DNA of 35,902 nt. Origin: a bacterium (GTDB lineage Bacteria > SZUA-79 > Acidulodesulfobacterales > Acidulodesulfobacteraceae). The notes beneath the pieces are model-generated. The model saw only the letters and a program-made list of their open reading frames with translations, did not search any database and was not told where the DNA came from. Below, in pieces: positions 1 to 35,902 of the stretch. Both the position numbers and the translations under genes were made by a program. The first letter of the stretch is position 1, and every line of letters begins with the position of its first letter. The DNA lies in NCBI GenBank assembly GCA_021798875.1, contig JAJZBN010000020.1:1-35902 (forward strand), read 5' to 3'.

Positions 1-322
<322 letters not shown>

Positions 323-442
323 CAATAAATTATTATTAAGAAATTAACTGATTTGTTTTTAATGCTTTTTTAATGCGTGCTGTTTAGTTCTCAAAGACCG
401 ATCTTCATTAGCAGGTTTGTTTAATACCTAATCTCGAAGTGT
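323..442 (-). other. rRNA operon leader with boxA-like antitermination site
   Basis: This is the about 120-nt transcribed leader between the promoter and mature 16S. On the minus strand it contains GGTCTTTGAGAACTAAACAG (about 400-381), which resembles the boxA/NusB-S10 antitermination element of rRNA leaders (consensus near TGCTCTTTAACAA). The rest is AT-rich and no clear boxC or tRNA is seen. The boxA call rests on similarity and position only. Confidence 0.6.
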
Positions 443-448
443 TTAAAT

Positions 449-477
449 AGTATATAAAAATGTTAAAACAATGTCAA
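449..477 (-). promoter_or_regulatory. rRNA operon promoter (sigma70-type)
   Basis: On the minus strand a perfect -35 TTGACA (477-472) is followed, after exactly 17 bp, by TATACT (454-449), a near-consensus -10. The predicted start is about 442, some 120 nt upstream of mature 16S. The -35 box lies only 8 bases past the last base of the tyrS stop codon, with no visible terminator between them, so tyrS readthrough may add to rRNA transcription. The near-consensus boxes and 17-bp spacer match expectations for an rRNA promoter. Confidence 0.85.
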
Positions 478-485
478 GCGTTTTT

Positions 486-1817
486 TTAATCTTTTTTTAA
501 TTTTATTTTAAATATTTTTTTCTTTCCGGATTTTATAATAAATTCCTCAATATTTTCAGTTACTTGATAAAAATCCTGTCCTACTTTCGACTCGATATTT
601 TTTTCATTTAAAGTATCGAAATATATTTTGACCGCCCCCTGCTTAATAAGCCTTTTTGCTTCGCTTTTACTGGAGGCGGCATCTATTTTAACTAAAAAAT
701 TTACTATTATCTCGGAGGGAACGGAAACTAACTTAATATTTCTCTTTTCGTCCTGAATTGCTTCCCCTTTTATAAATTTGCCGTATTCTTCGGATTCAAG
801 TTCTATAGCCGTAACTTCTTCCGGATTTACTTTCTTTTGAAACTTATCTTCAAAGTATTTTAATGCTTTATCGGATTCTATTTTACCGTGGTATCTTTCT
901 ACTATTTCCTTAGCAAGTCTTTTTTTTGCAATTATCGGATTTAAATCGTTTTTTAATTCGGCTATTAAATTTTTAAATTCGTTATTCGATATAAAACTAA
1001 GTAGTTCATAGTATTTTACCATCATTTCGTCGGAAACGGACATTATCTTGCCGAACATATCGTTAGGTTCGTCTGAAACTCCTATATGGTTTCCGAGAGA
1101 TTTGCTCATTTTATTTATGCCGTCCAAGCCTTCAAGAAGCGGCATAGTCATTATAACCTGAGAATCCAAACCGAAACTTTTCATCAATTCGCGTCCTACT
1201 ATAAGATTGAATTTTTGATCGTTACCGCCTATTTCTATATCGGCTTCAAGAAACAAAGAATCGAAACCCTGAAGAAGCGGATAAATAAATTCATGCATGG
1301 CAATAGGTCTGTTATCGCGGAATCTTTTTTCAAAATCATCTTTTTCGAGCATCCTTCTTACAGTATAATTAGAAGAAATTTTAATAAATTCGTCAAGTTT
1401 TAAATTCGACAGCCACCAACTGTTAAAAAGAATTTTGGTTCTTTCGGGTTTTAAAATTTTAAAAGCTTGGGCTTTATAATCCTTAGAGTTTTTCAGTACG
1501 TCTTCTCTCGAAAGCGGTTTTCTCGTCTCAGACTTTCCCGTAGGATCGCCTATCATTGCCGTAAAATCGCCTATTATGAAATATACTATATGTCCTAATT
1601 CTTGAAAAGTCCGCAGTTTGTTTAATAAAACCGTATGTCCGAGATGTATATCCGGAGAAGTAGGATCAAAACCGGCTTTTATTTTCAGAGGTATTTTATT
1701 AGATAAGGAATATAATAGTTTTTCGCTGAGTTCTTCTTCTTTTATAAGCTCCAAACTTCCTCTCTTAATAGAGTCTATCTGCCTGTCTATTTCGATTTCT
1801 ATCTCTTTTTTTGACAT
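486..1817 (-). CDS. tyrS: Tyrosyl-tRNA synthetase
   Basis: Charges tRNA-Tyr with tyrosine in the cytoplasm. The 443-residue protein has the class I signatures: GFDPTSPDIHLGH near residues 50-62 (a HIGH-motif variant) and KMSKS near residue 240. It has the GDFTAMIGDPTGKS region typical of the bacterial TyrRS group that includes epsilon- and deltaproteobacterial enzymes. A C-terminal S4-like RNA-binding domain spans about residues 375-440. It is full length for the family. It sits first before the rRNA promoter and 20 nt downstream of ymdB, in the same direction as ymdB and rny. No clear Shine-Dalgarno sequence precedes the ATG, whose upstream sequence is ACTTAATTAAAC. Confidence 0.97.
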   Translation of the reverse strand: MSKKEIEIEIDRQIDSIKRGSLELIKEEELSEKLLYSLSNKIPLKIKAGFDPTSPDIHLGHTVLLNKLRTFQELGHIVYFIIGDFTAMIGDPTGKSETRKPLSREDVLKNSKDYKAQAFKILKPERTKILFNSWWLSNLKLDEFIKISSNYTVRRMLEKDDFEKRFRDNRPIAMHEFIYPLLQGFDSLFLEADIEIGGNDQKFNLIVGRELMKSFGLDSQVIMTMPLLEGLDGINKMSKSLGNHIGVSDEPNDMFGKIMSVSDEMMVKYYELLSFISNNEFKNLIAELKNDLNPIIAKKRLAKEIVERYHGKIESDKALKYFEDKFQKKVNPEEVTAIELESEEYGKFIKGEAIQDEKRNIKLVSVPSEIIVNFLVKIDAASSKSEAKRLIKQGAVKIYFDTLNEKNIESKVGQDFYQVTENIEEFIIKSGKKKIFKIKLKKD

Positions 1818-1837
1818 GTTTAATTAAGTGATTATTT

Positions 1838-2638
1838 TTATAAACTTATACGAATCTTTTGAATATTCTTGCTTAATTTTGTTTTTTTGTCAATAGTAAC
1901 GGCTACGCCGTTTAGTGCGATATCTTTTTCTTCCGGTTCGAATCTTTCGGGTATTCCGGTTAAATATCGTCTAATGGCTATTTCTTTATTTGTGCCGAGA
2001 ACGGAATATTTTGAGCCTACCATTCCTACATCGGTAATATAAGCGGTACCTTTAGGCAGAATAATATCGTCGTTAGTCTGTACATGAGTATGGGTACCCA
2101 TAAAAGCAGAAACTTCTCCGTCTAAATATAGCGCGAGCGCTTCTTTTTCCGAAGTAGCTTCCGCGTGAAAATCGATAATAATCGCATCGGATTTATCTCG
2201 AACTTCCTTTATAATATCTTTAGCAACCGTAAAAGGAGAATCGGACAGAGCTTTCATGAAAACTCTTCCTTCTAAATTTATAACGGCTATTTTTCTATTG
2301 AATTTAGAATTGAATATTCCAAAACCTTTTCCATGAGATAAAGAAGGGTAATTTGCGGGACGCAAAAGCCTTTCATGATTATTAATATATGGAATTATGT
2401 TTTTTTTGTCCCATATGTGGTTACCGGTAGTTATAACGTCAATGTCTAAATTAAATAAAAAATCTGCGATATCTGGAGTTATCCCCATTCCGTGGGCGGC
2501 ATTCTCTCCGTTTGCAATGATAAATTCGGAATTATACTTATCGATTAGCAAGCCTATAAGCGATTTTACCGCCAAACGCCCCGGTTTTCCAATAATATCC
2601 CCGATAAAAAGAATATTGATTTCATCGTTATTTAGCAA
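1838..2638 (-). CDS. ymdB: YmdB-family metallophosphoesterase
   Basis: A member of the TIGR00282/YmdB family of calcineurin-like phosphoesterases; family members hydrolyse 2',3'-cyclic nucleotides and are linked to RNA decay and signalling. The 266-residue protein carries metal-binding motifs in order: [10 protein letters not shown] near the N-terminus, ANGENAAHG around residue 45, TTGNHIWD around residue 75, [10 protein letters not shown] and [10 protein letters not shown]. The likely start is TTG at 2638, overlapping the rny stop by 11 nt. No in-frame ATG occurs until well inside the conserved core, and GGAA lies just upstream. Overlap with rny suggests translational coupling; rny-ymdB neighbours are common in other bacteria. 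Confidence 0.93.
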
Positions 2639-4190
2639 ATTCCGTAGCCCTCGTTTCCCTGATGACCGTAACTTTAATTTGACCAGGATACTGCATTGTA
2701 TTTTCTATTTTTTTTGCTATATCTTTAGATAATACTACAGAATCTTCGTCTGAAATTTTTTGACTCTGAACTATAGCCCTGATTTCTCTTCCCGCTTGTA
2801 TTACGTAACTTTTTGCAACGCCGGCAAAAGAATTTGCTATAGATTCAAGATCTTCGAGACGCTTTACGTATGTCTCGAACATTTCTTTTCTTGCGCCGGG
2901 TCTTGCGGCGCTTAGAGCGTCTGCCGCAGAAACTAAAACTGCAAGCACGCTGTTCGGTTCTTCGTCGAAATGATGCGCGGCGATAGCATGAACCACTTTT
3001 GGCGATTCGCCGAATTTTTTTGCAAGATCGGCGCCTATTATAGCATGCGAACCTTCAACTTCATGGTCGACAGCCTTGCCTATATCATGTAAAAGCCCCG
3101 CTCTTTTCGCCTGTTTAACGTTTATGTTTAATTCCGAAGCCATTATTCCGCAAAGAAATGCAACTTCTATAGAATGGTTGTACACGTTTTGAGAATAGCT
3201 CGTTCTGTATTTTAATCTGCCTAGAAGTTTAAGCAATTCAGGATGAACACCGTGAATTCCGACGTCGAAAGTCGCCTGTTCTCCCGCTTCTTTCATGGTC
3301 TGGTTAAGTTCTTCTTCGACTTTTACGACTATTTCTTCTATTCTTGCAGGATGAATTCTGCCGTCGGCAATCAATCTTTCCAAAGAAAGTTTGGCTATTT
3401 CCCTTTTTATAGGATTAAAAGAAGACAAAATAACGGCTTCAGGCGTTTCGTCTATTATTAAATCGACTCCGGTAGCGGCTTCGAGAGCGCGGATATTTCT
3501 GCCCTCCCTGCCTATAATTCTACCTTTCATTTCATCGCTTGGGAGTTGAACAGACGATATAGATTTTTCGGCAACATAATCTCCGGCATAACGTTGAATA
3601 GCCGTAGCTATAATTTCTTTTGCTTTTTTATCCGCAATCTCTCTTGTTTCGTCCTCTATTCTCTTTATTGCTTTGGCGGATTCGTGTTTAGCTTCTTCGG
3701 TTATGGAATTTATAAGAATATTTTTTGCTTCGGTTGACGTCATGCCGGATATTTTTTCTAATTCGGCAATTTTTTCTTTAATTTTTTCATCTATTAATTT
3801 TTCTTTTTCGGAAACTGCTTTTTCGGATTGAGCGAGAATTTTTTCTCTTCTCATAAAATCGCTTTCTTTTTTCTCTATCAAAGATATTCTTTTTTCTAAA
3901 TTGTCTTCTTTTATGGATAATCTTTTATCGAGCTGATTTAACTCTTGCTTTTGAAGCCTTATTTCTTCGTCGGCAATTTCCTTTATCCTGATAGATTCGG
4001 ATTTAGCGGATAAAACAGCTTCTCTCTTAATTTCTTCGGCTTTTTTTTCTGCCTCTTTAATAATATTAGCTGCTTTATAAGAAGAACTGTTTAACGAATT
4101 TTTATCTACAAAATATTTAACTAAAAAACCGACAGCGAAAAATATTGCGGCAGTAATAATTATTAAAATCGGTAAAATATATCCAGTCAT
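2628..4190 (-). CDS. rny: Ribonuclease Y
   Basis: Membrane-anchored endoribonuclease that starts mRNA decay. The 520-residue protein has an N-terminal transmembrane helix (about residues 4-26) and a long charged coiled coil (about 40-190, rich in K, E and A). A KH domain follows with [15 protein letters not shown] near residue 225. The HD-family catalytic domain contains LLHDIGKA (around residue 365) and [12 protein letters not shown], with paired His/Asp metal ligands. This is the canonical order and size. It is followed by ymdB with an 11-nt overlap and preceded by ygfA 28 nt upstream, so the folate, RNA-decay and tyrS genes may share a transcript. Confidence 0.97.
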
Positions 4191-4218
4191 TTATTATTTT
4201 CTCCTTATTCACTACAAA

Positions 4219-4794
4219 TCATAGCGCTATATCAACTTTATAGATTCCATTTTCCGTAATTATAGAGTTCATTTTTACATCTTCGGACTCAAACTCCAAT
4301 ACATCGTTTTTAATAAACTGAAAGTCGTAACAAACACCGATAAAATGAGAATTGCCTGCTTTTTTTAATGACCTGTCGAAACAACCTTTGCCATATCCGA
4401 CCCTGTTTCCGTATTTATCAAAAGCTAATCCTGGCACGAAAAAAACATCTATGTTTTTTTCGTCTATTTTATTGCTGTTTTTTGGACTTAAAATACCAAA
4501 AGAATCTCTTTTCATAAAGTCCATGCTTTCAAATTTATAAAAGCACATCTTTCCGTGGTTATCGCATAAAGGCATATAAAATTGCACATCTGCGCTTTTG
4601 TTTAGGTCAATCAGATACTCCATTCTGACCTCGTTTTTTATACTCATATATATGGCAACTTTTTTAAAAAAACTTAATAATATATAATCGTAAGCAATCT
4701 TTGAAATATTTAAGCTCGCCGCATTAATGAACGGTTCTTTTAATTGAATTCTTTTATTTTTCATTAATTCTCTTGCGTCTTTTTTATTTATCAT
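4219..4794 (-). CDS. ygfA: 5-formyltetrahydrofolate cyclo-ligase
   Basis: Converts 5-formyl-THF to 5,10-methenyl-THF with ATP, salvaging the folate pool. The 191-residue protein starts with KKDARELMKNKR, the usual N-terminal basic helix. It contains DVFFVPGLAFDKYGNRVGYGKGCFDR around residues 115-140 (split motif PGLAFD...G-x-G-x-G-x-FDR), the family's nucleotide/phosphate-binding signature. Here FDR replaces the more common YDR. It lies immediately downstream of the 6S RNA, which is itself downstream of zapA; this zapA-6S-ygfA order is classic in proteobacteria and supports both calls. Confidence 0.93.
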   Translation of the reverse strand: MINKKDARELMKNKRIQLKEPFINAASLNISKIAYDYILLSFFKKVAIYMSIKNEVRMEYLIDLNKSADVQFYMPLCDNHGKMCFYKFESMDFMKRDSFGILSPKNSNKIDEKNIDVFFVPGLAFDKYGNRVGYGKGCFDRSLKKAGNSHFIGVCYDFQFIKNDVLEFESEDVKMNSIITENGIYKVDIAL

Positions 4795-4835
4795 TTTAAA
4801 AGGCGTGACGACGGAAGATATAAAGAGAGAAAGGA

Positions 4836-5018
4836 CAACCCCGCATGTACCGAAGAGATTTTTAAAATTGGACCTAAAAAAAATAGGTGGTAACCGTTTA
4901 TCTGCTGAAAAAAGGAATATTTGTTTCCAAATTTCCTTACCGTAACAGACAGTGACAATCCCTTTCTATCCAACTGTTGGGTCAATTTTAACAACCAACA
5001 TCAAATACCGCAGGGTTT
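4836..5018 (-). ncRNA. ssrS: 6S RNA (RNA polymerase regulator)
   Basis: 6S RNA mimics an open promoter and binds sigma70-RNA polymerase. This 183-nt stretch between zapA and ygfA lies in the conserved proteobacterial location. On the minus strand the ends pair: AACCCTGC (5017-5010) with GCGGGGTT (4844-4837), 8 bp including a G-U. Further in, TTGGA pairs with TCCAA and TCTGTT with AGCAGA. The apex is GGAAATTTG-GAAA-CAAATATTCC, a long hairpin closed by a GAAA tetraloop. A local ACCTA/TAGGT hairpin lies on the 3' arm. A long, interrupted rod with a large central opening is the 6S architecture. The exact ends are uncertain by several nucleotides. A 67-codon ORF overlapping it has no protein-like features. 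Confidence 0.87.
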
Positions 5019-5051
5019 AAAAAAAAATTAAAATACCTTCAAATAATAATA

Positions 5052-5327
5052 TTAAGAGTTAGATATATATTTATATATATTGTTTACTTTTTCTAAAACC
5101 CTTCTGCTCTCGTTATTTATTTCCATTTTATCGGACATAAAATCATCCGCAATATTAAGCGCCGTTAAAACGGCTATATTAAAAGAATCTACCGAACTGG
5201 TTTTTTTAAGCACTTCATCAGCTTTTGCGTTTACGTATTCCGCTAAAGACTCCAAGTACTTTCTGTCTTTATCGCTGCTTAAAATAAACTTGCGATTTAA
5301 AATTTTTAATTCTATAAGTTCGCTCAT
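5052..5327 (-). CDS. zapA: Cell division protein ZapA
   Basis: Small FtsZ-bundling protein that stabilises the Z ring. The 91-residue protein shows the ZapA pattern: an N-terminal beta region (ELKILNRKFILSSDKD), YLESLAEYVNAKADEVLK, VLTALNIADDFM around residues 50-65, and a C-terminal coiled coil. Length matches short ZapA proteins. Its ATG overlaps the stop of the upstream coiled-coil gene by 4 nt (ATGA), pointing to coupled translation. 6S RNA begins 33 nt after its stop. Confidence 0.9.
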   Translation of the reverse strand: MSELIELKILNRKFILSSDKDRKYLESLAEYVNAKADEVLKKTSSVDSFNIAVLTALNIADDFMSDKMEINNESRRVLEKVNNIYKYISNS

Positions 5328-5578
5328 AGCTGTATAGAATCTAAATTATTTAATATTTCGTCTATTTTTTTTACTACAAAATCATTATCTTTTTCATAAG
5401 TGAAAATTTTATCTTTTAACTCTTTAATTTCGTCATCTTTTATTTTAACCTCCGCTAAAAGTTTATCTCGTTCCGTTTTAATTTTCTCAAACGATTCCTT
5501 AATTAAAATAACTTTTTCTTCTATTATGCTTAAATTATTAATATCCATTTTTTGATTTCCCGAAAATAATTCATTCAT
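5324..5578 (-). CDS. Small coiled-coil protein, ZapB-like
   Basis: An 84-residue protein, almost all predicted alpha-helical and coiled coil. Heptad-like spacing of I, L, E and K runs from about residue 15 to 65, including ERDKLLAEVKIKDDEIKELKDK. It has no signal peptide or membrane segment. It is translationally coupled (ATGA overlap) to zapA. That context and the size suggest a ZapB-type division-associated coiled coil, but coiled coils match each other easily and no diagnostic motif is visible. Treat the function as inferred from position; the ORF itself looks real because of the coupling. Confidence 0.72.
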   Translation of the reverse strand: MNELFSGNQKMDINNLSIIEEKVILIKESFEKIKTERDKLLAEVKIKDDEIKELKDKIFTYEKDNDFVVKKIDEILNNLDSIQL

Positions 5579-5617
5579 AAGTTTAATTGATATATCGATA
5601 AATTAAATTATACTAAA

Positions 5618-6361
5618 TTATGCCGAAGTGTATAAATGTGCATAAGGTCTTGCGCTTGAAGGCACAATTTTATAAAACGGTTTTTTATATATCTCTTCTA
5701 AAGATATATTGAAACTGTTTGAAAAATCTGTTAAATATTCCTTTAAAAATTTTGCATCTTTATCGTCTATTTCATAAACCTCGGCTTCATTGGAGAATTT
5801 TGAAAAATCTATTTTTTTTCTAATAAATATAGTGCCTCCATGCATACCGGAAGCAAAATAATCTATATCTAATTCATCGGAATCATCGTCTTCCAGTCCA
5901 AGCAAGACTATTACTCCACCGGCCATATATTCGGCAAAAAAACTTCCTACTTTTCCACCTATTATAATAACAGGCAGTTGTTCATTATAACCTTTCATAT
6001 GAATCCCCACCCTGTAACCCGCGTTGCCCCTGATATAGATTCTGCCGCCTCTCATGCCGTAACCTATTACGTCTCCCGCATCTCCGTTTATAATGATTTT
6101 ACCGGCATTCATAGTATTGCCGACATTGTCCTGAGCATTATTATTTACTATTAAAGTGGGACCGTCCATAAAGGCTCCCAAATCGTTTCCAGGTGTTCCG
6201 TTTATTTCGATAACCACGTCGTCGCCTTTTATCCCGTCGCCTATATAATACTGCCCGTTAACGTTTTCTATGAAAAATTTTTTAACACCGTTCAATATGC
6301 CTTCTCTTATAATCCCGTTAAGCTCTTTATAATGCATTCCGGCTGCATCGATAGTCATCAT
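5618..6361 (-). CDS. Glutamate synthase GXGXG-domain protein (GltB3-like)
   Basis: A 247-residue stand-alone version of the C-terminal beta-helix (GXGXG) domain of glutamate synthase large subunit. It shows repeated glycine-rich turns: GTPGNDLGAFMDGPT, NAQDNVGNTMNAG, GDAGDVIGYGMRGG, GNAGYRVGIHMKG, and MAGGVIVLLG. In the fused enzyme this domain is structural and helps form the ammonia tunnel. Archaea and some anaerobic bacteria encode it separately. It is the third gene of a three-gene set on the same strand (amidotransferase, FMN/Fe-S, GXGXG), 50 nt after the FMN subunit. Confidence 0.92.
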   Translation of the reverse strand: MMTIDAAGMHYKELNGIIREGILNGVKKFFIENVNGQYYIGDGIKGDDVVIEINGTPGNDLGAFMDGPTLIVNNNAQDNVGNTMNAGKIIINGDAGDVIGYGMRGGRIYIRGNAGYRVGIHMKGYNEQLPVIIIGGKVGSFFAEYMAGGVIVLLGLEDDDSDELDIDYFASGMHGGTIFIRKKIDFSKFSNEAEVYEIDDKDAKFLKEYLTDFSNSFNISLEEIYKKPFYKIVPSSARPYAHLYTSA

Positions 6362-6411
6362 ATGTCTTTTTATTGCTCCTTTTAATATATAATAATATTA
6401 TATTTTAATTT

Positions 6412-7932
6412 TTACAAGCCGGCATGCTTAATTCCTAACGCTTTTAATTCGGCGTCAGTTAATTCTATGCCTCTTAATCTTTCTCTTGAACCTCTTAAAC
6501 TTTCAATGGAATTAACGCCCATGGCACCCAACACTTCTTGTATCTCGTGGCTCCAAGCCGAAATAAGATTATATAATCTTTCTCCGTAAACTTCCGGATC
6601 CAGCCTGCGCACAAGTTCTGGTCTTTGAGTGGTAATACCCCAACTGCAGTTTCCTGTATTGCACTTTCCGCAAACATGACAGCCCATGACTATTAATGCC
6701 GCCGTCCCGATAGCAACTGCATCTGCGCCGAGGGCTATCGCTTTTATGGCATCTGCGCTGGATCTTATGCTTCCCGCGGCTATTATAGAAGCTTCGTTTC
6801 TTATGCCTTCTTCCCTTAATCTCTCGTCAACCTGTGCAAGTGCAAGTTCTATCGGTATTCCCACATGATCCCTGATAACGATAGGGGCTGCTCCGGTACC
6901 GCCCGAATATCCATCGATATAGACTATATCGGCGCCGGCTCTGACTATACCGCTTACTATTGCGGCTATATTATGAACCGCAGCTACTTTAACGGATACG
7001 GGTTTTTCGTAATCGGTCGCTTCTTTAATTGCATATATAAGCTGTCTTAAATCTTCAATCGAATAAATATCGTGATGGGGTGCGGGGGAAATAGCGTCCG
7101 TTCCTACGGGAATCATTCTTGTCCTGGAAATATCGATTCCTATTTTTTCTCCGGGAAGATGTCCGCCTATACCTGGCTTTGCACCCTGTCCTATCTTAAT
7201 TTCGACTGCAACGCCGCTGTTTAAATAATCTCTGTGAACGCCGAATCGTCCGGATGCAACCTGAACTATAATATTTTTACCGAAAGGCACTAAATCGTCG
7301 TGCAGTCCACCTTCGCCTGTATTCATAACTATACCGAGCGCCCTTGCCGCTAAAGCCATAGCTTTTTGGGCATTAAGAGAGATAGAACCGTACGACATAG
7401 CGCCGAAAACAAAGGGCGTCTGGAGTTCTATTTGAGGCGGCATTTTTGTTTTCAAAACAGGTTCGCCTCTTTCGTCAAAGTCAAAGTCTAATTTTGAAGG
7501 TTTCTTGCCGAGAAACGTTCTTAACTCCATAGGTTCTCTTAAAGGATCTATAGAAGGATTAGTAACCTGACAGGCATCTAAAAGTATATGGTCAAAATAT
7601 TTTTTATATTTAAAAGTAGTACCCATTCCCGAAATAACTATACCGCCTGTTTCCGACTGTCTCCAGATATTTTTTACGAGCGGTTCCTGCCAATTCGCAT
7701 TTTCTCTGATAACCGTAGGATTTTTAATTATAGAGATAGCTCCTTCCGGACAGTAAGTATAACACCTGCCGCATGCTACGCATTTAGAATGATCGGCGAT
7801 AATCTTGTCGCCGCCGAAACTATAAGTTCCCCATCCGCAATTTTGGATACATCTTTTGCATCTTACGCATTTATTATGATCTATGACCGCTAAATATTCG
7901 GATTGAATATTGGAAAAAGAAGATTTTGTCAT
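6412..7932 (-). CDS. Glutamate synthase FMN-binding subunit with N-terminal ferredoxin domain (archaeal type)
   Basis: Makes glutamate from 2-oxoglutarate and ammonia delivered by the amidotransferase. The 506-residue protein starts with two [4Fe-4S] motifs, CVRCKRCIQNC (about 21-31) and CVACGRCYTYC (about 51-61). A central FMN-binding barrel follows with GAMSYGSIS, GEGGLH, GQGAKPGIGG, VKVAAV, YIDGYSGGTGAAP and ADAVAIGTAAL. The 3Fe-4S motif CHVCGKCNTGNC lies near residue 422. This is the archaeal-type GltB2 architecture. It overlaps the amidotransferase gene by 4 nt (ATGA). No pyridine-nucleotide GltD partner is in the window, so the electron donor is unknown; ferredoxin or the adjacent Hdr-like protein are possibilities. 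Confidence 0.94.
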   Translation of the reverse strand: MTKSSFSNIQSEYLAVIDHNKCVRCKRCIQNCGWGTYSFGGDKIIADHSKCVACGRCYTYCPEGAISIIKNPTVIRENANWQEPLVKNIWRQSETGGIVISGMGTTFKYKKYFDHILLDACQVTNPSIDPLREPMELRTFLGKKPSKLDFDFDERGEPVLKTKMPPQIELQTPFVFGAMSYGSISLNAQKAMALAARALGIVMNTGEGGLHDDLVPFGKNIIVQVASGRFGVHRDYLNSGVAVEIKIGQGAKPGIGGHLPGEKIGIDISRTRMIPVGTDAISPAPHHDIYSIEDLRQLIYAIKEATDYEKPVSVKVAAVHNIAAIVSGIVRAGADIVYIDGYSGGTGAAPIVIRDHVGIPIELALAQVDERLREEGIRNEASIIAAGSIRSSADAIKAIALGADAVAIGTAALIVMGCHVCGKCNTGNCSWGITTQRPELVRRLDPEVYGERLYNLISAWSHEIQEVLGAMGVNSIESLRGSRERLRGIELTDAELKALGIKHAGL

Positions 7933-9071
7933 AAACTAAGCAGTCCTCCCTTCAAAGACGTCTTTTCTTTTATATCGTCAAACTCTACCGCTACAGGTTC
8001 TCCTGCTTTTGGAGACCACACCATGTCGGGAGACTGACAAACTGCCCGAATAGCTGCTTCTTCGGAAGCGACATAAGTAAAATCGCCGTTAGAAGCCGCT
8101 ACAAGCGGCCTGAGTTTTATTCTGTCGTTCATAGCTACCATACCGCCCGAATATCCAAAAACTATAGCAAAAGGTCCGTTTAAAAGCGCGCTTCCGTAAA
8201 CCTGCCTTAAAGCTGTAAAAAGCATTTTTTTGTCGTTTTCCATTTTATCTATTTTGTTATAAAACGGAAAAGCAAGTACCGATAGAGCCAAACGTACGGG
8301 AATCTTATGTTTTCTTATTAAAAGATCTAAAATGTAAGTTATAACTTCCGTGTCAGTTCTTAATGCCAGGTTATATTTATACATCTCTAAATATCTTTTA
8401 TTGATTCCGTAAGAAGATATTTCTCCGTTATGAACGATAGACCAATCCAAAAGGGTAAAAGGATGTGCGCCGCCCCACCAGCCTGGAGTATTTGTAGGAA
8501 ATCTGTTGTGCGCAGTCCACATATAACCTTCTATTTCTTCCAGCCTGTAAAAATCTGCTACGTCTTCGGGATAACCTACGCCTTTAAATGCCCCCATATT
8601 TTTTCCGCTTGAAAACACGTAAGCGCCGTCGTAATTTTGATTAATAAGCATAACGCTGTTTACCACGAAATCATCGTCTTCCAAATCGTGAAACAGTTTA
8701 TCCTGCCTGTCGGATTTAGGTTTTATAAAATAACGGTGAAGATACGGATGATCGTAAATTTTAGCGGTCTTAAAGGTAGGAATAGGCTCCTCTTTTTCTA
8801 TGATGAAATTATTTCTTAGATACTCTTCGACGTCTGACTTAGCAGAAAGGTTATCGTACATTATATGAAAAGCATAAAGATCTGCATAATCGGGATAATT
8901 GCCGTAAACCGCAAAACCGCCGCCTAAACCGTTTCCCCTATCATGTTCCACCGAAATAGCTTTTTTAATATCGCTTCCGTTGGTTTTAACTTTTTTGGCA
9001 TTTATAATACCGCATAAGCCGCAACCGGATATATCTCTTTCCGTATTAAATTTATTTTTTATTTTTAACAC
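7929..9071 (-). CDS. Class II glutamine amidotransferase subunit of glutamate synthase (GltB1-like)
   Basis: Releases ammonia from glutamine for the neighbouring FMN subunit. The 380-residue protein has an N-terminal-nucleophile amidotransferase fold. The nucleophile is probably Cys17 in SGCGLCGII, aligned with the usual CGIFGI after removal of a short propeptide. Further motifs are TAHNRFPTNTPGWWGGAHPF, WSIVHNGEISSYG, RTDTEVITY and VASEEAAIRAV, all matching the class II signature. The start is GTG at 9071, supported by AGAGG about 7 nt upstream. It is the first gene of the split glutamate synthase operon; the hdrBC-like gene ends 85 nt upstream in the same direction. Confidence 0.92.
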   Translation of the reverse strand: MLKIKNKFNTERDISGCGLCGIINAKKVKTNGSDIKKAISVEHDRGNGLGGGFAVYGNYPDYADLYAFHIMYDNLSAKSDVEEYLRNNFIIEKEEPIPTFKTAKIYDHPYLHRYFIKPKSDRQDKLFHDLEDDDFVVNSVMLINQNYDGAYVFSSGKNMGAFKGVGYPEDVADFYRLEEIEGYMWTAHNRFPTNTPGWWGGAHPFTLLDWSIVHNGEISSYGINKRYLEMYKYNLALRTDTEVITYILDLLIRKHKIPVRLALSVLAFPFYNKIDKMENDKKMLFTALRQVYGSALLNGPFAIVFGYSGGMVAMNDRIKLRPLVAASNGDFTYVASEEAAIRAVCQSPDMVWSPKAGEPVAVEFDDIKEKTSLKGGLLSL

Positions 9072-9156
9072 TTTAGTACCTCTGCTTTTCGTAAATTTAT
9101 TTATAAAGTATACTTATAATTAAATATAACATATATACGTTTTTTTAACAATAAAT

Positions 9157-10482
9157 CTATAAAATATTTTCGTCTAATATTCTTTTAAATTCATTATCTA
9201 AAATCTTTTTGGCAGGGGGAAGCCCCAGCTTTTTGCGCATTCCTTCCTGCGGATCGCCGAGTCTTAAAGTTTTGAAGAAAAGCTCTCCTGCTTTTTTTAC
9301 TTTCTGCGGACCGACGTCATTTTTTAGCGCAAGATTTTTTAAAGTCGTAAGAACTTTCTCCCAACTGTAATTTTGAGGGCATAATTCGACGCATGTGTGA
9401 CATTCGAGACATTCCCATACTATTTTTGAAGACATAGCTCTTTCGATATCGTTTTCTAAAATCATTTTTATTACTAAAGGAGGATTGTAAGATTCAAATG
9501 ATAAGCTCATAGGGCAATCGTTTTTACATGCGCTGCAGTTGTAGCATCTGACTAACGAATCTTTGTCGAAAATGGTAGTATAATCGCTTACGGCTTTTAT
9601 CTTTTTAAATTTTTCAAGAAATTTTCCGGCTTTTATTTTATGCTGAGAAATTAGTTCTTCCGCTTCTTCTATACCGAAAGCCAAACACATAAGCTCCTCT
9701 AAAGTTATAACAGGAATTTGACGCTTTACGCCTTCTTTCAAAAGCATATATTGATTCGTGTCGAACTGCGTAAAACACGACGGACAGACGGTAGTTATTA
9801 TGTCGGCTCCGCTTTCATTAACGGCATCAAGCTTTATTCTTGCCATAACGAGAGATTTATCGTGTTCATCCACCCTGTCTAAAGCCTGCCCGCAGCACAT
9901 CATTTTGTTCTTATACTGAACTACGTTAGCTCCGAGAGCTTTTAAAATATTGTCGTATTTACGGGGCTCAAAAGGAGAATCGAAATTTATGGAATGCGAC
10001 GGTCTTACTAAATGGCATCCGTAGTGTATTGCTATATTCAAGCCTTTTAGAGGATACTTAACGTTTGCCCTTATTTTATCCAACCCTACTTCGTCGTGGA
10101 GATGTTCGATAAAATGGTAAACGGATGTTTCGCCGGAAAAATTAAGCCCTATTTTTTCAAGAGTTTCATTAATTTTTTTCTGATACGGAAGATCGGATGC
10201 AACCTTATTCCTAATCTGCTTAAGATTGGAATAACATCCGGTGCACACGGAAATTATATCTGCATTCTGCTTTTCCGCAAGCGCTATATTTCTTATACCG
10301 GTTAAATCAAAAAGACTTTCGTCTATATTTTTAATTAAAGATTTTTCCGGACAGCACGTAAAAGAATCGATATCTTTATGTTTTATATTAAGCCTGTCCA
10401 AGACTAATCTCGTAGCTTTTTCCATAAACGGAAACTTAGCCTGTATAGTACATCCCCAAAAAAAAGTATATTCTCTATTCAT
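9157..10482 (-). CDS. HdrB-HdrC fusion: heterodisulfide reductase-like iron-sulfur protein
   Basis: A 441-residue electron-transfer protein. The N-terminal two-thirds is HdrB-like with two cysteine-rich (CCG) segments: a first with Cys11 (WGCTIQ), CC near 43-44 and CTGC near 80; a second with HYGCHLV, MMCCGQ and CPSC. The C-terminal third is HdrC-like, with two ferredoxin motifs, CYNCSACKNDC and CLECHTCVELC. This HdrB-then-HdrC order is the reverse of GlpC/LutA-type proteins, where the ferredoxin part comes first. No transmembrane segment is visible, so it is likely cytoplasmic. It precedes the split glutamate synthase on the same strand. The partner and substrate cannot be read from sequence. 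Confidence 0.88.
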   Translation of the reverse strand: MNREYTFFWGCTIQAKFPFMEKATRLVLDRLNIKHKDIDSFTCCPEKSLIKNIDESLFDLTGIRNIALAEKQNADIISVCTGCYSNLKQIRNKVASDLPYQKKINETLEKIGLNFSGETSVYHFIEHLHDEVGLDKIRANVKYPLKGLNIAIHYGCHLVRPSHSINFDSPFEPRKYDNILKALGANVVQYKNKMMCCGQALDRVDEHDKSLVMARIKLDAVNESGADIITTVCPSCFTQFDTNQYMLLKEGVKRQIPVITLEELMCLAFGIEEAEELISQHKIKAGKFLEKFKKIKAVSDYTTIFDKDSLVRCYNCSACKNDCPMSLSFESYNPPLVIKMILENDIERAMSSKIVWECLECHTCVELCPQNYSWEKVLTTLKNLALKNDVGPQKVKKAGELFFKTLRLGDPQEGMRKKLGLPPAKKILDNEFKRILDENIL

Positions 10483-10630
10483 ATTTATTTTTTATTGTTA
10501 TATAATTAATATAATATTGTTATTTATGCATATTTTATTTAAGTCATTTAAAAAACCGAGCATAAAATATGTATTATAAACAGTATAAAATATATTAAAA
10601 AAAAATTCAATTTTAAAATTATTTTTAACT
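10483..10630. other. Divergent intergenic region between hdrBC-like and GGDEF-like genes
   Basis: 148 nt of very AT-rich sequence between two divergently transcribed genes, so promoters in both directions are expected. Several TATAAA/TATATT-like hexamers occur (for example CAGTATAAAA near 10580), but no convincing -35/-10 pair could be chosen. Neither gene has a good Shine-Dalgarno sequence. Nothing else was recognised. Confidence 0.4.
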
Positions 10631-11554
10631 ATGGACATTTTTAATCAAGTCCAGTTGTTTGGATCGGCATCGGATTCGTCGTCGGACGTAAATTACGAAA
10701 AATCTTTTGCTTCGGCAAATATGCCCATTGCTATAAAAGGGGTTAAAGACGAAATAATTTACATGAACGAACAGGCTAAAATTCTTTCTAATTACTCCGG
10801 AGGTTCGATATTTATTTCTTATGACGAAAAATTACCCGACGATATAATAAGAATAAATGAAGTAATCGGTTTAAATATCAATAAAAAAGTTGACTTAAAA
10901 ACGCCTTCGGGCAAAATCGACCAAAAATTTTTCCGTATAGACGGAATAACGCTTTTAAATAAATTTGGACTTTTCTCCGGAACTCTGTTTATATTTAACG
11001 ATTTTACTACATCGGTAAAACACTTTTTAAATTCAAGTGCAAAACAGGGAATCAATAATTGCGTTTTTGACGAAATTACAGGTTTAATGCTAAAAAGCCA
11101 ATTTAAAGAATTTTTTTTTAGGGAAACCGATAGAGCGGAAAGATATCGCATCCCTCTGTCGGTAGCAGTATTTTATTTTGAAAATTTAGTATTTTTCGGA
11201 CAATCTTTCGGAAACGAAAAGCTTAACCAAGTGTTAAAATATATAGGCCTTTATTTTAAGCAAAAATTGAGAAAAACAGACATAATTTTTAGGATGGACT
11301 TTAATGATTTTATTGGAATTCTACCTCATACCAATTATGAAAACGCCGATAAAAAATTTAAAAAAATTAAAGAGGAATTCAATCAGCTTTTAAAATTTCC
11401 GGAAAACGTAAAACCTAAATTTATATACGGCATTTCCGAATTGAATTTGAAGAAACATTATAAGAATTACGAGCTGATTATTGAAGAAGCAAAATTAGAT
11501 ATGTCACAGAGAAACGGTTTATCAGCCAAGCAGGATACTGGATACACTTTTTAA
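10631..11554 (+). CDS. Degenerate GGDEF-domain protein with N-terminal PAS-like region
   Basis: The 307-residue protein ends in a diguanylate-cyclase fold. The start DEITGLMLKSQFKEFF (about 147) corresponds to the DxLTGLxNRRxF motif, and FRETDRAERYRIPLSVAVFYFENL follows. The active-site GGDEF position reads R221-M-D-F-N-D-F, so the two catalytic/substrate-binding glycines are lost and the motif is DFNDF. It is probably inactive as a cyclase and may bind c-di-GMP or GTP or act as a structural sensor. Residues about 25-120 look like a PAS sensor (ANMPIAIKGVKDEIIYMNEQAK). Its 3' end overlaps pgsA by 33 nt, tail to tail. It is a single-gene unit in this neighbourhood. Confidence 0.82.
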   Translation: MDIFNQVQLFGSASDSSSDVNYEKSFASANMPIAIKGVKDEIIYMNEQAKILSNYSGGSIFISYDEKLPDDIIRINEVIGLNINKKVDLKTPSGKIDQKFFRIDGITLLNKFGLFSGTLFIFNDFTTSVKHFLNSSAKQGINNCVFDEITGLMLKSQFKEFFFRETDRAERYRIPLSVAVFYFENLVFFGQSFGNEKLNQVLKYIGLYFKQKLRKTDIIFRMDFNDFIGILPHTNYENADKKFKKIKEEFNQLLKFPENVKPKFIYGISELNLKKHYKNYELIIEEAKLDMSQRNGLSAKQDTGYTF

Positions 11555-12097
11555 ATATTTATAGGAAGAAATCAAGGAAAACAGTATGCTTATAAAAATA
11601 AGTATTAATCCTATATCTCCAAAATTTAAATAAAAATGCTTGTAATATATAAGCAGGCAAAGTATTCCGAACATTTGAAATGCAGTTTTCCATTTCCCTT
11701 CTTTTCCGGCAGGCATTACGACGCCTTTTTCGCTTGCTATAGCCCTCAATCCCGTAACGAATATTTCTCTAAAAATTATTACGGCGACTACCCAGGCAGG
11801 AATTCTTTTCATCGGTATAAGCATAATTAATATAGTAACGACAAGGAGTTTATCGGCTATAGGATCCAAAAAAATTCCCAAATTAGTTACAATATTTTTT
11901 TTTCTTGCAATGTAACCGTCGATAAAATCCGTTGCAATAGCGGCAGCAAAAAAAAATGCAGCGGCTATTCCGTAAATTTCCTTATTAAAAAAGAGCAGAA
12001 AAAATATTACAGGTATGATTAATATTCTTGAAAAGGTAAGTATATTCGGAATGTTATATATCTGCTTATTGGGTTTCATTTTTTTTATTTTTGCCAT
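11522..12097 (-). CDS. pgsA: CDP-diacylglycerol-glycerol-3-phosphate 3-phosphatidyltransferase
   Basis: Integral-membrane enzyme making phosphatidylglycerophosphate, precursor of phosphatidylglycerol. The 191-residue protein has the CDP-alcohol phosphotransferase signature DGYIAR...G...LDPIADK (D-G-x2-A-R-x8-G-x3-D-x3-D) around residues 60-82, and about five hydrophobic membrane segments. NIPNILTFSRILIIPVIF near the N-terminus is typical of PgsA. The gene starts 6 nt after the lytic transglycosylase stop, so the two probably share a transcript with cbiC. Its last 33 nt overlap the opposing GGDEF-like gene. Confidence 0.93.
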   Translation of the reverse strand: MAKIKKMKPNKQIYNIPNILTFSRILIIPVIFFLLFFNKEIYGIAAAFFFAAAIATDFIDGYIARKKNIVTNLGIFLDPIADKLLVVTILIMLIPMKRIPAWVVAVIIFREIFVTGLRAIASEKGVVMPAGKEGKWKTAFQMFGILCLLIYYKHFYLNFGDIGLILIFISILFSLISSYKYLKSVSSILLG

Positions 12098-12103
12098 TAA
12101 TGT

Positions 12104-12700
12104 TTATCGACCGTCGTAATAATCCAATACCTCTTTTACATAATTTTGAGTTTCGCCGTAGGGAGGTATCCCGCCGTATTTATTTACTGCCCTGCTTCCC
12201 GCATTATATGCCGCAAGAGCCAGTCGTAAATTTCCGTTATATTTTACTATAAGGCTTTTTAAATATTCGGTGCCGCCGTAAATATTTTGAGACGGATTAA
12301 ACGGATCGGACACATTGAGCATTTTTTGCGTTTGAGGCATAAGCTGCATTAGTCCTTCAGCGCCCTTATCCGAAACTGCGCTGCTGTTATATCCTGATTC
12401 GACTTTTATAACCGCTTCTATAAGTTTTGGGCTTACATGGTATTTCTTTGAAGCCTTCAAAATAATTTGCTTATATAAATTACTGCCGTAGCCGTTAAAT
12501 TTAGCGTTATTGTAACTCCTAGTGCGCATATAAAGACTATACCCGTTAGAAACAGGAACGTTGGAAAAATGTATCGTACCGTTTTTACCCACGCGCATAT
12601 ATATATCCGCTGAAGCATTGCGCGGATAAATTTCCGCTGCAAACGTTATTAAAAAAAATACTGCGAGAAAAAATAAACAATTATAATAATAATTTCTCAT
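12104..12700 (-). CDS. Lytic murein transglycosylase with SLT domain
   Basis: Periplasmic enzyme that cleaves peptidoglycan glycan strands. The 198-residue protein has a signal peptide (hydrophobic residues about 8-24, cleavage near NASA/DIY). A short DUF4124-like segment follows (YMRVGKNGTIHFSNVPVS), then a Slt/MltE-type catalytic domain. IEAVIKVESGYNSSAVSDKG carries the catalytic Glu in VES (about residue 99); GLMQLMPQT and YGGTEYLKSLI, LALAAYNAG, NYVKEVL complete the fold. It lies between cbiC (9 nt) and pgsA (6 nt). The small size resembles stand-alone SLT proteins common in deltaproteobacteria. Confidence 0.92.
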   Translation of the reverse strand: MRNYYYNCLFFLAVFFLITFAAEIYPRNASADIYMRVGKNGTIHFSNVPVSNGYSLYMRTRSYNNAKFNGYGSNLYKQIILKASKKYHVSPKLIEAVIKVESGYNSSAVSDKGAEGLMQLMPQTQKMLNVSDPFNPSQNIYGGTEYLKSLIVKYNGNLRLALAAYNAGSRAVNKYGGIPPYGETQNYVKEVLDYYDGR

Positions 12701-12709
12701 AAAAATTCT

Positions 12710-13378
12710 TCATTTACTCTCGTACAATAAAGCATTCATAGCGGCGGCGGCAGGAGAACTTCCGCCAAGATTTCCGAAATTTCCTATAGAATTAAACATA
12801 TCGTTTTCATATAATAAAGTTTTAGATTCGGAAGCGCCTACAAACCCTACCGGCATGCCTATAACCAAAGAAGGAAAATAGTTTGAAGTTTCTCTTAATC
12901 TGCCGCAATATTCGATAACGGCAAGCAATGCGGTTGGCGCATTGCCTATAACTATAATATCCGGTAAAATTTCGCTTATTGCATGCCTTATCGCAACTGC
13001 CGATTTTGTCTGTCCCGACTGTTCAGGCAGACCTTTATTATTTACAAAACAATTAACGTCAAGAACCGCTTTTTTGTTGACGTTTTTGCTAATTCCGGCT
13101 TTAGTCATTTCGGAATCGCAAACTATTTTTAACGTTTCATTTTTAGCAATTTTATCTTTGATAAGTTCTATTGTTTTTTCCGCCGGTTTATTTTTAAAAA
13201 AAATCGTGTCGGCATAGCTTACATCGCTGGTAGCATGTATAACTCTTTTTATTATCTGCCGCTCTAAAGATGAATATTTATCAAGAAAATTAATATTGTC
13301 TTCAAGCAAAGATTCTACTATCTTAATACTCTTTTCATAAATACTTTCTCCTGCGTTTATAACGGCGCTTTGATTCAT
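12710..13378 (-). CDS. cbiC: Precorrin-8X (cobalt-precorrin-8) methylmutase
   Basis: Moves the C-11 methyl to C-12 to give (cobalt-)hydrogenobyrinic/cobyrinic acid in cobalamin synthesis. The 222-residue protein matches CbiC/CobH: IKRVIHATSDVSYAD with the catalytic His at residue 48, IVCDSEMTKAGI, IRHAISEILPDIIVIGNAPTAL and VIGMPVGFVGASESK. Size is normal for the family. No other cobalamin-ring gene is nearby. The anaerobic (cbiC) name is preferred from the anaerobic context, but the sequence alone does not separate CbiC from CobH. The product supplies the cofactor used by MetH further along. No cobalamin riboswitch is seen in the 175 nt upstream. Confidence 0.92.
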   Translation of the reverse strand: MNQSAVINAGESIYEKSIKIVESLLEDNINFLDKYSSLERQIIKRVIHATSDVSYADTIFFKNKPAEKTIELIKDKIAKNETLKIVCDSEMTKAGISKNVNKKAVLDVNCFVNNKGLPEQSGQTKSAVAIRHAISEILPDIIVIGNAPTALLAVIEYCGRLRETSNYFPSLVIGMPVGFVGASESKTLLYENDMFNSIGNFGNLGGSSPAAAAMNALLYESK

Positions 13379-13504
13379 GTTTTGTATGTTTTAGTTTAAT
13401 GATATAATATATATTTATAAAATTAATATTAGAATATTATTATAATTTTATCTTATTACTTAAAATTTATCATATTTTGTCTATAAAGACAAGCATAATA
13501 AGAT

Positions 13505-13533
13505 ACGGTGCCAGAATTCAATTCTGGCACCGT
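13505..13533. repeat. Palindromic repeat, copy 1 (REP/MITE-like)
   Basis: A 29-bp perfect inverted repeat: arms ACGGTGCCAGAATT (13505-13518) and AATTCTGGCACCGT (13520-13533) around one C. It is followed by the tail CACAAAACGGAA. The same palindrome and tail occur in inverted orientation at 15862-15949. The repeat sits 21 bp upstream of the rlmN start and could form a hairpin in RNA or cruciform DNA. Dispersed copies resemble REP elements mobilised by RAYT transposases; that assignment is inference. Confidence 0.85.
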
Positions 13534-13554
13534 CACAAAACGGAATAAAAAGGA

Positions 13555-14601
13555 ATGAAAAATATACTGAATTTATCAAAAAAAGAATTAGAAGAATACT
13601 GCACTGTAAACGGATTCAAAAAATACGGCACAGAACAGATTATGAGATGGATTTATCAAAACAGAATTTTTGATTTTTCGGTAATGTCCGACGTTTCCAA
13701 GGATTTAAGGGGAAAGCTCGATAAAGATTTTTACGTTAAACTTGCAGATATAATAGACGTTAAATACGAAAACGACGAGAACGGACATTCTAAAAAATAT
13801 CTCATAAAATTTGAAAACGAAGATATCGTGGAATCGGTATCTATAGCGCATAAAAACAGGAGAACTTTATGCGTTTCGTCCCAGGCGGGATGCAGGATGG
13901 GATGCGTTTATTGCGAAACCGCCGGAATGGGTTTTTCAAGAAATTTGACCTCGGGAGAAATAATTTCTCAATTATTAACAGTTGAAAACTATGAAAACGA
14001 TAAAATTACAAATATAGTTTTTATGGGCATGGGCGAACCGTTAGATAATATAACCGAAGTCGAAAAAGCTTTAGAAATACTGTCGAATGACAAGTTTATC
14101 GGAATAGCTCAAAGAAAAATAACCGTTTCAACTTGCGGATTAATAAATGTTCTGGAAGGGTTTGATATAAACGACTACAAATATAAGCTTGCAATATCCC
14201 TTAACGCCGCAGATAATGAAACCAGAAGCATGTTAATGCCCGTCAACAAAAAATTCCCTATAGAAAAAATTGCAGAGTTGGTGAATTCGAAAAAACCTTC
14301 GCTTCATAATAAAATAACCTTGGAATATGTACTTATAAAAGGTTTAAACGACCGAATCGAAGATGCGAAAAGGATTATAAAATTATTTTCCCCTTCAAAA
14401 GTAAAAATAAATTTAATTCCTTTAAATAAAGCCGAAGATTCGGTTTATCTAAAAAAATTTGAAAGACCGGACAATTTTACGATAGATAAATTTAAAACAA
14501 AATTATCGAATGCAGGTTTTACCGTAACGGTTAGATTTTCCAAAGGCGGCTCTATTAACGGAGGATGCGGACAGTTAAAGGCTCAAACTTTGAAATATTA
14601 A
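13555..14601 (+). CDS. rlmN: 23S rRNA (adenine2503-C2)-methyltransferase, dual specificity
   Basis: Radical-SAM enzyme methylating A2503 in 23S rRNA and A37 in some tRNAs. The 348-residue protein has the cluster motif CRMGCVYC (about residues 113-120), the early segment YGTEQIMRWIYQNRIFDFSVMSDVSK and NIVFMGMGEPLDN. STCGLI and INLIPLNKA follow, and a C-terminal cysteine in GGSINGGCGQL supplies the resolving/methyl-accepting residue. It is full length. AAGG sits almost against the ATG; an earlier GGAAT may be the better Shine-Dalgarno sequence. The 3' end overlaps the opposing corrinoid-activation gene by 27 nt. Confidence 0.96.
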   Translation: MKNILNLSKKELEEYCTVNGFKKYGTEQIMRWIYQNRIFDFSVMSDVSKDLRGKLDKDFYVKLADIIDVKYENDENGHSKKYLIKFENEDIVESVSIAHKNRRTLCVSSQAGCRMGCVYCETAGMGFSRNLTSGEIISQLLTVENYENDKITNIVFMGMGEPLDNITEVEKALEILSNDKFIGIAQRKITVSTCGLINVLEGFDINDYKYKLAISLNAADNETRSMLMPVNKKFPIEKIAELVNSKKPSLHNKITLEYVLIKGLNDRIEDAKRIIKLFSPSKVKINLIPLNKAEDSVYLKKFERPDNFTIDKFKTKLSNAGFTVTVRFSKGGSINGGCGQLKAQTLKY

Positions 14602-15843
14602 ATTTTTAATAAAACGTTTTTGGAAAATCCCGCTTCCCGAAAGAGGAAAATTTTTGGATTTTTTTATTATATTTTTTATGTCTTCTTCTCTTTCTAAACG
14701 GCCGGAAAGAATATATTTCAAGCATCCGTCCAATACGGAAGATTCTATTGCAATAATATTTTTTCCTTTAAAAGGAAAAATATCTATTAAATCTATTATA
14801 TTCGTTTTTATATGGCTGCCGAAAGTTCCTGAGATAAATACGTCGAAATCGTTATAGCTAAAAATTTTAAATTTTTCCAATAATATTTCAGAAGCTGATT
14901 TTACGGCCGATTTTGCAAACTGAAACTGCCTCAAATCATCTTGAAAAAATTTTACTGCGTTTTTTCCGTCAAAATAAACCATTATTTCATTTTCGCCGTT
15001 TTCTTCATTCTTTTTGACAACGTTAAAATTTTCTGACTCTATTTTTTCCGGCGGCAGTATTCTTCCGTTTTCGTCTATTATGCCTTCTTTTAACAGTTCG
15101 TAAACGAGGCTCATTATACCGCTGCCGCATATTCCTGAAGGATGAGAACCGGATACCGTCTTAATTTTAAAAATTCCGTTTTCAAGATGAACTTCTGAAA
15201 TTGCCCCGTCCGAAGAAGCAGTCGTACCAAATTTTATATTTCCGCCTTCAAACGCCGGACCTGCCGGCGCGGATGTCGTATAAATTTTATCTTTATACCC
15301 TAAAGCGATTTCTACGTTAGTGCCGAAATCTGCTATAAAAGCCGGTTTTATTCTGTTTATCATATCTAAATTATAGATGGAAGCTACTGTATCGCCGCCG
15401 ACGAATCCATCTAATACGGGAAATATAAACATTTTTTTATTTTTTAAGTTTAAACCTGGGATATATGCCGTATTTTCAGGAAAAAAAATTTCGGAAGACG
15501 GTTTATACGGAGGTTTTGATAAAGAGATTAAAGGGTAGCCGCAAAACGCCATTTCCATAACGGTGTTTCCGGCAATTACGATTTCTTTTATATTTTCATA
15601 TTCAAAACCTAAATCGGCTTTAAAAGAATCTATTAAACTATTTATAGTCGCAACGGCTCTTTCTTGAAGTTTTTCAGCCGAATTTTTATCTAATCCGTTT
15701 TGAATTCTTTTTACGGAATCTAATCCAAATTCATAAAACTGAAGATTAGTCGTACTCTTATAAGGATAAACTTTTTTTGTTTCGTCTGCTAAAACTGCGG
15801 CTACGGTCGTAGTCCCTAAATCTATGCCTAAGGAATATTGCAT
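14575..15843 (-). CDS. Corrinoid-activation ATPase (RACo/DUF4445-type) lacking a ferredoxin domain
   Basis: ASKHA-family ATPase predicted to reductively reactivate an oxidised (cob(II)) corrinoid protein. The 422-residue protein begins directly with the ATPase fold: GIDLGTTTVAAVLAD at residues 5-19. It continues with EIVIAGNTVMEMAFCG, FADFGTNVEIALG-like IADFGTNVEIA, SAPAGPAFEGGNIKFG, SGSHPSGICGSGIMSL and VFISGTFGSHI, the DUF4445 signature of RACo/RamA proteins. Characterised RACo and RamA carry an Fe-S domain as electron entry; here none is present, so an external reductant would be needed. It sits 108 nt downstream of selD across a palindromic repeat. The target corrinoid protein may be MetH. 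Confidence 0.88.
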   Translation of the reverse strand: MQYSLGIDLGTTTVAAVLADETKKVYPYKSTTNLQFYEFGLDSVKRIQNGLDKNSAEKLQERAVATINSLIDSFKADLGFEYENIKEIVIAGNTVMEMAFCGYPLISLSKPPYKPSSEIFFPENTAYIPGLNLKNKKMFIFPVLDGFVGGDTVASIYNLDMINRIKPAFIADFGTNVEIALGYKDKIYTTSAPAGPAFEGGNIKFGTTASSDGAISEVHLENGIFKIKTVSGSHPSGICGSGIMSLVYELLKEGIIDENGRILPPEKIESENFNVVKKNEENGENEIMVYFDGKNAVKFFQDDLRQFQFAKSAVKSASEILLEKFKIFSYNDFDVFISGTFGSHIKTNIIDLIDIFPFKGKNIIAIESSVLDGCLKYILSGRLEREEDIKNIIKKSKNFPLSGSGIFQKRFIKNLIFQSLSL

Positions 15844-15861
15844 ATAATTTTTTATTGAATT

Positions 15862-15949
15862 CCGGCCTTTTCCATTTTGTGACGGTGCCAGAATTAAATT
15901 CCGGCCTTTTCCATTTTGTGACGGTGCCAGAATTAAATTCCGGCACCGT
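15862..15949. repeat. Palindromic repeat, copy 2, with 39-bp tandem duplication
   Basis: Two tandem 39-bp units (15862-15900 and 15901-15939) each contain TTCCATTTTGTG followed by ACGGTGCCAGAATT. A partial third unit ends in CCGGCACCGT. The last part, 15921-15949, is a 29-bp inverted repeat (arms 14 bp, 13 matching, centre A). The orientation is opposite to the copy at 13505. It lies between the selD stop (3 bp away) and the RACo-type gene, and may act as a hairpin 3' end for selD mRNA. A 62-codon ORF across it reads the repeat as protein (PEFNSGTVTKWKR twice) and is not a gene. Confidence 0.85.
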
Positions 15950-15951
15950 AA

Positions 15952-17007
15952 CTATATAATATATATATAAATGCCGTTATGAACGCCTTTTTCTAAGACT
16001 TTGCCTATTTTGTAAAGCGGTTCGTCTTTTTTTGCGAAAGCGTCCTCTAAAAAAGATGATTTGTCGTTAGGAACAGATAAAATAAGTCCGCCCGACGTTT
16101 CGGCGCCGAATGCCGTCCATAATAAATTTTCGTCGACTTCGTTTTCAACGTAAGTATAAGGCGCAAAATATTTCCTGTTACGCTTCGTACCGGCCGGATT
16201 TATACCTTTTTTAATTAATTCCAATACTCCTTTTATAACCGGAAGCGACCGGAGATATATTTCGCAGGATACATCGCTCGCAGTCATCATTTCGCTCAAA
16301 TGACCTATAAGCCCGAATCCCGTAACATCCGTAGCCGCATTTACAACGCCGGTCGAAACGGCAATTTCGGAAGCATATTTATTCAGTTTAGACATCGATT
16401 TCGTCGCTTCGCTTAAGGTTACTTCCGGCAAAAAATCGGTACATATTGCGCTAACCGCAAATCCGGTTCCAAGACTTTTAGTAAGATATAAAATATCTCC
16501 TGGTTTAACGCCCTGATTTGAATAAATATTATCTATTCCGCATATGCCGGTTACGCTTAACCCGTATTTTATTTCTTTGTCGTCTATGGAATGGCCGCCT
16601 AAAAGAGCAACCCCTGCTTCTTTTATCTTATCCAATCCGCCGCTTAGTATAAGGTTAAAAACCTCCTTATCGACGTCGTTTATGGGGAAGCATGCGATAT
16701 TTAACGCCGTTATAGGCTTGCCGCCCATTGCGTAAACATCTGAAAGAGCGTTAGCTGCGGCAATTTGACCGAAAGCATAAGGGTCGTCTACTACCGGAGT
16801 AAAAAAATCGACCGTTTGTATAAGACATTTATCGCCGCTTATCTTATAAACGCCGGCATCGTCTTTATACCCAAAACCCACCAAAACGTTGTCGTTCTGC
16901 GGAACCGATAATTTTTCCAATATTTTAGAAAGGTCCTCCGGACCTATCTTGCACCCTCAGCCGTGTGCGCTTGTCATACTGGTAAGCTTATATTTCTTTG
17001 AAGTCAT
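15952..17007 (-). CDS. selD: Selenide, water dikinase, itself a selenoprotein (UGA codon 17 read as selenocysteine)
   Basis: Makes selenophosphate from selenide and ATP, the selenium donor for SelA. Reading from ATG at 17007, codons run MTSKKYKLTSMTSAHG-U-GCKIGPEDLSKIL and join the open frame that starts (at a TTG) at 16920. TGA is codon 17 (16959-16957). It aligns with catalytic Cys17 of E. coli SelD, and Lys20 follows in the same U-G-C-K order. The remainder has SelD motifs QTVDFFTPVVDDPYAFGQIAA, AMGGKPITALNIA, LLGGHSIDD, ATDVTGFGLIGH and GAETSGG. With Sec the protein is 351 residues, normal length. It starts 4 nt after mlaD. A SECIS-like hairpin follows the UGA. Starting at the TTG would remove the active site. 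Confidence 0.95.
16928..16951 (-). promoter_or_regulatory. Candidate bacterial SECIS hairpin within selD
   Basis: On the minus strand, AGGTCC-GGA-GGACCT forms a perfect 6-bp stem with a GGA loop. Beyond a U-U mismatch the stem continues for three more pairs. The loop begins 17 nt after the UGA. Known bacterial SECIS rules (small apical loop with a G in its first two positions, about 16-37 nt after UGA) are met. Binding by SelB has not been tested and selB is not in the window. Confidence 0.72.
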
Positions 17008-17011
17008 AAGA

Positions 17012-18583
17012 TTAAGGCATTTTACCGCCGACTATAAGATACTTAAGATCTTTATCGGTAAATTTAATTCCGCCTCCTAGATAAATAGATCTTTGAGAAT
17101 TTTCGGTTATATTATCGTATCCGGCGTCTAAAAATATATGTCTGTAAAAAGTATATGCCACGCCGGCGTTAATATCCTCGCTGACGCCGTTATTGTCGGA
17201 ATTAAAACCGAATGCCCTTGCATAAATTTTTAAATTTTTGCCTGTATCGGGAACATAATAATTAACTCCTACAGCACCGGTTGAATAAAGCAATCCGGCA
17301 AGAAGCGTAAAATTATAAAAATTCTTGGCTATTAACGCATTAAACTTTATACTGTTGGAATAGCTGTATTGAGTGGTATTTGTAGTAACGCTTGATGGAT
17401 AAAATTGACCGGACGGAGGATTATTGGTAGTATATGTAGTAGTCTGAGTTTCTCCGTAAGTATTTCCGTAACCCATAGGAACGGAAGCGACGCCGAGTTC
17501 GTAATAGTGTCCGGGGGACGGCTCAAGTTTAACGTTTACTTGCGATACCGAACCTTCGCTTCTTGCAAGATATTGCGAACTCATATTAACTTTTACCCTG
17601 AACCTGCTGTATCCGCCCACAATGTTATTAATTCCTTTTAACGAACCGTTTAAATTGTCGTAAACAGAATTTCTGTTGACCAACTTTCCTATAGTTCCCT
17701 GTCCATTATTTATTTTGGAAGATATTCCATAAAGCTGATTAAGCGTAAGTTTTAATTTTTTTGTATCTGCATTTATATTTTTAAGACTTCCGTTAATATT
17801 TCTTCTGTTCTTGGCAACAATATAATTTAAATTTTTTGAAAGACCTTTTATGTTGCGTGTTATAGACGGAAGTTCTTTTCTCAAATTATAAGATATTGCG
17901 TTAAAATTATGGATGGTTCTTGTAATTGCGGCATCGTTTTGAACCGTTAATCCGTTAATATGTCTTGAAATTGAGGCAAAATTAGACATAATAACGTCGA
18001 CGTTTCTCTGGTTTACATATACAAGCCTGTTTAAATTTTCCGAAAGCATAGCTATATTGCGCAAAATAGCTTTAATATTTTTTTCGCCGGTCTTAGTGCC
18101 TATAGAGTTTTTTAGCGATTTTGAAACTTTCTCCAGATCGCTTGCCGTTTTTGAAAACTTAGTTATCAAGCCGGACATGCTTTGAGGCGACATTTCGCTT
18201 CTTATAACCTCTTTATTTAAAACTTTTTCGGACTGTTCCTCTCCGGCCGCCGGAGAAATAGCAATATAAGATTCGCCGAGAAGACTCAAAGACCGTATAG
18301 ATGCTATATATTGAGGATAAACTTTATATCTTGAATCAATAGTCATATAAACTCTTGCCAATCCTTTTTCTAAACGTATTTTTTCTACAGAGCCTATTTT
18401 TATGCCGGCCATAGTAACCGAGGTTCCGGTACCTATACCGCTTGCTGATTTAAAATAAGCCGAAATTACGTAAGTAGGTCTTTTAAAAATATGTATCTTG
18501 CCGACTTTAAAGGAAAAATATGCAAGTATCGCAATGACTATTACTACGAAAATACCTACCTTTGTTTCTTTATTGATATTCAT
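17012..18583 (-). CDS. mlaD: MCE-domain lipid transporter protein MlaD with long C-terminal beta-rich domain
   Basis: Substrate-binding component of an Mla-type phospholipid transport system, anchored in the inner membrane. The 523-residue protein has one N-terminal transmembrane helix (about residues 8-26) and an MCE domain (about 38-115, with FKSASGIGTGTSVTMAGIKIG and LLGESYIAIS). A long helical stretch, about 130-310, is rich in N, K and L. The last 210 residues (from about 310) alternate polar and aromatic/glycine residues, as in outer-membrane beta-barrels (for example NFTLLAGLLYSTGAVGVNYY). E. coli MlaD is only about 180 residues. Expected neighbours mlaF and mlaE are upstream on the same strand; selD starts 4 nt after its stop. 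Confidence 0.9.
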   Translation of the reverse strand: MNINKETKVGIFVVIVIAILAYFSFKVGKIHIFKRPTYVISAYFKSASGIGTGTSVTMAGIKIGSVEKIRLEKGLARVYMTIDSRYKVYPQYIASIRSLSLLGESYIAISPAAGEEQSEKVLNKEVIRSEMSPQSMSGLITKFSKTASDLEKVSKSLKNSIGTKTGEKNIKAILRNIAMLSENLNRLVYVNQRNVDVIMSNFASISRHINGLTVQNDAAITRTIHNFNAISYNLRKELPSITRNIKGLSKNLNYIVAKNRRNINGSLKNINADTKKLKLTLNQLYGISSKINNGQGTIGKLVNRNSVYDNLNGSLKGINNIVGGYSRFRVKVNMSSQYLARSEGSVSQVNVKLEPSPGHYYELGVASVPMGYGNTYGETQTTTYTTNNPPSGQFYPSSVTTNTTQYSYSNSIKFNALIAKNFYNFTLLAGLLYSTGAVGVNYYVPDTGKNLKIYARAFGFNSDNNGVSEDINAGVAYTFYRHIFLDAGYDNITENSQRSIYLGGGIKFTDKDLKYLIVGGKMP

Positions 18584-18610
18584 AAAAGCAAAAATTATAA
18601 ATATATAAAA

Positions 18611-19354
18611 TTAAATAGAAATAGGTCCCGTCATACTTCCGGATACAAATTGCTTTACTACCGGATTCACAGAATTTTTAAAATCTTCGGACGGTCCGTA
18701 TTCTATTATTTTACCGTCGTAAAGCATTGCTATTATATCCCCCGTTTTATAAGCGCCCGCAATATCGTGGCTTATAATTATTCCGGTAAAATTAAATTTA
18801 TCGTGCATAGATATAATCAGGTTATTAATAACGTCCGACATAATAGGGTCTAATCCGGTGGTAGGTTCGTCAAAAAGCATTATCTCAGGATTAAGTATCA
18901 GCGCCCTTGCTACCCCTACCCTTTTTCTCATACCTCCCGATATTTCTGAGGGCATTTTTTTGTCATGTCCTTCCAAACCGACGTCTTCTAATACGGAAAA
19001 AACTTTTTTCTTAATTTCATTTTCCGAAATTTTCATATGCCTCCTTAAAGGAAATGCAACATTTTCAAAAACATTTAAGGAATCCAATAATGCTCCGTCC
19101 TGAAAAACCATTCCAAATTTTTTTCTTAGTTCATTAAGTTCTTTCTTTTTTAAAAGATTAATATCTAAACCGTTTATTAAAACTCTGCCGGAATCAGGCT
19201 GCATAAGCCCTATTATATGCTTCAGCATCACGCTTTTTCCGCCGCCGCTCCTGCCTATTACTACCGTTATTTTTTTATCCTCGAATTTTATATTTAAATC
19301 GTCTAAAACTTTTATCCCATTAAAAGATTTCGACAATTTGTCTAAAATAATCAT
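18611..19354 (-). CDS. mlaF: ABC transporter ATP-binding protein MlaF
   Basis: ATPase driving Mla-type phospholipid transport at the inner membrane. The 247-residue protein has Walker [10 protein letters not shown] (the GxSGxGKS variant typical of MlaF/Mkl proteins), a Q-loop in [14 protein letters not shown], the signature [15 protein letters not shown] and Walker [20 protein letters not shown] follows as the H-loop. GMRKRV is characteristic of the MCE-linked ATPase family. It lies between mlaD (27 nt) and mlaE (135 nt, containing an inverted repeat). Confidence 0.95.
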
Positions 19355-19444
19355 AAAAAATTATAAATACCTTACCGCAATGCGAACAATTAAAGACGGA
19401 TAAATAAATTTATATCTATATTTGAATATTTATAATTATATACC

Positions 19445-19474
19445 CCTAAGTAAAATTAATCAATTTTACTTAGG
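19445..19474. repeat. Perfect 13-bp inverted repeat between mlaE and mlaF
   Basis: Arms CCTAAGTAAAATT (19445-19457) and AATTTTACTTAGG (19462-19474) flank the 4-nt loop AATC. On the minus strand (the operon's direction) the hairpin is followed by GGTATATAATTATAAATATTC rather than a T run, so it is not a classical intrinsic terminator. It begins 15 nt after the mlaE stop. Possible roles are mRNA 3'-end stabilisation of mlaE, an attenuator, or an operator. The rest of 19355-19489 is AT-rich and shows nothing else. Confidence 0.75.
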
Positions 19475-19489
19475 CAGGCAGTTGTAAAA

Positions 19490-20278
19490 TTAAAACAAAA
19501 TCGACGTTAAAAGATAATCGGCAAATAAAATATAAACGGAACTTAATACTACTGCCTGAGTAGTAAATTTTCCCACGCCTTTAGCGCCGCCTGAAGTTTG
19601 AAAACCCTTATAGGTACTTATAATCGACAATATAGCGCCGAAAAATACTGCTTTTAACAAGCCATTATATATATCGCTTAATTTAACGTACTGATATATT
19701 TTATCTATGTAAGTTACGTGATTTAATCCTAAAAAATAAACATAAACGATATATCCGCCTATAATTCCTATTAAAGAGCATAATACAGCCATTAGGGGAA
19801 GCATTATCATTGCGGCAAGGACACGAGGAACGGAAAGGAAGTAATAAGGATCTACTGCCATAACCTCCAAAGCGTCTATCTGCTCGGTTACTTTCATAGT
19901 TCCTATTTCGGAAGCCATAGAAGAACCGCATCTTGCGGTAATCATAAGCGCGGTTAGAACAGGACCCAACTCCCTCAGCATAGACAGGGCTACGGTAGGG
20001 CCTATCATATAAGTAACGCCAACGATTTTCGCTGCGTAATATGCTTGTAAAGATAAGACCATGCCTGTAAAAAGCCCTGTTAATCCTACGACGTAAAATG
20101 AATCCATACCGATAAATATCATCTGATCTATAAGATTTTCTAAATTAACGAAATATGCGGCTATGGAAAGCATCATATCCCACATATAAATAACTATAGA
20201 GCCGAGTTCGTTAACGGTGTATATAACAAAATTGCCTATTTTTTCAAACGGACTAAGCAGTTTAATTATTATGTTCAT
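19490..20278 (-). CDS. mlaE: ABC transporter permease MlaE
   Basis: Integral membrane permease of the Mla-type lipid transport system. The 262-residue protein has about five hydrophobic segments and the family core FYVVGLTGLFTGMVLSLQAYYA, LREL-GPVLTALMITARCGSSMASEIGTMKVTEQIDALEVM and PRVLAAMIMLPLM, which is highly diagnostic of MlaE/YrbE. It ends with GAKGVGKFTTQAVV near the C-terminus. It is the first gene of the mlaE-mlaF-mlaD set on the minus strand. No MlaB, MlaC or MlaA is present in the window. Confidence 0.95.
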   Translation of the reverse strand: MNIIIKLLSPFEKIGNFVIYTVNELGSIVIYMWDMMLSIAAYFVNLENLIDQMIFIGMDSFYVVGLTGLFTGMVLSLQAYYAAKIVGVTYMIGPTVALSMLRELGPVLTALMITARCGSSMASEIGTMKVTEQIDALEVMAVDPYYFLSVPRVLAAMIMLPLMAVLCSLIGIIGGYIVYVYFLGLNHVTYIDKIYQYVKLSDIYNGLLKAVFFGAILSIISTYKGFQTSGGAKGVGKFTTQAVVLSSVYILFADYLLTSILF

Positions 20279-20323
20279 AATTTTCGGAAAAAATTTTTAT
20301 TGAGGTAAATTTTTTTATATAAA

Positions 20324-20935
20324 TCAGGACTCTTCTAATTCGACGTGCCAATATGCATTATCAACGATATTTAAAAACGGCATCCATTCCTTATACATAA
20401 TATTTGTAAGAGAAATATGATAGTACGGAGACCATTCCGGTTTTCTAGGCTTCTTGATAAGTTTCATACCCGCCTGTTCCGGCGTCCTTCCGCCTTTAAT
20501 TCTGTTGCAGTTTATACAGCTGCATACGACGTTTTCCCAAGACGAAACGCCTCCCATCATTCTGGGTATAACGTGGTCTAAATTCAGCTCATTTTTTTTA
20601 AATTCTTTGCCGCAATATTGACATCTGTTATTATCTCTTAAAAAAATATTGGCTCTTGAAAATTTTATGTATCTTTTTGGAAGTTTATCGTAATTAACTA
20701 ATATTATAACCCTGGGAATTCTAATAGCTCTTCCTATCAATCCGATGGAACCGCTTTTATCGCTTACCGCAAGATCCTGCCATGAATCAAAACTGAACGT
20801 TCTGTAATTTTCGTCCACCGCCTTGGCGATATCTTGATAAAGAAGTATCAAAGCTCTTTTTAAAGACGTAACGTGAACAGGCAAAAAAGACTTATTCAAA
20901 ACTAAAACGCTTGATGACAGCATAAAAATATCCAA
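20324..20935 (-). CDS. HNH endonuclease-domain protein
   Basis: A 203-residue protein with an HNH nuclease domain: CQYCGKEFKKNELNLDHVIPRMMGG, then NVVCSCINCNRIKGGRTPEQAG. The two CxxC pairs and the DH...N...N/K order form the metal/zinc-binding HNH fold. The N-terminal part (LVLNKSFLPVHVTSLKRALILLYQDIAKAV) is typical of a solitary HNH family common in cyanobacteria and deltaproteobacteria. No methyltransferase or phage gene lies nearby, so it is not obviously a restriction system or homing element. It lies between selA and mlaE. Its cellular role is unknown. Confidence 0.87.
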   Translation of the reverse strand: MDIFMLSSSVLVLNKSFLPVHVTSLKRALILLYQDIAKAVDENYRTFSFDSWQDLAVSDKSGSIGLIGRAIRIPRVIILVNYDKLPKRYIKFSRANIFLRDNNRCQYCGKEFKKNELNLDHVIPRMMGGVSSWENVVCSCINCNRIKGGRTPEQAGMKLIKKPRKPEWSPYYHISLTNIMYKEWMPFLNIVDNAYWHVELEES

Positions 20936-21180
20936 ATTTAAAGGTTAGAATTATTCTTCCTTTTTTCAGCCTTATGACGACGCGCTGCTAATAAAATCAC
21001 GCATTATCATTCCCGCGAAAGCGGTTGCTGTTTAAGCCGTCGGTATTTTAGACGGCTCATCCAGATAAAAATTTCTAACGGTGAGTTAAGGTATTTTTAT
21101 AATTTTAATTATATATTATAACAATAAAATAAAATAAAAACCACCCCGTCGTAAGAAGTCCGCATTTTTAGAAACGCAAA
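20936..21180. other. Intergenic region with two hairpins between selA and HNH gene
   Basis: This 245-nt non-coding stretch carries CCGC-GAAA-GCGG (21013-21024, a GNRA-type tetraloop hairpin) and AGCCGTC/GACGGCT (21035-21041 and 21051-21057, 9-nt loop). TCATTCCCGCGAAAGCGG resembles a dispersed palindromic repeat common in bacterial genomes, here apparently interrupted before ATCCAGA. No tRNA (including tRNA-Sec) or ORF is seen. The AT-rich part near 21090-21150 may hold the HNH gene promoter. Just after the selA stop, GCGTTT/AAATGC could be a weak terminator stem. Confidence 0.5.
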
Positions 21181-22620
21181 TTAGACGGAGATTATTGCGG
21201 CAAGTATATCGTCGAAATCACTGAGAAACACGGTTCGCATGTCGAGCCTAAACTCGCCGTTTTTTATTTTTCCTATGACGGGGGTTTTGGCTTTTCTAAA
21301 TATTTCGGCTATGCCGGATGCGCCGATTTTTTTATGGATTATGGATAGCGAATACGTTTTAAGTTCGTAATCCGGAAGAGCGCCCCCGCCTACAAGGCTG
21401 AAATCGCCGGTTATTTTAAATTCAAACATTTCTTTGTCTATATTTTCGCATCTTTTAATTAAGTTAAAAAGTTTTAAAGTCTTTCTTTTTATTTCAAATT
21501 CGGTTTGAGCGATAAGAGAAAGCGTAGGAATATTTTTAACGGCTCTATCCATATCTAAATATTCAAAAAGAATAGCTTCAAGTCCTGCAAGCGTCATTTT
21601 ATCTATTCTAAAAGCTCTGTTTAAAGGATTAGCCGCTATTCTGTCCACATATTCCGCTTTTCCGGCTATTATTCCGGCCTGCGGTCCGCCAAGAAGTTTA
21701 TCGCCGCTGAAAGTAACGATATCAAGTCCGTTTTCTATAACCTCTTGAGCGGTAGGTTCATAAGGAAGTCCGAATTTTGCTATATCGACGAAACTTCCCG
21801 ATCCGAGATCCTCCATTACGGGAATGCCGTGCTTTTTAGCCATTGATGCGATATCTTTTCCCGAAGGGCTTGCAGTAAAGCCTACTATCCTGAAATTGCT
21901 TTGATGAACTTTTAGCAATAAAGCCGTATTTTCGTTTATGGCAGATTCGTAATCGCTCAGTTTGGTTTTATTGGTAGTCCCTACCTCTATCAAAACCGCT
22001 CCGGAAGCAGTCATGATATCAGGTATTCTGAACGAGCCGCCTATCTCTACCAATTCCCCTCTCGAAACAACAACCTCTTTTTTTGCTCCGGAACAAAACG
22101 TAGAAAGCGACATAAATACAGCCGCAGCATTATTATTTACTACTATAGCTTTTTCGCATTTTAAAATTTTTTTAAGAAGGTATTCTATGTGCGAATATCT
22201 TTTTCCTCTTTTTCCCTCCGAAATGTTAAATTCTAAATTAGAGTATGAAGAGGATATTTTCGAAATATTGTCTAAAGCGCTTTTAGGCAAAATAGACCGC
22301 CCTAAATTTGTGTGAATAACTACTCCCGTTCCGTTAACGACTCTCTTTAGGCTGAAAGAAAAATCGTTTAATTCTTTATGAAGTTTTTTTATAAAAAATT
22401 CTGAGTTAAATTTAGCCAAGTTTTCCGAAATATTCTGCCCCATTCCGTTTTGCATAGACTCTATAACTTTTTTCTTTTCTATTTCTATTAAATTTTCTAT
22501 TTTATCTTTTATAAATTCATAAGGAAAAGCATTATATTCGGAAGAGTCCTTAATTTTTTCCAATACCGACTGGACGCTTGGAAACCGTCTTAATATTTCG
22601 TTTTTATTTTTATTTTCCAT
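21181..22620 (-). CDS. selA: L-seryl-tRNA(Sec) selenium transferase
   Basis: PLP enzyme converting seryl-tRNA(Sec) to selenocysteinyl-tRNA(Sec) using selenophosphate. The 479-residue protein has the SelA pattern: N-terminal helical region with LRRFPSVQSVLEKIKD, VVNGTGVVIHTNLGRSILP near residue 100, NNNAAAVFM, VVSRGELVEIGGSFRIPDIM, GSGSF and ITVFSGDKLLGGPQAG-type sequence (here IVTFSGDKLLGGPQAG). The Lys of SGDK is the PLP lysine. It is full length. With selD (also a selenoprotein) in the window, active Sec synthesis is well supported. selB and tRNA-Sec are not present here. Confidence 0.96.
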   Translation of the reverse strand: MENKNKNEILRRFPSVQSVLEKIKDSSEYNAFPYEFIKDKIENLIEIEKKKVIESMQNGMGQNISENLAKFNSEFFIKKLHKELNDFSFSLKRVVNGTGVVIHTNLGRSILPKSALDNISKISSSYSNLEFNISEGKRGKRYSHIEYLLKKILKCEKAIVVNNNAAAVFMSLSTFCSGAKKEVVVSRGELVEIGGSFRIPDIMTASGAVLIEVGTTNKTKLSDYESAINENTALLLKVHQSNFRIVGFTASPSGKDIASMAKKHGIPVMEDLGSGSFVDIAKFGLPYEPTAQEVIENGLDIVTFSGDKLLGGPQAGIIAGKAEYVDRIAANPLNRAFRIDKMTLAGLEAILFEYLDMDRAVKNIPTLSLIAQTEFEIKRKTLKLFNLIKRCENIDKEMFEFKITGDFSLVGGGALPDYELKTYSLSIIHKKIGASGIAEIFRKAKTPVIGKIKNGEFRLDMRTVFLSDFDDILAAIISV

Positions 22621-22644
22621 TTTTTTAACTAAGATATTGGGTTA

Positions 22645-23442
22645 TCAAATAGTTTCAAAAGACTTAAGTCTTTTTCCTGTATGAAACGTTAAAAAATCAC
22701 GTAAAAACACCGAACAATCTATAAGCATATCTTCCTTGACGTTAAGCTTATTTATTATAGAAATATCGGATTCCGTCATCAAATTCGACAGATTTATAAA
22801 ATTAATAGGCATATTTTTTATTTCTAAATATTTAAAGCCGTTGTTTTTATCGTTAGCGCACGAACTGCATATAACGCCCCCTTTTTTAAGGCTGAACCCA
22901 AATTCGTTAGATATATTGTTTTTGCCGCAAATTATACAGTCGGTAAAATTGGGATAAATTCCGTTAAATTTAAGAAGATTAGAAATAAAAAAAATTTCAT
23001 ATTTAAGAAGAATAGGGTTTAAGCGCATTTGTTTGCTATCCTGCGATTTTAAAGTTTCTATTTTATTAAGTCCCGTATAAATATTTTTTATAAGATTAAA
23101 TATATTTTTGTTTACGTCTCTTTCCTGACACAAAACTCTTGAAATTTCTATAAGTTTAGTTAAAAAAAGGTATACGTCTATATTTTTTCTGAGATTTTTA
23201 TAATCCTCAACAATATCCACTTCATATAATATATCAAGCGTCATGCCAGGTTTTTCATAAAATTTGATATTGGTAAGCATAGCGGGCTCTAATTTTCCAA
23301 GGAATCTTTTTTTGCTTTTCCTTGCATTATTCGCAAAACATGTAATTTTCCCGAAATCTTCGGTTATATAGCTTAAGAGCAGATCCGCTTCATTCATTTT
23401 TTTTGCGTATATAACAAATCCTTTCGTAGAATGAAGTTTCAT
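22645..23442 (-). CDS. recO: DNA repair protein RecO
   Basis: Recombination mediator that anneals DNA and loads RecA with RecR. The 265-residue protein has the N-terminal OB fold (KGFVIYAKKMNEADLLLSYITEDFGKITCFANNARKSKKRFLGKLEP), a helical middle, and a zinc-finger segment CIICGK...GGVICSSC around residues 175-200. All are RecO hallmarks and the length is typical. It lies 24 nt upstream of selA on the same strand and follows the SMR-type transporter gene. Confidence 0.92.
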   Translation of the reverse strand: MKLHSTKGFVIYAKKMNEADLLLSYITEDFGKITCFANNARKSKKRFLGKLEPAMLTNIKFYEKPGMTLDILYEVDIVEDYKNLRKNIDVYLFLTKLIEISRVLCQERDVNKNIFNLIKNIYTGLNKIETLKSQDSKQMRLNPILLKYEIFFISNLLKFNGIYPNFTDCIICGKNNISNEFGFSLKKGGVICSSCANDKNNGFKYLEIKNMPINFINLSNLMTESDISIINKLNVKEDMLIDCSVFLRDFLTFHTGKRLKSFETI

Positions 23443-23461
23443 ATATTTTTATCCCAAATAA

Positions 23462-23830
23462 TCATTTGCCTGAATTAAATATAATAAATATACCCGCTAT
23501 TATAATAAAAACGCCTATCCATCTTTTAACGCTCACTTTTTCTTTTAAGAATATTTTAGAAAGAAGGACGACGAGAACGTAACCTCCCGACAACATGGGA
23601 TAAGCTATAGAAAGAGGCAGCGAAGACAACGCCAGCAGGTAAAATATAGTCGCAAAAAAAAGCATAATAAGAGCAAAAAAAATATAACCGTTAAAAAAAA
23701 CAAGAATAGATTTTATGCCTATTTTTAAATGTTCTTTTTTTATTTTTCCCGAACCTATTTTTTGAAAAATCTGTCCAATAGATGTAAAAACCAGAGCAAA
23801 ACCTATAAAAATGTAAGACGTTAATATCAT
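23462..23830 (-). CDS. Small multidrug-resistance/EamA-like membrane transporter
   Basis: A 122-residue protein with four predicted transmembrane helices and the SMR/DMT-type half-transporter pattern. It has IGFALVFTSIGQIFQKIGSG near the N-terminus and LSSLPLSIAYPMLSGGYVLVVLLSKIFLKEKVSVKRWIGVFIIIAGI in the second half. The PLSIAYPM...G segment and FLKEKVS are typical of SMR/ArnE-F-like proteins acting as dimers. The substrate (drug, polyamine, lipid-linked sugar) cannot be read from sequence. It lies between recO and murT on the same strand. Confidence 0.8.
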   Translation of the reverse strand: MILTSYIFIGFALVFTSIGQIFQKIGSGKIKKEHLKIGIKSILVFFNGYIFFALIMLFFATIFYLLALSSLPLSIAYPMLSGGYVLVVLLSKIFLKEKVSVKRWIGVFIIIAGIFIIFNSGK

Positions 23831-23884
23831 GATTTAATTATTGTTTTAAATTTATCGTTTAAATTTTTATATATGCCGTTTATT

Positions 23885-25366
23885 TTATTTTATACCGTTT
23901 ATATATTTTTTCAATCTTAATAGCTCGGTATAGGTAGGCAATATATATATTTTTTTTTCGTTCAAACCAGCCGTCTCTGCCTTATCCATAATAGTTCCAA
24001 CCGCTTTTTTTAAATTATATTCGACGGTTATTTTTTTAGGGTTAATGCCTGCCGTTTTTAATCTTAACGCCATGTCGTAAGGCCTTAAACCTGAAATAAC
24101 TGCGTTTTCTATATAATCCTTATATTTTTCAAAATCTACGTCCCATATCCATGAAACGTCCCTTCCGTCGGCAGCCCTGTCTGAAAAAGCAAATAAAATA
24201 TTAACTTTAGAACCGCTTTCGGTCAATTTATTAAGAACGCCAGAAAATCCCGCCGGATTTTTAACTAAGTCTATATTTATTTCAAAACCGCCTGCTTTTT
24301 TTTTATACGACCTGCCGAATTTAGTTTTAAAATTTTCGAATGAAGTTTTTATAATATCGTCGCCTATATTAAGATAATACTTTAAAACCGAATATGCCGC
24401 AAGATAATTCGCAGTGTTATAATCTCCGGTTAAGGCAGGTTTAAAATAAAAAAAAGACGGTTTTTCTTTTTTTAATTCTAAGGTTAAACTGCCCGAAATG
24501 TTTTGCGTTGCTTTTATATCAGGTTCATGACCCGCGAAACCGCATTTTTCGCATTTAAAATTATATAAAAGACGGTTTGCCGTATGGTCTTTGGAAGAAA
24601 ACATCATATTTTTACAGTTAGGACAGGTTACAGCATCGGATAATTCCGTTTCGGCAGAATTAATACCGTTTGAATAATTTGCATTAAAAAATGATTCGTC
24701 GAAACCGAAATATTTTTTATCTGCGTTTATATCGTATCCCAAAAAAGCCGCTAACGGCTCATAAGACGGCAAAACTAACGAAATTTTTTCCTCTGTATTA
24801 TTTTTATACGCTTCCGATATTTTTTTTACTGCTTTTTTTATTTCAAATACCGTAGAGTTTACTTCTCCGTATCTGTCTAACTGATCCCTGTAAAAATTAG
24901 TAGCCGTAATTATTTTAGGATTTAAAATCGAACATACGGCCGGGAAAACTTTTTCGTCGCATTCCATGACTATAATATCCGCGCTAAATTTAAAATCGAG
25001 CTTTGCAATACCTTTAATGCCTGTATCGGACAATTTCGGCAGCTTATAAGAACCGATAACGGCACCTAAAATTCCGTTAGCCATATTAGCGCCGTTAGAA
25101 TTAAAACATACTTTTTTCCCGGAAAGTTTAACGGTTTCGGCAATAATGTTGGAAGTAGTCGTTTTTCCGTTTGTGCCGGTTACCAGTATAACGGGAATGC
25201 CGAGAGATATTATATGTTTCGCAAAATTTTCAAAAACATTTCTGTCGATTTTACGCAAAATATGAGCTGGAAGGACGTCGCCTTCCCTTTTCAATATTTT
25301 ATTTAAGATGAATTTTAAAAAAATATATAAAAAAATTTCCGCTTTTTGTTTTTTATTAAGAAGCAT
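23885..25366 (-). CDS. murT: Lipid II isoglutaminyl synthase, MurT subunit
   Basis: With GatD, amidates the alpha-carboxyl of D-glutamate in the lipid II stem peptide. The 493-residue protein has a Mur-ligase ATP loop VTGTNGKTTTSN (about residue 61), a central domain with a zinc ribbon (CPNCKNMM...FKCEKCGF, about 243-278), and a C-terminal DUF1727 domain with LVKNPAGFSGVL and SDRAADGRDVSWIWDVDFE. The last motif is the MurT hallmark that includes the catalytic Asp. Probable GatD is encoded 4.3 kb away on the same strand. MurT/GatD is best known in Gram-positive bacteria and is unusual here beside Pal and Mla. Confidence 0.93.
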   Translation of the reverse strand: MLLNKKQKAEIFLYIFLKFILNKILKREGDVLPAHILRKIDRNVFENFAKHIISLGIPVILVTGTNGKTTTSNIIAETVKLSGKKVCFNSNGANMANGILGAVIGSYKLPKLSDTGIKGIAKLDFKFSADIIVMECDEKVFPAVCSILNPKIITATNFYRDQLDRYGEVNSTVFEIKKAVKKISEAYKNNTEEKISLVLPSYEPLAAFLGYDINADKKYFGFDESFFNANYSNGINSAETELSDAVTCPNCKNMMFSSKDHTANRLLYNFKCEKCGFAGHEPDIKATQNISGSLTLELKKEKPSFFYFKPALTGDYNTANYLAAYSVLKYYLNIGDDIIKTSFENFKTKFGRSYKKKAGGFEINIDLVKNPAGFSGVLNKLTESGSKVNILFAFSDRAADGRDVSWIWDVDFEKYKDYIENAVISGLRPYDMALRLKTAGINPKKITVEYNLKKAVGTIMDKAETAGLNEKKIYILPTYTELLRLKKYINGIK

Positions 25367-25402
25367 AATAAAATTAATGACTTAACTTATTTTACTTTAA
25401 AT

Positions 25403-25442
25403 ATCAAAGGCTTAATATTGATTAAAAATTAATCACTTTGAT
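25403..25442. repeat. Nested inverted repeat upstream of murT
   Basis: Outer arms ATCAAAG (25403-25409) and CTTTGAT (25436-25442) enclose inner arms GATTAA (25420-25425) and TTAATC (25429-25434). It lies 37-76 nt upstream of the murT ATG, within the likely leader. A TATAAT on the minus strand at 25481-25476 could be the -10 upstream of it. The function, whether an RNA hairpin or an operator, is unknown. Confidence 0.5.
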
Positions 25443-25519
25443 TAACTGCTTAATTTTTCTAAAATCTTTTTTAAAATTATAAGGCTTTGACAAAAGAAAT
25501 TCACAGGCTTTGTAAAATT

Positions 25520-25585
25520 GTAACAAAAATGTAATAAAATCGTAACCTTAATGTAACATTAGCGTCATAATTTTGTAACAAAACG
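25520..25585. promoter_or_regulatory. Six phased 11-bp direct repeats (Pho-box-like array)
   Basis: Read on the plus strand, units start at 25520, 25531, 25542, 25553, 25564 and 25575, exactly 11 bp apart: GTAAC, GTAAT, GTAAC, GTAAC, GTCAT, GTAAC, each followed by an A/T-rich 6-mer. PhoB-type sites are tandem 11-bp repeats of TGTCA/TGTAA plus AT-rich spacer, so a response regulator of that kind is the obvious candidate. The array spans the last codons of metH and the space before murT. A minus-strand TATAAT (25481-25476) lies downstream toward murT. Confidence 0.6.
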
Positions 25586-28012
25586 CTTAATCTTCTCTAC
25601 AGCTTCCATTGCATTCTTTGCATATATATCGGCGTTAATAGATTTAGCATAATCTTCCGTCACAACGGCTCCTCCGACCATAGAAAAAACTTTTACGCCA
25701 TGTTTCTTTAATTCTTTTATAACATGCTCCATCTCCGTTACGGTCGTGGTCATTAAAGCCGACAGGCCTACAAAATCGACCCTATTCTTAATAGCTTCTT
25801 CTACTATTTTTTCGGTTTTTACGTTTCTTCCCAAATCTATAACCTCGTAACCGTTATTCTCGAGAAGCATCGTTACTATATTTTTCCCTATATCGTGCAC
25901 GTCGCCTTCTACGGTAGCCATTAATATTTTAGGTCCGGAAGAAATTTCCGAATTTTTGGGCATTTCCTGTTTAATACGGTTAAAAGCCGTTTTCATTGCT
26001 TCGGCGCTTTCCATTACTTGAGGAAGAAAATAGATATTTTTCTCAAATAGCCTGCCGACTTCTTCAAGCGCCGGAATTAAATATTTATTTCCTATGTCTA
26101 AAGGCGATTCTCCATTAGATAATAATTTTTCGACGTATTGAGTAATGTGCTCTTTTTCTCCGCGGATTACCGATTCGCGTAAAAGTTCTCCTTCGGTTTT
26201 ATTAGTTTCGCTTACCGATTTTTTTTCGGCAGTTTTATTAGAAGAATAATTTTTAGCGGAATCGGAAAATCTGTTTATATAGTTCTTAAACAAATAGTCT
26301 TTCCCGAGAAGCGCATTCATAGCATAAAAATTAGCCGTTAAATACTCGTCCTCCGGATTTATTATAGCGGCGCTCAAACCCTCTTTAAGACATAAAGAAA
26401 GAAACGAAGAGTTTATATAAGATCTTTTGGGAAGACCGAAAGAAACGTTGCTGACGCCTAAAACCGTCGGAAGATTGAGGTTTTTTTTATTTTCAGAAAG
26501 AGCTTCTATTGTTACCAAAGATTTTTCCTGTCCTGCGCTTATAGGCAGCGTCAAAAAATCTACGATTATATCGTATGGTTTTATGCCGTAAGCTACGAGT
26601 CTTTTATATACCCCGTAAGCTATATCGATTCTTTTTTCCGCAGTTTCGGGAATACCTTCGTCGTTTAAAGCTAAAATTAAAACTCCGGCGCCGTATTTTT
26701 TTATTAAAGGCATAATTTTAGTGAGTTTTTTTTCCTCTCCGCTTATAGAATTAACAAGAGGCTTGCCCGGATAAAGCATAAGGGCTTCCTCTAAAACATC
26801 GGGATTAGAAGAGTCGATGGATACGGGAACATGCGATACTCCCGTCACTGCAATAATGCCGTTTTTCATAGATACCTTTTCGTCGGTTCCCGGAACACCG
26901 ACGTTTAAATCTAGGACGGCGGCTCCGGCTTCTACCTGTTTAACTGCAGTTTTTCTTATATAATTGGTTTTTCCGTTTTTAAGCTCTTCTATAAAGTCTT
27001 TTTTACCCGTAGGATTAATTCTTTCGCCGATAATTACCGGCGGATGTTTATAGCCTATAGGAACAAATTCCGTTCTTGAAGTTATTAGTAATCCATCCTC
27101 CCTTTTTATGCCTTTTGCCGGCAACCCGCCGCCGTTAACTATATCTATTTCTTTTCTTAAAGCTTTTATGAAATTTTCGTTGCTTCCGCAACAGGCAGAA
27201 ATAACTCTTACGCCTACAAGAGCAAGTTCCGAAACTAAAGAGGTAAAATCTTCGGGTTTTCCGGGAAAAATAGTAACACCGTCTTTTAATTTCGGAATTC
27301 CGGCGTTGGGTTTAGAAATCAACGGCACATCCGTCACGGAAGCCATTTTTTTTAAAATCTCGTAAATTCCTGACGGTCCAACCGAACAGTTAGCTCCTAT
27401 AACATCTGCCCCTAGACTATCGGCCGTTATAGCAAAAACCTCCGGAGTTGTTCCAAGTATAGTCCTGTACGAAGCGTCAAACGTCATCATTGCTATAATC
27501 GGTTTATCGGACAATTCCTTAACGGCTATAATTGCGCTTCTTATTTCCTGCAAATCTATCATAGTTTCAAGCTGAAAAATATCGGCTCCGGCATCTAAAC
27601 CTGCTTTTACTTGTTCCTTGTAAATCTCAATGCTTTCTTTAAAATTAATATCCCCGACCGGATAAATAAATTTTCCCGTAGGACCTAAGGACATAGCCGT
27701 CAGCGCGCCGTCGCCAGCAATCTGCTGAACCGCTTTAACGGCATTAAAATTTACCTCGTAAATTTTGTCCGATAAGCCGTATTCGGCCAATTTTAGCCTG
27801 TTGGCGCCGAAAGTGTTCGCCACTATTATTTCGCTGCCGGCGTTATAATAGCTTTCATGGACTTCTTTAATATATTTTATTTTTTCGGTAATATTAAAAC
27901 TTTCCGGAAGCAGTCCTTTAGGCAGAAGGTTTTTAAGCTGAAGAACCGTTCCCATAGCTCCGTCCGAAAGTATCAGCCTTTTTTTTAACTCCTCCCTAAA
28001 ATTTTTTATCAT
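25565..28012 (-). CDS. metH: Methionine synthase (B12-dependent), without reactivation domain
   Basis: Transfers a methyl group from 5-methyl-THF through cobalamin to homocysteine. The 815-residue protein contains the homocysteine-binding domain (about 1-290, ligand cysteines in GANCSVGP and SACCGS), the pterin-binding domain (about 315-570, VIIGERINPTGKK), the B12 cap helices (about 615-690) and the cobalamin-binding domain with GDVHDIGKN (His about residue 708 as lower ligand). It ends right there. The C-terminal S-adenosylmethionine reactivation domain of E. coli MetH (about 1,227 residues) is absent. AAAAGGAG about 9 nt before the ATG is a strong ribosome site. Confidence 0.96.
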   Translation of the reverse strand: MIKNFREELKKRLILSDGAMGTVLQLKNLLPKGLLPESFNITEKIKYIKEVHESYYNAGSEIIVANTFGANRLKLAEYGLSDKIYEVNFNAVKAVQQIAGDGALTAMSLGPTGKFIYPVGDINFKESIEIYKEQVKAGLDAGADIFQLETMIDLQEIRSAIIAVKELSDKPIIAMMTFDASYRTILGTTPEVFAITADSLGADVIGANCSVGPSGIYEILKKMASVTDVPLISKPNAGIPKLKDGVTIFPGKPEDFTSLVSELALVGVRVISACCGSNENFIKALRKEIDIVNGGGLPAKGIKREDGLLITSRTEFVPIGYKHPPVIIGERINPTGKKDFIEELKNGKTNYIRKTAVKQVEAGAAVLDLNVGVPGTDEKVSMKNGIIAVTGVSHVPVSIDSSNPDVLEEALMLYPGKPLVNSISGEEKKLTKIMPLIKKYGAGVLILALNDEGIPETAEKRIDIAYGVYKRLVAYGIKPYDIIVDFLTLPISAGQEKSLVTIEALSENKKNLNLPTVLGVSNVSFGLPKRSYINSSFLSLCLKEGLSAAIINPEDEYLTANFYAMNALLGKDYLFKNYINRFSDSAKNYSSNKTAEKKSVSETNKTEGELLRESVIRGEKEHITQYVEKLLSNGESPLDIGNKYLIPALEEVGRLFEKNIYFLPQVMESAEAMKTAFNRIKQEMPKNSEISSGPKILMATVEGDVHDIGKNIVTMLLENNGYEVIDLGRNVKTEKIVEEAIKNRVDFVGLSALMTTTVTEMEHVIKELKKHGVKVFSMVGGAVVTEDYAKSINADIYAKNAMEAVEKIKRFVTKL

Positions 28013-28092
28013 ATAATATATACTCCTTTTTGTACATTTAATTGATTATATACAATATTTATAATAGTATTTATAAAAAGAAAATACTTTTA

Positions 28093-28971
28093 TTATGAAA
28101 AATCGACTACGTAAACATTATCGATAGGCCTTCCGATAAATTTACCTCCAAGCTCCTTAAATCTTTCGGAATCGTCGCTCACAAAAAAGGTTTCTATTCC
28201 CAATTCGGTTCCGGATTTCAGCATTCCAAATTCTTCCAAATAATTTTTAACGGATCTTGCCGTTTCTACACCTGAGTCTATAATTTCCGTATTTTCTCCT
28301 ATTTCTTTTTCTATAAAATCCTTAAGAATAGGATAATGGGTACAGCCTAGAACAAGACATGCAGGTTCTTCTTTTACGACGGAAGCTAAATAATATTTTA
28401 TTATGTTTGTAGTTATTTCTTCATTTAAAAAACCTTCTTCCACTAAAGGCACGAAAAGGGGGCAGGATTTTTCTATAATTTTTAAATTTTCGTTAAAATC
28501 TATATTTGAAACATTTGTCGTCTCGACTTTTTTAATTCCGCATAATAATCTTGCTTTTTCTTTTATCGTCTTAGAATATGCTCCACTCTTAACTGTTGCC
28601 GAAGTACCTATCACGGCTATAATTTTCCGTCCGGAAATGTTCATGGATACCTCAACCGCTTTTTGCGCGCCCGGCTCTATAACCCCGAATACCGGAACAG
28701 GCGATATTTTGCGCAAATAATCAAGCGCCAGGCTCGAGGAAGTATTGCAGGCAACTATAGCTATTTTTATCTTTTTATCGGTTAAAAAATTTAGTATTTC
28801 GGAGGAATATTTGATTATAGTTTCTTTGGATTTGTTTCCGTAAGGAACTCTGGCAGTATCTCCGAAATAAATTAAGTCTTCAAAAGGCAAAATTTTTCTT
28901 ATTTCTTTAAAAACGGTAAGTCCGCCGAGACCCGAATCGAATATTCCTATGGGTGAATTATTAAATTTCAT
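28093..28971 (-). CDS. murI: Glutamate racemase
   Basis: Makes D-glutamate for peptidoglycan. The 292-residue protein has both catalytic cysteines in their motifs: VACNTSSSLALDYL (about residue 75) and LVLGCTHYPIL (about 208). PIGIFDSGLGGLTVF at the N-terminus and YFGDTARVPYGNKS are also diagnostic. It is slightly long for the family (usual about 265-275). It sits 80 nt upstream of metH on the same strand, and within the same 6.5-kb block as murT and gatD, whose enzyme acts on the same D-Glu residue of lipid II. Confidence 0.96.
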   Translation of the reverse strand: MKFNNSPIGIFDSGLGGLTVFKEIRKILPFEDLIYFGDTARVPYGNKSKETIIKYSSEILNFLTDKKIKIAIVACNTSSSLALDYLRKISPVPVFGVIEPGAQKAVEVSMNISGRKIIAVIGTSATVKSGAYSKTIKEKARLLCGIKKVETTNVSNIDFNENLKIIEKSCPLFVPLVEEGFLNEEITTNIIKYYLASVVKEEPACLVLGCTHYPILKDFIEKEIGENTEIIDSGVETARSVKNYLEEFGMLKSGTELGIETFFVSDDSERFKELGGKFIGRPIDNVYVVDFS

Positions 28972-29011
28972 TATTAATTTTATTTATTTTATTTATGATT
29001 TAAAATAATTA

Positions 29012-29020
29012 TGCTATAAT
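29012..29020 (+). promoter_or_regulatory. Probable extended -10 promoter for queF
   Basis: TGCTATAAT (29012-29020) is an extended -10 with TG one base before a perfect TATAAT. The matching -35 region (28992-28997) is weak. The start would be near 29027, giving a leader of about 60 nt. The same TATGCTATAAT string is used before bioF. Confidence 0.5.
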
Positions 29021-29056
29021 TTATAAAAACGTTACAAATACTGTAGATATTATAAA

Positions 29057-29084
29057 ATAAAAATCAAAAAATAAAAATCAAAAA
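29057..29084 (+). repeat. Two tandem 14-bp repeats directly before queF
   Basis: Unit ATAAAAATCAAAAA occurs at 29057-29070 and 29071-29084, ending 3 nt before the queF ATG. No Shine-Dalgarno sequence is present there. The A-rich repeat would make an unstructured ribosome entry site; it may equally be replication slippage. Confidence 0.8.
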
Positions 29085-29087
29085 CTA

Positions 29088-29504
29088 ATGGAAGATAAAT
29101 ATTTAAATAAAAGATTCGATATTTTAGACGAAAAAAACATAGACGTCGATATATTGGAAACATTAGATTTTCGGTATAAAGGAAGCGGTACTGCCGTAAC
29201 AATATCAACCAAAGAATTTACGTCGGTCTGCCCATGGACGGGACTTCCGGATACGGCGGAAATTTTTATAACGTATATACCGTCGAAAAAATTAGTCGAA
29301 ATGAAATCGCTGAAATATTACCTGCTTTCTTTCAGAAACGTCGGTATCTTGCAGGAACATGCCGTAAACAGAATAATTAACGATTTGACTAATCTGTTAA
29401 AACCAGAATTTATGGAAGTTACCGCAAAATTTGAATCAAGAGGCGGATTAGACACGTTGGTTAAAGTAAAATACGAAAAACGAAAGCCGGAGAAAAAAAT
29501 TTAA
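29088..29504 (+). CDS. queF: 7-cyano-7-deazaguanine reductase (unimodular QueF)
   Basis: Reduces preQ0 to preQ1 with NADPH in queuosine synthesis. The 138-residue protein has the short (unimodular) QueF layout. The active Cys is in FTSVCPWTGLPD (about residue 48), followed by the NADPH-binding motif ETRE-like VEMKSLKYYLLSFRN (E-x-K-S-L-K-x-Y) and GILQEHAVNRIINDL. Other queuosine genes are not nearby. It is alone on the plus strand between murI and gatD. No preQ1 riboswitch was recognised in its roughly 60-nt leader. Confidence 0.93.
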   Translation: MEDKYLNKRFDILDEKNIDVDILETLDFRYKGSGTAVTISTKEFTSVCPWTGLPDTAEIFITYIPSKKLVEMKSLKYYLLSFRNVGILQEHAVNRIINDLTNLLKPEFMEVTAKFESRGGLDTLVKVKYEKRKPEKKI

Positions 29505-29606
29505 TAAGCGGATAGATTTTTATTAGTTAAATTTTATTTATTTTCATATATTTAATACAATAGATATATAAAGCATGAGATATCTATATTATTTATAATA
29601 TATATT

Positions 29607-29641
29607 AGATATTAGATATTAGATATTAGATATTAGATATT
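29607..29641. repeat. Five tandem 7-bp repeats at the gatD 3' end
   Basis: AGATATT is repeated five times without mismatch from 29607 to 29641, overlapping the gatD stop codon (29642-29640) by two bases. It lies in the convergent space between queF and gatD. Slippage here would change only the downstream non-coding sequence. The rest of 29505-29606 is AT-rich with nothing else recognised. Confidence 0.9.
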
Positions 29642-30413
29642 AAAATTTTAAAAATCTTTTTAAATCGCGGACATCTTTTCGTGCTTTAATTTCAAAATTA
29701 TCGTCTATTTCGCCGGTTTTCACGTCGTTTATTTCCATAGCTTCCCGTAAATTAACGCCGTATTTGTTTTGCAAGGCTAAATCTATAAGATAATCGCAAA
29801 AAACAAAATTTTTAGGAAGAAAACTGCCGTGCATATATGTTCCAAAAAAATTACCGGTTCTTGCCCCCTCGGTTTTGTCTTTTCCGTTGTTTCCGTATCC
29901 TCTTAATACCGTTCCAATGCAATCCTGGCCGCTCTCCAAATATGTCCTGCCTCCGTGATTTTCAAAACCTATTAAAACCGTATCGTTGGATTTAACGGCT
30001 ATGTTTCCGGTCAGTCTCGGCGCTCCGGATTCCGTATAACCTTTAAATACCGATATGCCTTTCATTATTTTACCGTCCGCAGATTTGTAATAATCGCACA
30101 AAAGCTGATAACCGCCGCATATTGCAAGCATAATTTTATTTTTATTCAAAGATTCCATTAAAATATTTTTTTTGCCGGCAAAAAAATCCTCGTAAATTAG
30201 AGCCTGTTCGGCATCCTGTCCTCCGCCCATAAAAAAAATGTCCGCCGATTCGCATTCTTCTTTATAGTTTTTACCTACGGTAATGTTTATTATTTTTATT
30301 TCTATGCCGTAAACGGAGCACCTGTATTTAAAATAGATGATATTTCCCCTGTCTCCGTATATGTTCATAATTTCGGGATAAAGGTCGACGGCGGTTAATT
30401 CGAATTTTTTCAT
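29640..30413 (-). CDS. gatD: Lipid II isoglutaminyl synthase, glutamine amidotransferase subunit GatD
   Basis: Supplies ammonia from glutamine to MurT for amidation of D-Glu in lipid II. The 257-residue protein is a CobB/CobQ-type class I amidotransferase: LTAVDLYPEIMNIYGDRGN at the N-terminus, DIFFMGGGQDAEQ, and MLAICGGYQLLC with the nucleophile Cys (about residue 96). GFENHGGRTYL follows and the catalytic His is in FGTYMHGSFLPKN (about 195). NIYGDRGN and FENHGG are typical of GatD and separate it from CobQ. Its partner murT lies at 23885-25366 rather than adjacent, which is unusual because the pair is normally one operon. Confidence 0.93.
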   Translation of the reverse strand: MKKFELTAVDLYPEIMNIYGDRGNIIYFKYRCSVYGIEIKIINITVGKNYKEECESADIFFMGGGQDAEQALIYEDFFAGKKNILMESLNKNKIMLAICGGYQLLCDYYKSADGKIMKGISVFKGYTESGAPRLTGNIAVKSNDTVLIGFENHGGRTYLESGQDCIGTVLRGYGNNGKDKTEGARTGNFFGTYMHGSFLPKNFVFCDYLIDLALQNKYGVNLREAMEINDVKTGEIDDNFEIKARKDVRDLKRFLKF

Positions 30414-30481
30414 AATAATTTATTTGTATTATTTATTTACTTAACCCGCAAACTCAGTCGAGAGTAAGAGAATAAATAAAT

Positions 30482-30511
30482 CTGACACCTTTAAATGAAG
30501 TATGCTATAAT
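30482..30511 (+). promoter_or_regulatory. bioF promoter
   Basis: CTGACA (30482-30487), 18 bp, then a perfect TATAAT (30506-30511) with TG one base before it (extended -10). The predicted start is near 30518, only about 5 nt before the bioF ATG at 30523, so the transcript would have almost no leader and no Shine-Dalgarno site. Confidence 0.65.
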
Positions 30512-30522
30512 ATATTATATTT

Positions 30523-31710
30523 ATGTCTATATTATCGGAACTAATTTCAAAAAAAATAGAAGAAAATAAAAAATTGGGATTTTATCGAAAAATTCCATAT
30601 ATAAAAGTAGAAAAATTAAACAGCGAACTATATTCATCCGATTCCCATTATAACACCGTAACCGTCAATCTTGCAACAAACGATTATCTCGGACTCTCTT
30701 TAAACGAAAGAGTAAAAACGGCGGTAAAACAAGCAATCGACTTATACGGTACTTCTGCAGGATCTTCTTTTTTAATATGCGGTCATTACGATATACATGA
30801 CGAACTTGAAAAAGAATTATGCGATTTTAAGGGCGGCTACGAAAATTGTATTTTATATCCTTCCGGATATCAGGCAAATACAGGAATTATAAGAACTTTG
30901 GCAGGCATATCCCCGCTAACCACGGTTATAATTTTCGACGAACTTTCACATGCTTCTATTATAGACGGAGTTATCGCCTCCGGCGTAAAATTTAAAAGTT
31001 TTAAGCATAACGATTTATATTCTTTAAAGAATGCGCTTTTAAAATATAAAGATTACAAAATAAAATTAGTTATAACTGAAGGCGTATTCAGCATGGACGG
31101 CGATATACCCAATTTGCCGGCTATTTTAGATTTAACCGAAAAATACGGCGCATTAAGTATAATAGACGATGCTCACGCTACCGGAACAATAGGAAAAAAA
31201 GGCGGAGGCAGTTCCGATTTTCATAACGCAAAACCTGATATAACCATAGGAACGCTAGGTAAAGCGCTTGCTTCAAACGGAGCATTTGTTCTTTCGAACG
31301 GCTCTATTATCGAGTATCTGGTTAATTTCAGCAGGGCTTTTATATTTTCTACCGGCATCCCCCCTTCTTCCGCCGCATCTGCACTATCGGCTTTAAAACT
31401 TATAAAAGAAAATCCGGAAATAGTATTTAAATTGCAAAATAATGCTAAATTTGCAAGGGAATATTTAAAAGAATCGGGATTAAACATCTTAAATTCCTCT
31501 ACCCAAATTATTCCTATATTAATCGGCGAAGAAGAAAAAGCCGTTTCAATAGAAAAAGAACTTTTAAAAGACGGCATATACTTAAAGGCGGTAAGATATC
31601 CGGCAGTCGCCAAAAACAAAGCAATATTGAGGCTGGGAATAAACCTGACCATCGAAGATGCTTTATTTAAAAACGTATTAGAAGAAATAGTCCGTAAAGT
31701 TAAATCATAG
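30523..31710 (+). CDS. bioF: 8-amino-7-oxononanoate synthase
   Basis: PLP enzyme condensing pimeloyl-thioester with L-alanine in biotin synthesis. The 395-residue protein has the AONS family motifs: NLATNDYLGLS, GTSAGSSFLICGHYDIHDELEKEL, LYPSGYQANTGII, DELSHASIIDG, VTEGVFSMDGDIPNL, IDDAHATG and the PLP lysine in TIGTLGKALASNGAF (about residue 244). It is full length. bioC follows on the same strand about 60 nt later and bioB 3 kb further on. A 2-amino-3-ketobutyrate CoA ligase is the main alternative, but the biotin neighbours favour BioF. Confidence 0.93.
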   Translation: MSILSELISKKIEENKKLGFYRKIPYIKVEKLNSELYSSDSHYNTVTVNLATNDYLGLSLNERVKTAVKQAIDLYGTSAGSSFLICGHYDIHDELEKELCDFKGGYENCILYPSGYQANTGIIRTLAGISPLTTVIIFDELSHASIIDGVIASGVKFKSFKHNDLYSLKNALLKYKDYKIKLVITEGVFSMDGDIPNLPAILDLTEKYGALSIIDDAHATGTIGKKGGGSSDFHNAKPDITIGTLGKALASNGAFVLSNGSIIEYLVNFSRAFIFSTGIPPSSAASALSALKLIKENPEIVFKLQNNAKFAREYLKESGLNILNSSTQIIPILIGEEEKAVSIEKELLKDGIYLKAVRYPAVAKNKAILRLGINLTIEDALFKNVLEEIVRKVKS

Positions 31711-31769
31711 ATTATGTATTCACTGCCGTGATTTCGTTAATAATTAGTAATGTTTTAAAATTTTTCAAT

Positions 31770-32597
31770 ATGAATATGATAGATAAAAATAAAGTTAAAA
31801 AAAATTTTTCAAGCGCCGAAGAATACGATAATCATACTTCTTACCACAATTTAACAATGGCGATGATATCCGAGTCCGTTAAAGAATTTAATAAAAACGG
31901 CAAATTCTTAAAAATTCTCGATATAGGATGCGGAACTGCCCAAGGCTACGATATTTTAAAAACAAATTTAAATCAGGATGGTTTTAAATACTTTGGTCTG
32001 GATATCGCCAAAGGATTATTGGTCAAGGCAAAAGAAAGAATTAATAAAACGGGGAGGGAAAGCAATGACGCATACTTGATTAACGGAGATGCGGAATTAC
32101 TGCCTTTTAAACCCGATAGGTTCGACGTCATATTTTCAAATATAACTATACACTGGTTAAACGATATAGATATTTTTTTATCAAGATGCAAAACTTCTCT
32201 AAAAAACGACGGTATAATGATATTTGCTTTTTTAATTTCCGGAACCTTACAAGAATTAAAGGAAAGTTTCAAATATGACGAAAACGGCAATGGATTAAAA
32301 TTTCATGAATTTCCGGAAATAGGCAGTTATAAAGAAAGAATAGAAGCATTCGGGTTAAAAATAGAGCACTGCGATATTATAGAATATACCGAAACTGCAG
32401 AATCTTCTTTGCATTTACTTAAAAGAATAAATTTGCTCGGAGCGAAAAACACTTTCGATAATAATAATTATAAAACCGGTTTATTAAGAAAAGGGTTAAA
32501 AAATTACGACAAAAATTATCGAAACGAAGACGATATGGTTTACTGCACTTATAAAATTGCATATTTAATTATTTCAAAAAAAATAAAAAGCCTTTGA
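31770..32597 (+). CDS. bioC: Malonyl-acyl carrier protein O-methyltransferase
   Basis: Methylates malonyl-ACP so fatty-acid synthesis can build pimeloyl-ACP for biotin. The protein starts MNMIDKNKVKKNFSSAEEYDNHTSYHN, matching the typical BioC N-terminus (K-x2-V-x2-F-x2-A-x2-YD). The SAM motif ILDIGCGTAQGYDIL is near residue 47, DAELLPFKPDRFDVIFSNITIHWLNDI follows, and FEIGSYKERIEAFGL later. The frame stays open to GTG 31728, but that would add a hydrophobic 14-residue head not seen in BioC, so ATG 31770 (or 31776) is preferred. About 275 residues. The last codons lie in the downstream terminator hairpin. Confidence 0.87.
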   Translation: MNMIDKNKVKKNFSSAEEYDNHTSYHNLTMAMISESVKEFNKNGKFLKILDIGCGTAQGYDILKTNLNQDGFKYFGLDIAKGLLVKAKERINKTGRESNDAYLINGDAELLPFKPDRFDVIFSNITIHWLNDIDIFLSRCKTSLKNDGIMIFAFLISGTLQELKESFKYDENGNGLKFHEFPEIGSYKERIEAFGLKIEHCDIIEYTETAESSLHLLKRINLLGAKNTFDNNNYKTGLLRKGLKNYDKNYRNEDDMVYCTYKIAYLIISKKIKSL

Positions 32598-32621
32598 TAA
32601 TTTTTAAAATTACCAAAGGCT
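32589..32621 (-). terminator. Bidirectional terminator between bioC and pal
   Basis: Arms AGCCTTTGATAATTTT (32589-32604) and AAAATTACCAAAGGCT (32606-32621) pair over 15 of 16 positions (one A-C mismatch), and the central T/A tract opens as the loop. On the minus strand the hairpin is followed by TTTTATTTTTTTT, a strong T tract, so it fits best as the pal terminator. On the plus strand the following sequence is less T-rich but could still end bioC transcription. Confidence 0.8.
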
Positions 32622-32650
32622 TAGGTAAAATTATTGCAATTTCTTTTTTG

Positions 32651-33196
32651 TTATCTTACGACCGCGAAATGATCTCTTCTGTTTATTGCATAACACACTC
32701 TGGTATGCGCTCTGCATAAAGGTTTTTCTTTGCCGTAGCTAATTGTTTTTAATCTGCCTGCCGATACTCCAAGGTCTTCGAGATAAGCTTTTGCAGCATT
32801 AGCCCTTCTCCAGCCAAGCGCAAGGTTGTAAGCTTCGGAACCTCTTCTGTCGCAGTTTCCCTGAATCTGGATAACAACATTGGGATTATACTTAAGATAA
32901 ATCGCATCTTTTTTAAGTATCATCTTGTCGAGCGGAGTAAGAATCGATTTGTTGAAAGCAAAATGAATGTTGTTAGAATTAGATTGAATGTTGTAATTTG
33001 CAAGCCACGGATACTTCTTTATATAAGAAGGAACCTGCTGGACTTGCGGTTTAACCGCTGCCACTGCCGGTTTTTTTGCTGGCGGTAATGCGCTTGAAGA
33101 CGTTTTTGTTACTTTTGGCGCGCATCCAGAAAGGACTGCGGAAACGCCGAAAACTAAACCAAGAATAGAAAGACCTACCTTTGTTTTTTTGTTCAT
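32651..33196 (-). CDS. pal: Peptidoglycan-associated lipoprotein Pal
   Basis: Outer-membrane lipoprotein that tethers the membrane to peptidoglycan in the Tol-Pal system. The 181-residue protein has a lipoprotein signal peptide with lipobox LSGC (lipidated Cys about residue 25), a short Pro/Ala/Lys-rich linker, and an OmpA-like domain from about residue 75. IHFAFNKSILTPLDK, IQIQGNCDRRGSEAYNLALGWRRANAAKAYLEDLGV and ISYGKEKPLC are the peptidoglycan-binding segment, with Asn-Cys-Asp in place of the common His-Thr-Asp. AAGGAGAG lies about 9 nt before the ATG. No tol genes are adjacent. Confidence 0.93.
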   Translation of the reverse strand: MNKKTKVGLSILGLVFGVSAVLSGCAPKVTKTSSSALPPAKKPAVAAVKPQVQQVPSYIKKYPWLANYNIQSNSNNIHFAFNKSILTPLDKMILKKDAIYLKYNPNVVIQIQGNCDRRGSEAYNLALGWRRANAAKAYLEDLGVSAGRLKTISYGKEKPLCRAHTRVCYAINRRDHFAVVR

Positions 33197-33345
33197 TGTA
33201 AACTCTCTCCTTAAAAATTAAAATTTAAAAAGTTAAATTACTTTGCTTTAAAACATTTTATAATTAAATTTGCATAATATATATATACCATTATTTAAAA
33301 AAAAATCAATAGTTTTTTATAAACTTTTTTACCATTCTTTATTAA

Positions 33346-33374
33346 TTGAATTTTTTTTGAATTTTTGATATAAA
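33346..33374 (+). promoter_or_regulatory. cbpA promoter, predicted leaderless
   Basis: TTGAAT (33346-33351), exactly 17 bp, then TATAAA (33369-33374). The usual start 7 nt after the -10 would fall on the A of the cbpA ATG at 33381. There is no Shine-Dalgarno sequence in between, in keeping with a leaderless mRNA. The region 33197-33345 upstream, between divergent pal and cbpA, is AT-rich and otherwise without recognised signals. Confidence 0.55.
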
Positions 33375-33380
33375 TAATGT

Positions 33381-34292
33381 ATGGACTATAAAGACTATTA
33401 TAAAATATTAGGCGTAGATAAAACCGCTACCGGCGACGAAATTAAAAAAGCTTACAGAAAATTAGCCAGAAAATATCATCCCGACGTTAATCCCAACGAT
33501 AAAACCGCCGAATCGAAATTTAAAGAAGTACAGGAAGCTTACGATATTTTAAAAGACGAAAAAAAACGCAAAGAATACGACGAACTCGGAACTAATTATT
33601 TTAATTATAAAAATGCCGGAGCAGGCGCAGGCGCTTCAAACGGACAATATTATTACGATTATTCCGGCGGCGGCAATTCAGGTTTCGGTTATAATTTCGG
33701 CAATACCGGCGGAGGAGGAAATTTTAACTTCGAGGATATATTCTCCGACCTTTTCAACAGGTCTGGTAAAAAACATGGACCAGTAAAAGGAATGGATTTA
33801 AATGCTTCGCTTGAAATTTCTGTTGCTGAAAGCGTAAAAGGTACTGAAAAAATAATAAATTTAAACGGCGAAAAGATAAAAATAAAGATACCGGCGGGCA
33901 TTGCCGACGGCGGAAAAATTAAGCTTTCGGGAAAAGGTTCACCAGGTTTAAACAATGCGCCGAACGGAGATTTATATATTACTATTTCCGTTTTAAACGA
34001 TAATGTTTTCGAAAGAAAAGACAACGATATCTTCGTCAATAAAAAAATAAAACTGACTGAAGCCGTGCTTGGAGGAAAAGTGGAAGTATCTTCTATAGAC
34101 GGCAAATTTATGCTCACCATACCGGCGGGAACTCAAAACGGCACTAAATTCCGCATTCCCAAAAAAGGGGCGAAAGATATCTCTGGAAAAAAAATAGGCG
34201 ATTTAATAGTTACGGTTACGGTAGATATACCCGTCGGAATATCGGATAAAATTAAAAAGACGTTTACGGAACTTTCAAAAGAAGGCATATAA
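33381..34292 (+). CDS. cbpA: DnaJ-family co-chaperone (CbpA type)
   Basis: J-domain co-chaperone that stimulates DnaK. The 303-residue protein has an N-terminal J domain with [13 protein letters not shown] and HPD at about 33-35 ([10 protein letters not shown]). A Gly/Phe-rich linker (about 75-125) and two beta-rich C-terminal domains follow ([38 protein letters not shown]). The zinc-finger CxxCxGxG repeats of DnaJ are absent, which makes it CbpA-like. Its immediate partner is a CbpM-like gene 27 nt downstream. Confidence 0.93.
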
Positions 34293-34319
34293 ATACATAA
34301 AATAAATAAGGAATCCACA

Positions 34320-34673
34320 ATGGATTATTTTATCAATCTGTCTGAATTTTGCGGAAATATAAATTTAAGCGGCGAGTCTGCAATGTTTTTTATCGATGAA
34401 GGGATAATCTGCGTAGAAAAAAGAGATAATGAATTGTATATAGACAAGAAAACGGCGGACGATTTGATGTTTATATCGGAAATTAAAAACGAACTTGGAA
34501 TTAACGACGAAGGGGTCTCTGTCGTACTTAATTTAAGAGAAAAAATTATCGATTACCAAAAGATGCTCTCAACCGTTTTTGATGCGCTTAAAACTTCCAA
34601 AAGTATAGACGAACTTATTTTTTTATTAGAAAAAAGCGAATCTTTCAAAAATATATTATCGAATTTAAAATAA
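34320..34673 (+). CDS. CbpM/MerR-like chaperone-modulator protein
   Basis: A 117-residue small helical protein. The segment FISEIKNELGINDEGVSVVLNLREKIIDYQKML (about 50-84) matches the pattern of CbpM and HspR/MerR proteins, in which a helix-turn-helix-like region ends in G[VI]N-x2-G-[VA]-x-[VL]-[IV]-L. CbpM binds the J domain of CbpA and blocks its action. It lies 27 nt after cbpA, with AAGGAATCC (Shine-Dalgarno AAGGA) before its ATG, as in the E. coli cbpA-cbpM pair. The sequence is divergent, so HspR-type repressor is the alternative. Confidence 0.75.
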   Translation: MDYFINLSEFCGNINLSGESAMFFIDEGIICVEKRDNELYIDKKTADDLMFISEIKNELGINDEGVSVVLNLREKIIDYQKMLSTVFDALKTSKSIDELIFLLEKSESFKNILSNLK

Positions 34674-34698
34674 TCGTAACGAGGAAAAAAAATAAACG

Positions 34699-35703
34699 AT
34701 GAGCATAACGCAAGAGATAAGAGAACTTATAAATGAAAATATTGAAATTCCGGACGATATTCTCATGTCGATTTTTGAATTTTCAGGCGCAAATCTAATG
34801 GAGATTTTTTCTTTAGCCCTGGAATTAAAAGAAAAATATACAGGGAAAAAAATAAATTTTTGTTCTATCGTCAGCGCAAAAACCGGAATCTGTTCTGAAG
34901 ACTGCTCATTTTGCGGACAGTCCTCGGTAGCAGGAAAAAAAGAAAAAAAAATAAAAGTCAATCCTCTAATGTCCGTTTCCGAAATAGTGGAAGCGGCTAA
35001 AATTGCTAAAAAAAACGGAGCAAACGAATTTTCAATAGTAACGAGCGGAACCAGAATATCGGATAAAACTGAATTAAAAACTATAGCGGAAGCCGTAAAA
35101 ACGATTAAAAACGAAATAGGTATAACGCCCTGCGCTTCTTTAGGACTTATGGAATATGAGGATTTACTTTTTCTAAAAGAATGCGGACTTGAAATATTTC
35201 ATCACAACATAGAAACAAACAGCGATTTTTTTAAAAGCATATGCTCGACTCATTCTTTCGAAGATAACATAAAAACGGTTAAGTCCGCAAGAAAAGCAGG
35301 ATTAAAAGTTTGTTCCGGGGTTATAATAGGGATGGGTGAATCCCGTTTTGACAGGATAAAAATGGCGAAAGAGATAAAAGAACTTGAGGTCGATAATATA
35401 CCGATAAACTTTTTAAACCCCATAAAAGGAACTCCGCTTGAAAATATCGAACCTCTTACCCCCATGGAATGCCTCAAAACAATAGCAATGTTTAGAATAG
35501 TCAACCCCAAAAAGAACATACTGGCGCAGGGCGGCCGCGAATATAACCTGCGACAGCTTCAACCGCTTGCCCTTATGTCGGGAGCCAACGGGCTCCTCTT
35601 AGGAAACTACCTGCTTACTTCCGGAAGAAACCCCGAATTGGATTTAGAATTAATTAACGATCTTGGGTTTGAAGCAAACAATCTTATTAACTCTCCCATA
35701 TAA
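34699..35703 (+). CDS. bioB: Biotin synthase
   Basis: Radical-SAM enzyme inserting sulfur into dethiobiotin, the last step of biotin synthesis. The 334-residue protein has FCSIVSAKTGICSEDCSFCGQS around residues 53-74: C-x3-C-x2-C for the radical-SAM [4Fe-4S] cluster. YEDLLFLKECGLEIFHHNIET, KVCSGVIIGMGES and PINFLNPIKGTPLEN, and the C-terminal ILAQGGREYNLRQLQPLALMSGANGLLLGNYLLT with the Arg near the [2Fe-2S] cluster are all typical. It is full length. GAGG about 14 nt before ATG is a weak ribosome site. It lies apart from bioF/bioC, behind pal and cbpA. Confidence 0.95.
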   Translation: MSITQEIRELINENIEIPDDILMSIFEFSGANLMEIFSLALELKEKYTGKKINFCSIVSAKTGICSEDCSFCGQSSVAGKKEKKIKVNPLMSVSEIVEAAKIAKKNGANEFSIVTSGTRISDKTELKTIAEAVKTIKNEIGITPCASLGLMEYEDLLFLKECGLEIFHHNIETNSDFFKSICSTHSFEDNIKTVKSARKAGLKVCSGVIIGMGESRFDRIKMAKEIKELEVDNIPINFLNPIKGTPLENIEPLTPMECLKTIAMFRIVNPKKNILAQGGREYNLRQLQPLALMSGANGLLLGNYLLTSGRNPELDLELINDLGFEANNLINSPI

Positions 35704-35712
35704 CTTATAGAC

Positions 35713-35902
35713 ATGCCAAACGTAAAAAATAAAAAAGCGCTCGGCATAGATTACGGCTTAAAAAGAATCGGGCTATCCTTAAGCGACGACACTCAAACAA
35801 TCGCTTTTCCTTTAAAATATATATTAAACGATTCGGTAAAAAAAACGGTTTCCGAGTTAAAAACGGTAATCGAGGAAGAAAATGTCGGACTTTTAGTTAT
35901 AG
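35713..35902 (+). CDS. ruvX: RuvX/YqgF-family Holliday-junction-resolvase-like protein (truncated by window end)
   Basis: The first 63 codons of a YqgF-type protein, involved in 16S rRNA 5'-end processing and possibly recombination. The frame MPNVKNKKALGIDYGLKRIGLSLSD shows the RNase H-like GIDYG-x-K-R-I-G motif and continues with TIAFPLKYI. It starts 9 nt after the bioB stop on the same strand and runs off the window. It is too short to be in a list of long ORFs but the family signature is clear. Confidence 0.9.
   Translation, partial: MPNVKNKKALGIDYGLKRIGLSLSDDTQTIAFPLKYILNDSVKKTVSELKTVIEEENVGLLVI

Follow-up and report, generated by a model that had tools for sequence, protein, structure and literature searches.

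The minus-strand gene that occupies 15952-17007 of the window (the whole 35,902-nucleotide stretch of DNA analysed here) is almost certainly selD, and its product a selenoprotein in which the UGA at codon 17 would be decoded as selenocysteine (Sec). The sequence-only reading had proposed a hidden selenoprotein with UGA at the catalytic position, and this proposal is supported by the reading frame, by alignment, by 30/30 relatives, by a hairpin behind the UGA, and by the Sec machinery of the genome (Table 1).

Beginning at 17007, the minus-strand sequence is ATG ACT TCA AAG ... GCA CAC GGC TGA GGG TGC AAG ATA GGT CCG GAG GAC CTT. Translation from the ATG at 17007-17005 gives MTSKKYKLTSMTSAHG, followed by the TGA at 16959-16957 and then by GCKIGPEDL; the peptide and the coordinates first assigned to it (ATG 17007, TGA 16957-16959, TTG 16920) proved correct on retranslation. 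With TGA taken as Sec, the stretch from 17007 to 15952 is one open frame of 351 residues, which contains a single TGA, at codon 17, and ends with a TAG at 15952. The TIGR00476 selD profile matches the read-through protein over residues 7-316 with 370 bits (E 9e-111, cut-off 125), and solved SelD structures in the PDB match it as well. In the alignment to E. coli SelD (PDB 3u0o), codon 17 falls opposite Cys17 and codon 20 opposite Lys20, as had been suggested from the sequence, so that the UGCK of the window's protein pairs with C17-GCK20 in the UxxK / CxxK motif. The two proteins are homologous over nearly their full length and both keep the Lys, whereas E. coli has Cys at the site of the predicted Sec. 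A mechanical ORF call instead takes TTG 16920 as its start and, as anticipated, begins too late, since the first 29 codons are missing from it, including the catalytic residue and Lys20. No clear Shine-Dalgarno sequence was seen before ATG 17007.

Table 1. Positions of selD, its recoding features, and selA within the window.
Feature	Position	Strand	Basis
selD, selenide water dikinase with predicted Sec at codon 17	15952..17007	-	351 aa full-length; read-through translation, TIGR00476 and PDB SelD matches
TTG taken as start by mechanical ORF call	16918..16920	-	codon 30; TTG in 4/29 relatives
Core of SECIS-like hairpin, AGGUCC-GGA-GGACCU	16931..16945	-	fold; lowest synonymous variation of selD; 25/29 relatives identical
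In-frame TGA, codon 17, predicted to be decoded as Sec	16957..16959	-	translation; 30/30 relatives; alignment to Cys17 of E. coli SelD
selA, selenocysteine synthase	21181..22620	-	TIGR00474, 556.6 bits

SelD was searched for in 61 genomes, 30 of which belong to the SZUA-79 / Ca. Acidulodesulfobacterales family. Every one of the 30 family genes has exactly one internal TGA and none has a sense codon at the site; at all 30 loci the TGA is codon 17. Outside the family there are 19 strong matches, and 17 of these also contain one TGA, while the other two (L106 and L113) contain no stop and are long fused proteins of 744-748 aa, with a SelD domain homologous to that of the window and a Cys codon (TGC or TGT) in place of the TGA. 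Close SelD relatives come from metagenome bins, including the isolate SZUA-79 (QIJE01000006, L075), and this lineage probably corresponds to the Ca. Acidulodesulfobacterales that PMC6776010 describes from acid mine drainage.

The codons in front of the TGA are under purifying selection. Among 29 aligned family genes, the 48 bases upstream of the TGA occur in 26 distinct versions, and codons 1-16 have a pS of 0.62 and a pN of 0.11 (pN/pS 0.17), similar to the pN/pS of 0.19 found for codons 26-60. Because this variation falls mainly on synonymous sites, the stretch before the TGA appears to be translated in this frame. The ATG is kept in 30/30 family genes, most of which have in-frame stops at most 10 codons upstream of it, and ATG 17007 is therefore the likely start. 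These observations bear on the alternative that UGA is a true stop and that a shorter SelD, an inactive or altered N-truncated enzyme, is made from TTG 16920. Such a start is what the mechanical ORF call gives, but the codon is TTG in just 4/29 relatives, which argues both that it is not the real start and that reinitiation at this codon is not conserved. With the conserved peptide ahead of the UGA, the loss of the catalytic position and Lys20 that this start would entail, and the presence of Sec machinery in the genome, we regard a true stop as very improbable. We find it scarcely credible that the TGA arose from faulty sequencing or assembly, or that selD is a pseudogene. The genome is split into 126 contigs, of which the window is one, but the recurrence of the TGA in 30 separate family genomes already refutes an error, and purifying selection acts on the remainder of the frame, which is intact.

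Reading of the UGA as Sec would call for a SECIS element, which the bacterial model of PMC13188914 describes as a hairpin 16-37 nt downstream of the UGA; the criteria that we applied from this model include a G within the first two loop positions and an MFE below -7.5. The hairpin that follows the selD UGA has a 6-bp stem and a 3-nt GGA loop that begins 17 nt downstream of the UGA, with a folding energy of -11.4 kcal/mol, so that its spacing, loop, stem, and MFE all agree with the published description. Among synonymous recodings of the hairpin stretch, ∼10% produce a 6-bp stem that fits the model, and 1.9% equal or better the observed fold. Such a stem, taken by itself, is thus not rare by chance, and we place the weight on conserved constraint rather than on the fold. 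Of all 7-codon stretches in selD, codons 19-25 have the least synonymous diversity (0.12, compared with a gene mean of 0.46), and there is no variation at all in codons 22-24; in the 29 aligned family genes, pS is 0.06 over codons 21-25. The stem hardly varies within the family. Of the 29 relatives, 25 share the 15-base core exactly; three others have G for the first A, giving a G-U pair, and in the last one a U forms a G-U pair. Since the substituted bases still pair, the stem is kept in all 29.

The remaining components of a Sec-decoding system are found in the same genome. The selA that had been noted in the window is confirmed by its TIGR00474 match, SelB (652 aa, above its profile cut-off) lies on contig C81, and a tRNA-Sec with anticodon UCA lies at C121:141508, scoring 68.4 bits where the gathering score is 47. 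The genome therefore holds SelA, SelB, and tRNA-Sec, the set looked for in the case of a bacterial selenoprotein. The sequence-only reading had held that a genome devoid of selB or tRNA-Sec, or relatives with a sense codon, would speak against it; both genes were found, and TGA stands at the site in 30/30 family genes. The same machinery counts against the idea that UGA is generally a sense codon in this organism (code 4 or 25), with no Sec involved. The apparent read-through of one in-frame UGA would suit that idea, but about 10/35 window genes end in TGA, mostly with a short extension past it, so that UGA is an ordinary stop here and not generally a sense codon, which already refutes code 4/25. 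As the selD UGA moreover falls on a known Sec/Cys site, we give a general sense reading almost no credence.

Searches for tRNA-Sec gave no match in four relatives, namely, G002 and G014 (both nearly complete) and G006 and G015 (both 86% complete). In G014, contig C64 stops some 200 bases short of where the tRNA-Sec would be expected; in G002, contig C12 begins inside a GGDEF-type gene whose counterpart in G013 sits between tRNA-Sec and fba. Given these contig breaks at the locus, the apparent absences in G002 and G014 look like assembly gaps and not losses. We note that tRNA-Sec and fba are adjacent in the window's genome, that GGDEF-type regulatory genes lie between them in G013 (L131, G013:C20), and that the same arrangement is probable for G002 (L132, G002:C12).

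Taken together with established knowledge of the SelD family, from which both Sec insertion and catalysis by this protein would be expected, we propose the following sequence of events. Ribosomes would start at ATG 17007, decode the UGA at codon 17 as selenocysteine by means of SelB, Sec-tRNA-Sec, and the downstream hairpin acting as SECIS, and continue until the TAG at 15952. The Sec would lie in an N-terminal flexible loop at the place of the catalytic Cys17 of the E. coli enzyme, near Lys20, and would take part in the synthesis of selenophosphate from selenide and ATP. SelA would then use selenophosphate to make Sec-tRNA, so that SelD would supply its own Sec.

Sec-containing SelD, or SPS2 (TIGR00476), is already well known as a selenoprotein and occurs, for example, in Pasteurellales, Methanococcales, and many Deltaproteobacteria. 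The window's selD is an ordinary further case of it; family, Sec site, and UxxK motif are shared, SelA, SelB, and tRNA-Sec are likewise in the genome, and, as in other bacteria, the SECIS-like hairpin follows the UGA closely within the coding sequence. There is no difference of substance, the form in the window being one from a single uncultured acid-mine lineage. Sec-containing SelD ranks among the two most widespread prokaryotic selenoproteins (PMC13188914; PMC1794560), and a published survey puts the Sec form at roughly 19% of prokaryotic SelD genes. A literature search on SZUA-79 and selenocysteine found no paper.

Other selenium users were looked for in some known families and in part of the genome, by family searches and in targeted stretches. 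SelU/YbbB (tRNA selenouridine synthase) was not found by family search of the genome. No in-frame TGA is present in the single molybdopterin-domain match (FdhA), nor in the AhpC/TSA (peroxiredoxin), thioredoxin-domain, and CCG-domain matches examined. HdrA-like and MvhD-like proteins are selenoproteins in some Deltaproteobacteria (PMC1794560), whereas the genes of these kinds examined here, named from sequence by eye, are uninterrupted and without Sec. A scan for a UGA plus hairpin over part of the genome's loci returned SelD and three other frames, which we set aside as being of low plausibility, their hairpins being mostly A+T-rich. Several species with YbbB are reported to have SelD as their single selenoprotein (PMC1794560). 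Most likely, further selenoproteins exist in the lineage beyond the families examined; that SelD is its only, or nearly only, selenoprotein seems to us unlikely.

Several other features of the window were observed. Short palindromes with the core GAATTNAATTC occur at 13507-13531 and 15884-15947, and also at L082:8606-8628; their arms differ (GGTGCC/GGCACC and GGGGAC/GTCCCC) but are self-complementary. Many copies of the GGGGAC/GTCCCC kind occur in related genomes, as in REP-like elements, and a direct repeat of 39 bases that closely follows selD holds one palindrome pair. The gene after selD (14575-15843) encodes a corrinoid-reactivation domain of AcsV/RamA-like type but lacks the N-terminal part of AcsV, and a MetH-like protein of 815 aa, encoded at 25565-28012, may lack the usual C-terminal reactivation domain. 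Glutamate synthase, at 5618-9071, appears as three separate genes, judged by ORF translations only. The contig end falls inside a 16S rRNA gene (1-323, minus strand).

These findings have a bearing on how selD is annotated, as a late ORF start would suggest a truncated enzyme without its catalytic residue, while the same TGA is present in every relative examined. If SelD were indeed a near-sole selenoprotein, the Sec machinery would mainly sustain its own selenium-activating enzyme or would serve an unrecognised selenium use. The conservation of the UGA codon across the family points to a Sec-decoding trait that has been kept across an acid-mine lineage.
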